NCBI RefSeq assembly: GCF_010731775.1
Contig: NZ_AP022590.1
Span: 2,790,001-2,854,000 of the forward strand
Source: Mycobacterium mantenii
GTDB lineage: Bacteria > Actinomycetota > Actinomycetes > Mycobacteriales > Mycobacteriaceae
Reading direction: 5' to 3'
DNA length: 64,000 nucleotides
Shown here: positions 1-64,000 of the stretch, piece by piece
Layout: every line of letters starts with the position of its first letter
Numbering within the stretch: the stretch's first letter is position 1
Notes under the pieces: model-generated
The model's database searches: none
Seen by the model: the letters and a program-made list of their open reading frames with translations, nothing else
Told to the model about the DNA's origin: nothing
Position numbers and translations under genes: made by a program

Positions 1-996
1 TGGGGCGGCCTTGGCCTGGACCTGAGGCAAGACGTCGAGCTGGCGATGGAGTTGGGCTACACGTCGCTGGCGCTGCGGTCGATGTTCGGCACCAACAACG
101 GCATCGCCGGGCAAGTTCTGGTCGGGTTCGGAACCGACGAACAGAAATCTCGCTGGCTGGAGTCGATCGCGTCCGGCGACGTCGTCGCCTCCTTCGCGCT
201 GACCGAACCCGGCGCCGGATCGAACCCCGCCGGGCTGCGGACCAAAGCCGTTCGCGACGGCTCCGAAAAAGACGGGGCTTGGGTCATCTCCGGCCAGAAG
301 CGGTTCATCACCAACGCGCCCGTCGCCGATCTCTTCGTGGTGTTCGCGCGGACCCGCCCGGCCGACGACCAGGGCCCGGGGATCGCCGTCTTCCTGGTTC
401 CCGCGGACGTCGCGGGCGTCGAGGTGGGCGCCAAGGACGCCAAGATGGGCCAGGAAGGCGCCTGGACAGCCGACGTCAACTTCACCGACGTCCGCGTCGG
501 CCCCGACGCGCTCGTCGGCGGCAGTGAAGACCACGGATACCGGGCGGCGATGACCTCGTTGGCCCGCGGACGGGTGCACATCGCCGCGCTCGCGGTGGGC
601 GCCGCTCAACGCGCACTCGACGAATCGGTGTCGTACGCCGCCACCGCGACGCAGGGCGGGACGCCGATCGGAAGCTTCCAGCTGGTGCAGGGCATGCTCG
701 CCGACCAGCAGACCGGCGTGATGGCCGGCCGTGCGCTGGTGCGCGAGGCCGCTCGGCTGTGGGTCGCGAACGAGGATCGCCGGATCGCGCCGTCGGCCGC
801 CAAGGTCTTCTGCACCGAAATGGCCGGCAACGTCGCGGATCTCGCGGTGCAGATTCACGGCGGCACGGGTTACATGCGGGGCGTGGCCGTCGAGCGCATC
901 TACCGCGATGTGCGTTTGCTCCGGCTGTACGAGGGCACCAGTGAAATTCAGCGTTTGATCATCGGATCGAATCTCGTCAAGGCGGCGCAGCGATAG
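1..996 (+). CDS. acyl-CoA dehydrogenase (5' end outside window)
   Basis: The reading frame is open from the first base of the window, so the gene begins upstream; 331 codons are visible. It encodes the middle and C-terminal parts of an FAD-dependent acyl-CoA dehydrogenase, which introduces a trans-2 double bond in an acyl-CoA thioester. Visible family marks are the flavin/substrate segment ASFALTEPGAGSN, the beta-barrel section, and the C-terminal YEGTSEIQ, whose Glu is at the usual catalytic-base position. A mycofactocin-type dehydrogenase follows 34 bp downstream on the same strand, so the two may act in one oxidation pathway. It is not obviously MbtN/FadE14, although the locus lies near irtAB. 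Substrate is unknown. Confidence 0.9.
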   Translation, partial: WGGLGLDLRQDVELAMELGYTSLALRSMFGTNNGIAGQVLVGFGTDEQKSRWLESIASGDVVASFALTEPGAGSNPAGLRTKAVRDGSEKDGAWVISGQKRFITNAPVADLFVVFARTRPADDQGPGIAVFLVPADVAGVEVGAKDAKMGQEGAWTADVNFTDVRVGPDALVGGSEDHGYRAAMTSLARGRVHIAALAVGAAQRALDESVSYAATATQGGTPIGSFQLVQGMLADQQTGVMAGRALVREAARLWVANEDRRIAPSAAKVFCTEMAGNVADLAVQIHGGTGYMRGVAVERIYRDVRLLRLYEGTSEIQRLIIGSNLVKAAQR

Positions 997-1030
997 CGGT
1001 GGCCGCGCCGAACCCAACAGAGGAGCAACT

Positions 1031-1852
1031 ATGAGCGGCAAGCTTGCCGGAAGAGTGGCATTCATCACCGGCGCGGCACGCGGGCAGGGCCGGGCGCACG
1101 CGGTGCGCCTGGCCTCCGAAGGCGCCGACATCATCGCCGTCGACATCGCGGGCAAGCTGCCGTCCTGCGTGCCCTATGACCCGGCGACTCCCGACGACCT
1201 GAGCGAGACCGTGCGCCTGGTCGAGGCGGCCGACCGCCGGATCATCGCCTCGGTCGTGGACACCCGCGACTTCGACGAACTCCGCAAGGTCGTCGCGGAT
1301 GGTGTCGCCGAGCTGGGACGCCTGGACGTCATCGTCGCCAACGCCGGGGTCGCGGCCCCGCAGGCCTGGGACGAGATCACGCCGGAGAACTTCCGCGACG
1401 TCATGGACATCAACGTGACGGGCACCTGGAACACCGTGATGGCGGGCGCGGACAAGATCATCGAGGGCGGCCGCGGCGGCTCCATCATCCTGATCAGTTC
1501 GGCGGCCGGAATGAAGATGCAGCCGTTCATGATTCACTACACCGCCAGCAAGCATGCCGTCACGGGGTTGGCGCGGGCGTTCGCCGCGGAGTTGGGCAAG
1601 CACTCGATCCGGGTGAACAGTGTGCACCCGGGTCCGGTGAACACGCCGATGGGATCCGGCGACATGGTCACGGCGGTGGGCAAGACGATGGAAACCAACC
1701 CACAGCTGTCGCACGTCCTCACACCGTTTCTGCCCGACTGGGTCGCCGAGCCGGAGGAGATCGCCGACACCGTGTGCTGGCTGGCCAGCGACGAGTCGCG
1801 CAAGGTCACCGCGGCCCAGATCCCGGTCGATCAGGGTTCGACGCAGTACTGA
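1031..1852 (+). CDS. mycofactocin-coupled SDR family oxidoreductase
   Basis: A 273-residue short-chain dehydrogenase/reductase. The cofactor motif is TGAARGQG (13-20), followed by NAG (104-106), the catalytic Ser157 in ISSAAG, Tyr170 and Lys174 in YTASK. The GQGR form of the glycine motif and the roughly 25-residue insertion after the second beta strand (about 42-70) are typical of the mycofactocin-associated SDR subfamily, which holds NAD non-exchangeably and passes electrons to the peptide-derived redox carrier mycofactocin. A GAGGAG ribosome site precedes the ATG. It probably oxidises an alcohol; the substrate cannot be read from sequence. It follows the acyl-CoA dehydrogenase by 34 bp and is likely cotranscribed with it. 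Confidence 0.88.
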   Translation: MSGKLAGRVAFITGAARGQGRAHAVRLASEGADIIAVDIAGKLPSCVPYDPATPDDLSETVRLVEAADRRIIASVVDTRDFDELRKVVADGVAELGRLDVIVANAGVAAPQAWDEITPENFRDVMDINVTGTWNTVMAGADKIIEGGRGGSIILISSAAGMKMQPFMIHYTASKHAVTGLARAFAAELGKHSIRVNSVHPGPVNTPMGSGDMVTAVGKTMETNPQLSHVLTPFLPDWVAEPEEIADTVCWLASDESRKVTAAQIPVDQGSTQY

Positions 1853-1911
1853 TCGCCCTCGGCGCCAGATGGCACGGGAATAGCTGCACGGGCCCGGCGT
1901 TTGCACTCGTC

Positions 1912-2340
1912 ATGAAAGCCTTCAGCGAAACCGAGCGCCAGGAGTTTCTCGCCGACAAGCACGTGGCGGTGCTGTCCGTCGCCGCCACCGAAGGCCGACC
2001 GCCGGCCAGTGTGCCGATCTGGTACGACTACACCCCCGGTGGGGACATCCGGATCATGACCGGGGTGTCGAGCCGCAAGGCCCGCCTGATCGCGCAGACG
2101 GGGGCGGTGACGCTGGTGGTCCAGCGCGAGGAGCCGCCGTATCAGTACGTGGTGGTGGAAGGCACCGTCGTCGAGACCACCAAGCCGGCCCCGGCGGACC
2201 TGCAGGAGTCGACCGCCATCCGTTACCTCGGCGAGGAGGGCGGCCGGGCGTTCGTGCGCAGCATGGAAGGCGTCGAGGAGGTGCTGTTCACCATCCGGCC
2301 GGACCGCTGGCTGAGCGCCGATTTCACCGGCGACCTCTGA
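1912..2340 (+). CDS. PPOX-class F420/flavin split-barrel protein
   Basis: A 142-residue protein of the pyridoxamine-5-phosphate-oxidase-like split-barrel fold. The N-terminal pattern FLADKHVAVLSV followed by GRPPASVPIWYDY, and the central segment with SSRKARLI, match the short mycobacterial members, many of which bind F420 or a flavin. The reading frame is open further upstream to 1774, but the conserved fold begins only at the ATG at 1912, so that start was chosen. The natural substrate is unknown. It lies 59 bp after the SDR gene, and the gene beyond it is on the opposite strand. Confidence 0.8.
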   Translation: MKAFSETERQEFLADKHVAVLSVAATEGRPPASVPIWYDYTPGGDIRIMTGVSSRKARLIAQTGAVTLVVQREEPPYQYVVVEGTVVETTKPAPADLQESTAIRYLGEEGGRAFVRSMEGVEEVLFTIRPDRWLSADFTGDL

Positions 2341-2344
2341 GTTG

Positions 2345-3421
2345 TCAGCCGATCAGGTCCAGCGTCCCCAGTTCCCGGATCGCCCGGCAGCCGCGGCTGA
2401 GCATGGTCAGCACCATGTCGTCGCCGCGCTCGGTGGCCGCGGCGAACGCGAATCCCAGCGCCGAGATCAGCGGTGCCTGCAACACCCCGAGCCGGTAGTC
2501 GCGCCAACATGTTTCGCTGTCGTAGTCGCTGACCCCGAGCGCCGTCAGCGAGCGGTGGTAGTCGGCGACGAGCTCTTCTTCGATGCCGGCGCGCAGCTGC
2601 GAATTCAGGCTGGTCGCGGTGAAGTAGGCGAGATCGCGGGCCGGCAAACCGACGCCGAGGGTCTGCCAGTCGACGACGCTGACCCTGGTGCGCTCGGGAT
2701 CGAACAGCAGGTTGTCCAGCCGGTAGTCGCCGTGCAGCAAGGCGAACCGGTCATACTCGGACAGCAGCCACGGCGCGATCGAACCCATCGCCGCGCGGAA
2801 GGTGTCGCGGTCTTCGGCGCTCATCCGGTCGCCCAGCTTCTCCAGTGTGATGTCGGCGCTCATCTTCGCCACCTCACCCATCCCGCCCGCGCCGGCTTCA
2901 TCCGGCCGGCCGAACGCGATGCCCGGGAAATCGAGCCAGACGGGATCGCACCAACTCGGCGCGTGTAGGCCGGCCAGCGCGGTAACCGCAAGGCGCGCTT
3001 CGGTTTCACCACAGCCGACGAGTTGATCCCCCTGCACCGCCGGCGCCTGATCGGCCAGCAGCAGGGCGAAATCCATTGCGTCCTCGCTGATTTCGGAGTA
3101 AAAGCACCGCGGCGTCGGCACCTGCACCCGGTCCGCGACCGAGGAGTAGAACGCGCATTCGCTCCGGTAGCCGATCACCACCCGGTCGCGCACCGTATCG
3201 TCCTGGGCGGGCAGTTTGATCACAAAGGTCGGCGGCAGGTCACCGGGATCCGTCGCATAGCGCGCGGTCACCCGGTAGGTCGCCCCGGTCTGTCCGGTGC
3301 CGATCGCGACCACGTCCACGTCGGCGACCTCGACGGGTGCGCCGCTCCCGCTGAGCGCGGCCGACAACCACTGCGGGGTCACGTCGCCGGGGTAACGCGG
3401 TATCGACAGCACAGCACTCAT
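2345..3421 (-). CDS. APH-fold small-molecule phosphotransferase
   Basis: A 358-residue kinase-fold protein of the aminoglycoside-phosphotransferase/choline-kinase superfamily. The catalytic loop is HGDYRLDN (His230-Asp232, Asn237), and the metal-binding Asp251 lies in VDWQTL. The N-terminal lobe has the FVIKLP strand with a lysine at the ATP position. Mycobacteria carry many such proteins, and very few have been shown to confer drug resistance, so a resistance function should not be assumed. The ATG at 3421 is preceded by AGGAGG at ten bases. A longer frame reaching 3499 lacks homology in its extra part. The gene is convergent with the PPOX gene (4 bp apart). Confidence 0.82.
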   Translation of the reverse strand: MSAVLSIPRYPGDVTPQWLSAALSGSGAPVEVADVDVVAIGTGQTGATYRVTARYATDPGDLPPTFVIKLPAQDDTVRDRVVIGYRSECAFYSSVADRVQVPTPRCFYSEISEDAMDFALLLADQAPAVQGDQLVGCGETEARLAVTALAGLHAPSWCDPVWLDFPGIAFGRPDEAGAGGMGEVAKMSADITLEKLGDRMSAEDRDTFRAAMGSIAPWLLSEYDRFALLHGDYRLDNLLFDPERTRVSVVDWQTLGVGLPARDLAYFTATSLNSQLRAGIEEELVADYHRSLTALGVSDYDSETCWRDYRLGVLQAPLISALGFAFAAATERGDDMVLTMLSRGCRAIRELGTLDLIG

Positions 3422-3508
3422 AAGCAGCACGCCTCCTGTACGCAGACAGCTCGGTCCGACTGACAAACTGTAAGGCATACCGCAAGAGTTGCGGTTCATC
3501 GCGGTGCG

Positions 3509-5245
3509 CTAGTCGGCCAGAATGCGCCATTCGGCGGCTTCGTGCTGCTGCCGCCAGAATTCGCCGAAACGGCCGCCCGCAGCGAGCAATTCGTCAACGG
3601 CGCCGTCCTCGACCACCTGTCCGTTGTCGAGGAACAGCACGCGGTCGACGTGACTGATGCTGGCCAGCCGGTGCGCGACGATCACCTGGGTGCGCGAGTG
3701 CGGCTCGGCGGTGAGTGCGTCGACCACCGCGGCCTCGTTCTCGGTGTCCAAAGCGCTGGTCGCCTCGTCTACCAGCAGGATCGGCGCGGGTTTGAGCAAC
3801 GCGCGGGCGATGCTGACCCGTTGGCGCTCACCACCGGACAATGCCGAGCCGGCCTCGCCGACGACGGTGTCGGCGCCGTCGGGCAGCCGCCCGACGAGCT
3901 CGTCGACGCGCGCCAGTGCCACCGCCCGCGCGAAGTGCTCGTCGACGGCGCCGGGATCTCCGGCCAACACGTTGTCGCGGATCGAGCCGTGGAACAGGTA
4001 GGGATGCTGGAACACGACGCTGCTGGCCGCCCGCCGGGCCTCGCCGTCCAGCGTCGCCGCGTCCACCCCGTCGATCAGCACCCGGCCGCCGGTGGGCTCG
4101 TGCAGCCCGGCGATCAGCGCCAGGATGGTGCTCTTGCCCGAACCGGACGGCCCGACAATCGCCGTGGCGCTCCCCGGCTCCAGCGTGAAGCTCACCCCGT
4201 CGAGCACCGGCGTGCCCGCGCCGTCGTAGCGGAACACCACGTCGTCGAACTCGATACGGGGGGCCGCGGTGCCCGCCAGCGCGGCGGTTCCGGCGTTCAT
4301 CAGCGGCGCGGTGAGCACGCGCCGGATGTTGTCGAGCGTGGCGCGGGTGCTCTCCAGCGCCGGCGCCAGCTCGCTGAGGGCGGTGAACGGCTCGAGGTAG
4401 CGCACGATGACGACGATCAACGCGATGGCCTCGGGCACCGTGAGCGTTCCGTTCACGGTCAGCGCGGTGGTCGCCCCGGCCAGCAGGATCAGCGCTAGCT
4501 GGCTGGCGAGGCTGAACAGCAGCTGGCCCGGAACCTGCATGGAGAGCAGACGCATGGTGGCGCCGTGTTGTGCCGCCAGCGCGTCGCCGACCAGACTCCT
4601 CGCGGGCTCGACGCGCCGCGCGGCCCGCAACGCCTGCTGGGTCCGGGCGAACTCGATGATCCGCTCGGTGAACGCGCTGTTGGCGTCGGCCGCCGCGGCA
4701 TCGGCGCGGCGCGCCAGGCGCGCCGACGCCCACAACGCGCCCAACAGCAGCGGCAGGCCCCCCAGCGCGGCGACCCCCAGCTGCCAGGAGACCGGCAACA
4801 AAACCACGGCGATAGCCGCGGGCAGCAGGACGGCGGAGATCAGCGGCGTGAGCAGGTTGACGACGAGGCCGACGAGTTCAGGCCCGGTGGCAGCGATCGC
4901 CTGCCGTGCCGTCGCGGTGTGCTCGGCGGTGAACCAATCCAGCCGCACGCCGGGCAATCGATCCGCCACGTCGTGCTGGCTGTGATCCAGCACCGCGAAA
5001 CCCAGGTTGAAACCGATGCGCGCGGTGGCGGTGTCGATGACCCAGCCCGTCACGGTCGCGGCGGTCAGCCAGCCCAGCCAGACCAACGCGCGCTGCGGGA
5101 CGTCGCCGAACAACGCCCCCACCAGCGGGACCAACAGCACGGTGGCCACCGCGCGCACCACCACGGAGACCAACGCCAGCACCATGTAGGTGATGACCCG
5201 GCTGCGGCGGTCCGCCGGAACCAGACCCAACCAGGTGCGGATCAT
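3509..5245 (-). CDS. irtB: mycobactin/carboxymycobactin ABC importer subunit IrtB
   Basis: A 578-residue half-transporter, the expected length for IrtB. An N-terminal six-helix ABC-exporter-fold membrane domain (about 15-300) is followed by a nucleotide-binding domain with Walker A GPSGSGKS (365-372), the signature LSGGERQ (469-475) and Walker B running into VDEATSALD (492-500). Despite the exporter fold, IrtAB is known to import ferric carboxymycobactin or mycobactin across the inner membrane. Its ATG overlaps the irtA stop in an ATGA arrangement, so the two are translationally coupled and probably form a heterodimer. A longer upstream frame is just an extension into irtA. Confidence 0.95.
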
Positions 5246-7857
5246 CGCGCCACCTCGCCGGCCGCGCCGGCGGCCACCTGCGCGCGACGGCCGCCGTCCC
5301 ACAGCCGTCGGTACCGACCGTCGGCGGCCAGCAGCTCGTCGTGCGTGCCGCGTTCGGCGATGCGGCCGTGGTCGAGTACGGCGATCTGGTGGGCCCGGGT
5401 GATCGTGTGCAAGCGATGCGCGATCACCAGCACTGTGCGGTCCTGGGTCAATCGATTGAGCGCTTGCTGCACAAGGTATTCCGATTCCGGGTCGGCGAAG
5501 GCGGTGGCCTCGTCCAGGATCAGCACCGGGGTGTCGGCCAGGATCGCGCGGGCGATGGTGAGCCGCTGGCGTTCACCGCCCGAAAGCCCGCTTCCGGCGC
5601 ACAGCATGGTGTCGTAGCCGTTCGGCAGTCGCATGATGCGGTCGTGGATCTGCGCCTCACGGGCCGCTTGTTCAATTTGCGCCGCGGTGGCATCGGGAAC
5701 GGCGAGCGCGATATTTTCGGCGACGGTACCGTGCACCAATTGCGTTTCCTGCAGGACGAATCCGACTTGGGCGTAGAGCTGGTCGGCGGTCATCGACCGA
5801 ATGTCCTGTCCCCCAACGCATATCGAACCTTGCTGGACGTCGTGGAACCGGGCCAGCAAGGCGGCCAGCGTCGACTTGCCGGATCCGGAGGGGCCGACCA
5901 GCGCGGTGACCGTGCCGGGCCGCAAGGTCAGCGACACGTCGTGAATGACCGGGACGTCGGGGCGGTAGCCGAAGCCGACGTTGTCGAACACCACCGTCCC
6001 CGCCGGCTCCCCGGTGGTCTCGTCGTGGTCTCGCACCGCGAGGTCGGCCTCGTCGAGCGTGTTCTGCAGGCGCCGCGCGGCCAGCATGCCGGCGCGAATG
6101 CCGCCCAGGCCGTAGGCGATGCCGAGCAGTCGCGCGCCGAATGTGGTGCCCAGCAACAGGAACGGCAGCAGATCGACCGGATTCATCCGGCCGGTGACCA
6201 CCAGCAGTGTGCCCGTGACCGCGATGAGCCAGAGGAATGTCGAGGGACGGGTGACCAGGTCCATGAACGTCTTCTTGCCGGCCAGCGGGCGCTGCCAGGC
6301 GACCAGGAAGCCGACGTATTCGTCCAGCCGGCGCCGGAAACTGGACGCGGCGGCACCGCCGAAGACACGAATGACCGGCTGGCCCTCCAGATATGCGCCG
6401 GCCTCACCGCTCATCGTCTCCGCCCAGCGCTGCGACTGCGGGATGCGTGGACCGGACTGAATGGTCAGCGACGACGTCAGCACCAGGTACGCCAGCACGG
6501 GCGCAAACAACACCAGCGCCACCCGCCAGTCGACGGCGAACAGGTAGACCAGCACCGCGACCGGTGCGACGGCCGCGGCGACCGCGTCCGGGATGGCGTG
6601 GGTGACCAGGTAGTGCAAGGACAGCGTGTCGTCGGTCAGCAGCTGCTTGATCGACCCCGACCCGCGTGCGGTGAACCAGCCCAGCGGTAACCGAGACAGC
6701 TTGCGCAACAAGCGCGAACGCAAGTCCCGGGCGAACCGCGCGTCCACGACATGCAGCCAGAGCGTGAGGGCGGCGCCGAGCAGCGCCCCCAGGCCCAGCA
6801 GCGACACCGCGGCGATGCCGATGTCGACCAGACGCGACGCCGGCGCCCCGGACACCAGGAGCCGGGCCAGCTCGACCAGCAACACGAACGGCGCCAGTTG
6901 CACCAGCGTGATCACCGCCTGCAACACGCCCGAGAGGATCAGCGCCGAGCGCAGCGGGGCGAGCAGCCGGCCCGCACCCTGGGCACGCCAGTTTCCGCGG
7001 GCCACCGGGACGGGCGGCGCGTCGGACGCCTGCGGAGCCGATTCCAGCTGCGCCGCAAGGTCTTCCGCGGATACACCGGGTGCGATGGTGTCGGGCGAGT
7101 CCGGCTCATCGCCGCGCCGGGTGCCCATCGCGCGCCCGGCGCTCCAGTAGGCCTGGGCGTGTACCTCGGATTTGGGGAAGCCGAATTCGTCGCGCAGCCG
7201 GGTTCGCACCTGTTTGAGCGTCGTGGCCTCGGGCGTCGCCCACGCATACCAGTCGGACCAATCCCTGCTCTCGATCGCGGCGGCAAGCGACTTCTCGTCG
7301 TGGCGCGCTACCCAGTGCACGCGCAGCCGGGGATGCCGGGCGATAGGGATCAACGTGTCGTTGTCGTCGTGCTGTTCGAGGTACATCTCGATCGGAACGT
7401 CGTCGGGGACGACCCCGATGATCCCGTTCATTCCCGGGATGGATGCCGAGTCGCCGATCAGCAGGTAACCGGCCGGCTGCTCGTCGGGCACGTCGAATCG
7501 CGACGATCCCATCAGCGCCATCACCGCGATGCTCGCCCCGGGCTGCACGGTGCGCGCCCAGAGCGATGCCGGACCGGCGGGGTCATGCAGCACGATGTCG
7601 ACAGCGAAGTGTCCGGCGGGGACGTCAGCCTCCGAGATCGTGTACGCGCGCTGGAATTCCGTCTTCGACCCGTCCGGGTCCGGGAACCAGAACCGAAGCC
7701 ACGCGGCCGGTTCGGCATCTACGTCTTCGAAGAGCGTGGGCGAGGTCATGCGTACCCGCACGAAATGCGGGGCGATCCGGACGGTTTCGATCACCGTCGC
7801 GGTGTGGTCGCGCGCACCGAAGCTGCGCAGCATCACACCGGAGAATCCGCGTGCCAT
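5242..7857 (-). CDS. irtA: mycobactin importer/ferri-siderophore reductase IrtA
   Basis: An 871-residue protein with three parts: an N-terminal siderophore-interacting FAD domain (about 1-245, with the RAYTISEAD flavin segment), a six-helix ABC membrane domain (about 330-620) and a nucleotide-binding domain with [16 protein letters not shown] and [12 protein letters not shown]. In M. tuberculosis IrtA both imports ferric mycobactin and reduces the iron with its FAD domain. The ATG at 7857 gives the well conserved MARGF start and has GAAAGGACC upstream; the open frame extends to 7938 without homology. It is followed directly by irtB. IdeR-like boxes lie about 175 bp upstream, predicting iron repression. 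Unlike in M. tuberculosis, the mbtK-mbtN genes are not beside it. Confidence 0.96.
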
Positions 7858-8032
7858 CACCGGTCCTTTCTTGCGGCGCTCCGCGCCGCACGGCCTCACC
7901 GATCTGACGACCCGGCGGAACCACCGTCGTGAGGCCACGGATCGAGGCGGCCGGCAATGGCCGCGTACACCCTGGGTTCGACTAGGTGATCACCGGCCAG
8001 CCGGTCACGGCTGGGTACGTTACCCCACAAAC

Positions 8033-8062
8033 TAAGGGTTGCCTAACCATAGGTCAACCTCG
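8033..8062. promoter_or_regulatory. two overlapping IdeR (iron box) candidates
   Basis: Between irtA (minus) and the DCC-family gene (plus) is the 19-mer at 8033-8051, with the core GGGTTGCCTAACC. It matches the palindromic mycobacterial IdeR consensus (TTAGGTTAGGCTAACCTAA) at 13 of 19 positions. A second register at 8044-8062 matches at about 11. The irtA upstream region of M. tuberculosis is a known IdeR target, so placement and sequence agree. The match is imperfect and the exact number of bound dimers is a guess. Confidence 0.6.
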
Positions 8063-8089
8063 GTGCCCTCCGCCGTCCGTGCCCGTCGG

Positions 8090-8095
8090 TAACGT
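8090..8095 (+). promoter_or_regulatory. -10 element (TAACGT) of a probable leaderless start
   Basis: TAACGT lies 7 bases before the ATG at 8103, and there is no Shine-Dalgarno sequence. This is the spacing of a SigA-type TANNNT -10 box to a transcript that begins at the start codon. Confidence 0.5.
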
Positions 8096-8102
8096 GGCAC
8101 GT

Positions 8103-8528
8103 ATGAGCGGTGAGTCAACGGCGCCGGTGCTCCTGTACGACGGGGTGTGCGGGGTGTGCAATCGGTCGGTGCGCACGATCCTTCGCGTCGATCCCACCGG
8201 TCCCCTGCGCTTCGCGGCCCTGGAAAGTGTCTTCGCCAAGGCGATCATCGAGCGGCATCCGGACATCGGCGGCGTCGATTCGGTGGTGTTCGTCGATGAT
8301 CCTGGCCGGCCCTCGGAGCGGGTGGCCGTCCGGTCCGATGCCGTGCTGCGGGTGGCCGATTATCTCGGCGGAGCGTGGCGGCTGTTGACGGTCGCGCGCG
8401 CCATTCCGGCTCCGCTGCGCGACTGGCTCTACGACAGGTTCGCCGCCGTCCGCTATCGCGTCGGCGGCAAGTACGACAGTTGTCCGCTGCCGGCGCCAGA
8501 GGTGCGCGCCAGATTCGTGGCGGACTGA
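8103..8528 (+). CDS. DCC-family (DUF393) thiol-disulfide oxidoreductase-like protein
   Basis: A 141-residue protein of the DUF393 family. The family-defining motif DGVCGVCN sits close to the N terminus after a hydrophobic strand (VLLYDGVCGVC), giving a thioredoxin-like CxxC. The C-terminal part with YDRFAAVRYRVGGKYDSC matches the family as well. A redox role is predicted from the CxxC; the partner is unknown. The ATG at 8103 was chosen because the motif starts 11 residues later and a -10 element is at the correct leaderless distance. It is divergent from irtA, so the IdeR boxes in between might also affect it. Confidence 0.85.
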   Translation: MSGESTAPVLLYDGVCGVCNRSVRTILRVDPTGPLRFAALESVFAKAIIERHPDIGGVDSVVFVDDPGRPSERVAVRSDAVLRVADYLGGAWRLLTVARAIPAPLRDWLYDRFAAVRYRVGGKYDSCPLPAPEVRARFVAD

Positions 8529-8537
8529 GAGTTCCGG

Positions 8538-8855
8538 TTAGCAGCCGGCTCCGAAATCCGCGGATTCTTTCCGCTTCAGCTCGGCCAGCTTGCGGTCGTC
8601 TTCCGCCGCTTTGCGGTGGAAGACCGCAGACCTGCGGTGCCTGTCAACGTCGAGCACGCCCCGTTCGACGGCCCGGTCCTGTAGCTTCGCGACTCGTTCG
8701 TGCTGGATCGCGGAGTCTTCGAAGCTTTGCGCCGCGGACAGCCCCGCGCAAACGGCGCGTTCTCGGGCTACGGCGGCCCTGCGTTCTGCGAGCTCGATTT
8801 CTTCTGCGGTGACGGCTTTTTCGCCTGGCGGTGTGGGCTCTCTTCCGGTGAGCAT
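8538..8855 (-). CDS. small charged helical protein of unknown function
   Basis: A 105-residue protein that I cannot assign to a named family. It is almost entirely predicted helix, rich in Glu, Arg, Ala and Lys (for example EEIELAERRAAVARER and KAAEDDRKLAELKRKE), has no membrane segment or signal peptide, and has two cysteines (about position 36 and the last residue). An AAGGGAG ribosome site lies five bases before the ATG at 8855. It is convergent with the DCC-family gene with a 9 bp gap. Coiled-coil or nucleic-acid interaction is possible but not shown. Confidence 0.65.
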   Translation of the reverse strand: MLTGREPTPPGEKAVTAEEIELAERRAAVARERAVCAGLSAAQSFEDSAIQHERVAKLQDRAVERGVLDVDRHRRSAVFHRKAAEDDRKLAELKRKESADFGAGC

Positions 8856-9277
8856 GACGTCTCCCTTCCGTCGTGTGAGTTTCAGGTACCCGCCATGGAG
8901 GGTTTGACGCTCACATCGTTGGAAATCTTGGTGTCGGGTGCTGAGAACTTCGTTTGCTGCTGCCCACCGTCTGGCCATGCGATTCGAATCGGCCTTGGGC
9001 CGTCCGACGGGAAACTTCAAGCCATTCTGAGCGTTGCGCCCGGTTAGTAGGTCGCAATCAATGAGAAATTTTCGCAGAAGGGCGCAATTTGGCTGGTGCT
9101 GCTAGCCGTCGTGTTCCTGATGTTGTGCTTCCTCGGTCAGGTGGCGATCATCCCGCCATCGCCATGCTGGTTGCCCGCATCGCCGCGGTGCCGACTGTCG
9201 TTGGGTTGCTGGGGACAACGGTTCGCAAGCGAAGCTAGATACGGGCGACCACCAAGCGGTCGCCGTTGGAGGATGAG
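8856..9277. other. 422-bp stretch without a convincing gene
   Basis: Only short frames are present. One on + starting near 9096 codes for a short hydrophobic run (LLAVVFLMLCFLGQ) but then runs into the tRNA. A second frame gives about 50 codons ending at a TAG near 9240. Neither has a recognisable domain. The segment may hold the remains of a degraded gene and the upstream region of the 105-residue protein. No clear terminator was seen. Confidence 0.4.
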
Positions 9278-9361
9278 TGCGGGCGGAGGGACTCGAACCC
9301 TCACGCTCTTTCGAGCACCGGCACCTAAAGCCGGCGCGTATTCCAGTTTCGCCACGCCCGC
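9278..9361 (-). tRNA. tRNA-Leu (anticodon UAG)
   Basis: The reverse complement folds into an 84-nt class II tRNA. The acceptor stem is GCGGGCG paired with CGCCCGC and the discriminator is A. The anticodon stem is CCGGC/GCCGG around the loop TTTAGGT, so the anticodon is TAG (reads CUA and other CUN codons). There is a long variable arm (about GTGCTCGAAAGAGC) and a GGTTCGAGTCC T-arm. CCA is not encoded. The long variable arm and anticodon together identify leucine. Confidence 0.95.
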
Positions 9362-9445
9362 AGCCTGCCGATCGTACCGCTCAGCTCACGGTCCGACCCG
9401 TCGGCGGCACCCTCGACGAATTCGTCGGGCTCAAATCGTGAGCGG

Positions 9446-9451
9446 TACGGT
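9446..9451 (+). promoter_or_regulatory. -10 element (TACGGT) of a probable leaderless lprD start
   Basis: TACGGT lies 6 bases before the GTG start at 9458. That distance fits a transcript beginning at the start codon. Confidence 0.5.
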
Positions 9452-9457
9452 CAAGGG

Positions 9458-9838
9458 GTGTCCACTACACATCGTCGCAGGCCGGCGCTGATCGCTCTGG
9501 TGATCGTCGCGGCATGCGGCTGCCTGGCCCTGGGCTGGTGGCAGTGGACCCGGTTCCAGTCCGTTTCCGGCTCATTTCAGAACCTCGGCTATGCGTTGCA
9601 GTGGCCGCTTTTCGCGTGGTTCTGCGTGTACGCCTACCGCAAATTCGTTCGCTACGAAGAGGAAGGCCCACCGCCGCGCAGCGCCGACGCCATGACCGAG
9701 ATACCCGCCGGGCTGTTGCCCGAGCGACCCAAGCCCACGCCGCAGGAACCCGACGACCCCGCGCTGCGGGAGTACAACACCTACCTGGCCGAGCTCGCCG
9801 CGCAAGACGCCGAAAAGCAGAAGAGGACAACCGCATGA
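9458..9838 (+). CDS. lprD: LprD, Rv1343c-type membrane/lipoprotein
   Basis: A 126-residue protein, the same length as the M. tuberculosis orthologue and close to it in sequence. The N terminus carries a hydrophobic stretch with a cysteine (VIVAACGCLALGWW, about 15-28) that has been read as a lipobox. A second membrane segment (about 46-60, WPLFAWFCVYAYRKFVRY) suggests it is membrane-spanning instead. The C-terminal half is Pro/Glu-rich and ends with a charged helix. Start is GTG. Its stop overlaps the ATG of the next gene (ATGA), so the two are coupled. Function is not established. Confidence 0.85.
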   Translation: MSTTHRRRPALIALVIVAACGCLALGWWQWTRFQSVSGSFQNLGYALQWPLFAWFCVYAYRKFVRYEEEGPPPRSADAMTEIPAGLLPERPKPTPQEPDDPALREYNTYLAELAAQDAEKQKRTTA

Positions 9839-10185
9839 CCACACCGGAGACGCCCGGGGCGCCAGTGCCCGCAGTCCCCGTCGACAAGATCCGCACCGCG
9901 TTGCTCGGCTACCGGATCATGGCGTGGACGACCGGTCTGTGGCTGATCGCGCTGTGCTACGAGATCGTCTCGCACCTCGCCTTCGGCCACGAGATCCGCT
10001 GGATCGAAGTCGTCCACGGCTGGGTGTATTTCATCTACGTGCTGACCGCCTTCAACCTGGCGATCAAGGTGCGCTGGCCGCTCGGCAAGACGGTGGGCGT
10101 GCTGCTCTCCGGGACCATCCCGCTGCTCGGCATCATCGTCGAGCATTTCCAAACCCGGGACGTCAAGGCGCGCTTCGGCCTCTAG
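9835..10185 (+). CDS. DUF3817 integral membrane protein (Rv1342c-type)
   Basis: A 116-residue protein with three predicted membrane helices (about 23-45, 58-77 and 85-103). It fits the DUF3817 family, whose members often sit beside transporters or lipoproteins; no reaction is known. The ATG at 9835 overlaps the lprD stop codon, so translation is coupled. The start giving MTTPETPG is preferred over a longer frame reaching back inside lprD. The 164 bp after it, between this gene and the oppositely oriented rdgB, has no clear hairpin terminator. Confidence 0.82.
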   Translation: MTTPETPGAPVPAVPVDKIRTALLGYRIMAWTTGLWLIALCYEIVSHLAFGHEIRWIEVVHGWVYFIYVLTAFNLAIKVRWPLGKTVGVLLSGTIPLLGIIVEHFQTRDVKARFGL

Positions 10186-10349
10186 GTCACCTCCGTCCCA
10201 GCGGTCTCTTTCCGGCATGGCACCGCGAGTGCCCAGCTTTGCGCGACAACGCCGGGCAATAGCAAGTTGTCGCTCAAGGGCGGGCAAAACGTCAATCATC
10301 CTGCGCCGGGACTGGAGTGATGCCTGCTGCCGATGCCCCGCGGAGCGTT

Positions 10350-11006
10350 CTAACCCGACCGGGCCAGCGTTTCCAGCGCCGGCAACAGCAGCCGCAGCGC
10401 GCGACCGCGATGCGAGACCGCGTCCTTCTCCGCAGGACTCAGCTCTGCCGCGGTGCGGTCGAAGCCATGGGGAACGAAGACCGGGTCATAACCGAAACCG
10501 CCGTCGCCGCGCGGTTCCCGGGCAATGCTGCCGGGCCACTCACCGCGGACGACGACCTCGCCGGCGGCCGAGACGAGCGCACAGGCGGACACGAACGCCG
10601 CACCGCGCCGACCGTCGGGCACGTCGCGCAATTGCGCCAGCAGCAATGCGGTATTGCCGGCGTCGTCGCCGTGCTTGCCCGCCCAGCGCGCTGACAGCAC
10701 ACCCGGCATGCCGTTGAGCGCGGCCACCTCCAGCCCGGAATCGTCGGCCACACTTGCCAGCCCGGTCGCGGTGAACGCATCCCGCGCCTTGGCCAAGGCG
10801 TTGTCCTCGAAAAGCGCGCCCGTCTCGGGTGCTTCCTCGAACGGCGCCACATCGTCGAGCGACGCCAACGTCAGCCCCGTCAGGCCGGCAGCGTCGAGCA
10901 CCCGGCGCAACTCGGCCAGCTTCTTCGGGTTGCGGCTGACGACCAGGAGCCGTGACGATCGCAAGGGCGGCGAAGCCGGGCGCAGCGGGTCGTCACCATC
11001 AGGCAC
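10350..11006 (-). CDS. rdgB: RdgB/HAM1 non-canonical purine NTP pyrophosphatase
   Basis: A 218-residue protein of the Ham1/RdgB family, which hydrolyses ITP, dITP and XTP to their monophosphates and so keeps deaminated purines out of DNA and RNA. Motifs are SRNPKKLAEL near the N terminus (substrate binding), the catalytic/metal region SVADDSGLEVAALNGMPG, and FGYDPVFVP followed by SHRGRAL at the C terminus. The GTG start lies 2 bp after the rph stop and gives about 14 more N-terminal residues than the M. tuberculosis protein, so the true start may be slightly downstream. Pairing with rph is the usual arrangement. Confidence 0.93.
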   Translation of the reverse strand: MPDGDDPLRPASPPLRSSRLLVVSRNPKKLAELRRVLDAAGLTGLTLASLDDVAPFEEAPETGALFEDNALAKARDAFTATGLASVADDSGLEVAALNGMPGVLSARWAGKHGDDAGNTALLLAQLRDVPDGRRGAAFVSACALVSAAGEVVVRGEWPGSIAREPRGDGGFGYDPVFVPHGFDRTAAELSPAEKDAVSHRGRALRLLLPALETLARSG

Positions 11007-11008
11007 GG

Positions 11009-11788
11009 TCAGCTGCCGAACGCCTTCGGCGCCGGAGCCCCCTCGGGAAGGTCACCGGGGTACGGGAGCTGCAGCGCCTCGCGCTGCGCGGCGAACAACT
11101 TCTCGCATGCGGCCAGGGCCACGTCGAGCATCTTGTCCAGCGTCGAGCGCGGGAAGGTCGCGCCCTCGCCGGTTCCCTGAATCTCCACCAGGGTCCCGGT
11201 GTCGGTGGCGACGACGTTCATGTCGACCTCGGCGCGGGAGTCCTCCTCATAGGGCAGATCGACCCGGATCCGGCCGTCGACCACGCCGACGCTGACCGCC
11301 GCGATCGCACACGATAACGGCCGCGGGTCGGACAACTTGCCCGCCGCGGCGAGATAGGTCACCGCATCGGACAACGCCACGAAGGCACCCGTGATGGCCG
11401 CGGTGCGGGTGCCGCCGTCGGCCTGCAAGACGTCGCAGTCGACGGCGATGGTGTTCTCCCCCAACGCCGCCAGGTCGATGCAGGCCCGCAGCGACCGGCC
11501 GATCAGCCGGCTGATCTCCTGGGTGCGCCCGGACAGGCGGCCCTTCACCGATTCGCGGTCGGAGCGAGAGTGAGTCGCCGACGGCAACATCGCGTACTCG
11601 GCGGTCAGCCACCCCAGGCCCGAACCCTTGCGCCAGCGCGGCACTCCGTCGGTGACGCTGGCGGTGCACATCACCTTGGTGTGGCCGAATTCGATCAACA
11701 CCGAACCAGCGGGATGGTCAGTGAAACCGCGGGTGATGACGACGGGCCGAAGCTCGTCGTCGAGGCGGCCGTCTTCTCGTCTCGTCAC
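11009..11788 (-). CDS. rph: ribonuclease PH
   Basis: A 259-residue phosphorolytic 3'-to-5' exoribonuclease that trims tRNA precursors, identical in length to M. tuberculosis RphA. Motifs include the phosphate-binding [16 protein letters not shown] and the active-site region [19 protein letters not shown]. Start is GTG. A TAGTGT -10 element on the minus strand (11796-11801) is 7 bases upstream, which suggests a leaderless transcript. It is followed at once by rdgB. Confidence 0.96.
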
Positions 11789-11795
11789 GACGCCA

Positions 11796-11801
11796 ACACT
11801 A
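11796..11801 (-). promoter_or_regulatory. -10 element (TAGTGT) of a probable leaderless rph start
   Basis: TAGTGT on the minus strand is separated by 7 bases from the GTG of rph at 11788, and no ribosome-binding site is visible. Confidence 0.45.
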
Positions 11802-11863
11802 GCCCGCCGACCATGCGCGCCCCGCGCTGAGGAGCCGGGCGACTCGGCACGGCCGCGGCCGGC

Positions 11864-12646
11864 TCAGACCCTCTCGGAGCGGCGGATATCGAACGTCTCC
11901 CCGCACACCACCGCGTGCACCGGCCCATCGAACTCGGCCTTGGCCTCGCTGATCACGTCCTCCCGCGAGGTCCACGGCGGGATGTGCGTCAGCAACAGTT
12001 CGTGAACGCCGGCCTCGGCCGCGGCCCGGCCGGCCTCGGTGCCCGACAGATGCAGCGCGGGCGGACGGTCCGGGGAGTGCGTCCAGGAGGCCTCGCAGAG
12101 AAAAACATCGGCGCCGCGAGCCAGGTCGACGAGCTGATCGCAGGCACCGGTGTCACCGCTGTAGACGAACGACGCGCCGGAGGGATCGGTGATCTTCAGG
12201 CCGTAGGACTCGGTCGGATGAGCCACCACTCGGGGGGTCACCGTGAGCGCACCGATCGTCACCGGCTCGCCATCGACCCAATGCTGGACATCGAAGATGT
12301 CCGAGCAGTCGTCGATCTCGCCGCCGTAAGGGGACGACGCCGCGCCCAACCGCGACCAGGTGTCCCCGGGGCCGTACAGCAACGCCTTACCGTCGGGGCG
12401 CGTCGGGTGATAGCGCCGCCACACGAAAAGTCCGGGCAAATCCAAACAATGGTCGGCATGCAAATGCGACAACAGCACGTGCACGGATCCGGGATCGGCA
12501 TAGCGCTGCAGCGCGCCGAGAACGCCCCCGCCGAAGTCGATGACCAACGGCGGAGTGTCCGGTGCCCGGAGCAGGTAACCCGACGCGGGCGAATCCGGCC
12601 CCACCACGCTGCCCGAGCAGCCGAGCACGGTTATTCGCACGGACAC
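11864..12646 (-). CDS. Rv1339-type cyclic-nucleotide phosphodiesterase (metallo-beta-lactamase fold)
   Basis: About 260 residues of the metallo-beta-lactamase/RNase Z-like fold. The metal site is HLHADH (about 62-67), with downstream ligands in VYSGDTGACD and in LTHIPPW. The M. tuberculosis orthologue has been reported to be an atypical class II-like phosphodiesterase that lowers cAMP. The GTG at 12646 places MSVRITVLGC at the N terminus. An ATG at 12691 in the same frame would add 15 residues, as annotated in M. tuberculosis, and neither start has a good ribosome site. It sits between rph and murI on the same strand. Two nucleotide cyclases are encoded elsewhere in this window. Confidence 0.88.
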   Translation of the reverse strand: MSVRITVLGCSGSVVGPDSPASGYLLRAPDTPPLVIDFGGGVLGALQRYADPGSVHVLLSHLHADHCLDLPGLFVWRRYHPTRPDGKALLYGPGDTWSRLGAASSPYGGEIDDCSDIFDVQHWVDGEPVTIGALTVTPRVVAHPTESYGLKITDPSGASFVYSGDTGACDQLVDLARGADVFLCEASWTHSPDRPPALHLSGTEAGRAAAEAGVHELLLTHIPPWTSREDVISEAKAEFDGPVHAVVCGETFDIRRSERV

Positions 12647-12719
12647 TACTGTGCCATGCCCGATGGGACCGTGCCGAAAACATCGCCGCATTGATGTGAT
12701 GAGAATCTCGTCGGCACGG

Positions 12720-13535
12720 CTAATCGATCCGGACGTGGTGAACGGGCCGCACACCGGCGACCGCCGGGCCCAGGAATCGCGCCGCCAAGGCGGTGAATGC
12801 CTCGGGGTCGCCGGTGGCTTCGAAGACCCGGGTCGCGGGCGGTGCGTCATGCGGGCGCAGCAGGTCCTGTTCGGTGAGCACCCGAAGCACCTCCTTGGCG
12901 GTTTCCTCGGCGCTGGAAACCAGCGTCACGTAGTCACCCATCGCCAGCTGGATCAGCCCGGACAGCAGCGGGTAGTGCGTGCAGCCGAGCACCAGGGTGT
13001 CGACCTGCGCGGCCTGCAGCGGCTCCAGATAGCCCTCGGCCAGCCCGAGCACCTGACGCCCGCTCGTCACGCCGCGCTCCACGAAGTCGACGAAGCGCGG
13101 GCAGGCCACCGCGGTGATTTCGGTGTCGCGGGCGGCGGCGAACGCGTCCTGATAGGCATGCGAGTTGATGGTCGCCTGGGTGCCGATGACGCCGATCCGC
13201 CCGTTGCGGGTGGTGGCGACCGCACGGCGCACCGCGGGCAGGATCACCTCGACGACGGGCACGTCGTAGCGTTCGCGGGCGTCGCGCAGGCAAGCCGCGG
13301 ACGCGGTGTTGCAGGCGATGACCAACGCCTTGATGCCGCGGCCGACGAGATCGTCACCGATGGCCAGGGCGTGCGCCCGGACCTCGGGGATGGTCAGCGG
13401 ACCGTACGGACCGTGGCCGGTATCGCCGACGTAGATGATGTCCTCGTCGGGCAGCTGATCGATGATCGCCCGCGCGACGGTGAGTCCCCCGACACCGGAG
13501 TCGAAGACCCCGATGGGCGCCAGTGCCGAGCTCAT
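12720..13535 (-). CDS. murI: glutamate racemase
   Basis: A 271-residue cofactor-independent racemase that makes D-glutamate for peptidoglycan, the same length as in M. tuberculosis. The two catalytic cysteines are in ACNTASA (about 75) and GCTHYPLL (about 185), and the N-terminal substrate loop is [12 protein letters not shown]. Its start overlaps the stop of the rhomboid gene by four bases (ATGA), so the two are translationally coupled. Confidence 0.97.
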
Positions 13536-14206
13536 GTCTTGGGCCGCGGCGCAGCGGCGCCGACTTTCCTCGACGTCCGGCCCTTACGTTCCGGTGCGGA
13601 CAACACGTAGGCGGCCACGACGCCGGCGAACGCCCCGCACAGGTGGCCCTGCCAGGACACGCCACCGCATTGACCGAGCACGGGCATGGCACCCAGCAGG
13701 ACGCCGCCGTAGGCGAACAGCACCACCAACCCGATGACGATGTTCCAGAATCTGCGCACAAAAATCCCGAAGACAAGTAAGAAGGCGAGCCAGCCGAAGA
13801 TCAGCCCGGAGGCTCCGATGTGGTCGGTGGGGCCGCAGTTGCTACCCCAGTCGCCGATGAGCCAGGTGCCGAAGCCGCCCAGGATCCACACAATCGCGGT
13901 GGCCCACACGAACCGCGACAAGCCGGCCAGCGTCATCAGGAATCCGAGCACCAACATCGGGACGGTATTGGCCGCGAGGTGTTGCCAGTTGGCGTGCAGA
14001 ACCGGGGCGAAAACGATCCCCCAGAGGCCATCGGTTTTCCGCGGCCTGATGCCGTTGAGGTCCAGAGAATGGCCCAACAGCTGATCGATCAACTCGATGA
14101 GGTAGAGCAGCGCCACGAAGGTCAGGATCGTGGCGGCGCCCACCGTCCACGCGGGCTGCTCCGCCCGGGTCGCCGGTGCGCCGGGACGCCCGGTGGTCTT
14201 AGCCAT
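13532..14206 (-). CDS. rhomboid-family intramembrane serine protease (Rv1337-type)
   Basis: A 224-residue polytopic membrane protein with about six predicted helices. The rhomboid signature is present: [13 protein letters not shown] in the second helix, the nucleophile Ser in GASGLIFG, and the partner His in the GHLCGAF helix. Rhomboids cleave membrane proteins inside the bilayer; the substrate is unknown. It is coupled to murI by overlap. In M. tuberculosis cysM, cysO and mec lie upstream of this gene. Here only 36 bp separate it from the P1 peptidase gene. Confidence 0.9.
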
Positions 14207-14242
14207 AGCTGCAGGTTACCGGGGCGGACGGCGGTGAACTTT

Positions 14243-15283
14243 TCATCGGGGAAACGCCCCGGGCAACACGTCGCGGTAGGTCGGTATCCCCGCGATCGAA
14301 TCCGCGGCGAACACGCCGACCAGCACGGCGCGCGCCACGCAGTCGGCCGCCGCGGCTCCCACCTCGGCGGCCAGCCGCATCTCCGGCGAAAACGAGGCGG
14401 GTGCGTCGGCCGCGGGTGGCACCTCCACGGCCCCGGTCGCGAGCGCGAACACGGTGTCGCCGTCGTACGGGGTGTGCGCCGGCCGGACGGTGCGGGCCAG
14501 GCCGTCCTGGGCGGCCACGGCGACGCGACGGCACGCGGCCGGGCTCAGCGCGGCATCGGTGGCCACCACCCCGATGACGGTGTTGAGCGGGTTCTGCAGC
14601 GGAGTGGACGCCGTCGGCAACTGCGCGAAGGCTTCGACCTGTTCCGCCGGTGGTGGCCGCAGCGCGAACTGGTGAATCAGGTCGGCCATCCACGGCAGGC
14701 CGGTGGCCCGGTCGGCGACCTCACCGGCGGAATTCACCACGACCACCGTGCCGACGGTCACGCCGCACGGCAGCGTTGTTGAGGTCGTTCCCACACCGCC
14801 CTTGAGCACCCCGGCACGGGCCCCGACGCCCGCGCCGACGCTGCCGACAGCCGTCGCCATGCCGTCCTCGGCGGCGACACAGGCCGCGTAACCGAACTCG
14901 GCCGTCGGCCGGCACTCCCAGGCACCGACCGGCAGATCGAAGATCACCGCTCCCGGCACGATGGGCACCACCCCGCCGTCCATCGCCACACCGCGTTCGC
15001 GTTCCTCCAGGAAGCGCATAACACCGTCCGCGGCGGCCAGACCGTAGGCGCTGCCCCCGGCGAGCAACACCGCGTCCACGAACCGCACGGTGTTGGCCGG
15101 GTCCAGCAGGTCGGTCTCCCGGGTGCCGGGCGCCCCGCCGCGGCAATCAACGGCGCCGACGGTGCCCGGCGGGGTGAGCACGACGGTCACCCCGCGGGCC
15201 CAGCCCGCGCCCAGGGACGCGTCGGGGTCGAGTCGTTGGTAGTGGCCGACACGGATACCCCCGACGTCGGTGATGGCGTTCAT
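14243..15283 (-). CDS. P1/DmpA-family (S58) peptidase, Rv1333-type
   Basis: A 346-residue protein of the P1 family of self-processing N-terminal-nucleophile aminopeptidases (DmpA/BapA). Characteristic segments are TDVGGIRVGHYQ at the N terminus, AVDCRGGAPGTRETDLL, LLAGGSAYGLAAADGVM, and KGGVGTTSTTL, which lies in the central region expected to hold the processing site. Length matches the M. tuberculosis protein (344). The physiological substrate is unknown. It is 16 bp downstream of the AosR-type gene on the same strand. Confidence 0.9.
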   Translation of the reverse strand: MNAITDVGGIRVGHYQRLDPDASLGAGWARGVTVVLTPPGTVGAVDCRGGAPGTRETDLLDPANTVRFVDAVLLAGGSAYGLAAADGVMRFLEERERGVAMDGGVVPIVPGAVIFDLPVGAWECRPTAEFGYAACVAAEDGMATAVGSVGAGVGARAGVLKGGVGTTSTTLPCGVTVGTVVVVNSAGEVADRATGLPWMADLIHQFALRPPPAEQVEAFAQLPTASTPLQNPLNTVIGVVATDAALSPAACRRVAVAAQDGLARTVRPAHTPYDGDTVFALATGAVEVPPAADAPASFSPEMRLAAEVGAAAADCVARAVLVGVFAADSIAGIPTYRDVLPGAFPR

Positions 15284-15299
15284 CCGGCGTCCGCGGCGG

Positions 15300-15881
15300 T
15301 CATCGGGGCCCCATGAGCACCAAGACCAGGTACTCCTGCAGCACGGTCAGCCACTGGTACACGTCGAAGTGCACTGCCAGCGGATGGTCGGCTGGCAGAC
15401 GCTCCGGGCCTTCCGGCCCGACCTCGAGCATGACACCCAAACTCAGCCGGATGTCGTTGACCGCCGCGATCCAGGAGTTCGCGTCCTCCTCGGTGAGCTC
15501 GAAGCGGCCGCCGTCGTCGGGCACCGTATCCAGCAACCGCTGTGCAGCAACGCGTTTGGCGTTGACGATGTCGGGCTCGTGCAGGCTGCGCAGGGCGGCG
15601 TTGAGGCTGTCCGCGGCATCGGGCGACGCGTCGTCCTCGTCGTCTTGCCGGTAGAAGTCGGGCAGCAGCCTTCGCAGTGTGGGATCTTTCGGCGGTTCGG
15701 CGTTTCCGGTTTTGATCCCGGTGATCTCCTCGAGTTCATCTGCGGGCGAAGAAGATTCACGCTCATCGAGCAGACCGATCATCGCCGTCGCCAAGTTTCT
15801 GAGCAGGGCGGCCTCATGGGAGGCCAGTGACGACCGAAAACGGGGACCGTCGGCGGTCTCGACCCGCTTCCATTTGCGCAC
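15300..15881 (-). CDS. aosR: AosR/Rv1332-type oxidative-stress regulator orthologue without cysteines
   Basis: A 193-residue DUF2017-like actinobacterial protein orthologous to Rv1332. That protein is described in M. tuberculosis as AosR, a redox-sensing partner of SigH that induces the mec-cysO-cysM cysteine pathway through an N-terminal CxxxC disulfide. The GTG start gives MRKWKRVE. Reading upstream in frame gives only nine codons before a TGA that overlaps the end of clpS, so no N-terminal extension is possible. The protein contains no cysteine at all, and the target operon is missing from the locus. The helical core, including the acidic central region and the VYQWLTVLQEYLVLVL C terminus, looks intact. 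A regulatory role is therefore uncertain here. Confidence 0.75.
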   Translation of the reverse strand: MRKWKRVETADGPRFRSSLASHEAALLRNLATAMIGLLDERESSSPADELEEITGIKTGNAEPPKDPTLRRLLPDFYRQDDEDDASPDAADSLNAALRSLHEPDIVNAKRVAAQRLLDTVPDDGGRFELTEEDANSWIAAVNDIRLSLGVMLEVGPEGPERLPADHPLAVHFDVYQWLTVLQEYLVLVLMGPR

Positions 15882-15905
15882 AGGGAATCGCCAGCGCCTC
15901 GGGCT

Positions 15906-16211
15906 TCAGCGGTCCTGCTGCATCGTCGCCCACAAACCGGCGGCGTGCAGCTTGGACACATCGACTTCCATGGACTCCCGGCTGCCGGCGGACACCACGG
16001 CCTTTCCTTCGTTGTGCACCTGCAGCATCAGCTTGGTGGCGTGCGGCTCGCTGTAGCCGAACAACTTCTGGAAGACATACGTCACGTAGGTCATCAGGTT
16101 GACCGGGTCGTCCCAGACGATCGTCACCCACGGGCTTGTCGTGGCCTCTACCGGAGCGGACTCTCGTTGTCCTGTAGTGCCCGGCTTCGTGGGCGCTGAC
16201 ATAACAACCAT
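15906..16211 (-). CDS. clpS: ClpS adaptor protein
   Basis: A 101-residue ClpS, which binds the ClpC1/ClpA N domain and delivers N-degron substrates to ClpP. The core [16 protein letters not shown] followed by [18 protein letters not shown] is almost identical to the M. tuberculosis protein, including the Asp-Asp-Pro-x-Asn residues of the substrate pocket. The ATG at 16211 equals the M. tuberculosis start and has TATCGT 7 bases upstream on the minus strand, which favours it over the ATG three codons later. It is divergent from pncB. Confidence 0.95.
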
Positions 16212-16218
16212 GGCCTAC

Positions 16219-16272
16219 ACGATACCGAGGGATGGGCGACGTTACCGAGCCCCCGATGGCAGCCGATACCGT
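16219..16272. promoter_or_regulatory. divergent leaderless promoter pair for clpS and pncB
   Basis: On the minus strand TATCGT (16219-16224) is 7 bases from the clpS ATG. On the plus strand TACCGT (16267-16272) is 6 bases from the pncB ATG at 16279. Only 67 bp separate the two start codons, so the two promoters share this short region. Neither start has a Shine-Dalgarno sequence. The -35 regions would overlap in the middle. Confidence 0.5.
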
Positions 16273-16278
16273 TATGGA

Positions 16279-17595
16279 ATGAACGACCCGGTCGTTACTG
16301 GGCTGCTGACCGACAAGTACGAGTTAACGATGTTGGCGGCGGCGCTGCGCGACGGCAGTGCCGATCGACGGACCACCTTCGAACTTTTTGCCCGCCGACT
16401 TCCCCAGGGGCGCCGCTACGGTGTGGTCGCCGGAACCGGACGGCTGCTCGAGGCGCTGCCGCAGTTCACCTTCGATGACCAGGCATGCCAGTTGCTGGGG
16501 CAATTCCTCGACCCAGATACGTTGCGGTACTTGCGCGAATTTCGGTTCGGCGGTGACATCGACGGTTACGCCGAAGGCGAGCTGTATTTCCCCGGATCAC
16601 CCGTGCTGTCGGTGAGCGGGACGTTCGCCGAATGCGTGGTGCTCGAGACGCTGGCCCTGTCGATCTTCAATCACGACAGCGCGATCGCGTCCGCCGCGGC
16701 GCGCATGGTGAGTGCGGCCAGGGGACGCCCGTTGATCGAGATGGGGTCGCGACGAACCCATGAGCAGGCCGCGGTCGCGGCGGCCCGCGCCGCCTACCTC
16801 GCCGGCTTCGCCGCGTCGTCCAACCTGGAGGCGCGGCGCTGCTACGGGATACCCGCCGAGGGCACCTCCGCGCACGCGTTCACCATGCTGTACTCCCGCG
16901 CCGACTCCGCTACGGAATCGACCGAATTGGCGGCGTTTCGCGCACAGGTCGAAGCGCTCGGCGTGGACACCACCCTGCTGGTGGACACCTATGACGTGAC
17001 GGCCGGAGTGGCCAATGCCGTGGCCGCCGCCGGCACCGAACTGGGTGCGGTGCGCATCGACTCCGGCGAGCTGGGCGTGCTGGCCCGCCAGGTGCGCGAG
17101 CAACTCGACAAGTTGGGAGCCACCCGAACCCGCATCGTGGTCTCCGGTGACCTCGACGAGTTCTCCATCGCGGCCTTGGCCGCCGAGCCGGTGGACAGCT
17201 ACGGCGTGGGCACGTCGCTGGTGACGGGCTCGGGCGCCCCGACGGCGAACATGGTGTACAAACTCGTCGAGGTGGACGGCTTGCCGGTGCAAAAACGCAG
17301 CAGCCACAAGGAATCCCGCGGGGGGCGCAAGGAGGCGCTGCGCCTGGCGCGCGGGTCGGGCATCATCACCGAGGAGGTGGTGTATCCGGCCGGCCATCGG
17401 CCCGCCGTCTCCGGACCGGCCCGGATGGTGACCGTCCCGCTGGTCCGCGGCGGCGAGCTGGTGTCCAAACCGAACCTCGCCGCGGCGCGCGAGCTGGTAA
17501 CTTCCGGGCTGCGCAGTCTGCCGTGGGAGGGACTGAACTTGTCGCACGGCGATCCCGCGGTCACGACGACGCTGATTCCCGCCGGCCGGCGGTAG
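16279..17595 (+). CDS. pncB: nicotinate phosphoribosyltransferase
   Basis: A 438-residue enzyme converting nicotinate and PRPP to nicotinate mononucleotide in NAD salvage, similar to M. tuberculosis PncB1. Family motifs are the N-terminal LLTDKYELTML, EMGSRRTHEQAAVAAAR (the His is at the position that is phosphorylated in the family), RIDSGELG, and TGSGAPTANMVYKL near the end. The ATG at 16279 is 8 codons before the conserved core. The open frame also allows an ATG at 16210, which would overlap the start of the divergent clpS. A -10 box at the leaderless distance supports 16279. Confidence 0.93.
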   Translation: MNDPVVTGLLTDKYELTMLAAALRDGSADRRTTFELFARRLPQGRRYGVVAGTGRLLEALPQFTFDDQACQLLGQFLDPDTLRYLREFRFGGDIDGYAEGELYFPGSPVLSVSGTFAECVVLETLALSIFNHDSAIASAAARMVSAARGRPLIEMGSRRTHEQAAVAAARAAYLAGFAASSNLEARRCYGIPAEGTSAHAFTMLYSRADSATESTELAAFRAQVEALGVDTTLLVDTYDVTAGVANAVAAAGTELGAVRIDSGELGVLARQVREQLDKLGATRTRIVVSGDLDEFSIAALAAEPVDSYGVGTSLVTGSGAPTANMVYKLVEVDGLPVQKRSSHKESRGGRKEALRLARGSGIITEEVVYPAGHRPAVSGPARMVTVPLVRGGELVSKPNLAAARELVTSGLRSLPWEGLNLSHGDPAVTTTLIPAGRR

Positions 17596-17633
17596 CACCG
17601 CCCCGAATTGCGAAGAGGGTAGCCACGTCCGAC

Positions 17634-19634
17634 GTGTCCGTGTCCGAGCTGCTGGCCACCGCCGTGGCCGCGCTCGGCGGCAGTGAACGCAGCGGCCAGC
17701 AGGAGATGGCCGCTGCGGTGGCGCGGGCCTTCGCCACCGAGGAGCATCTGGTGGTGCAGGCCGGCACCGGTACCGGCAAGTCGCTCGCGTACCTGGTGCC
17801 CGCGATCGTCCATGCTCTCGACGACGAGTCCCCCGTCGTCGTGTCCACGGCCACGATCGCCCTGCAACGTCAGCTCGTCGATCGCGATCTGCCCCGGCTG
17901 GTCGACGCGCTGGCCGATGCGCTGCCGCGCCGCCCGCGGTTCGCCTTGCTCAAAGGCCGACGAAACTATCTGTGTTTGAACAAGCTTCACAACGGCGGGG
18001 CGGCCGAAGGTGACGAAGCCGACGACCGGCCGCAGGAAGAACTCTTCAACCCCATGGCGGTCAGCGCCCTGGGCCGCGACGTGCAACGGCTCACCGAATG
18101 GGCGTCGAGCACCGAGTCGGGTGATCGCGACGATCTCAAGCCCGGCGTCCCGGACCGGTCCTGGTCGCAGGTCAGCGTCGCCGCGCGGGAATGCCTCGGC
18201 GTGGCGCGCTGCCCGTTCGGCACCGAGTGCTTCTCCGAACGGGCCAGGAGTCACGCGGGCCGCGCGGACATCGTGGTCACCAACCACGCGCTGCTGGCCA
18301 TCGACGCGGTGGCCGACTCGGCGGTGCTGCCCGAGCATGCGCTGCTGGTCGTCGACGAAGCGCACGAGTTGGTGGATCGGGTGACGTCGGTGGCCACCGC
18401 GGAGCTGACGTCGGCCGGCCTCGGGGTGGCCGCTCGGCGGATCGGCCGATTGGTGGACCCGGAACTGGTCCAGCGTCTGGATGCGGCGACGGCCAACTTC
18501 GCCTCGTTGATCCACGACGGCCCGCCCGGCCGCATCGATCGCCTCGACGACGAGCTGGCGACCTACCTGACGGCACTGCGCGACGTGGCGACCGCGGCGC
18601 GTTCGGCGATCGACACCACGAACGACCCCAAGGCGGCCTCGGCACGTGCTGAAGCCGTTGCGGCACTGAGCGAGATCTCGGACACCGCGTCGCGCGTGCT
18701 GGCGGCGTTCGGCCCGGCCATCCCCGACCGCACCGATGTGGTCTGGCTGGAGCAAGAGGAGATCAGGGGCGCATCGCGTCCGGTGTTGCGGGTGGCGCCG
18801 CTGTCGGTCGCCGGGCTGCTGCGGGCCCGGGTGTTCTCGCGTTCGACGGTGGTGCTGACGTCGGCGACGCTGACCATCGGCGGATCTTTCGACGCCATGG
18901 CCGCGGCGTGGGGACTGTCCGCCAAGGACGACGACGCGCGCTGGCGCGGGCTGGACGTGGGTTCGCCGTTCGAGCATGCCAAAGCCGGCATCCTCTACGT
19001 GGCCGCCCACCTGCCGCCACCGGGACGCGACGGCGTCGGCTCGGCCGAGCAGCTGAGCGAGATCGCCGAACTCATCACCGCCGCCGACGGACGCACCCTG
19101 GGGTTGTTCTCGTCGATGCGGGCCGCCCGGGCGGCGGCCGAGGCCATGCGCGAACGGCTGTCGACGCCCGTGCTGTGTCAGGGCGATGACAGTACGTCGG
19201 CACTCGTCGAGCAGTTCAGCGCCGATCCCCAGACGTCTTTATTCGGCACGCTGTCGCTGTGGCAGGGCGTCGACGTTCCCGGGCCGTCGCTGTCGCTGGT
19301 GCTGATCGACCGCATCCCGTTCCCCCGGCCCGACGACCCGCTGCTGAGCGCGCGGCAGCGCGCGGTGGCCGCGCGCGGCGGCAACGGCTTCATGGCCGTC
19401 GCGGCCAGCCACGCGGCACTGCTGTTGGCGCAGGGGTCGGGGCGGCTGTTGCGAGGCGTCACCGATCGCGGCGTGGTGGCGGTGCTCGACTCGCGCATGG
19501 TCACCGCTGGCTACGGGGGCTACCTGCGGGCCTCGTTGCCACCGTTCTGGCAGACCACGAACGGCGAGCAGGTGCGCCAGGCACTGCAACGCCTGCGCGC
19601 CGCGCCGGCATCGGAGCAGGGCGTGTCGGCGTGA
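17634..19634 (+). CDS. dinG: DinG/XPD-like iron-sulfur DNA helicase
   Basis: About 666 residues of superfamily 2, the same length class as M. tuberculosis DinG. Walker A is AGTGTGKS near the N terminus, and the DEAH box is VVDEAHE. Four cysteines (in NYLC, ARECLG, RCPFG and TECFSE) match the 4Fe-4S cluster ligands of DinG/XPD helicases. The C-terminal motif VI segment is QGSGRLLRG. It unwinds DNA 5' to 3' and probably clears unusual structures. Start is a GTG at 17634 with AGAGGG upstream; a GTG two codons later is equally possible. It begins 38 bp after pncB on the same strand and ends 3 bp from the convergent cyclase gene. Confidence 0.93.
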   Translation: MSVSELLATAVAALGGSERSGQQEMAAAVARAFATEEHLVVQAGTGTGKSLAYLVPAIVHALDDESPVVVSTATIALQRQLVDRDLPRLVDALADALPRRPRFALLKGRRNYLCLNKLHNGGAAEGDEADDRPQEELFNPMAVSALGRDVQRLTEWASSTESGDRDDLKPGVPDRSWSQVSVAARECLGVARCPFGTECFSERARSHAGRADIVVTNHALLAIDAVADSAVLPEHALLVVDEAHELVDRVTSVATAELTSAGLGVAARRIGRLVDPELVQRLDAATANFASLIHDGPPGRIDRLDDELATYLTALRDVATAARSAIDTTNDPKAASARAEAVAALSEISDTASRVLAAFGPAIPDRTDVVWLEQEEIRGASRPVLRVAPLSVAGLLRARVFSRSTVVLTSATLTIGGSFDAMAAAWGLSAKDDDARWRGLDVGSPFEHAKAGILYVAAHLPPPGRDGVGSAEQLSEIAELITAADGRTLGLFSSMRAARAAAEAMRERLSTPVLCQGDDSTSALVEQFSADPQTSLFGTLSLWQGVDVPGPSLSLVLIDRIPFPRPDDPLLSARQRAVAARGGNGFMAVAASHAALLLAQGSGRLLRGVTDRGVVAVLDSRMVTAGYGGYLRASLPPFWQTTNGEQVRQALQRLRAAPASEQGVSA

Positions 19635-19637
19635 GCC

Positions 19638-22600
19638 CTACTGCCAGCAGACCTCATATACACGTTGGGGATCCCGCAGCCCTTTGAGCTGTTCCTCGCG
19701 CGTTTCGCCGAACTGGAACTCGTGACTGCCGGCAACCAACCCGCGCAGCACCGCCGAGACGAGGATTCCGTTCCCGTCTGCTTTCGCGCCGATCCGCGCC
19801 GCGAGGATCACGGTGTGCCCGAAAAAGTCCTCCTGTTCGCGAATCACCTCTCCGGTGTGGAGTCCGATCCGCACGCGCAGCACCTGGCTGCCGGACTGAT
19901 CCCGGTACGCCGCCAAGTCACGCTGGATTCCGATCGCGCAGCGCAGCGCGCTGCGGGCGCTGGCGAAGGCGACCATGAACCCGTCGCCCTGCGATTTGAC
20001 CTCGAAGCCACTATGGGCTGCCAGCTGGCGACGGATGACCGCGTTGTGGCGGTGCAACAGCTTCAGCCAGCGCTCGTCGCCGAGTTGCTCGGCAAGTACT
20101 GTCGAGCCTTCGATGTCGGAAAACATGATCGTGACCGTTCCGTCGGGAGCGGCCACTCTACTGAGATCGGGCCGGTCCGCCTCGACGGACTCTGCGACTT
20201 CGTCGATCACCGACCACCCGAGCGACGGCTTCTGGTTCCGCTTCTCCGCATGTTCTCGGCGCAGCTGCAGGAGGCGCTCGACCTCGACGCGCATGCCGTT
20301 GCGCTGTGCGACGGCGTGTCCCTGCTCGATCAGGCCCATGGCCTTCTCGCGATTCGCCGGCTCAGACGTGCGCAGCAGCATGCGCGCGTACTCGTAACAG
20401 ACCCGAGGCGTCACGTAGTCACAGCCGATCTCCGCATTACGTGCGAGGGCCAGCTCAAAGTGACGCACCGCGTCCTCACGGCGATCCGCCGCCGCGGCGG
20501 CGAAGGCCAGGAACGTGTGGTTGGAGCCGAGGCAACCGGCTCCGGCCAAAAACAGAGTGCAGCGATCTTCATAGGGCACCAGCAGCTCGTAGAGCGTGCT
20601 TGCAGCTTCTCGATCACAGATCGGGATCGAAGCCATCGAGAGCACGCACACCGACGTCAGCCAATCACTGCCGCGCCGCAGCGCCTCGAAGCCGTCGGCC
20701 GTAAGCTCCGCGAACCTGGCGCGGGCCTCATCGAGCTGGCCGATCTCAGTCAGCAGCCACACGTACGATGCCGGCCACGCCTGCCCGTAACGCGCGGCGG
20801 CTTCACGGCCGACGTCGCGCAACTGTTCGAGGGTGCCATCCGCGAGCCGGGTCAGAAACGAGTGCGCGCCAAAGACGACTGCCGCCACCTCGCGCTCGGC
20901 ACGCTGGCCGATCGACAGCGCCGTCGCCGCAAGACGTTCCGACTCCTTGTAGCGGCCCTGCATCAGCGCCCGCATCGTGCGGAACACCGCCGTCTGCCAC
21001 AGATATCGCGGCTGGCGCAGTTCGTTGGCCAGCCGGTCACACATCGCGATCTCCTGATCGACCGCCCGGAAGTCGCCGAGCTGGGCAAGCGCGATCAGCC
21101 GCAACTGGTGGCCCTCGAACTCCATGTCGCGGTCACCGACGATCCGAGCGAGCCGCGCCATCTCCTCGCCCGACGCGATCGCCTCTTCGATCCGGTCGGG
21201 ACCCAAGGTCGACCACTGCCGGCTGTGCATGGCCAGCAGCAAGATCTTCGTGTCACCGACGCGCTCGGCCATCTCGATGGCCTGCGCACTGGCCCGGTCG
21301 GCTTCTGCCAGCGCGCCCTTGCAGCGCAGCTCGAGCGCAAGCCGGGACAGGACTGTCACCCGAAGCGCGCTGTCCCGCGCAGGCAACACCTCAAGCGACT
21401 CGTCCAGCATCGCCACCAGCTGTTCGTCGGCGCGGTCGGTGATCGAGAAGCCGCCCGGACCGCCGCCGTATCCAAGCGCGGCACGGGCATAGTGGTCGTT
21501 CAGCGCCAGCTCGCGCGCAATCGTCGCAGCCTCGCCAAAAGTCTTGCGGGCACCTTCGGCTTCGCCGGCCCGCCATTGGGCGTCCCCGAGAGCCAGCAGC
21601 AGATCGCATCGGCGTTGAGGCACTACCTCCGAGATCGTGTCGAACAGTCGCAGCGCCGTCGCATAAAGGCTCACCGCGTCTTCGTAGGCATACGTCGCCG
21701 CCGCGCGTTCGCCCGCCCACCAGGCGTAGTCAGCGGCCTTTGCAGCGTCACCGTATGGAGCCGCCTTCGCGAAGTGGAACGCGATCGCAGACAGGTGGGA
21801 CTCGATCCGGTCCTCATAAAGTTCCTCGATTGCCTCGCCGGCAGCGATGTGCAGCTGGGAGCGCCGCAGGGTCGGCAGGTCGTCGTACAGCGCATCGCGA
21901 GTCGCGCCGTGCGCGAAGCCGTACCGGCCCGGCTCGCCGGCAGCCTGCCGCACGATCGCCCCCTCGAGAGCTGGCTGCATCCGCACCAACACGGCGTCCG
22001 CCTCCAAGGCGCTGACGTGGGTCAGCACCGGCAGGTCGAACTCGCGGCCTATCACCGCCGCGGTCGACAGCAGCTCGAGTGTTTCGGCGGGCAGCTTCTC
22101 CAACCGGCGGGAGACCACCTCGTGGACACCCCGGGGGATACCGAGCTCCCCATCGTCCCTGATGTTGACAACCCAACGGTCCTCGCGCCAATCAAGCACT
22201 TCGGAGTCGATCAGGTGGCGAACGATCTCTTCGGTGAAGTAGGGATTGCCTTCCGACTCTCGGCAGACGGCGTCGGCAAGCGCGAGTTCGTCACGCCGAT
22301 CGAGCGGTTGTTGCAGCACCGCTTCGAGCATCGCCTTGACGTGCTGATCGGAAAGCCCTCGCAGCTTGATGCGTGCGTAGCCGCGTTCCTTGCTGAGCCC
22401 AGTGAGCACTTCGTTCAAATAGTGATCATCGGGAAGCTCATCGTCGCGGTAGGTGCCCAGCACGAACACGCGAGAGTGCGCCAGCTCGCGCACGACGAAC
22501 GCCAACAACATCAGCGACGGTTGGTCGGCCTGATGCAAGTCCTCAAGGAAGATTGCCAGAGGCTGGCGGTCGGAAGCACCGATCAGGAATCGCGACACTG

Positions 22601-24083
22601 AATCAAACAGCCGGAATCGGGCCTGCTCGGCGTCCAATGCCGGCGATTCGGGGATCTCCGGCATCCGCTCGCGTATCTCGGAGACGATCTGTGCGATCTC
22701 GAACGCGCCAGAGCCCAAGTCCGAAGCCACCGTTTCGGCGTCGTGACCGCGTGCATAGTCGCGGATCACCTGAACCCACGGCCAATAGGCAGGAGCGCCC
22801 GCACCCGCATAGCAGCGACCCCACAGAACCTGCGCGCCCCGGAGGGCGGCGTATGCCGCGGCCTCCGACGCTAGCCGGGTCTTGCCGATCCCCGACTCGC
22901 CACTTATCAGCACAGTGCGGCCGCGCCGGCCCACAGCATCATCGATCGCGGCCCGGAGTTCGTGAGTCTCCCGCTCTCGTCCGAGGAATGTGCTATCGGT
23001 GATCCGGTCGAGCGCCGCCATGTCCTGAGTCGAGCCATCGCCACCGGCAACCGCAGCGGCGATGACCCCCAAAGCATCGCGAACCTCGGCTGCTTGCTGA
23101 GGGCGCGCCTCTGGCGACTTCGCCAGCATTTTGAGCAACAACTGGTCGAGCGCAGCTGGAACACCGGAGCGATGCCCGCTCGGTGCGACCGGAGCAGTCG
23201 AAACATGCTGGGAGACAATCGCAGCCGCTGACTCACCCGCGAACGGTATTACCCCGCAGAGCAATTCGTACAGGAGAGCACCAAGGGAGTAGATATCCGA
23301 ACGTGCGTCGGAACCCCGACCGAGAGCCTGCTCGGGCGGCATATAGGCAACAGTTCCGATCACCGTCCCAACGGCCGTCACTCGCGTTGCGCCTTCTGCG
23401 ACCGCGAGCCCGAAGTCTCCGATCTTGGCGGTGCCGTCGGGTGCCAGCCACACATTCTGGGGTTTGACGTCACGATGCACGACGCCCTGCGCGTGCGCGT
23501 GCGCCAGTCCGCCGGCGACGTCCTGGCCGATCCGGACCACCTCTTCAATGGCGAGTCGGTGATCCACCGCGTCTGACAACAGGCTGTAAAGGTCACCGCC
23601 TGCCATGTACTGGCTGATCAGGTATAGCTGCCCCACCTCATCGCCGAAGTCGTACACGTTGACGATGTTCGGGTGCTCGCCGAGCTTCGCCATCGCCTCG
23701 GCTTCCCGGCGTGCGCGGCGCATGGCTGCTTCGTCCGTACCGCCGGCCTTGAACACTGCGGCGGCCACCTCGCGCTGCAGACGGGTGTCCATGGCCAGGT
23801 ACACCCGCTTGCCGGCACCTTCGCCGAGTAGGCGGCCGAGCAGGTAACGCCCGTCTGCAAGCGTCTTGGGAACCGGCGGACCCGTAGGCTGCGCCGGGAC
23901 CGACCGCGCGCTCAGCTCAGTGCCGCACTCGTCACAGAAGCGCTGTCCCGCAGGGTGGCGCGCGCCGCATCCCGGGCATGCAATCTCTACCGCAAGCAGG
24001 CCGCCGCATTTGCCGCAGAACTTGGCCTGAGGCCGGTTCCCAGCCCCACACTTACCGCACTTCACATTCGCCGGCGCACTCAT
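19638..24083 (-). CDS. zinc-ribbon / Ser-Thr kinase / AAA ATPase / TPR / nucleotide cyclase fusion
   Basis: A 1481-residue multidomain signalling protein without membrane segments. Order: double zinc ribbon with four CxxC pairs (9-53); Ser/Thr kinase (about 79-345) with GEGAGKRV, Lys112, HRDVKPQN (203-210), DFG (223-225) and MPPEQ; AAA/STAND-type ATPase with Walker A GESGIGKT (395-402); a long helical TPR-like region (about 680-1290); and a C-terminal class III cyclase (about 1310-1481). The cyclase keeps both metal aspartates (FSDIEGST, Asp1323; GDG, Asp1367), a substrate-type Lys (about 1363) and the Arg of AAR. The transition-state Asn of the usual VNxAAR motif is Ile (VILAAR). Activity is therefore plausible but not certain. 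The ATG follows the preceding DegV stop by 3 bp, so it is the last gene of the operon. Confidence 0.88.
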   Translation of the reverse strand: MSAPANVKCGKCGAGNRPQAKFCGKCGGLLAVEIACPGCGARHPAGQRFCDECGTELSARSVPAQPTGPPVPKTLADGRYLLGRLLGEGAGKRVYLAMDTRLQREVAAAVFKAGGTDEAAMRRARREAEAMAKLGEHPNIVNVYDFGDEVGQLYLISQYMAGGDLYSLLSDAVDHRLAIEEVVRIGQDVAGGLAHAHAQGVVHRDVKPQNVWLAPDGTAKIGDFGLAVAEGATRVTAVGTVIGTVAYMPPEQALGRGSDARSDIYSLGALLYELLCGVIPFAGESAAAIVSQHVSTAPVAPSGHRSGVPAALDQLLLKMLAKSPEARPQQAAEVRDALGVIAAAVAGGDGSTQDMAALDRITDSTFLGRERETHELRAAIDDAVGRRGRTVLISGESGIGKTRLASEAAAYAALRGAQVLWGRCYAGAGAPAYWPWVQVIRDYARGHDAETVASDLGSGAFEIAQIVSEIRERMPEIPESPALDAEQARFRLFDSVSRFLIGASDRQPLAIFLEDLHQADQPSLMLLAFVVRELAHSRVFVLGTYRDDELPDDHYLNEVLTGLSKERGYARIKLRGLSDQHVKAMLEAVLQQPLDRRDELALADAVCRESEGNPYFTEEIVRHLIDSEVLDWREDRWVVNIRDDGELGIPRGVHEVVSRRLEKLPAETLELLSTAAVIGREFDLPVLTHVSALEADAVLVRMQPALEGAIVRQAAGEPGRYGFAHGATRDALYDDLPTLRRSQLHIAAGEAIEELYEDRIESHLSAIAFHFAKAAPYGDAAKAADYAWWAGERAAATYAYEDAVSLYATALRLFDTISEVVPQRRCDLLLALGDAQWRAGEAEGARKTFGEAATIARELALNDHYARAALGYGGGPGGFSITDRADEQLVAMLDESLEVLPARDSALRVTVLSRLALELRCKGALAEADRASAQAIEMAERVGDTKILLLAMHSRQWSTLGPDRIEEAIASGEEMARLARIVGDRDMEFEGHQLRLIALAQLGDFRAVDQEIAMCDRLANELRQPRYLWQTAVFRTMRALMQGRYKESERLAATALSIGQRAEREVAAVVFGAHSFLTRLADGTLEQLRDVGREAAARYGQAWPASYVWLLTEIGQLDEARARFAELTADGFEALRRGSDWLTSVCVLSMASIPICDREAASTLYELLVPYEDRCTLFLAGAGCLGSNHTFLAFAAAAADRREDAVRHFELALARNAEIGCDYVTPRVCYEYARMLLRTSEPANREKAMGLIEQGHAVAQRNGMRVEVERLLQLRREHAEKRNQKPSLGWSVIDEVAESVEADRPDLSRVAAPDGTVTIMFSDIEGSTVLAEQLGDERWLKLLHRHNAVIRRQLAAHSGFEVKSQGDGFMVAFASARSALRCAIGIQRDLAAYRDQSGSQVLRVRIGLHTGEVIREQEDFFGHTVILAARIGAKADGNGILVSAVLRGLVAGSHEFQFGETREEQLKGLRDPQRVYEVCWQ

Positions 24084-24086
24084 CGG

Positions 24087-24950
24087 TTACCTCAGCGCCG
24101 TGCCTGGAAGTCCACCGACCAACAGCGTCCCCGGACCGACATGCGTTGCAACAACGGGTCCGATCTCGGAGATGAACTCCGGCTCGGTGCCAAACAGTTC
24201 GGTGAGACGCTCGGCCAGCCGCTTTGCCTCCTCGTGCGCAAAGGCGTGCTGGACGAACCACCGGTCGGCACCCGCGGCGCGCCGCTGGACCATCAGTTCG
24301 ATAAGCCGCTCGACCCCTCGCCGGTGGGTGCGCACGCGCTCGAGGGCCTTGAGCTCCGATTCGATCGTCAGGATCGGTTTGAGATCGAGCGCCGATCCGA
24401 CCCAAGCGGCCACGGCTCCCACCCTGTTGCTTCGGCGGAGGTACTCGAGCGTATCCACCAGACCCCAGCCCTTGACTTCCTTGCGGGCCTGGCGCACGCG
24501 CTCGCTGACGCCTCCTGAGTCGGCTCCCCCGGCGGCGGCACGCGCTGCCACCAGCGCCTGGAGCCCGAGGTGGCCGCCGAAGCCGGCCGAGTCGATCACG
24601 ACCACCTGCTCGCCGCCGTCGCCCTCTAGCTTCGCGGCTGCCTGCCGAGCCATCGAGCAGGTCTCGGAAACGCCAGAGGAGATCAGCACCGAGACAACGG
24701 CGCTGTGCTGCTGCAGCAGCTGGTCAAAGACCGCGACGAAATCCTCGACTGCGGGGGCCGACGTTTTCGCGGTGTTCTTCGACGCGTCCAGTTCCGCATA
24801 GAACCGGGCGAAATCACCGTCGAACTCCGACTCACGCAGTGGTCCTGCACCAACGTCGTAATACTGCGACACCACCGTGATATCGAGCTTGTCGACGAGC
24901 GCAGGCGGCAGGTAGCCAGTGCTGTCGGTAACCACCGCGACATCAGCCAT
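24087..24950 (-). CDS. DegV family fatty-acid-binding-type protein (copy 1)
   Basis: A 287-residue DegV protein. Members such as FakB bind a fatty acid and present it to the FakA kinase. The N-terminal VVTDSTGYLPPAL and the segment LISSGVSETCSMARQAA correspond to the two family motifs. The ALDLKPIL strand leads into the C-terminal subdomain, and the protein ends with FISEIGPVVATHVGPGTL. The ATG at 24950 has GGAG seven bases upstream. It is closely related to the two upstream copies, especially over the C-terminal 100 residues, so it arose by tandem duplication. No DAK2/FakA-type kinase gene is in the window. Confidence 0.85.
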   Translation of the reverse strand: MADVAVVTDSTGYLPPALVDKLDITVVSQYYDVGAGPLRESEFDGDFARFYAELDASKNTAKTSAPAVEDFVAVFDQLLQQHSAVVSVLISSGVSETCSMARQAAAKLEGDGGEQVVVIDSAGFGGHLGLQALVAARAAAGGADSGGVSERVRQARKEVKGWGLVDTLEYLRRSNRVGAVAAWVGSALDLKPILTIESELKALERVRTHRRGVERLIELMVQRRAAGADRWFVQHAFAHEEAKRLAERLTELFGTEPEFISEIGPVVATHVGPGTLLVGGLPGTALR

Positions 24951-25026
24951 GCGCGCACTCCAGCCGGTCCCGAACACCTTGAATCATGTCCAGCCACGAC
25001 CCGTAAACCGCAGTAAGCGTACTGCC

Positions 25027-25053
25027 GCAGACTTCGCGTGGGGGGAAGTCTGC
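25027..25053 (-). repeat. perfect 9-bp inverted repeat in the DegV gap
   Basis: GCAGACTTC and its exact complement GAAGTCTGC flank a 9-base G-rich loop. It lies in the 155-bp gap between DegV copies 2 and 1, the only long gap in the operon. There is no T-run after it on the minus strand, so it does not look like a simple intrinsic terminator. An mRNA stability element, attenuator or operator are possible roles. Confidence 0.55.
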
Positions 25054-25105
25054 TGACTTTCGTCGAACACCTGGGCTGCACCGTGACCAGGGGCCGCGAT
25101 CCTCG

Positions 25106-25996
25106 CTAACCCAGCGCGGCACTGGGAAGACCGCCGACCGTCAGCATCCCCGGACCGGTATGAGTTGCGAGTACCGGTCCGACCGGAGAGATGAACTCCG
25201 GCTCGGTGCCGAACAGCCCAGCGAGACGCTCGGCCAGCCGCTGCGCGTCCTCGTGCGCATCGGCGTGCTGGACGAACCATCGATCGGCGCCGACGGCGCG
25301 CCGCTGTCGCATCAGCTCGACCAACCGCTCGACCCCGCGCCTGAACGTGCGCACGCGTTCGACGGCCTTCATCTCTGATTCGATCATCAAGATCGGCTTG
25401 AGGTCGAGCGCCGATCCGATCCATGCGGCGGCGGTGCCGACCCGTCCGCCGCGCCTCAGATACTCAAGCGTGTCGACAAGGACCCATTGCCTGACCTCCT
25501 GGCGCGCCCGGCGTGCCTGCTCGGCCACGCCCTGTAGGTCGGCTCCTGCCGCCGCGGCACGCGCCGCCGCCAGCGCTTGACAACCCAGGTGGCCGGCCAC
25601 GCCGGCCGAATCGAAGACCTTTATCCGCTCGCCGTCCACCCGTGCCGCCGCCTCACGTGCGAACTCGCACGTCGGGGACAGGTTTGACCCAAGCATGATG
25701 GCGACCACGGCGCTGTGTTCCTGCAGCAGCCGTTCATAGGCTGCAACGAAATCCTCGACCTTGGGCGGCCCCGTCGTCGCGACTGTCTTCGATGCGTCCA
25801 GTTCGGCGAAGAACCGTGCCCAATCACCGTCGAAGTCCGACTCCCGCTCCCCCCTGCCAGGCAGCTCATGACCGCCGGTGGGCGACGCGGCACCAGTGAT
25901 GTCGTAATACAGGGACACCACCGTGATGCCCAGGCTCTCGACGAGCGCCCGCGGCAACGCGCAGGTGCTGTCGGTAACGATTGCGACTTCAGCCAT
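25106..25996 (-). CDS. DegV family fatty-acid-binding-type protein (copy 2)
   Basis: A 296-residue DegV paralogue. The first motif is VTDSTCALPRALVESLG. The second is altered, LGSNLSPTCEFAREAA, where the other two copies have ISSGxSETCSM. It also carries an insertion of about ten residues after the second strand (ASPTGGHELPGRGER). These changes line the expected fatty-acid head-group and pocket region, so ligand preference may differ. The ATG at 25996 has GGAGG six bases upstream; another ATG two codons earlier is possible. It overlaps the end of copy 3 by 8 bp. Confidence 0.83.
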   Translation of the reverse strand: MAEVAIVTDSTCALPRALVESLGITVVSLYYDITGAASPTGGHELPGRGERESDFDGDWARFFAELDASKTVATTGPPKVEDFVAAYERLLQEHSAVVAIMLGSNLSPTCEFAREAAARVDGERIKVFDSAGVAGHLGCQALAAARAAAAGADLQGVAEQARRARQEVRQWVLVDTLEYLRRGGRVGTAAAWIGSALDLKPILMIESEMKAVERVRTFRRGVERLVELMRQRRAVGADRWFVQHADAHEDAQRLAERLAGLFGTEPEFISPVGPVLATHTGPGMLTVGGLPSAALG

Positions 25997-26870
25997 ATGC
26001 ACCCTCCAATGCCGTTCCGGGGAGATTTCCGGCTACCAACGTCCCCGGACCGGTGTGTGTTGCCAGCACCGGGCTGAGCTCCGAGATGAACTCCGGCTCG
26101 GCCTCGAAAATTGCAGCGAGGCGCTCGGCCAACCGCTTCGCGTCCTCGCGTGCATCCGCGTGCTGGACGAACCACCGATCGGCGCCCACCCCGCGCCGCT
26201 GTCGCATCAATTCGACCAACCGCTCGACGGCGCGCTTGCGCGTGCGCACGCGTTCGACGGCCCTGAACTGTGATTCGACCATCAGGATCGGCTTGAGATC
26301 GAGCGCCGATCCAAGCCATGCGGCGGCGCCACCGATCCGACCACCGCGCCTCAGATACTCAAGCGTGTCGAGAACGACCCACTGCCGGACTTCCTGACGT
26401 GCCCGACGCGTCGCCGCAATCACCCCCGTGGCGTCTTCTCCAGCGGCGGCCGCCCGCGCGCCTGCGAGCGCCTGAAGACCCAACTGGCCGGCCGCACCGG
26501 CCGAGTCGAGCACCACAACCCGCTCGCCACCGCGGCCCTCGGATTCCAGCTCTGCGACGGCCTGCCGAGTCATCGAGCAGGTCTCGGAAAGGCCCGACGA
26601 GATCAGGACAGCGACGACGGCGCTGTGCTGCTCCAACAGTCGGTCATAGACGGTGACGAAATCCTCGACGGTAGGCGGCGACGTCTTCGCAACGCTCTTT
26701 GACGCGTCCAGTTCCGCGTAGAACCGTCCGAAATCTCCGTCGAAATCCAACTCACGAAGCCACCCGCCACCCACGTCGTAGTACAGCGACACCACCGTGA
26801 TGCCCACGCTCTCGACGAGCGCCCGCGGCAACGAGCAGGTGCTGTCGGTAACCACCGCGACCTCAGGCAT
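25989..26870 (-). CDS. DegV family fatty-acid-binding-type protein (copy 3)
   Basis: A 293-residue DegV paralogue and the first of the three to be translated. Motifs are VVTDSTCSLPRALVES and LISSGLSETCSMTRQAV. The C-terminal ALDLKPILMVESQ and FISELSPVLATHTGPGTL match the other copies. Its start overlaps the stop of the MFS-patatin gene by 8 bp and its end overlaps copy 2, so all are translated from one message. M. tuberculosis has, to my knowledge, a single DegV gene (Rv2417c) elsewhere, so three tandem copies here are unusual. Confidence 0.83.
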   Translation of the reverse strand: MPEVAVVTDSTCSLPRALVESVGITVVSLYYDVGGGWLRELDFDGDFGRFYAELDASKSVAKTSPPTVEDFVTVYDRLLEQHSAVVAVLISSGLSETCSMTRQAVAELESEGRGGERVVVLDSAGAAGQLGLQALAGARAAAAGEDATGVIAATRRARQEVRQWVVLDTLEYLRRGGRIGGAAAWLGSALDLKPILMVESQFRAVERVRTRKRAVERLVELMRQRRGVGADRWFVQHADAREDAKRLAERLAAIFEAEPEFISELSPVLATHTGPGTLVAGNLPGTALEGAYG

Positions 26871-29800
26871 GCGCAGATTCGCCCTGCACTACCCGCATGA
26901 TCTGCGGCAGGGCTTCACGGGTCGCGATTCGGCCGGCCTCGCGGGCACGGTCGATCTGGTGCCATTCGAGGAAGCCGATGCTGCTGGTGTCGGGGTGGAT
27001 CGCCAGATCCGCCTGCTCGAGAACGGTAGACGTTGCCATCGCGCTGCCGATCGTCATGGTGCGCATGAGCGTGTCGACGACGTTCGGCACCCGCGGCGAG
27101 CGCGCCAGCTTCGTGTCGCTTGCGGGGGTTGCCTGCTGACCGGTGCCTATGCTCACCGCGAGCAGTGGGCCCTCGTGGCGCGCCAGCGTCGTTACCGGCA
27201 GGTTGTCGAGCACACCGCCATCGACGTGTAGCACCCCGTCATAAACGATCGGTGCGTACAAACCCGGCACCCGCAGGGAACAACCGACGACATCGGCGAG
27301 CGGACCTCGTCGATGCACGACGGCCCGGCGTGCCAGCAGGTCGACGCTGACACAGCGGAATTCCTTCGGCAATTCCTCGACTAGCTGTCCCCCGAAGACA
27401 CTGTCGAGGGCGCCCAAGGTGCGCCGCCCGCGAATCAGTCCCTTGCTGGGCAGGGTGTAGTCGTTGGTCGGGTTGCTGCGAATGAAGTACTCGTAGATAT
27501 TGGCGTCTACGGCCGCTGCATCCTTACCGGTCGCCGCGAGTGCCGCGATGATTGCGCCCATACTGGTCCCGGCATAACGGTCGACCACGACCCCCGCCGC
27601 CTCCAGCTCGTCCAGCACCCCCAGGTGCGCAAACGCCCGAGCGGCGCCACCGCTGAGGACCAGCCCGACCGAACGGCCCGCGACGCGTGCGGCGAGTGGG
27701 CGCAGATCGGCAGGCGCGTGTTCGGAGCGGACCGCATGCACCGAGCGAGGCGCTATCAACTCCTCCCATCGGCGCCGATGTTCACGGCTGGCGGGCGCTC
27801 CTGCGAGGACTAGGTCGGCGCCCGCCGCCCGCGCCGGCATCGATGCGGACGGGGGTGCCGGATCAGCCGCGACCAGAACCACCCGGTCCGCCGAACGCAG
27901 GCAGAAGTCGCGCCATTCCGAGTCATCGGCCGCCGCGTGCAACACCACTTTGTCCGCGATCCGCTCGGCGCGCTCCAGCCCGTCGCGATCCACCCGGCCG
28001 GGATCCGCCACCTGTAACTGCCCCGATAGCGCGGCGACCAACTCGGCGGCCACCATCGATACAGGCGCGTGGTTGTCGAGGCCGATGACCGCGACGACCG
28101 CTTCAGGCGCCGGGGCAGGCGGGAACGCCGGCGGCGGGGCCTGGTGTAGCCGGGTCGCCAGCACCCGGACCAATGCCTCGAGGACTCCCGAGTGGGCAAT
28201 CTTGTCGAATTGGGTCTTGGTAAGCCGCACCAGGGTCGAGTCCCGCACTGCTCGAACCGATGCGGAGCGGGGCGCATCGATCAGCAGTCCGAGCTCGCCG
28301 ACGACCTCGCCCCGTCCCAATTCCGTTAGTACGACGTCATTCTGGAGCACTTGCAGGCGACCATTTCGCACCACGTACAACGAATCGGACGCCTCGCCCG
28401 CGTGAAAGAGGAACGACCCCGCCTCCAAGTCGATCTGATCGGCATGGTCTCGCAGCTCTGCCAGGCTGACAGGGTCCAGCCCCGCAAACAGCGGGAGACC
28501 GCCGAGCGGATCGATCTCACCATCCGAAAGCGACCGGCCCTCGGCGGGTAGGGACACGAGCCCCGGCGCCGACGGCGATCCCGGCGAATCGACTTGCGGT
28601 GGGAGCTCAGACTCCTCGGCCCCCGCGGCGACGTGGCGAGTGCGTCCGAGTAGCACACCGCCGATAGCAACCACCGCAAAACAGACGGCGGCCAGTACCC
28701 AACCGCGTCGCAACGTCAGTTCGGAGGCGCCGTGAGCCGGCGTTCCGACCACAATCACCAACAACGCGATTCCGATCACGGCACCGAGTTGGCGCGTGCT
28801 GCTGACCACCGCCGACGCCGTCGCGTAGCTGCCGCCCGCGGCCAGCCCGGCCAGGGCGGCGCTGCCGAGCATCGGCAGCGTGGCTCCGACCCCGTGGCCC
28901 TGGAGAATTTGACCGGGCAACCACTGCCCGAGGAAATCGGGTGTGGAACCGACGCGTTCGATGTACCACAGCAGGCTGCCTGTCCACGTCAGTGCGCCGG
29001 CAATGATGATGAGGCGGTAACCGTGCCGGTCGGCGACGCGCCCGAGTACCGCGGCGACGACAGCCGCGACGAACGCGGCGGGCGCGACCGCGAGGCCCGC
29101 GCGCAACAAGTTGTAACCCCACACGTAGTTGAGGAACAACACGTGGGTCAGCAGGTAGGCGTAGAACCCGGCGCTGGCAATCAGCGTCAGAGCGTTGCCG
29201 GCCGTAAACGACCGGATGCGCAGCAACGCGGGCTCTATCAGCGGTGTTGGATGACTCCGCGAACTCATCACGAATCCAAGCATCGCGACCACTGCGGCGA
29301 GGAATGACCCGATGGTTGCCGGGCTGACCCAGCCCCAGTCCGGACCCTTGACCAAGCCGAGAGTCAAACAACCGAGCCCGAAGGCGAGCAACGCGGCGCC
29401 CCGCAAGTCGGGCACGCGCCGCCGTCCGGAAGCGCGGCTTTCCACCAGTCCTCGCCGGGCTACCGCCACAGCCACAAAGCCGAGCGGCACGTTGACCAGG
29501 AAGACCCAGCGCCAACTCGATGCCTCCACCAGAGCGCCGCCGATCGGCGGTCCGAGGCCGGACGCGATGGCGGCTGCCGCGCCCCAGAGGCCGACACCGT
29601 GTGCGCGGCGTGCCTCATCGAAACTCTCGACTACGAGCGCGAGGGATGCCGGCACCAGGACCGCCGCTCCGATGCCTTGCAGCACGCGGAATGCGACGAG
29701 CTGGCCAACGGTGTCGGCGACCGCGCACAATGCGGACGCGACGGTGAACAACACCACACCGTAGATGAACATCCGCTTGCGCCCGAGCAAGTCGGCAAGC

Positions 29801-30159
29801 CTGCCGCCGGCCACCAGGAACGCGGCGAAGGCGATGTTGTAGGCGTTGAGCACCCACGACAGGCTGCTGATGTCGGCGCTGTGGAAGTACCGCTGGATGG
29901 CCGGGAACGCGATGTTGACGATCGTCGAGTCGAGGAATGCCAGGAACGCGCCGAACGCCGCGACCAGTAGGACCGCTGTCGAAGACGGTTGACGACGTCT
30001 AATGAGCGCAGTGGCAGGTCGTCTCCCGGCGAGACGTCGTCTGCTCATCGCATTATTGACCGGGTTGAAACCAGCGATAGCTCGGGCATCCCGGGTCCTC
30101 GCATGATCGCCGGCATGCTTCCCGCGAGTCGCGGAATGAGCAGCAGTTTTGTTCGCCAT
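26863..30159 (-). CDS. MFS transporter / cNMP-binding / patatin lipase fusion
   Basis: A 1098-residue protein with three modules, similar in layout to M. tuberculosis Rv3239c and Rv3728. A DHA2-type 14-helix MFS domain (about 60-500, with DSTIVNIAFPAI and GRLADLLGRKR) comes first. A cyclic-nucleotide-binding domain (about 530-645) follows; its phosphate cassette GELGLLIDAPRSASV keeps the Glu and Arg needed to hold cAMP. A linker leads to a patatin-like phospholipase domain starting near 832, with the oxyanion motif GGAARAF, nucleophile Ser866 in GTSMG and Asp980 in DGGV. A lipase gated by cyclic nucleotide is the likely reading. The ATG at 30159 was preferred to a start at 30201 because of GGAG upstream. 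It is the first gene of the five-gene operon. Confidence 0.9.
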   Translation of the reverse strand: MANKTAAHSATRGKHAGDHARTRDARAIAGFNPVNNAMSRRRLAGRRPATALIRRRQPSSTAVLLVAAFGAFLAFLDSTIVNIAFPAIQRYFHSADISSLSWVLNAYNIAFAAFLVAGGRLADLLGRKRMFIYGVVLFTVASALCAVADTVGQLVAFRVLQGIGAAVLVPASLALVVESFDEARRAHGVGLWGAAAAIASGLGPPIGGALVEASSWRWVFLVNVPLGFVAVAVARRGLVESRASGRRRVPDLRGAALLAFGLGCLTLGLVKGPDWGWVSPATIGSFLAAVVAMLGFVMSSRSHPTPLIEPALLRIRSFTAGNALTLIASAGFYAYLLTHVLFLNYVWGYNLLRAGLAVAPAAFVAAVVAAVLGRVADRHGYRLIIIAGALTWTGSLLWYIERVGSTPDFLGQWLPGQILQGHGVGATLPMLGSAALAGLAAGGSYATASAVVSSTRQLGAVIGIALLVIVVGTPAHGASELTLRRGWVLAAVCFAVVAIGGVLLGRTRHVAAGAEESELPPQVDSPGSPSAPGLVSLPAEGRSLSDGEIDPLGGLPLFAGLDPVSLAELRDHADQIDLEAGSFLFHAGEASDSLYVVRNGRLQVLQNDVVLTELGRGEVVGELGLLIDAPRSASVRAVRDSTLVRLTKTQFDKIAHSGVLEALVRVLATRLHQAPPPAFPPAPAPEAVVAVIGLDNHAPVSMVAAELVAALSGQLQVADPGRVDRDGLERAERIADKVVLHAAADDSEWRDFCLRSADRVVLVAADPAPPSASMPARAAGADLVLAGAPASREHRRRWEELIAPRSVHAVRSEHAPADLRPLAARVAGRSVGLVLSGGAARAFAHLGVLDELEAAGVVVDRYAGTSMGAIIAALAATGKDAAAVDANIYEYFIRSNPTNDYTLPSKGLIRGRRTLGALDSVFGGQLVEELPKEFRCVSVDLLARRAVVHRRGPLADVVGCSLRVPGLYAPIVYDGVLHVDGGVLDNLPVTTLARHEGPLLAVSIGTGQQATPASDTKLARSPRVPNVVDTLMRTMTIGSAMATSTVLEQADLAIHPDTSSIGFLEWHQIDRAREAGRIATREALPQIMRVVQGESAHA

Positions 30160-30346
30160 GACGCATCTCCGCTCAATGAGGTTGTTGCGCCGTCGCCGCA
30201 ATTGTTGCCCAAATCACAGCGAAGCGGGGCATTTTTTGATATTGAGACTTGGAAATATCACCGATCGGCTCGCCGCGCGGCGACGGTCGGTCTCCGACGG
30301 CCGAAACTTATTGAACGAGAGCCGGATTCGCTCGCTTCCGGTCTGA

Positions 30347-33034
30347 CTAGCGGGCCAGCGTGACCAGACCGAGCTCGTTGCTGGCCGCCAGCATCGGATT
30401 GTGCGGCAGTACGCGCACGGTGTAGCCGACCGATCCCGCCAGCGGCAGCGGCGTTGTCGTCGAGAAGACCTGGTTGCCGCCCTCGGCGGTGCCGGTGTAG
30501 GACATCTCGACCGTGATCGGCTCCAGCAGCGCGTCGCTGGCGTCGACCCGGCCCACCAGCGCCTGCACCGTGACCTCGTCGGGCGCCAGCCCGGCCAGCT
30601 GGACGGTGGCTGTCAGGGTCAGCTTGGAGCCGAGCACCGGACTGTCCGGCAGGCCGGTGCTGTCGACGTCAGTGATGACGATCTTCGGCCAGGCCTCCTC
30701 GGCGCGCCGGCGGTAGGCGGCCAGCTCACGGGCCGCGCCGAACTCGGCACCGCCCGCCGTGCCGTCGGCGGGCGCGATCGTCTTGCGCAGCGACTGCGCC
30801 GCGGGCGTGTAGTACTGCTCGACGTAGTCGCGCACCATGCGGGACGCCAGCACTTTCGGCCCGAGCGTCTGCACCGTGTGGCGCACCATTTCGATCCAGC
30901 GCGGCGGGACGCCGTGTTCATCGCGTTCGTAGAACTTCGGCGCCACAGCTTCTTCCAGCAGCTTGTAGAGCCCGCTGGACTCCAGGTCGTCGCGCCGGTC
31001 CTCGTCGGCCAGACCGTCGGCAGACGGTATCTCCCAACCGTTTTCGCCGTCGTACCATTCGTCCCACCAGCCATCGCGGATGGACAGGTTCAGGCCGCCG
31101 TTGAGCGCACTCTTCATTCCCGACGTGCCACAAGCCTCCAACGGCCGCAGCGGGTTGTTCAGCCAGACATCGCAGCCCCAATACAGCCGCCGCGCCATGG
31201 ACATGTCGTAATCGGGCAAAAATGCGATGCGGTGACGCACCTGCGGCCGGTCGGCGAAGCGCACCACCTGCTGAATCAACGCTTTCCCTCCGTCGTCGGC
31301 CGGGTGCGATTTCCCGGCGACGATCAGCTGAATGGGCCGTTCCTGATCGAGCAGCAGCCGTTCCAGCCGTTCCGGGTCACGCAGCATCAGCGTCAATCGC
31401 TTGTACGTCGGCACCCGTCGAGCGAACCCGATGGTCAACACCTCTGGGTCGAATGCCGTTCCTATCCAACCCAATTCGGCGTCAGAGGCACCTCGTTCCA
31501 GCCACGAGCGGCGCAGCCGGCGCCGGACGTCGTCGACCAGCAGCGATCTCAGCTGCGAGCGGATCCACCACAAGTGACCCGCATCGACCTGCTTGAGACG
31601 CAGCCAAACACCCGGATCGCTGAACGAATCCGACCCGACCAGCTCACGGCCCAGCTGCAGCCACTGCGGCGCCGCCCAGGTGCGCGCGTGAACTCCGTTG
31701 GTAATCGAGCCGATCGGCACCTCACTCGCGTCGAAGCCGGGCCACAGTTCGTTGAACATCGACCGACTCACCCGGCCGTGCAGCGACGACACACCGTTGG
31801 CGCGCTGGGCCAGCCGCAGACCCATGTGCGCCATGTTGAATTTGTCGGGGTCGTCCTCGGCGCCGAGCGCGAGGATGCGCGCCGTCGGCACCCCCGGCAG
31901 CAACACGGGCGCAGCGGTGGCGTCGGAGGTCGGGGCCTTGTCACCCGATTCCGCTGCCGCACCGGATTCCGCTGCCTTGCCCGATTCCGCTGCGTCGCCC
32001 GCGTGATCGTCGAAGTACAGCCGCACCATCTCGAGGGGAAAGCGGTCGATGCCGGCGGGCACCGGGGTGTGGGTGGTGAACACCGTGCTGGAGCGCACCA
32101 CCGTCAGCGCGGTGTCGAAGTCCAGCCCCGCACCGGTCATCAGCTCGCGGATGCGTTCGGCGCCGAGAAAACCCGCGTGGCCCTCGTTCATGTGGAACAC
32201 CTCGGGTGCGGGCAGCCCGTGAATGCCGGTGAAGGCGCGGATCGCGCGCACCCCGCCGATGCCGGCAAGGATCTCCTGCCTCATCCGGTGTTCCTGATCG
32301 CCCCCGTACAGGCGGTCGGTCACGCTGCGCAGTTCGTGTTCGTTCTCGGGGACGTCGGAATCCAGCAGCAACAGCGGAACCCGGCCCACCTGGGCGACCC
32401 AGATCCGAGCGTGCAGCTGCGCGGAGTCCGGCAGCATCAGCTCGACCAGGGCGGGCTCGCCGGTCGCGTCGGTGAGCAACCGCAACGGCAGGCCCTGCGG
32501 GTCCAGCGACGGGTAGGTCTCGTTCTGCCAGCCGTCGGCGGTCAACGACTGCCGGAAATATCCGGAGCGGTAGTACAGCCCCACCGCGACCAGCGGCACG
32601 CCCAGATCGGAGGCGGACTTCAGGTGGTCACCGGCAAGGATTCCCAAGCCACCGGAGTAGTTGGGCAGCACTTCGGCGATGCCGAACTCCATCGAGAAGT
32701 AGGCGATGGCGGCCGGCATCTCGGCGCCTTGTTGCTGCTGTTGCTGGTACCACAGCGGGCGGCTCAGGTAGTCGTTCAAATCCGCCGTCAGCTCGTCCAG
32801 CCGGCCCAGGAAGGTCTCGTCGAGCGCCAACTCGTCGAGCCGCGCCGGGTTGACCGCACCCAGCAACGCGACCGGGTCGCTGCCGCACCGCTCCCACAGG
32901 TCGCGGTCGATGGTCGCGAAAAGCTCCTGGGTGGGTAGGTCCCACGACCATCGCAGGTTGGTCGACAGCTGGTCCAGCGCGGTCAGACGCTCCGGAAGGT
33001 GAGCACGGACGGTAAACCGGCGGAGGGCTTTCAC
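30347..33034 (-). CDS. glgP: alpha-glucan phosphorylase
   Basis: An 895-residue GT35 phosphorylase that splits alpha-1,4-glucans with phosphate to glucose 1-phosphate. The pyridoxal-phosphate lysine lies in ACGTSGMKSALNGG, and the substrate region includes FHMNEGHAGF and RRVPTYKR. It is of the long AlaP-type with an N-terminal DUF3417 (HLPERLTALDQLSTNLRWSW). It is about 30 residues longer than the M. tuberculosis protein. The excess is largely an Ala-Glu-Ser-Gly repeat near residue 350, encoded by three 18-bp units (31944-31997), in a surface loop before the LLPGVPTARIL strand. Start is GTG. It is divergent from glgE. Confidence 0.93.
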   Translation of the reverse strand: MKALRRFTVRAHLPERLTALDQLSTNLRWSWDLPTQELFATIDRDLWERCGSDPVALLGAVNPARLDELALDETFLGRLDELTADLNDYLSRPLWYQQQQQQGAEMPAAIAYFSMEFGIAEVLPNYSGGLGILAGDHLKSASDLGVPLVAVGLYYRSGYFRQSLTADGWQNETYPSLDPQGLPLRLLTDATGEPALVELMLPDSAQLHARIWVAQVGRVPLLLLDSDVPENEHELRSVTDRLYGGDQEHRMRQEILAGIGGVRAIRAFTGIHGLPAPEVFHMNEGHAGFLGAERIRELMTGAGLDFDTALTVVRSSTVFTTHTPVPAGIDRFPLEMVRLYFDDHAGDAAESGKAAESGAAAESGDKAPTSDATAAPVLLPGVPTARILALGAEDDPDKFNMAHMGLRLAQRANGVSSLHGRVSRSMFNELWPGFDASEVPIGSITNGVHARTWAAPQWLQLGRELVGSDSFSDPGVWLRLKQVDAGHLWWIRSQLRSLLVDDVRRRLRRSWLERGASDAELGWIGTAFDPEVLTIGFARRVPTYKRLTLMLRDPERLERLLLDQERPIQLIVAGKSHPADDGGKALIQQVVRFADRPQVRHRIAFLPDYDMSMARRLYWGCDVWLNNPLRPLEACGTSGMKSALNGGLNLSIRDGWWDEWYDGENGWEIPSADGLADEDRRDDLESSGLYKLLEEAVAPKFYERDEHGVPPRWIEMVRHTVQTLGPKVLASRMVRDYVEQYYTPAAQSLRKTIAPADGTAGGAEFGAARELAAYRRRAEEAWPKIVITDVDSTGLPDSPVLGSKLTLTATVQLAGLAPDEVTVQALVGRVDASDALLEPITVEMSYTGTAEGGNQVFSTTTPLPLAGSVGYTVRVLPHNPMLAASNELGLVTLAR
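31944..31997 (-). repeat. three tandem 18-bp units inside glgP
   Basis: Three consecutive 18-bp copies with the shared core GATTCCGCTGC begin at 31944, 31962 and 31980. They keep the glgP frame and encode Ala-Ala-Glu-Ser-Gly-type units. This is a candidate variable-number tandem repeat. Confidence 0.8.
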
Positions 33035-33250
33035 GCGTTACTACCTTACTGAGGTTCCCGCCCCGCGCACGGCGGGAAGGACCGCTTTTCCCCGCCCGTG
33101 TGTGACCGAAGACTAGGGTGGGTATCGGGTAGTTATCGGGGTCGCAACGATGCTTCCCCGCACAGAAAGTTCCCCACGACAGGAAGTTTCCCGACGAGCG
33201 GCATTCCGCACGGAGCACACCGCGGGTTGGCTGCACACAATCGGAACGGA

Positions 33251-35350
33251 GTGGTGGTGCCCGGTCGTGTCGAAATCGATGACGTCCAACCGGTCGTTTC
33301 CTGTGGCGCTTATCCCGCGAAAGCCGTGGTCGGCGAGGTCGTGCCGGTCAGCGCCGCGGTATGGCGAGAGGGCCATGAGGCCGTGGCGGCGACCTTGGTC
33401 GTGCGCTACCTCGGGCCCGGCTATCCACAGGTAACGGAGACCCGACGCGTCAAGGCGGTGCAGGCCCCGGCGAAGCCGGTGACCGAACGCGACGGCAAAG
33501 TCGACCAGCAACGGATCAAGCCGCTGCTGCTGCCGATGACGATGGGTCTGGAGCCCTACGTCTTTCACGGTCAGTTCACCCCCGATCAGGTCGGGTTGTG
33601 GACCTTCCGGGTCGACGGGTGGGGCGACCCGATTCACTCGTGGCGGCACGGGCTGGTCGCCAAACTGGACGCCGGTCAGGGCGAGACCGAACTGTCGAAC
33701 GACCTGCTGGTCGGTGCCGGTTTGTTCGAGCGCGCAGCGACGGGCGTGCCGCGGGCGCTGCGCGAACCGCTGCTGTCGGCCGCGGCCGCGCTGCGCAAGT
33801 CCGGAGACCCGGTGACCCGATCCGCGCTGGCGCTGGGGCCGGAGGTCGAGGCAATTCTGGCGGACTATCCGCTCCGCGATCTCGTCACCCGGGGCGAGCA
33901 GTACGGCGTCTGGGTGGACCGGCCGCTGGCCCGGTTCGGCTCCTGGTATGAGATGTTTCCCCGCTCGACCGGCGGGTGGGACGCCGAGGGCAACCCCGTG
34001 CACGGCACCTTCGCCACGGCGGCCGCCCAGCTTCCACGTATCGCGGCAATGGGATTCGACGTCGTCTACCTGCCGCCGATCCACCCGATCGGCAAGGTAC
34101 ATCGCAAGGGGCGCAACAACTCCCCGACCGCCGCCCCCGGAGATGTGGGTTCCCCCTGGGCAATCGGCAGCGACGAGGGCGGGCACGACGCCGTCCACCC
34201 GGATCTGGGCACCATCGACGACTTCGACGCCTTCGTCGCCGCTACCCGCGAGCAGGGCATGGAGGTGGCGCTGGACCTGGCGCTGCAGTGCGCACCGGAT
34301 CATCCCTGGGCACGCGAGCACCGCAACTGGTTCACCGAATTGCCGGACGGCACCATCGCTTACGCGGAAAACCCGCCAAAGAAATACCAGGACATCTATC
34401 CGATCAATTTCGACAACGACCCGGCGGGCCTCTACGACGAGGTGCTGCGTGTGGTCCGGCACTGGATGGACCACGGCGTCAAGTTCTTTCGCGTCGACAA
34501 CCCGCACACCAAACCGCCGGATTTCTGGGCCTGGCTGATCGCTCAGGTGAAAGCCATCGACCCCGATGTCCTGTTTTTGTCCGAGGCGTTCACACCGCCC
34601 GCACGGCAGTACGGCCTGGCCAAGCTGGGGTTCACGCAGTCGTACAGCTACTTCACCTGGCGCACGGCGAAGTGGGAGCTGACGGAGTTCGGCAACGACA
34701 TCGCCAAGCTCGCCGACTTCCGCCGGCCAAATCTGTTCGTGAACACCCCCGACATCTTGCACGCCATCCTGCAGCACAACGGTCCCGGAATGTTTGCCAT
34801 CCGCGCGGTGCTGGCGGCGACGATGGGGCCGGCGTGGGGCGTGTATTCAGGCTACGAACTGTTCGAGCACCGTGCGGTGCGGGAGGGCAGCGAGGAATAC
34901 CTGGACTCCGAGAAGTACGAGTTGCGGCCCCGTGACTTCGCGGGCGCGCTCGCCGAAGGACGCTCGCTCGAGCCATTCATCGCGCAGCTCAACGCAATTC
35001 GCCGCCTGCACCCCGCACTGGAGCAGCTGCGTACGATCCATTTCCACAGCGTGGACAACGATGCGCTGATCGCCTACTCCAAGGTCGACCCGGCGACCGG
35101 CGACTGCGTGTTGGTGGTGGTCACGCTCAACGCGTTCGGCGCCGAGGAAGCGACGCTGTTTTTGGATATGGCCGCATTGGGTATGGAGACCTATGAGCGT
35201 TTCTGGGTGCGCGACGAGATCACCGGCCAGGAATTCCAATGGGGGCAGGCCAATTACGTTCGCCTCGACCCCGGGCAGGCGGTCGCGCACATCATCAACA
35301 TGCCACTCATACCGTACGACTCACGAATGACACTGCTACACAGGCAATGA
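33251..35350 (+). CDS. glgE: maltosyltransferase GlgE
   Basis: About 699 residues of GH13 subfamily 3. GlgE uses alpha-maltose 1-phosphate to extend alpha-1,4-glucans and is essential in M. tuberculosis through toxic build-up of its substrate. The catalytic nucleophile Asp is in [11 protein letters not shown] and the acid/base Glu in [10 protein letters not shown]; the phosphate site region [10 protein letters not shown] is present. The start is difficult. The M. tuberculosis N terminus ([16 protein letters not shown]) is visible in another frame, and one base appears missing at the GTGGTGGTG run. The frame is open back to 33098. The first of three in-frame GTGs (33251, 33254, 33257) is given; 33257 has the best GGAG spacing. 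glgB follows after 23 bp. Confidence 0.93.
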
Positions 35351-35373
35351 AACGGACCGGAGGTGAAAGGGAC

Positions 35374-37569
35374 ATGAGCCAAACCGACCAACTCGCTCGG
35401 ACACACCTGGCTCCCGATCCGGCCGAGCTGTCGCGCCTGATCGCTGGCACGCACCACAACCCGCACAGCATTCTGGGCGCCCACGAATACGGGGATCACA
35501 CCGTCATTCGGGCCTACCGGCCGCACGCGGCCGAAGTGGTCGCGCTGGTCGGCGACGACCGGTTTCCGATGCAGCACATCGAATCCGGCCTTTTCGCCGC
35601 GGTGTTGCCCTTCGTGAACCTGATCGATTATCGCCTGCAGATCACCTACGAAGGCGCCGAACCGTACGTCATCGCCGACGCATACCGCTTCTTGCCGACG
35701 CTGGGCGAGGTCGACCTCCACCTGTTCGGGGAAGGGCGCCACGAGCGGCTCTGGGAAGTCCTTGGCGCACATCCTCGCTCGTTCACCACGGCCGACGGCG
35801 TCGTGCACGGCGTGTCCTTTGCGGTGTGGGCGCCCAACGCCAAGGGCATCAACCTGATCGGCGAATTCAACGGCTGGACCGGAAGTGAAGCTCCGATGCG
35901 GGTCCTGGGCTCATCGGGCGTCTGGGAGTTGTTCTGGCCCGGCTTCCCCGTCCACGGGCTCTACAAGTTCCGCGTACACGGCGCCGACGACGTCGTGACC
36001 GAGCGGGCCGATCCCATGGCGTTCGCCACCGAGGTGCCGCCACACACCGCCTCCCGGGTCACGCACAGCGAGTACACCTGGGAAGACGCCGACTGGATGA
36101 CCGAGCGCGCCCAGCGCAACCCGGTGTTCGAGCCGATGAGCACCTACGAGGTTCACCTGGGCTCATGGCGCCCCGGACTCAACTACCGCCAATTGGCCCG
36201 CGAACTCACCGATTACGTGGTGGAACACGGATTCACCCACGTCGAGCTGCTACCGGTCGCCGAGCACCCCTTCGCCGGATCGTGGGGCTACCAGGTGACC
36301 TCGTACTACGCGCCGACGTCCCGATTCGGCACACCGGACGAGTTCCGGGCCCTGGTCGACGCCTTGCACCAGGCCGGCATCGGCGTGCTGGTGGACTGGG
36401 TGCCGGCGCACTTCCCGAAGGATGCATGGGCGCTGGGCCGATTCGACGGCACGCCGCTCTACGAGCACTCCGACCCGATGCGGGGCGAGCAACTCGATTG
36501 GGGCACCTACGTATTCGACTTCGGTCGTCGGGAGGTCCGCAACTTTCTGGTGGCCAACGCGCTGTTCTGGCTCGAAGAGTTCCACATCGACGGCCTACGG
36601 GTGGACGCCGTGGCTTCGATGCTCTACCTGGATTACTCGCGCCCCGAGGGCGGCTGGACCCCCAACATCTACGGCGGCCGGGAGAACCTGGAGGCCGTGC
36701 AGTTCCTGCAGGAGATGAACGCCACGGTGCACAAGACCGCCCCGGGCATCGTCACCATCGCCGAGGAGTCGACCTCGTGGCCCGGGGTAACGCGGCCGAC
36801 AAGCCTTGGCGGCCTGGGCTTTTCGATGAAGTGGAACATGGGCTGGATGCACGACACGCTCGACTACATCAGCCGTGATCCGATTTACCGCAGCTTCCAC
36901 CACCATGAGATGACGTTCTCGATGCTGTACGCGTTCAGCGAGAACTACGTCCTGCCGATCAGCCACGACGAGGTGGTCCACGGCAAGGGAACGCTGTGGG
37001 GCCGGATGCCGGGCAACAATCACGTCAAGGCGGCGGGGCTGCGCAGCCTGCTCGCTTACCAGTGGGCGCACCCGGGCAAGCAATTGCTGTTCATGGGACA
37101 GGAATTCGGGCAGCGCGCCGAGTGGTCCGAAGAGCGCGGTCTGGATTGGTGGCAGCTCGACGAGCAGGGGTTCTCCAACGGGGTGCTGCGCCTGGTCCGC
37201 GACATCAACGACATCTACCGCAGCCACCCCGCGCTGTGGAGCCAGGACACCGTGCCCGACGGCTATTCCTGGATCGACGCCAACGATTCGGGCAACAACG
37301 TGTTGAGCTTCCTGCGCTACGGCAAGGACGGCTCGGTGATGGCGTGCGTGTTCAACTTCGCGGGTGCCGAACACGGCGGATACCGACTCGGACTGCCGTC
37401 GGCCGGTCGCTGGCGCGAGGTGCTCAACACCGATGCGACGGCGTACAACGGTTCGGGAATCGGCAATATGGGCGGCGTCGATGCCACCGAAGAGCCGTGG
37501 CACGGCCGGCCGGCCTCGGCGATGCTGGTGCTACCGCCGACGTCGGCCCTGTGGCTGGAACCCGAGTAG
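35374..37569 (+). CDS. glgB: 1,4-alpha-glucan branching enzyme
   Basis: A 731-residue GH13 subfamily 9 enzyme, the same length as in M. tuberculosis, that makes alpha-1,6 branches in glycogen and capsular glucan. An N-terminal CBM48-type module ([20 protein letters not shown]) precedes the catalytic barrel with the nucleophile Asp in [11 protein letters not shown], the Glu in [11 protein letters not shown], and [11 protein letters not shown]. The ATG at 35374 has GGAGG plus AAAGG upstream and lies 23 bp after glgE. The two form the polymerase-branching pair of the GlgE pathway. Confidence 0.97.
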
Positions 37570-37576
37570 AGCCGCT

Positions 37577-38488
37577 TCAGTACAGCGCGTTGGCGAGGTT
37601 GCGCCGTCCGGCGACCACCTCGGGATCGGCCGGGTCGAAGAGTTCGAACAGTTCGACCAGGCGAGTGCGCACCAGAGTCCGGTCGTCGCCGGATGTGCTG
37701 CGCACCAAGGCAATCAGGCGATCGAAGGCCGCACTGACGTCCTGATTGAGGATCTGCACGTCGGCCGCCGCGAGGGCGGCTTCGATGTCGCCGGGCGCGG
37801 CGTCGGCGACGTCGACGGCGTCCGGGCGTTGCGTGGTTGCGCGCGAGAGGAATTCGATTTGGCGAATCGCGCCCTTGGCCTCGGCGTGGGCCGGGTTGGC
37901 GTCCAGGATCGACTGGTACGACGCTTTGGCCGCCTCGAAATCGCCGTCCTCCAGCTGTTGGCGGGCGGCGGCCAGCTTGGGGTCGACTGCCTCAGGTCCC
38001 GCGGAGCCGGTTGCGCCCTTGAGCTTTCCGGCGGTCGCCGAGAGGATTTGGTCCAACCAGCCGCGCAACTGCTCGGTCGGCTGCATTCCCTGAAAACTCG
38101 ATATCGGTTGACCGGCGGCCAACGCCACTACGGTCGGGACGGCGTCGACACCGAATATCTGTGCGACCCTGGGCGCGACATCGACGTTGACCGTCGTGAA
38201 CGCCCACTTGCCATTGTCCTGGGCGGCCAGGCCGGCGAACGTATCGAGCAACTGGACGCACGCGTCACTGCGCGGTGACCACAGCAGCACAACGACGGGC
38301 ACTTCCTCGGACCGCAGCAGAACCTCGGCCTCGAAATTGGCCTCGGTGACCGTGATGATTCCCGGGTCACCCTCGGCGGCCGACGGTGCGGATCCTCCGG
38401 CAGGGGCGGGCTGGGCCCGCTGCTTGAGACCGGAGAGATCGACCGCGCCCGCCAGGGCGGGGCCGATAGGGGGTCGCGGACGCGTCAC
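37577..38488 (-). CDS. thioredoxin-like/TPR protein (Rv1324-type, YbbN-like)
   Basis: A 303-residue protein with a thioredoxin fold (about 45-150) followed by a helical TPR-like C-terminal half (about 175-300), the layout of the YbbN/CnoX co-chaperones. The active-site motif is SDAC instead of CxxC (LLWSPRSDACVQL): only the second cysteine remains, so it cannot act as a standard thioredoxin, and a holdase or mixed-disulfide role is more likely. The cis-Pro segment AVPTVVAL is intact. Start is GTG. The length equals that of the M. tuberculosis orthologue, but the adjacent PE_PGRS gene found there is absent. Confidence 0.87.
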   Translation of the reverse strand: MTRPRPPIGPALAGAVDLSGLKQRAQPAPAGGSAPSAAEGDPGIITVTEANFEAEVLLRSEEVPVVVLLWSPRSDACVQLLDTFAGLAAQDNGKWAFTTVNVDVAPRVAQIFGVDAVPTVVALAAGQPISSFQGMQPTEQLRGWLDQILSATAGKLKGATGSAGPEAVDPKLAAARQQLEDGDFEAAKASYQSILDANPAHAEAKGAIRQIEFLSRATTQRPDAVDVADAAPGDIEAALAAADVQILNQDVSAAFDRLIALVRSTSGDDRTLVRTRLVELFELFDPADPEVVAGRRNLANALY

Positions 38489-38666
38489 GCCGTCAAGTTT
38501 GTCATGCGCGCGGGTCGCCCATCCACCCGGTGCCGGCGGCGCTCAGGCGGCTGCACAGGGGCGAAAAATCGCTCCAAAAGGCGGCGTGATGCCCCGATAT
38601 GACGAAGATCACATCTGTCGTCGGTGCGGCGCGCCAGCAACCTCGGCGAAAGCCCGCAACCGCTGG

Positions 38667-39848
38667 CTATCCTGCGCGCAGAATCAGGGCGTCGCCCTGC
38701 CCGCCGGCGCCGCACAGCGCCGCGACCGCGTATCCGGAGCCGCGCCGCTTCAATTCCAGGGCGGCGTGCAGCGTGATCCGCGCCCCCGACATCCCAATGG
38801 GATGCCCGACGGCGATCGCGCCGCCGTTGACGTTGACGAGGTCGGGGTTCACGCCCAGTTCGCGGGTCGACGCCAGCGCCACCGCGGAAAACGCCTCGTT
38901 GATCTCGATGACATCGAGCTGGTCCACCGAGATACCCTCGCGGCCGAGGGCCTTCTTGATCGCGTTGGCCGGCTGCGATTGCAGGGTCGAATCGGGCCCC
39001 GCGACCACGCCGTGCGCACCGATCTCGGCCAGCCAGCTCAGCCCCAGCTCCTGGGCCTTGGCCTTGCTCATCACCACCACCGCGGCCGCGCCATCGGAGA
39101 TCTGAGAGGCCGAACCGGCGGTGATGGTGCCATCCCGGCGAAATGCCGGCTTGAGGCCGGCCAGCGACTCGGCGGTGGTGTTGGCCCGGATCCCCTCGTC
39201 CTGGGTGAACTGCAGCGGATCGCCCTTGCGCTGCGGGATGTTGACCGGCACCACTTCGTCGGTGAAGACGCCGTCCTTCCAGGCCGCGGCCGCCTTCTGG
39301 TGGGACCGCGCAGCGAACTCGTCCTGCTCTTGCCGGGTGAACTTGTCGACGTCGTTGCGCTGTTCGGTGAGCGCGCCCATCGGCTGGTCGGTGAACACGT
39401 CGTGCAGGCCGTCGTAGGCCATGTGGTCCAGCACCGTCACGTCGCCGTACTTGTAGCCCGAGCGGCTGTCCATCAGCAGGTGCGGCGCCTTGGTCATGGA
39501 CTCCTGGCCGCCAGCCACCACCACCTCGAACTCCCCGGCCCGAATGAGCTGGTCAGCCAACGCGATGGAGTCGATCCCGGACAGGCACATCTTGTTGATG
39601 GTGAGCGCCGGAACATCCCAGCCGATGCCGGCCGCGACGGCCGCCTGGCGTGCCGGCATCTGACCGGCCCCGGCCGTCAGCACCTGGCCCAGGATCACGT
39701 AGTCGACCGCAGAGGCCGGCACGTTGGCCTTTTCCAGCGCGCCGGCGATCGCAATGGCCCCCAGATCGCTGGCGGAAAAATCCTTCAGCGAACCCATCAG
39801 CTTGCCGATGGGTGTCCGTGCTCCAGCAACGATCACCGACGTCGTCAT
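38667..39848 (-). CDS. fadA4: acetyl-CoA acetyltransferase (thiolase)
   Basis: A 393-residue thiolase II. The acyl-accepting Cys88 is in NKMCLSG. The His of [10 protein letters not shown] and the Cys of CGAGGQGDA complete the active site. It condenses two acetyl-CoA to acetoacetyl-CoA or does the reverse. The start has AGGAGAG about six bases upstream. It is divergent from the methylmalonyl-CoA epimerase gene, a pairing kept from M. tuberculosis (fadA4 and Rv1322A). Confidence 0.95.
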
Positions 39849-39927
39849 GACTCTCTCCTAAGGCCTACTGGCGCGCCCTCGATGGCCGTTTCGGCCTCCC
39901 CGAGAAGCGCAATCTTTGCCGCCAGGT

Positions 39928-39933
39928 TACCGT
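39928..39933 (+). promoter_or_regulatory. -10 element (TACCGT) of a probable leaderless mce start
   Basis: TACCGT is 6 bases before the ATG at 39940. The 11 bases from the -10 box onwards (TACCGTTATGG/TG) are nearly the same as before pncB. Confidence 0.5.
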
Positions 39934-39939
39934 TATGTG

Positions 39940-40404
39940 ATGACGACCGATCAAGTTGACGCCCGTCAGTTCCTGGCCACCTCCCTGGTGACCGCGATCG
40001 ATCACGTCGGCATCGCAGTCGCCGACCTGGACGCCGCCATCACCTGGTACCACGACACCCTCGGCTTGATTCTGGTGCACGAGGAAGTCAACGAGGAGCA
40101 GGGAATCCGCGAAGCCATGCTGGCTGTGCGCGGCGCCCAGGAGGGCACCGCTCAGATCCAGTTGATGGCCCCGATCGACGAGTCATCGACCATCGCGAAG
40201 TTCCTCGACAAGCGCGGACCCGGCATCCAGCAGATGGCCGTTCGGGTGAGCGACCTCGACGCCTTCGTCGAGCAGCTCCAGGCGCAGGGCGTGCGGCTGG
40301 TCTACGACGCACCCCGTCGCGGCACGGCAAACTCCCGGATCAACTTCATCCACCCCAAGGATGGCGGCGGAGTTCTGATCGAGCTCGTCGAACCGGCCGC
40401 CTGA
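39940..40404 (+). CDS. mce: methylmalonyl-CoA epimerase
   Basis: A 154-residue vicinal-oxygen-chelate (glyoxalase-fold) protein. Metal ligands are expected in IDHVGIAVADL (His), GIQQMAVRV and in INFIHPKDGGGVLIEL (His and Glu). It interconverts the (R) and (S) forms of methylmalonyl-CoA in propionyl-CoA breakdown, important in mycobacteria that use cholesterol and odd-chain lipids. The ATG at 39940 is supported by a -10 box 6 bases upstream. A GTG one codon earlier is possible. Confidence 0.93.
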   Translation: MTTDQVDARQFLATSLVTAIDHVGIAVADLDAAITWYHDTLGLILVHEEVNEEQGIREAMLAVRGAQEGTAQIQLMAPIDESSTIAKFLDKRGPGIQQMAVRVSDLDAFVEQLQAQGVRLVYDAPRRGTANSRINFIHPKDGGGVLIELVEPAA

Positions 40405-40414
40405 GACCGGGCAT

Positions 40415-40723
40415 TCACCACCACTTCCTGGTTGGACCGCGGGTAGCGCGGTGCGCCCAGCATGGCGTGTGCCAATGCCGGCGGTCCTCGACCTGACCAG
40501 GGCCTGCACCGAAGGTCGAATCGATCGGCCACACCACCAGATGTGCTGAGCCGGAATGTATTTCGTGGTCACAACCGGGGCACCGGTAGGTCTTGACCGC
40601 GCGAGCGGCCGGGACGGCGCGGACTTCGTAGTCGTAACCGTCGGGCCCGGCCTCCACCCGGCGTAGCTCCCGAAGTGGCGCCCACGGCCGCTGCCGACGC
40701 GATGGGATCCGGCGCCGAGCCAT
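40415..40723 (-). CDS. small zinc-binding protein (Rv1322-type)
   Basis: A 102-residue basic protein with a likely metal site: CPGCDHEIHSG in the middle and HWHTPCWAHR near the end supply Cys/His pairs. The rest is Arg/Pro-rich. It is conserved at this place in mycobacteria with no known function. On the minus strand a TAGACT box (40730-40735) lies 6 bases before the ATG, suggesting its own leaderless promoter although nucS lies just upstream on the same strand. Confidence 0.75.
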   Translation of the reverse strand: MARRRIPSRRQRPWAPLRELRRVEAGPDGYDYEVRAVPAARAVKTYRCPGCDHEIHSGSAHLVVWPIDSTFGAGPGQVEDRRHWHTPCWAHRATRGPTRKWW

Positions 40724-40746
40724 GCGATCAGTCTAGTAGCGAATAC

Positions 40747-41427
40747 TCAGAACAGCCGGTACTCGTCGCTGTCCATCCCGCGCATCTTGTCGTAATCCAG
40801 TGTCAGACAACGGATGCCGCGATCGGTGGCCAGCGTGCGGGCCTGGGGTTTGATCTGCTGAGCGGCGAACACCCCCTTCACCGGAGCGAGGACGGTGTCA
40901 CGGTTGAGCAGCTCCAGGTACCGGGTGAGCTGCTCAACTCCGTCGATCTCGCCGCGTCGCTTGATCTCCACCGCCACCGAGCCACCGCGTTCGTCACGGC
41001 AGAGCAGGTCGACGGGTCCGATGGCGGTCATGTACTCGCGGCGCACCAGCGTGTATCCCTCACCGAGCAGTTGCACGTGCTCGGCGAGTAGGGCCTGCAA
41101 GTGCGCTTCGACTCCGTCTTTGACCAGTCCGGGATCGACGCCGAGCTCGTGGCTGGAGTCGTGCTCGATCTCCTCGACGGTGATGCGTAGTTGTTCGCCG
41201 GCCTTGTTCTCAACCACCCACACCGGCGCTCGGTCGCCGGGCTCCTCGATCAGCCAGCACGGCGGACTCATCCAGTTCAGCGGCTTGTAGGCGCGGTCGT
41301 CGGCGTGCACGCTGACCGACCCATCGGCTTTGAACAACAGCAACCGGCGCGCGGATGGCAGATGCGCGGTGAGCCTGCCGAAATAGTCAACGGTGCATTG
41401 GGCGATCACTAGACGCACCCGACTCAC
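40747..41427 (-). CDS. nucS: NucS/EndoMS mismatch-specific endonuclease
   Basis: About 226 residues, very close to M. tuberculosis NucS. An N-terminal DNA-binding domain (about 1-110) is followed by a RecB-like nuclease domain with the catalytic region [12 protein letters not shown] and [20 protein letters not shown]. NucS provides the non-canonical mismatch repair of actinobacteria, which lack MutS/MutL, and acts with the sliding clamp. The C-terminal EYRLF resembles a clamp-binding tail. The GTG at 41427 gives the known [15 protein letters not shown] start. It is divergent from the adenylate cyclase gene with only 36 bp between starts. Confidence 0.95.
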
Positions 41428-41463
41428 CTTAGAGCGTGGCCGACGAATTAGGCTGACGCCACC

Positions 41464-43089
41464 ATGTCGGCCACCCACAGCTTGGCAAAACGCATCGGCC
41501 GGGTGCTCGAGACGGTCACCCGGCAGAGCGGCCGGTTACCGGAGACTCCGGCCTACGGCTCCCTGCTGCTCGGCCGGGTCTCCGAAAGCCAGCGACGTCG
41601 GCGCATCCGCATTCAGATCATCCTGACCGTGCTGGTGCTGGGGGCCAACCTGATCGGCATCGCCGTCGCGCTGCTCCTGGTGACGGTCGCCATTCCGCAG
41701 CCAAGCGTGTTCGACGCACCGTGGTGGATAACCTTCCTGGCATCACCGGGCTATACCGCGCTGGCACTGGCCGTGGGCACTTATTGGATCACCCGCAGGA
41801 CCGTCGTATCGCTCCGCTGGGCCATCGAGGAGCGCACGCCCAACCAGGATGATGAGCGCAATACTTTCCTGGCCCCGTGGCGGATCGCCCGCTTCGATCT
41901 CATCCTTTGGGGGGTCGGGGCGGTGGTGCTGACGACGCTCTACGGCCTGGTCAACACGCTGTTCATCCCGCGCTTCCTCATCGCGGTGGGCATCTGCGGC
42001 ATCTTGGTCGCCACCGGCAGTTATCTGCTCGCCGAGTTCGCGCTGCGCCCTGCGGCGGCTCAGGCGCTCGAAGCGGGGCCACCACCGCGGCGATTCGCCT
42101 CGGGCATCATGGGCCGGACCATGGTGGTCTGGTTCCTCGGGTCGGGCCTGCCCGTTCTCGGCATCGCCTCTCTGGCGGGCTTTCAGGCCCTGATGCGCAA
42201 CCTGACCGAAACCCAGTTCGCGGTCGGCGTGTTCATCGTGTCGATAGCCACGATGACCTTCGGTTGCGTCCTGATGTGGATCCTGGCCTGGCTCACCGCG
42301 ACACCGGTGCGCGTGGTCCGTGCGGCGCTGCGGCGTGTCGAGCGGGGTGACCTGCGGGGCGACCTCGTCGTGTTCGACGGCACCGAACTCGGTGAGCTAC
42401 AACGCGGTTTCAACGCGATGGTGGACGGGCTACGCGAGCGCGAACGCGTTCGCGACCTTTTCGGCCGGCACGTCGGCCGCGATGTCGCCCTGGCCGCGGA
42501 ACGCGAGCGGCCGAAGCTGGGCGGTGAAGAACGTCACGTTGCCGTCCTCTTCATCGACATCGTCGGCTCCACCCAGTTGGTCACCACTCGGCCACCCGCC
42601 GAGGTCGTTTCGGTGCTTAACCAATTTTTCGGCATCGTCGTCGAGGAAGTAGACCGCCACCGCGGGCTGGTCAATAAATTCGAGGGCGATGCGACGCTGG
42701 CCATCTTCGGGGCCCCGAATTACCTGGACAGTCCCGAAGACGAGGCGCTGGCCACCGCACGCTGCATTGCCGAGCGCCTGAACGACGAAATGCCGGATTG
42801 CCAGGCCGGCATTGGCGTGGCGGCGGGTCAAGTCGTCGCGGGCAACGTCGGCGCGAGGGAACGCTTCGAATACACCGTGATCGGTGAACCGGTCAACGCG
42901 GCAGCGCGGCTGTGCGAACTCGCCAAGTCGCACCCGAACCGGCTGCTCGCGACGGCCGACACCATCGAGGGGGCAGGTGAAAACGAACGGACACGTTGGT
43001 CTTTGGGTGACAGCGTGACCCTTCGCGGGCACGACCGTCCCACTCGGCTGGCGGCGCCCGCCGGGGCTGACGATCCGCCGCACGATTGA
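41464..43089 (+). CDS. membrane adenylate cyclase with HAMP domain (Rv1318c/Rv1319c/Rv1320c type)
   Basis: A 541-residue class III cyclase. Six predicted membrane helices occupy the N-terminal half (about 48-275). They are followed by a HAMP linker (about 275-330) and the catalytic domain (about 355-525) with FIDIVGST (first metal Asp), [12 protein letters not shown] (substrate Lys and second metal Asp) and VNAAARL (transition-state Asn and Arg), so all catalytic residues are present. It produces cAMP at the membrane in response to an unknown signal. M. tuberculosis has three such genes in a row at this point; only one is seen here. Confidence 0.92.
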
Positions 43090-43148
43090 TATCGGCGCGA
43101 AATGGGTAGAGGGACACAGGAAATGACCCCTCAGAGATTGGCTTTGAC

Positions 43149-43523
43149 ATGACCGGTAGTGGACTCACCCGCCGCGCTTCTGTCGCCGCGGGGATCGCTG
43201 CGGCGATCGCCCTGAGTTCGTTGACCGCGGGATGCGGCTCGAGCAACGACAACAAGAACCCCACCACCTCGACGGTCACCACCACCGTCACGACGCCGGC
43301 GAGTGTCACGACGACAGCACCGACGTCACCGGCTCCCGGCGGACCCGGCGGGGGTCCCGCCGCCGGACCGGGTGGCGCCACCACCGCCGGGCCTGGCGGT
43401 TCGGGCGCCGGTGCCGGTCCCGGCGGGGCCAGCGCGGGTGTGCCGGGCGCGGGCGCGTCCGCGGGACCAGGCGGCGCGGGTGCGTGCGCCGGCGGCGTGT
43501 GCGTCGGGACGCCTCCCGGCTGA
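43149..43523 (+). CDS. putative Gly/Pro-rich lipoprotein
   Basis: A 124-residue protein of unknown function. The N terminus is a typical export signal: positive residues (RR at 8-9), a hydrophobic run (12-24) and the lipobox LTAGC (25-29), so Cys29 would be lipidated. After a Thr/Val-rich spacer the rest is low-complexity Gly, Pro and Ala with two cysteines near the end (ACAGGVC). It is probably an envelope-anchored protein. It starts 59 bp after the cyclase on the same strand, so cotranscription is possible. Strong GC-rich bias means the frame could be open by chance, but the signal peptide argues it is real. Confidence 0.65.
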   Translation: MTGSGLTRRASVAAGIAAAIALSSLTAGCGSSNDNKNPTTSTVTTTVTTPASVTTTAPTSPAPGGPGGGPAAGPGGATTAGPGGSGAGAGPGGASAGVPGAGASAGPGGAGACAGGVCVGTPPG

Positions 43524-43549
43524 GCTGCGAACCAGCGCACCCGGACGAA

Positions 43550-44788
43550 TCAGGCGGCGGCGGCCATGGATCCGGAGAAGCGCCGATTGGTGCGGGACGC
43601 GTTCTCCCGCACCAATAGCGCGACGAGCAGCGAGCCGGCCGCGAGCAGTCCGCCTACGAAACACGCCGTCGCCGGCCAGCCGCCCACGCCGTAGATGAGG
43701 CCGCCCAGGGCGCCGGCCACCGATCCGCCCAGGTAGTAACTGAACAAGTACAGCGCGGACGCCTCGGCGCGGTCCTGGTGCGCGACCGCGCCCACCCAGC
43801 CACTTGCAACGGTGTGCGCGGCGAAGAATCCGCCGGTGAACACGCCGACACCGACGACGATCACGACCAGTACATGCGGGAGGGTGAGCAGCAGGCCGGT
43901 CACGATGATCGGCAATGCGGCGGCGAGCACCGGCCCGCGTCCCCGGCGGTCGGCAATCCGTCCCGCCACGACCGACGTCCAGGTGCCCACGAGATACAGG
44001 ACGAACAGCAGGCCGACCACCGAGGAGGCCAGCCCGAAGGGACGGTCGGTCAGTCGGTATCCCAGATAGTTGTAGATCGTGACGAATCCCCCCATCAGCA
44101 CGCAGCCCAAAGCAAACAGCTTGAGCAACAAGGGGGTTCGCACGTGCCCGGCCAGGCTGCGCACGATGTCCCGCACGCTGGCCACCTTGGGGCTGAAGAA
44201 TTGCGACCGGGGCACCAGGCGGGCGAAGACAACCGTGCCGGCCAGTGTCGTCGCCGAGCACGCCAGCAGCGCGACCCGCCAATTGCTGACGTCGACCACC
44301 ACGGACGGCACGATCCGCCCGACCAGCCCGCCCACCGTGGTCCCGGCAACGTAGCGGCCCATCGCCGCACCGAGCGAGGAGGCGTGCACCTCCTCAGCGA
44401 GAAATGCCATGGCGACCGCGGGTATGCCGGCGAGCGCGACGCCGTGCAGCGCGCGTCCCGCAAGCAGCACGCCGAGGGTGGGGCTGAACGGCAACAACAG
44501 CCCGATAATGCTGGAAGCTATCCCCGAGGCGAGCATCACGGTGATGCGCCCGTATCGCTCGGAAAGCACGCTCGCCGGAATGATCGACACTGCCAACATC
44601 CCGGTCGTTAACGAGACCGTCAATGCCGCGGTGGCGGGGGTGATCCGGTATGACGCCGACAATGCCGGAAGCAGGGCCTGCGTGCAGTACATCGCGGCGA
44701 AGCTGGCCAGGCCCGCGCCGTACAGCGCGGCGGTCATGCGCCGGTATCCCGGAATTCCCACCCGATGCGCGACGACGACCTGGGCCAT
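43550..44788 (-). CDS. MFS exporter (YnfM-like)
   Basis: About 412 residues with 12 predicted membrane helices. The MFS motif after helix 2 is LSERYGRITVM and its pseudo-repeat in the second half is GRIADRRGRGPV. Overall it resembles the YnfM/CynX-like efflux carriers that are commonly paired with a divergent LysR regulator, as here. The ATG at 44788 was chosen; a TTG at 44818 would add ten residues. The substrate is unknown. Its presumed regulator is broken. Confidence 0.83.
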   Translation of the reverse strand: MAQVVVAHRVGIPGYRRMTAALYGAGLASFAAMYCTQALLPALSASYRITPATAALTVSLTTGMLAVSIIPASVLSERYGRITVMLASGIASSIIGLLLPFSPTLGVLLAGRALHGVALAGIPAVAMAFLAEEVHASSLGAAMGRYVAGTTVGGLVGRIVPSVVVDVSNWRVALLACSATTLAGTVVFARLVPRSQFFSPKVASVRDIVRSLAGHVRTPLLLKLFALGCVLMGGFVTIYNYLGYRLTDRPFGLASSVVGLLFVLYLVGTWTSVVAGRIADRRGRGPVLAAALPIIVTGLLLTLPHVLVVIVVGVGVFTGGFFAAHTVASGWVGAVAHQDRAEASALYLFSYYLGGSVAGALGGLIYGVGGWPATACFVGGLLAAGSLLVALLVRENASRTNRRFSGSMAAAA

Positions 44789-44841
44789 AGCAATGATGCT
44801 CAGTGCCGAGGCGCCCAAAAGGAAAGGAATTATTTTGTAGT

Positions 44842-44863
44842 TTATGATTTATTAAGCACATAA
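44842..44863. promoter_or_regulatory. candidate LysR operator
   Basis: An inverted repeat TTATG-12 bases-CATAA lies in an AT-rich 89-bp region between the MFS gene and the lysR remnant, in strong contrast to the GC-rich surroundings. It fits the loose LysR-site pattern (an interrupted dyad beside a divergent promoter). Assignment rests on position and symmetry only. Confidence 0.35.
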
Positions 44864-44877
44864 GCAGAGGTGGCACC

Positions 44878-45625
44878 GTGGCTGACGGTGACTACGAGTG
44901 GTTCATCACACTCGCGGAGCTCCAACACGTCACGTCGGCGGCCGAGCAACTGCACGTCGCCCAGCCGACGCTGACCCGGATGCTGGCGCGCCTGGAACGG
45001 CAGATGGGAGTGTCGCTGTTCGACCGCCTCGGCAGGAGGCTCTCGCTCAACACCTACGGCCGGATCTTCTACGAGCACGCGCGGCGGGCCCAGCTCGAGC
45101 TTGATTCGGCCAGGCGCGCAATCGATGACCTGACGAACCCAGCGGTAAGCGAGATCCGGTTGGCGTTTCTGAGTTCGTTCGGGTCAACCGTGGTGCCGCG
45201 TCTGATCGCAAGATTCGGGAAGTCCTCCCCGCGAGTGACTTTCACTCTCGAGGAGGGGGCCGCTGAATTGATCGGCGATCGCGTCCAGTCCGGCGTCGTC
45301 GATATCGGGGTGGTGTCGCCACGGCCGCGCAAACGAAGTCTGGCCTGGCGCAGCCTCTTTCGCCAGCGGCTTGGAGGCGCCGAATCTCACGACGGTCGCG
45401 GGCCTGGTCGCCGCCGGGCTTGGCATCAGCCTGGTGCCCATCGACGGCAGCGAGTCCGCACCCGGAGTGCGTGTACTGCGACTGGCCGACGCCGACGCCT
45501 ACCGCGATGTGGGCATGATCTGGGATTCCGGTCGACCGTTGTCCCGCTCGGCCCGGGACTTCATCGCGGCCGCCGCGGCCGTGGAGAACCCCGAGGCGAG
45601 ACCCCAGACAACGGCGTGCGGGTAG
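44878..45625 (+). pseudogene. LysR-family regulator, internal deletion with frameshift
   Basis: The first part (44878 to about 45365) encodes an intact LysR winged helix (LHVAQPTLTRMLARLERQMG) and the start of the effector domain up to SLFRQRL. The effector domain then resumes at 45371 in a different frame with EAPNLTTVAGLVAAGLGISL and continues to a stop at 45625. Around 55 residues that family members carry between these points are missing. A deletion of roughly 170 bp that is not a multiple of three would explain both. The product read through in the first frame would be a 255-residue protein with a nonsense C terminus. The DNA-binding part might still be made. Confidence 0.78.
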
Positions 45626-45629
45626 TGGC

Positions 45630-46703
45630 TCAGACCGCGATCTGATGATGGCGCGTTTGGTTGCCCCCACACCGCTTGGCTTCGTACATCGCCTTATCGG
45701 CATGGGCAACCAATTGGTGAAACGCATGTTCGGCGTACTCCGAGATCACGCTGCCCAACGCCAGGGTGGCTATGCCGACGCTGGCGGTCACGGAGGCGTT
45801 CACCGCGGCCACGGCGTCACAGAGCTGCCGACCCCACCTCGGCAGCTGTTCTGTCGTCACGATGTCGGCGACCAGGAATTCCTCCCCGCCGACGCGACCG
45901 ACGACGGCGGTGTCTCCGCACGCGGTGGTCAAGGTGCCCGCCACCGCGATCAGCGCCTCGTCGCCGGCGGCATGACCGCGGGTGTCGTTCAGCTCTTTGA
46001 AGCGGTCCAGATCCACCATCGCCACCGCCAGAAACATGTGATTGGCGCCCGCGAGCATCCGGCCGACGATGGCCCGGTCGCAGGCTCGCCGATTCAGCAG
46101 CCCGGTCAGCGGGTCGCGGTTGGCCCGTAAGAGGTCCAACCACAGTGCGCGCACCACGACCTGGATGGCCAGCGGGACGACAACGTTCAGTTCCAGGACC
46201 AGAAAGTAACCGGTGAAGGCCAGCACCGTCTGCCCGGTAGTGGCCAGGCGCACCGCTTCCCAGGCGCCGATTGTGCTGGCCAGCACGAAGTTCAGCACCA
46301 TGAGCCTGGCTGTGTGGAAGAACGCGATGTAGCCGCCGGTGACGGATAGCGCCGAGCACGCCATCAGCCCGACAAGCGGCTGGGGTTGCCACAGGCAACC
46401 GCCGCCGATGGATACGGCGCCGGTCATGATGTAGAAGATGGACTGACGCCGAGTGGGCCACCCGCTCAACCACAGCGCCGCCATGCCCAGCCCCAGGACG
46501 GCGGCGATGACCGAAAGCGTCAGCGCCACACGCGGGTACAACGGGACGGGTCCCCACAACACGTTGACGGGCACCAACACCAATGAGGCCGCCACCACGG
46601 CTAGAACCCTGCGAGTGCTGGTGCTCAGCCCGTGGGCTTGCAAATAGCCTGTCAGCCAGTCGAAATGGTCGTCCTGTCCCCACCATGTCGCCAGCCACGT
46701 CAT
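45630..46703 (-). CDS. membrane-bound diguanylate cyclase (GGDEF)
   Basis: A 357-residue protein. The N-terminal half has about six membrane helices (about 40-190, no named sensor domain recognised). The GGDEF domain (about 200-350) has DPLTGLLNRRA, VDLDRFKELND and an intact GGEEF active site, so it should make cyclic di-GMP. The RxxD product-inhibition site expected five residues before GGEEF reads ACGD and lacks the arginine. No EAL domain is attached. The ATG at 46703 has GGGGAAAGG upstream. M. tuberculosis has one main GGDEF-EAL protein (Rv1354c); this stand-alone gene at this locus is accessory. Confidence 0.87.
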   Translation of the reverse strand: MTWLATWWGQDDHFDWLTGYLQAHGLSTSTRRVLAVVAASLVLVPVNVLWGPVPLYPRVALTLSVIAAVLGLGMAALWLSGWPTRRQSIFYIMTGAVSIGGGCLWQPQPLVGLMACSALSVTGGYIAFFHTARLMVLNFVLASTIGAWEAVRLATTGQTVLAFTGYFLVLELNVVVPLAIQVVVRALWLDLLRANRDPLTGLLNRRACDRAIVGRMLAGANHMFLAVAMVDLDRFKELNDTRGHAAGDEALIAVAGTLTTACGDTAVVGRVGGEEFLVADIVTTEQLPRWGRQLCDAVAAVNASVTASVGIATLALGSVISEYAEHAFHQLVAHADKAMYEAKRCGGNQTRHHQIAV

Positions 46704-46925
46704 CGATTCGCCTTTCCCCAACTCGCTCACCCCGTCGAGTCACATCAACCAGAGTCAGTGAGCCGGATCACAGTAAATACCATCGGCCGCAGTAAAAGCT
46801 CGTTTGGACGAGAAACTCGCGGGAGATGGCGAGCCCCCGCACGCCGATTCCGGGGCCGTGGCACAACCCACGACGATGTCGCTTTTCCGCCAGTTTTGTC
46901 GGTGGTGGGGTGTAAGTCTGGAACC

Positions 46926-48413
46926 GTGCACGACGATTTCCAACGCTGCTACCGCGCCGTCCAGTCCAAGGACGCCCGGTTCGACGGTTGGTTCGTCACC
47001 GCGGTGCTGACCACCCGGATCTACTGCCGGCCCAGCTGCCCGGTGCGGCCACCGTTCGCCCGTAACGTGCGGTTCTACCCGACGGCGGCGGCCGCCCAGC
47101 GTGCGGGCTTCCGGGCGTGCAAGCGGTGCCGTCCCGACGCGTCGCCGGGGTCTCCGGAATGGAACGTGCGCGGTGACGTCGTGGCGCGAACGATGCGGCT
47201 CATCGCCGACGGGACGGTTGACCGCGAAGGTGTCGGCGGCCTGGCCGCACGTCTCGGTTACACCACCCGGCAACTGGAGCGGCTCTTGCAGACCGAGCTT
47301 GGGGCCGGCCCTCTCGCGCTGGCCCGCGCGCAACGGGCTCAGACCGCCAGGGTGTTGATCGAAACAACGGATCTGCCGTTCGGCGATGTCGCATTCGCCG
47401 CCGGCTTTTCCAGCATCCGTCAATTCAACGACACCGTGCGCTCGGTGTTCGAGAACACGCCGAGCGCGCTGCGCCGGCGCGCGGCGACGCCCTCCGCCGC
47501 GGCCCCCAATTCGCCTGGCACCGTGTGCCTTCGGCTCCCGGTGCGCACACCGTTCTCCTATGCGGGGGTCTTCGGTCATCTGGCGGCCGGCACGGTGCCC
47601 GGGTGCGAGGAAGTCCGCGCCGGCGCGTACCGGCGCAGTCTGCGCCTTCCGTTCGGCAACGCGATCGTCACCCTGGCCCCCGCTGCCGACCATGTCCGAT
47701 GCATGCTCATGCTCGACGACTTCCGCGATCTGACAACGGCTATCGCGCGGTGCCGGCGGCTGCTGGACCTCGATGCCGACCCCGAAGCGGTCGACGAAGC
47801 GCTGAGCGGGGATGCGGAGTTCTGCGTCGTCGTAGCCAAGGCGCCCGGGCAGCGGATTCCCCGCACGGTCGACGAGGCCGAACTCGCGGTGCGCGCGGTA
47901 CTCGGCCAACAGGTGTCGACCAAGGCAGCGAGCACACACGCCAGCCGCCTCGTCGCTGCCTACGGCCAGCCGATCAATGACCCCGAGGGAACTCTGACCC
48001 ACACATTCCCGTCGGTCGAGCAGCTCGCGGAAATCGACCCCGTCCATCTGGCGGTGCCCAAGGCCCGGCAACGAACGCTCAGCGCCCTGATCGCCGGCCT
48101 CGCCGACGGTAGCGTCGTCCTGGGCACCGGATGCGACTGGGAAAGCGCCCGAACGCAATTACTCGCCCTGCCCGGGGTGGGCCCCTGGACCGCGGAGGTG
48201 ATCGCAATGCGCGGCCTCGGAGATCCCGACGCGTTTCCCGCCAGCGATCTGGGACTGCGCCTGGCCGCCGAACAGCTGGGCCTGCCAACCGACGAGCGCT
48301 CCCTCGTCGCGCGCAGCGCACGCTGGCGACCCTGGCGCTCCTACGCCACCCAGTACCTCTGGACCACGCTCGAACATCCCGTAAACCATTGGCCGCCAAA
48401 GGAGGTCGCATGA
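46926..48413 (+). CDS. alkA: Ada-AraC-AlkA fusion, 3-methyladenine DNA glycosylase
   Basis: A 495-residue three-part protein matching M. tuberculosis Rv1317c. The N-terminal Ada metal/methyl-acceptor module (about 1-80) has the cysteines of YCRPSCP and CKRC. An AraC-type DNA-binding domain (about 85-185) follows. The C-terminal AlkA-type HhH-GPD glycosylase (about 200-495) has the helix-hairpin-helix LPGVGPWTAEVIAMRGLGDPDAFPASD containing the catalytic Asp. It senses methyl phosphotriesters, activates repair genes and removes alkylated bases. Start is GTG. ogt follows 49 bp downstream, so the two form the adaptive-response operon. Confidence 0.95.
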   Translation: MHDDFQRCYRAVQSKDARFDGWFVTAVLTTRIYCRPSCPVRPPFARNVRFYPTAAAAQRAGFRACKRCRPDASPGSPEWNVRGDVVARTMRLIADGTVDREGVGGLAARLGYTTRQLERLLQTELGAGPLALARAQRAQTARVLIETTDLPFGDVAFAAGFSSIRQFNDTVRSVFENTPSALRRRAATPSAAAPNSPGTVCLRLPVRTPFSYAGVFGHLAAGTVPGCEEVRAGAYRRSLRLPFGNAIVTLAPAADHVRCMLMLDDFRDLTTAIARCRRLLDLDADPEAVDEALSGDAEFCVVVAKAPGQRIPRTVDEAELAVRAVLGQQVSTKAASTHASRLVAAYGQPINDPEGTLTHTFPSVEQLAEIDPVHLAVPKARQRTLSALIAGLADGSVVLGTGCDWESARTQLLALPGVGPWTAEVIAMRGLGDPDAFPASDLGLRLAAEQLGLPTDERSLVARSARWRPWRSYATQYLWTTLEHPVNHWPPKEVA

Positions 48414-48462
48414 TTCGCGCCGGCGACGATGCAGAGCGAAGCGAATAGGAGGAGTGGCGCAC

Positions 48463-48960
48463 ATGATCGAGTACCGCACCATCGACAGCCCGATCGGGCT
48501 GCTGACCCTGGCCGGCCGAGGCTCGGTGCTGACACATCTGCGTATGGTCGACCAGACCTACGAACCGAGCCGCACCGGTTGGTCCCCGAACCCGCGGGCG
48601 TTCGGCGCGGCCGTCGAGCAACTGGCTGCGTATTTCGCCGGCGAGCGCACCGACTTCGACTTCGAATACGACCTGCTCGGCTCCGAATTCCAGCGCCGGG
48701 TATGGCGGACGTTGCTGACAATCCCATACGGAGAGACGCGGTCGTACGGACAGATCGCCGACCAGATCGGAGCTACCGGTTCCGCGCGCGCGGTGGGATT
48801 GGCCAACGGGCACAACCCGATCGCGATCGTCGTCCCGTGCCACCGGGTGATCGGCGCCAACGGCAGCCTCACCGGCTACGGTGGCGGCCTGGACCGGAAG
48901 CGAAGGCTTCTCGATCTGGAGCGCAGCCGCACGACGGCGAATTTGACGTTATTCGACTGA
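48463..48960 (+). CDS. ogt: methylated-DNA-protein cysteine methyltransferase
   Basis: A 165-residue O6-alkylguanine transferase of the same length as in M. tuberculosis. The acceptor cysteine is in the canonical IVVPCHRVIGANG. The helix-turn-helix region includes GSARAVGLANGHNP (Arg finger). The ATG at 48463 has AGGAGGAG upstream. It lies directly after alkA and ends just before the bidirectional rrn terminator hairpin. Confidence 0.97.
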   Translation: MIEYRTIDSPIGLLTLAGRGSVLTHLRMVDQTYEPSRTGWSPNPRAFGAAVEQLAAYFAGERTDFDFEYDLLGSEFQRRVWRTLLTIPYGETRSYGQIADQIGATGSARAVGLANGHNPIAIVVPCHRVIGANGSLTGYGGGLDRKRRLLDLERSRTTANLTLFD

Positions 48961-48983
48961 ATAACGCATTTAATTGCGAATGC

Positions 48984-49013
48984 AAAAACACCCCCGTTGC
49001 CGGGGGTGTTTTT
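48984..49013 (-). terminator. intrinsic terminator of the rrn operon (also usable for ogt)
   Basis: An A-run, ACACCCCCG, a 4-base loop, CGGGGGTGT and a T-run form a strong symmetrical hairpin. It sits about 5 bases after the 5S 3' end on the minus strand and 23 bases after ogt on the plus strand, so it can stop transcription from both sides. Confidence 0.85.
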
Positions 49014-49018
49014 GTGTA

Positions 49019-49133
49019 TGTTCGGCGGTGTCCTACTTTTCCACCCGTATGGGCAGTATCATCGGCGCTGACAGGCTTAGCTTCCGGGTTCGGAATGGGA
49101 CCGGGCGTTTCCCTGTCGCTGTGGCCGCCGTAA
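49019..49133 (-). rRNA. rrf: 5S ribosomal RNA
   Basis: About 115 nt. The reverse complement begins TTACGGCGGCC and ends CCGCCGAACA, forming the terminal helix, and contains the conserved CCGAACCCGGAAG of loop C/helix III. It is the last gene of the operon. The 23S-5S spacer of about 70 bp (49134-49205) contains no tRNA. Confidence 0.95.
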
Positions 49134-49205
49134 CTCTATTTAAATTTGTTTGGTGGGGGGTGTGGTGTTTCGCGGCATTACTGCCGTGAAATGGACTGTG
49201 GTTGC

Positions 49206-54139
<4,934 letters not shown>

Positions 54140-54280
54140 CTCCTCGCAAAACGAGGTGAATTCAAATCAGAGAAAATCTGACCTAACAAAAAGACACCAA
54201 ATAACTGGCATCAAAATACGGCCATACCGACACACGGGGAGTGTTTAAGTATGGCCAAAAAAACAACAACAAATAAAAAG

Positions 54281-54331
54281 ACCAAACACACTATTGAGTT
54301 CTCAAACAACACTTGTTTCGCCCGTTTTGGG
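54281..54331 (-). promoter_or_regulatory. rrn leader antitermination/processing region
   Basis: The minus strand reads GTTGTTTGAGAACTCAATAG and continues GTGTGTTTGGT, the box A/box B-like leader conserved ahead of mycobacterial 16S genes. It lies about 140-190 bases upstream of the 16S 5' end, and is part of the 368-bp non-coding stretch 54140-54507 that also holds the two promoters. Confidence 0.7.
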
Positions 54332-54345
54332 GCAACCCTGCCAGC

Positions 54346-54372
54346 TTAATACAGGTCCGGCAGGTAAGTCAA
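54346..54372 (-). promoter_or_regulatory. rrn promoter PCL1-like
   Basis: On the minus strand, TTGACT (54367-54372) is followed after 15 bases by TATTAA (54346-54351). The position nearest the 16S gene corresponds to PCL1 of mycobacterial rrnA. Confidence 0.7.
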
Positions 54373-54421
54373 CTCCCAGTTTTGATCTTCTAGAGACCGT
54401 CTCGGGAGCAGCCGTGCCAGG

Positions 54422-54448
54422 CTAGTACCAATCCAGCGAGGGAGTCAA
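54422..54448 (-). promoter_or_regulatory. rrn promoter P3-like
   Basis: On the minus strand, TTGACT (54443-54448) is followed after 15 bases by TACTAG (54422-54427). The surrounding bases (TTGACTCC and GCTGGATTGG) closely resemble P3 of M. tuberculosis rrnA. It lies about 60 bp after the murA stop. Confidence 0.75.
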
Positions 54449-54507
54449 GGGCCCCGCTCTCGTCCACCTTCGCGTTGGTGACCGCGCTTGTGGGGCACTG
54501 ACTTTGG

Positions 54508-55761
54508 TTACTGTACCCGCTCGATCTCCGCTCCCAAAATCGTCAGGTTTTCCACGAACAACGGGTAGCCGCGATCGATGTGGAAGACGTCGTGGACCTC
54601 GGTGTCTCCGTCCGCGACAAGCCCGGCCAACACCAGGCCGGCGCCGGCCCGAATGTCCGAACACCACACCGGCGCACTCGACAATTGCGGCAGGCCCCGA
54701 ACGACGGCGTGGTGCCCGTCGGTCCGGGCGTCGGCGCCCAGGCGAATCATTTCTTCGACAAATCGGAAGCGCGCCTCGAATACGTTCTCGGTGATCATCG
54801 ATGTGCCGTCGGCGATCGAGGCCAGCGCGATCGCCATGGGCTGCAGGTCGGTGGGAAATCCGGGGTACGGCAGCGTCGCCACATTGACGGCCTTCGGCCG
54901 CTCGTACTGCGTCACCCGGAAACTGTCGTCGGTCTGGGTCACGGTGGCGCCGGCGTCGTGCAGCTTGTGCAGCACCACCTGCAGATGCCCCGGGTCGATC
55001 CCCGTCACCGTGATGTCTCCGCGGGTTATCGCAGCGGCGATCCCCCACGTGGCGGCGACGATGCGATCCCCGATCACGCGATGCTCGGTCGGGTGCAGCT
55101 TCGGAACACCGGTGATGGTCATCGTCGGCGAACCCGCGCCTTCGATCCGCGCACCCATCTGGTTCAACATCGTGCACAGATCCACGACGTCGGGCTCGCG
55201 CGCCGCGTTGTGAATGGTGGTGACGCCCTCGGCCACGACCGCGGCCATCAGGATGTTCTCGGTGGCCCCCACCGAGGGGAACTCCAACTGGATCTCCGCG
55301 CCGCGCAGCGTATCGGCCTGCGCCACCACGCATCCGTGCTCGATGTTGCATTGCGCACCCAGTTGGCGCAGGCCGGCCTGGTGCATGTCCAGGGGACGGG
55401 ATCCGATCGCGTCACCGCCCGGCAGCGCGACGCGGGCGCGCTTGCACCGGCCGACCAGCGGTCCCAGCACGCACACCGACGCGCGGAACTGTCGCACCGC
55501 GGCGAAGTCGGCATCGTATTTGGGCTCATCCGGAGAGGTGATCCGTGCGACGTCGCCGTCCAGTTCGACCGTCGCGCCCAGGCCGCGCAGCACCTCCGCC
55601 ATCAGCGGCACATCCAGGATGTCGGGGCAGTTGGTAATGGTGCTGGTGCCTTCGGCCAACAGCGTCGCGGCCATCAGCTTGAGCACGCTGTTTTTGGCGC
55701 CCCCTACTGCGACTTCGCCGGACAACCGGTTGCCGCCGGTCACCACGAATCGCTCAGCCAC
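54508..55761 (-). CDS. murA: UDP-N-acetylglucosamine 1-carboxyvinyltransferase
   Basis: A 417-residue enzyme for the first committed step of peptidoglycan synthesis, transferring enolpyruvate to UDP-GlcNAc. The active-site loop is [13 protein letters not shown], with Asp117 where most bacteria have the fosfomycin-reactive Cys; this substitution is known to make mycobacteria naturally fosfomycin-resistant. KN at 23-24 (GGAKNSVLK) and the C-terminal [13 protein letters not shown] are intact. The GTG at 55761 gives [10 protein letters not shown] and has TAGACT (55769-55774) 7 bases upstream. It lies immediately before the rrn operon on the same strand, as in M. tuberculosis. Confidence 0.97.
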
Positions 55762-55768
55762 CCGCGTC

Positions 55769-55825
55769 AGTCTAGTGAAGCGGTATCGGCTTGTCAGTCG
55801 GCCAACCCACACACCCGGGTACGGT
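55769..55825. promoter_or_regulatory. divergent leaderless promoter pair for murA and the adenosyltransferase
   Basis: TAGACT on the minus strand (55769-55774) is 7 bases from the murA GTG. TACGGT on the plus strand (55820-55825) is 6 bases from the ATG at 55832. The starts are 70 bp apart, and neither has a ribosome-binding site. Confidence 0.5.
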
Positions 55826-55831
55826 TTGCTC

Positions 55832-56416
55832 ATGGCAGTGCATCTGACTCGCATCTACACACGGACCGGCGACGACGGCACCACCGGATTGAGTGACTTC
55901 TCCCGGGTCTCCAAGAACGACCCACGGCTGGTGGCGTACGCCGATTGCGACGAAGCCAACTCGGCGATCGGTGTCGCCGTCGCCGTGGGTCAGCCGGACG
56001 AGCAGCTCATGGGGGTGTTGCGGCAGATCCAGAACGATTTGTTCGATGCCGGCGCCGATCTGTCGACTCCCGTGGTCGATAACCCCGAATATCCCCCGCT
56101 GCGAGTGACCCAGCCCTACATCGATCGGCTCGAAAAATGGTGTGACACATACAACGAGCCGTTGCCGAAGTTGAATTCGTTTGTGTTGCCCGGTGGTTCG
56201 CCGCTGTCGGCTTTGCTGCACGTCGCCCGAACGGTGGTACGCCGAGCCGAGCGGTCGGCATGGGCGGCGATCGATGCCGCGCCCGGGCAGGTGAACACCC
56301 TGCCCGCGAAATACCTGAACCGCCTCTCGGATCTGCTGTTCATTCTGTCGCGCGCGGCCAACCCCGACGGCGACGTGCTGTGGAAACCTGGCGGCGAGAA
56401 CGCCGGCACGAGTTAA
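55832..56416 (+). CDS. PduO-type ATP:cob(I)alamin adenosyltransferase
   Basis: A 194-residue trimeric-type adenosyltransferase (Rv1314c orthologue) that makes adenosylcobalamin, the coenzyme of methylmalonyl-CoA mutase. Family signatures are the N-terminal [13 protein letters not shown] (ATP binding), [24 protein letters not shown] and the C-terminal [14 protein letters not shown]. The ATG at 55832 has a -10 box 6 bases upstream. The methylmalonyl-CoA epimerase in the same window acts in the same pathway. Confidence 0.94.
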
Positions 56417-56455
56417 CCGGAGAATCCTGTGCGCCTGGCCCGCAGGGTGAGCGGT

Positions 56456-56899
56456 CTACAGGCTGCGCCGGCGGGAACGGGGCGAGGGACGCGATTCCAG
56501 CCAGGACAAGAACGCGGTCAATGCGCCCTTGTCCAGTGCGATTTCGTAGCCGGACCTGCGGTCCTGGGTTGTGTCGCGGAGCTCGATGACGACGATCTCG
56601 TCCGTCATGATGTCGAACTCGTCGCCGCGCGGCGCCCGCCTGGACACGATCTCCACGCCTCGCCGGCTTAGCCGCCGGTCCGGCCACAATCGCAGACTGG
56701 AGAGCCGATAGAACGCGGCTTCGCCGCCACGGTAGCGGATTACGCCATGCCGCCAGCCGTGGCCTCCGACCGCGGGAATGTCTCGCATGATCCCCGCCGT
56801 GCCGCCCTGGCGCAGCTTCCACAGCCGATAACTCAGCCCGATGACGGCGCTCGCCAGCACGACGACGAGCACGACCATGCCAACCATGGGCGCGCTCAT
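56456..56899 (-). CDS. DUF2550 membrane-anchored protein (Rv1312-type)
   Basis: A 147-residue protein with one N-terminal membrane helix (about 5-24) and a basic cytoplasmic domain containing WRHGVIRYRGGEAAFYRL. It belongs to DUF2550 and is always downstream of atpC in mycobacteria, 6 bp away here, so it is the last gene of the ATP synthase operon. Function is unknown. Confidence 0.9.
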   Translation of the reverse strand: MSAPMVGMVVLVVVLASAVIGLSYRLWKLRQGGTAGIMRDIPAVGGHGWRHGVIRYRGGEAAFYRLSSLRLWPDRRLSRRGVEIVSRRAPRGDEFDIMTDEIVVIELRDTTQDRRSGYEIALDKGALTAFLSWLESRPSPRSRRRSL

Positions 56900-56905
56900 C
56901 GGCCG

Positions 56906-57271
56906 TTAGTCGATCGCGCCGACGGCGCGCAATCTCGCGCGCCCTCTGGCGGCGATACGAGGATCGTCCGACTCAGAAGCCTCTCGGGCGGCGCTCTCGT
57001 CGATCTCCGACTCGAACTCGGCGGATTCTGCCAGTATCGTCACCGATTCCTCGGTGACAGACAAGAATCCGCCATCCACCGCGACCCGTAGATCGTCTTC
57101 GCCCTCTCGTTCGACGCGCACCATTGCGTCGTCGACCAACTGCGCTACCACCGGGATGTGCCGCGGCAGGATGCCAATCTCACCGACCGTGGTGCGGGTG
57201 AACAGAAACGTTGCCTCACCCGACCAGATCTTTCGGTCGACGGCAACTATCTCAACGTTCAATTCGGCCAT
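56906..57271 (-). CDS. atpC: ATP synthase epsilon subunit
   Basis: A 121-residue F1 epsilon subunit of the same length as in M. tuberculosis. The beta-sandwich domain (about 1-85, with [17 protein letters not shown]) is followed by a short C-terminal helical part. It couples rotation with gamma and the c-ring. It starts 35 bp after atpD. Confidence 0.96.
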
Positions 57272-57306
57272 GCCACAGAGCCTTTCAGAGCCTTTTCGCT
57301 CACGCC

Positions 57307-58782
<1,476 letters not shown>

Positions 58783-59691
58783 CTACTTAGCGTCGGCGAG
58801 CGCGTTTGCGCCGCCGACGATTTCGCTGATCTCTTGGGTGATCTGAGCCTGCCGCTCGCGGTTCGCCATCAGTGTCAGCTCTTTGATCAGGTCATCCGCG
58901 TTGTCCGTTGCCGACTTCATTGCCCGTTGACGTGACGCGAGCTCCGATGCCGCCGATTCGAGCAGCGCCGCGTAGACGCGGGTCGTCACGTACCGCGGCA
59001 ACAGCGACTCGAACAGCGTTGTCGCGTCCGGCTCGAACGAGTACAGCGTGTGGAGCTCCTCGGGTTCCTCGACATATTCCACGACCAGCGGAGCGATGCG
59101 GTGCGCCACCGCGGTCTGCGACATCATCGACTTGAACTCCGAGTAGACGATGTGCAGTTCGTCGACGCCCTGGCCTTCTTCCGACTCGTCGTCGCCCGTG
59201 CCGGCCATAAACGTCTCGACCAAGGTGGACGCGATCTCCGCCGCGTTTTCATACGTGGGTTGCTCGGAGAACCCCGTCCACGACTCCGTGATGTCCCAGT
59301 TACGGAACTTAAAGTAATTCAACGCTTTACGGCCAACCGTGTACACGACCGGTGTCTTGCCCTCCTCCCTCAGCAGGGAGAACAGCTCCTCGGAGCGACG
59401 GAAGATGCTCGAGTTGTACGCGCCGCACAATCCACGGTCTGAGGACACCACCAGGACTCCGGCCCGCTTCGGCTCTTCCCGTTCGACCAGCAAGGGGTGG
59501 TCCAGCGCGGCCTCGGAGGACAGCGTGGTGAGCATCGCGGTGATCTGGAATGCGTACGGCCGTGCGGCTTCCAACCGGGCCTGGGCCTTGCCGATGCGCG
59601 ATGTCGCGATCATCTCCTGGGCCTTGGTGATTTTCTTGATCGACCCTGCCGAACGAATCCGGCCGCGTAGTTCACGAAGTGTGGCTGCCAT
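58783..59691 (-). CDS. atpG: ATP synthase gamma subunit
   Basis: A 302-residue central-stalk subunit. The N-terminal helix ([25 protein letters not shown]) and C-terminal helix ([15 protein letters not shown]) form the rotor coiled coil. An acidic insertion ([13 protein letters not shown], about 165-178) is the mycobacteria-specific gamma loop that contributes to low ATP hydrolysis. It starts 6 bp after atpA. Confidence 0.97.
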
Positions 59692-59697
59692 CGGTAG

Positions 59698-61374
<1,677 letters not shown>

Positions 61375-61444
61375 GTCTTTTCGTCTTCCTACTTGATCTT
61401 GGTATCGCGTGTGTCGGAATAGGTTTGTGATTGGTCGGTGGTGG

Positions 61445-62785
61445 TCAGTCGGGCAATTGAGCCTCGGCCGCGGCAAGCCGAGAAGCGAGTGTCCCGTCGA
61501 TCACTTCATCGGCCACGGAGATGAGCAGACCGCCCAGCACTTCGGGATCTATTTGCAGCTGCACTGCCACCGAGTGACCGTAGATGCGGCCGAGCACGTC
61601 GGTGAGACGAGACCGCTGGCCATCGCTGAGTTCGGCCGCCGCTCTGACCTGAGCGACGATCTCGCCGCGGCGCGCCACCGCGACTTCCGTCAAGAACTGA
61701 ACAGCTTCCTCGGCCGGCTGGCCTCGGAGGAGTTCGACCGTCTGGTTCAGCAGCGCAGTCACGATGGGGTTGACCCTGCCGCTTGCGCTGTCAAGCACCT
61801 TGCGCAACAACGCGACTCGGCCTTCGACCGGAACGGCGAAGTCGCCCAGCAGGATGGAAAGTTGGGGCTGCGCGTCGAGGATGCGGGAGAACCGGAACAG
61901 TTGTTCTTCGACCTCATCGACCTTGTCCTCACGCTCGGCGACTTCGAGCAACGCCTGCCGAGACACGTGCTCGATGGCGTCGACGAGGTCGGAGTTGGCC
62001 GACCAACGCTCCGATACCGCTGAGCGCAGCACGTCGAGGGTGGCGTCGCCGACCTTGCCGGAGACCAGGCGCTCGATCAACCTGACCCTGGGGCCGCCAT
62101 CCTCGGCGGGAACGGTGAGGTACCGCGTGACGACGATCTCGCGGTCCAGCATTTTGGCCACCTCTACCAGCTCACTGGAGAGGCTCGAAAGCGCCTTGTT
62201 ATCAAGGTCTTTGGCTATGGTGCTGAACTTGTCCAACAGGTTGCCCAGCGCGACGCGACTCGATGAGCGCATCTTGGTCATCAAGGGATACTGGACGTCG
62301 GCCGACGCGGGCGCCATTTCGTCGAGTTCCTCGAGGAACCGATCCACGGTGGCCGACTGCCGGGCAGAGTCGGCGACGTAATTCCGCACCAACTCGCCCG
62401 CCTGGCGCACCGCTTCGTGGCCCAGTTCCAAACGGAGCTGCCGGCTCAGCTGGGTACGCAAAAGATCGACCTGCCGACTGCCCTGCGCGCCGATGCGTTC
62501 GGCTTCGACGTCGGCCTGGGCCCGCAACTGTTCGACGATGCGGCCCGAGTCGGTCTGGGCCTCCTCGACGATCCGCTCGGCCTCCGACTTCGCGGATTCG
62601 ACGGCCTCGCTATGTGCAGTGGTCGACTCGGTCAACCGATCGCTCGCCGTCGCAGCATCTTTCAACTGCTGGCGCACGGCGTCCTGGCGAGCGGTCATCA
62701 GACGACGCACCGGCGGCACGACATACCGCACGACCAGAAACACGATGGCCGCAAATCCGACCAATTGCCCGATGAAAGTCGACAT
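61445..62785 (-). CDS. atpH: ATP synthase b-delta fusion subunit
   Basis: A 446-residue fusion typical of mycobacteria, the same length as in M. tuberculosis. The N-terminal membrane helix ([20 protein letters not shown]) and long charged helix are a second b subunit, and the C-terminal domain (about 270-446) is delta. It forms part of the peripheral stalk with AtpF. It starts 6 bp after atpF. Confidence 0.96.
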
Positions 62786-62791
62786 ACGTGA

Positions 62792-63325
62792 TTACCGCCC
62801 GGACTTCCCTGTTGCGGATGCGCTCGCGGTGGCGGGCGCGACCTCGACGCCGAGGATCCGGCTGGCCAGTGTCGCCGACATCGCGGCGACGTTGGCACGC
62901 AGATCCAGTTCCACGGCGTCCCTCTCCCGCTTCAATTGCTCGGATGCCATTTGCAACGTCGACATCACCTGTTGTTCGGCACGGGCGCGCGCGTCTTCCA
63001 CCACCTTACGGCCTTCGGCGCGGGCGTTATCGCGCAAAGATGACGCTTGAACCCGCCCTTCGGTCAGGGCTTCTTCGTAGTCGGCCTTGGCCGCCTCGAA
63101 CTGCTCCGCCGCCTTCTTGTTGTCGGCAGCCGTCTTGGCGATCATGGCGTCGCGCTCGCGCAACACCTTCATGACCGGCGGCACCACGAATGTGCCGATG
63201 ACCGCTAGCACGATCAGGAAGATGGCCAGCACGAAGAAGAAGGTGCCGTTGGGAACGAGGAAGTTGTTGCCTCCCTCGGCCAGCACCTGGCTGGATGCCA
63301 GAACGCTCAGACTTGCGTCACCCAT
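62792..63325 (-). CDS. atpF: ATP synthase b subunit
   Basis: A 177-residue peripheral-stalk subunit. One membrane helix (about 29-50, [20 protein letters not shown]) is followed by a long charged helix (about 55-160) for dimerisation with the b-delta protein. It starts 9 bp after atpE. Confidence 0.96.
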
Positions 63326-63334
63326 CGCAGCGGA

Positions 63335-63646
<312 letters not shown>

Positions 63647-63667
63647 TCAAAACAATTCATGGTGGTG

Positions 63668-64000
63668 TCAGTCATGGTGATCCTCGATCTCCATGGCTTG
63701 ACTGAAGTACAAGATGGTCAGGATCGAGAAGATGAAGGCCTGGATCGCGCCGACGAACAGGTCGAAGGCCTTCCAGATGGCGTTGGGCGCCCACATGATG
63801 TAGGGCGGGAACAGCGCGATCAGCGCGACCAGGATGCCGCCGGCGAAGATGTTGCCGAAAAGTCGGAGAGACAACGAGATTGGCTTGGCGAGCTCTTCTA
63901 CCAGGTTGATCGGCGCCAAGAACGCCACGTGGCCTTTGAGCACGGCCAGCGGGTGTCCGATGACGCCGCGGCGCCAGATGCCCGCGACGTGGTAGCAGAC
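63668..64000 (-). CDS. atpB: ATP synthase a subunit (5' end outside window)
   Basis: The frame runs off the right edge, so only the last 110 residues are present. The key helix with the essential Arg reads [15 protein letters not shown], followed by the C-terminal helices and the EDHHD tail. It forms the proton channel against the c-ring and is the first gene of the atpBEFHAGDC operon visible here. The gap to atpE is 78 bp. Confidence 0.95.

What the first reader, a model, noticed from the sequence alone, without database searches (positions are those of the whole stretch)
19638..30159. Inserted five-gene operon linking a cyclase/kinase, three DegV proteins and a cNMP-gated patatin-transporter
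In M. tuberculosis dinG and glgP are neighbours. Here 10.5 kb lies between them with five genes on one strand: MFS-cNMP-patatin, DegV x3, and a zinc-ribbon/kinase/ATPase/TPR/cyclase protein. Junctions are 8-bp overlaps or a 3-bp gap, apart from one 155-bp gap with a hairpin. The parts fit one circuit: the cyclase makes cyclic nucleotide, the cNMP domain senses it and gates the patatin lipase, and DegV/FakB-type proteins carry the released fatty acids. MFS-cNMP-patatin fusions are known alone in mycobacteria (Rv3239c, Rv3728), but I know of no description of this combination. The pathway is inference from domains and gene order.
Basis: partly seen in the sequence, partly recalled or inferred. 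Interest (0 to 1): 0.8.

Follow-up and report, generated by a model that had tools for sequence, protein, structure and literature searches.

The report
Cyclic-nucleotide lipid-handling operon in mycobacteria
A mycobacterial gene cluster puts an enzyme predicted to make a chemical messenger, a membrane lipase built like one switched by such a messenger, and three likely fatty-acid carriers side by side; related mycobacteria assemble the same kind of trio from other parts, which makes a messenger-controlled fat-handling circuit a testable idea.

Summary
It is conserved: full-length relatives of the kinase/ATPase/cyclase protein (CYC) occur in 12 of 297 sampled congeners, and the DegV group in the same 12. 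The transporter-cNMP-patatin (PAT) lies beside DegV-CYC in 8 of those 12, so DegV-CYC is the core. PAT supports the circuit in another way: of 35 PAT loci read (of 40 found), 26 have a class III cyclase gene within five genes, in several unlike arrangements. In 16 of 35 the next gene downstream handles fatty acids: DegV, desaturase or WS/DGAT. Key residues of cyclase, cNMP domain, patatin and all three DegVs are intact. A FakA-like protein exists in the genome; no PlsY was found. Unexpected: CYC's kinase domain lacks the usual beta-3 lysine and has a lysine in the glycine loop at the place used by eukaryotic WNK kinases (118 of 118 and 117 of 117 rows with letters there). Cyclic-nucleotide binding, gating, fatty-acid binding and cotranscription are inference. 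New variant of a known kind; interest 0.62.

The parts
26863..30159 (-). PAT: MFS transporter - cNMP-binding domain - patatin (from ATG; 30201 from TTG)
   Evidence: ORF; Pfam
28747..29958 (-). PAT, MFS part (DHA2/EmrB type; closest solved chain by sequence is EfpA)
   Evidence: (TIGR00711 236.9 against cut-off 230.2)
28195..28431 (-). PAT, cNMP-binding domain; Glu636 and Arg645 of the binding motif kept in 35 of 35 PAT rows with letters there
27184..27663 (-). PAT, patatin domain; Ser880 (GTSMG) and Asp994 (DGG) kept in 35 of 35 rows with letters there
25989..26870 (-). DegVa
   Evidence: Pfam DegV 224 bits; FakB1 residues present
25106..25996 (-). DegVb (from ATG; GTG at 26002 possible)
   Evidence: Pfam DegV 218 bits
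24951..25105 (-). 155-bp gap DegVb/DegVc; hairpin not better than chance
24087..24950 (-). DegVc (from ATG; GTG at 24977 possible)
   Evidence: Pfam DegV 208 bits
19638..24083 (-). CYC: zinc ribbon - kinase - AAA ATPase - helical repeats - class III cyclase
23097..23840 (-). CYC kinase domain: Lys in the glycine loop (Lys92), Ala109 in place of the beta-3 lysine
22461..22988 (-). CYC AAA_16 ATPase
19656..20147 (-). CYC class III cyclase domain

Best explanation
The locus is a conserved mycobacterial lipid-handling module under cyclic-nucleotide control. CYC is a soluble integrator: zinc ribbon, kinase, STAND-type ATPase and helical repeats sense an unknown signal and switch its C-terminal class III cyclase, which most likely makes cAMP. 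The cyclic nucleotide binds the cNMP domain of PAT and frees the patatin active site, which cuts acyl chains from membrane or storage lipid beside its MFS part. The DegV proteins take up the freed fatty acids as FakB-type carriers and pass them on, possibly to the FakA-like protein of the genome. Shown by sequence: gene set, order, conservation, key residues, repeated linkage of PAT to cyclases and to fatty-acid genes. Inferred: the messenger's identity, binding, gating, lipase substrate, fatty-acid binding, the signal and the kinase's targets.
For: CYC relatives of 72% or more and the DegV group occur in the same 12 of 297 genomes. A class III cyclase lies within five genes of PAT in 26 of 35 loci, against 16 such genes in the whole 6.19-Mb genome. 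Arrangements differ: DegV-CYC; cyclase-AAA upstream; FHA-cyclase upstream; response-regulator-cyclase divergent. The gene after PAT is DegV in 8, desaturase in 5, WS/DGAT in 3 of 35. Cyclase: both metal Asp, Lys and Asp for ATP and the Arg kept; the Asn place is Ile, and Ma1120, the closest solved relative, has Ala there and is an active adenylyl cyclase. PAT motif residues invariant. FakB1 Thr62, Ser95, Arg173, Arg205 and His270 have counterparts in all three window DegVs. FakA-like protein present.
Against: PAT is not beside DegV-CYC in 4 of 12 genomes. 8 of 35 PAT loci have no cyclase nearby, and G233 has a type-B-like cyclase-AAA gene without PAT (L172). The cyclase profile was built from four of the arrangements it then counted; Pfam confirmed examples only, the FHA type just over its cut-off (22.5 and 24.6 against 21.9). 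No PlsY match. No DegV or patatin near 16 relatives of CYC outside mycobacteria. The DegVs fall far short of the FakB1 equivalog cut-off (127-137 against 350). No binding or activity data.
Confidence: 0.45

Rival explanations
1. The true unit is CYC plus DegV. The DegVs are fatty-acid-loaded inputs that regulate CYC, or substrates of its kinase, and PAT is an optional neighbour. Fatty acid is then the signal rather than the product.
For: DegV and CYC co-occur in 12 of 12 genomes, PAT beside them in 8. DegVc is the copy next to CYC in the window.
Against: PAT has its own repeated link to cyclases and fatty-acid genes. G064 also has a second CYC without DegV, divergent from a PAT (L159).
Confidence: 0.25
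2. The kinase domain of CYC is a pseudokinase and only a nucleotide-binding scaffold; the cyclase is the sole output.
For: The beta-3 lysine is absent in all rows with letters there: 119 and 120. By the criterion in PMC12599244 (passage) loss of it is grounds to call a pseudokinase unless activity is shown.
Against: HRD Asp in 121 of 121 and 119 of 120, DFG Asp in 121 of 121 and 120 of 120, helix-C Glu in 119 of 119 and 120 of 120, and a glycine-loop Lys in 118 of 118 and 117 of 117: a dead domain would not be expected to keep these.
Confidence: 0.25
3. Chance assembly: unrelated lineage-specific genes gathered at a variable site.
For: Patchy distribution (12 of 297); dinG and glgP are 1.5-5.6 kb apart in four of six relatives checked.
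Against: DegV-CYC stay together at other sites in G104, G064 and G159, and the block lies at the same site in the opposite orientation in M. gastri and M. ostraviense.
Confidence: 0.05

Closest known systems
Mycobacterial MFS-cNMP-patatin proteins Rv3239c and Rv3728 (domain make-up recalled; listed among efflux pumps in PMC6300501, passage seen)
   Same: Same three-part architecture as PAT (recalled).
   Different: The loci I take to be their orthologues by recalled neighbours (SecA side, L176 and L178; oxidoreductase side, L177, L190, L191) have no cyclase or DegV nearby.
Ma1120, class III adenylyl cyclase of M. avium (PMC4215837, passages; 4wp3)
   Same: Closest solved relative of the CYC cyclase domain (154.8 bits); Lys and Asp of the ATP type, no Asn at the transition-state place.
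   Different: CYC carries zinc ribbon, kinase and ATPase in front; Ile in place of Ala at the Asn position.
FakA/FakB fatty-acid kinase system of Firmicutes (PMC8892158, passages)
   Same: DegV fold family; counterparts of Thr62, Ser95, Arg173, Arg205, His270; FakA-like protein in the genome.
   Different: Below the FakB1 and FakA equivalog cut-offs; tandem copies beside a cyclase and a lipase; no PlsY match.
Eukaryotic WNK kinases (PMC1821047, passages)
   Same: No beta-3 lysine; lysine at glycine-loop position 55 (PKA numbering); helix-C Glu, HRD and DFG kept.
   Different: By sequence CYC is nearest StkP and PknB; bacterial; fused to ATPase and cyclase.
TOMM system kinase/cyclase fusion (TIGR03903)
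   Same: Kinase, ATPase and cyclase in one protein; the model matches the ATPase part best.
   Different: 264.8 bits against a cut-off of 705.75.

Membership tests
FakB fatty-acid carriers (DegV) | DegV domain over cut-off | tested here: met
   208-224 bits against 27; TIGR00762 222-238 against 99.7
FakB fatty-acid carriers (DegV) | Residues of the carboxylate network and FakA contact (FakB1 Thr62, Ser95, Ser171, Arg173, Arg205, His270) | tested here: met
   All but Ser171 in all three window DegVs; in 32 rows Thr 32, Ser95 31, Arg173 30 (Lys 2), Arg205 32, His270 27; the Ser171 place is Gly 20, Ser 12
FakB fatty-acid carriers (DegV) | NCBIfam FakB1 equivalog cut-off | tested here: not met
   127-137 bits against 350
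FakB fatty-acid carriers (DegV) | Bound fatty acid and transfer to FakA | not testable with these tools
   -
Class III adenylyl cyclase | Two metal Asp, Lys/Asp pair for ATP, Arg | tested here: met
   Asp1323 117, Asp1367 118, Lys1363 112, Asp1419 117, Arg1430 118 of 118 lettered rows
Class III adenylyl cyclase | Transition-state Asn | tested here: not met
   Ile in the window and in 94 of 118 rows, Asn in 15; also absent in the active Ma1120
cNMP-binding domain | Pfam cut-off and binding-motif Glu/Arg | tested here: met
   67.4 bits against 27.5; Glu636 and Arg645 in 35 of 35
cNMP-binding domain | Binds cAMP or cGMP | not testable with these tools
   -
Patatin-like lipase | Ser-Asp dyad | tested here: met
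   Ser880 and Asp994 in 35 of 35
WNK kinases | Lys at glycine-loop position 55 and none at the beta-3 place | tested here: met
   118 of 118 and 117 of 117 Lys at 55; 0 of 119 and 0 of 120 Lys at beta-3
WNK kinases | Kinship with eukaryotic WNKs | tested here: not met
   Best solved matches are bacterial StkP and PknB; no WNK among the 60 shown
WNK kinases | Active kinase using the relocated lysine | not testable with these tools
   -
TOMM kinase/cyclase fusion | TIGR03903 cut-off | tested here: not met
   264.8 against 705.75 bits

The most novel reading that the evidence does not exclude
CYC belongs to a broad bacterial kinase clade that moved its ATP-anchoring lysine from beta-3 to the glycine loop, arriving independently at the WNK solution. 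In mycobacteria such a kinase, fused to a STAND ATPase and a cyclase, runs a modular circuit in which a cyclic nucleotide opens a membrane lipase and an interchangeable third gene (DegV/FakB, desaturase or wax-ester/DGAT synthase) decides the fate of the freed fatty acid.
Probability: 0.35. Interest if true: 0.82.

Novelty: new variant of a known kind. Interest (0 to 1): 0.62.

Why it matters
Mycobacteria carry many cyclases (16 class III domains in this genome), and the outputs of most are unknown (recalled). Repeated coupling of unlike cyclases to one lipase family offers a concrete cyclic-nucleotide effector to test and ties it to fatty-acid handling. Separately, a 2007 survey called WNK the only functional ePK family lacking the catalytic lysine (PMC1821047, passages); a conserved bacterial clade with the same relocation would show that this solution arose more than once.

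Tried and rejected
A hairpin regulator in the 155-bp gap: no stronger than shuffles. Chloride sensing by analogy with WNK: nothing here supports it; CYC has DFG where WNK has DLG (recalled). A plasmid origin of the DegV group: no match in the plasmid collection at E 1e-30. Foreign base composition: operon 66.6% G+C, window 66.0%. DegV or patatin as neighbours of CYC outside mycobacteria: none by tblastn in the stretches read around 16 relatives; of the 11 of these with the kinase part, three have a cNMP-domain match nearby (L226, L228, L232). Structure prediction was not run, because I expected no residue geometry from it.

Limits: the genome search scored few candidates per genome (2 or 3 for CYC and PAT, 8 for DegV), so copy counts are lower bounds. 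One search lists 42 PAT places, which I count as 40 loci (two genes are listed in two pieces each); 35 were read for neighbours, five were not (one of two in G105, second ones in G219, G216 and G015, and G076). Genes in relatives were called by a simple codon-score script trained on the window, so starts and small genes are uncertain. The rows are the top 120 hits of two searches (plus the window's protein), not a census; they are different entries, but some of the second set are fragments of proteins of the first kind. Papers PMC4215837, PMC1821047, PMC12599244 (passages, abstract and section 13), PMC8892158, PMC3388012, PMC6300501 and PMC2447327 were seen as passages; others only as search listings.
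Full report
OBSERVATION. Pfam and NCBIfam confirm the domains. The window lies in a 6.19-Mb one-contig genome; the closest named relatives by CYC are Mycobacterium sp. E2479 (94%), Mycobacterium sp. 1465703.0 (93%), M. vulneris (92%) and M. colombiense (91-92%). The genome has four DegV genes: three here, and one elsewhere that is 38-45% identical to them.

CONSERVATION. Of 297 congeneric genomes, 12 have a full-length CYC relative of 72% identity or more, and the same 12 have DegV relatives at E <= 1e-60. Five further genomes passed the CYC threshold only with a distinct protein about 32% identical (type B below). DegV copies per CYC-DegV locus range from 1 to 5. DegVa, DegVb and DegVc each group with copies from close relatives with good support. 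PAT is beside DegV-CYC in 8 of the 12 (G000, G061, G074, G104, G219, G233, G265, G274). In G269 an 84-residue stretch from near its C-terminus remains (L011); in G283 and G159 none was seen at the locus; G064 has PAT only away from its DegVs. DegV-CYC is therefore the core. In the window's close group the block sits between dinG and glgP. In M. gastri and M. ostraviense it sits at the same site in the opposite orientation (L008, L014). In G104 dinG-glgP are on another contig, in G064 they are about 13 kb away, and in G159 neither gene lies in the stretch read and no glgP match was found at E <= 1e-100. Among six relatives whose dinG-glgP interval was measured, two have 58 and 260 bp and four have 1.5-5.6 kb, content not read.

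PAT AND ITS PARTNERS. I read the neighbourhoods of 35 of 40 PAT loci, at 64% identity or more. A profile built here finds a class III cyclase gene within five genes of PAT in 26. One (L171) is cut by a contig end inside the AAA part of such a protein, and 8 have none (L174, L176, L177, L178, L180, L185, L190, L191). The profile's four seeds came from arrangements A to D, so it is a count rather than an independent test; Pfam PF00211 was met in the examples scanned. Arrangements: A, PAT-DegV(n)-CYC, 8 loci including the window; A2, CYC divergent from PAT (L159); B, a cyclase-AAA protein of about 1100 residues directly upstream of PAT (L160, L167, L168, L169, L181, L182, and L171 truncated); C, an FHA-cyclase upstream and a Ser/Thr kinase downstream (L170, L179, L184, L186-L189), with an FHA-cyclase near PAT on the other strand in two more (L164, L165); D, a response-regulator-cyclase divergent from PAT (L173, L175). 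In L164 and L166 glgP lies within two genes of PAT. As a counter-example, G233 has a type-B-like protein without PAT beside it (L172). For scale, the window's genome has 16 class III cyclase domains in 6.19 Mb, so a given 13-kb stretch would hold one about 3% of the time.

The next gene downstream of PAT on its strand is a DegV in the 8 type-A loci, a fatty-acid desaturase in 5 (L159, L160, L167, L169, L174; from a 37-bp overlap of called genes to a 13-bp gap) and a WS/DGAT gene in 3 (L171, L181, L182; 6-48 bp): 16 of 35. Pfam was run on three of the five desaturases and two of the three WS/DGAT genes; the rest follow by clustering. On the PAT tree, type A and type B each need two changes, forced by well-supported branches, so partners were exchanged or lost more than once. 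Outside the genus, three loci with a PAT relative of 52% or more were read: two have a cyclase-AAA gene within three genes (L257, L258), one does not (L256).

ACTIVE SITES. The CYC cyclase keeps both metal Asp, the ATP-type Lys/Asp pair and the Arg; the usual Asn is Ile. Ma1120, the closest solved relative, has Ala there and is an active adenylyl cyclase. The PAT cNMP Glu/Arg and the patatin Ser/Asp are invariant in 35 of 35 rows with letters there. That these are the cNMP phosphate/ribose contacts and the lipase dyad is recalled family knowledge. The three window DegVs hold the counterparts of FakB1 Thr62, Ser95, Arg173, Arg205 and His270, while the Ser171 place is Gly, Gly and Ser in a, b and c. 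The genome has one FakA-like match (YloV model 457 bits against 396; FakA equivalog 154 against 975), and no PlsY match, where the same search rings in 8 of 14 control genomes. The fate of any acyl-phosphate is therefore open. That PlsY is the usual user is recalled, with support in an abstract listing (PMC12594616).

THE KINASE. In 119 lettered rows of the CYC family the beta-3 lysine position is Ala (97) or Ser (22), never Lys. Glycine-loop position 55 (PKA numbering) is Lys in 118 of 118, helix-C Glu in 119 of 119, HRD and DFG Asp in 121 of 121. A second search with the kinase domain alone gave Lys at 55 in 117 of 117 and no beta-3 Lys in 120. Sources that name their proteins place them in Mycobacterium, Thermoleophilaceae, Solirubrobacterales, Chloroflexi, Dehalococcoidia, Gammaproteobacteria, Blastocatellia and Thermoanaerobaculia, mostly as metagenome bins. 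Seven other kinases from the PAT loci align without gaps in the glycine loop and have Gly at 55 and the beta-3 Lys. WNK kinases carry this swap, and a 2007 survey called them the only functional ePK family lacking K72 (PMC1821047, passages). A 2025 review of bacterial pseudokinase families (PMC12599244, passages and section 13) does not describe this combination in what I read. Lys112, three residues past the beta-3 place (114 of 119, 104 of 119), is a possible alternative anchor; many bacterial kinases have a basic residue there. By sequence the domain is nearest StkP and PknB, so the swap is parallel to WNK, not inherited from it.

PRINT. Ten searches of the open PMC library listed no paper that, from titles, abstract starts or the passages read, describes this operon, the PAT-cyclase pattern or this kinase clade. 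Subscription papers and preprints are not held. McCue et al. 2000 on cNMP-binding proteins of M. tuberculosis was seen only as a reference and is not held; it may already name the cNMP domain of PAT.

VERDICT. Everything biochemical is still inference.

Noticed in passing
window 23757-23810 (CYC kinase N-lobe): Glycine-loop lysine and no beta-3 lysine, as in eukaryotic WNK kinases; constant in the bacterial relatives sampled.
   Followed up: partly
L226:4245-4910; L228:4412-4813; L232:14455-14760: Relatives of CYC outside mycobacteria have a Crp-family gene overlapping the end of CYC (L226), a cNMP-only gene beside it (L228) or a cNMP match downstream (L232).
   Followed up: partly
L258:23-6888; L257:623-11378: Outside the genus PAT relatives lie near a metallo-beta-lactamase-fold gene, a cyclase-AAA gene and an MFS-cNMP gene without patatin.
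   Followed up: partly
L008 and L014 (M. gastri, M. ostraviense): The operon lies at the same dinG-glgP site in the opposite orientation, with a PAT that sits elsewhere on the PAT tree: inversion or a second arrival.
   Followed up: partly
L271, L273, L274, L276: The dinG-glgP interval is 1.5-5.6 kb in these relatives, content not read: possibly a variable-cargo site.
   Followed up: no
L152, L153, L154, L155, L156, L157, L158, L161, L162, L163, L183: Tandem DegV number varies from 1 to 5 between related species.
   Followed up: partly
L181:2101-3879; gene 8 of L184: Stand-alone cNMP-patatin proteins (about 590 aa) near several B- and C-type PAT loci.
   Followed up: no
window 42532-43029 (+): A second class III cyclase domain in the window (56.9 bits to PF00211).
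   Followed up: no
whole genome G000: A FakA-like protein and four DegVs but no PlsY match: where acyl-phosphate would go is unclear.
   Followed up: partly
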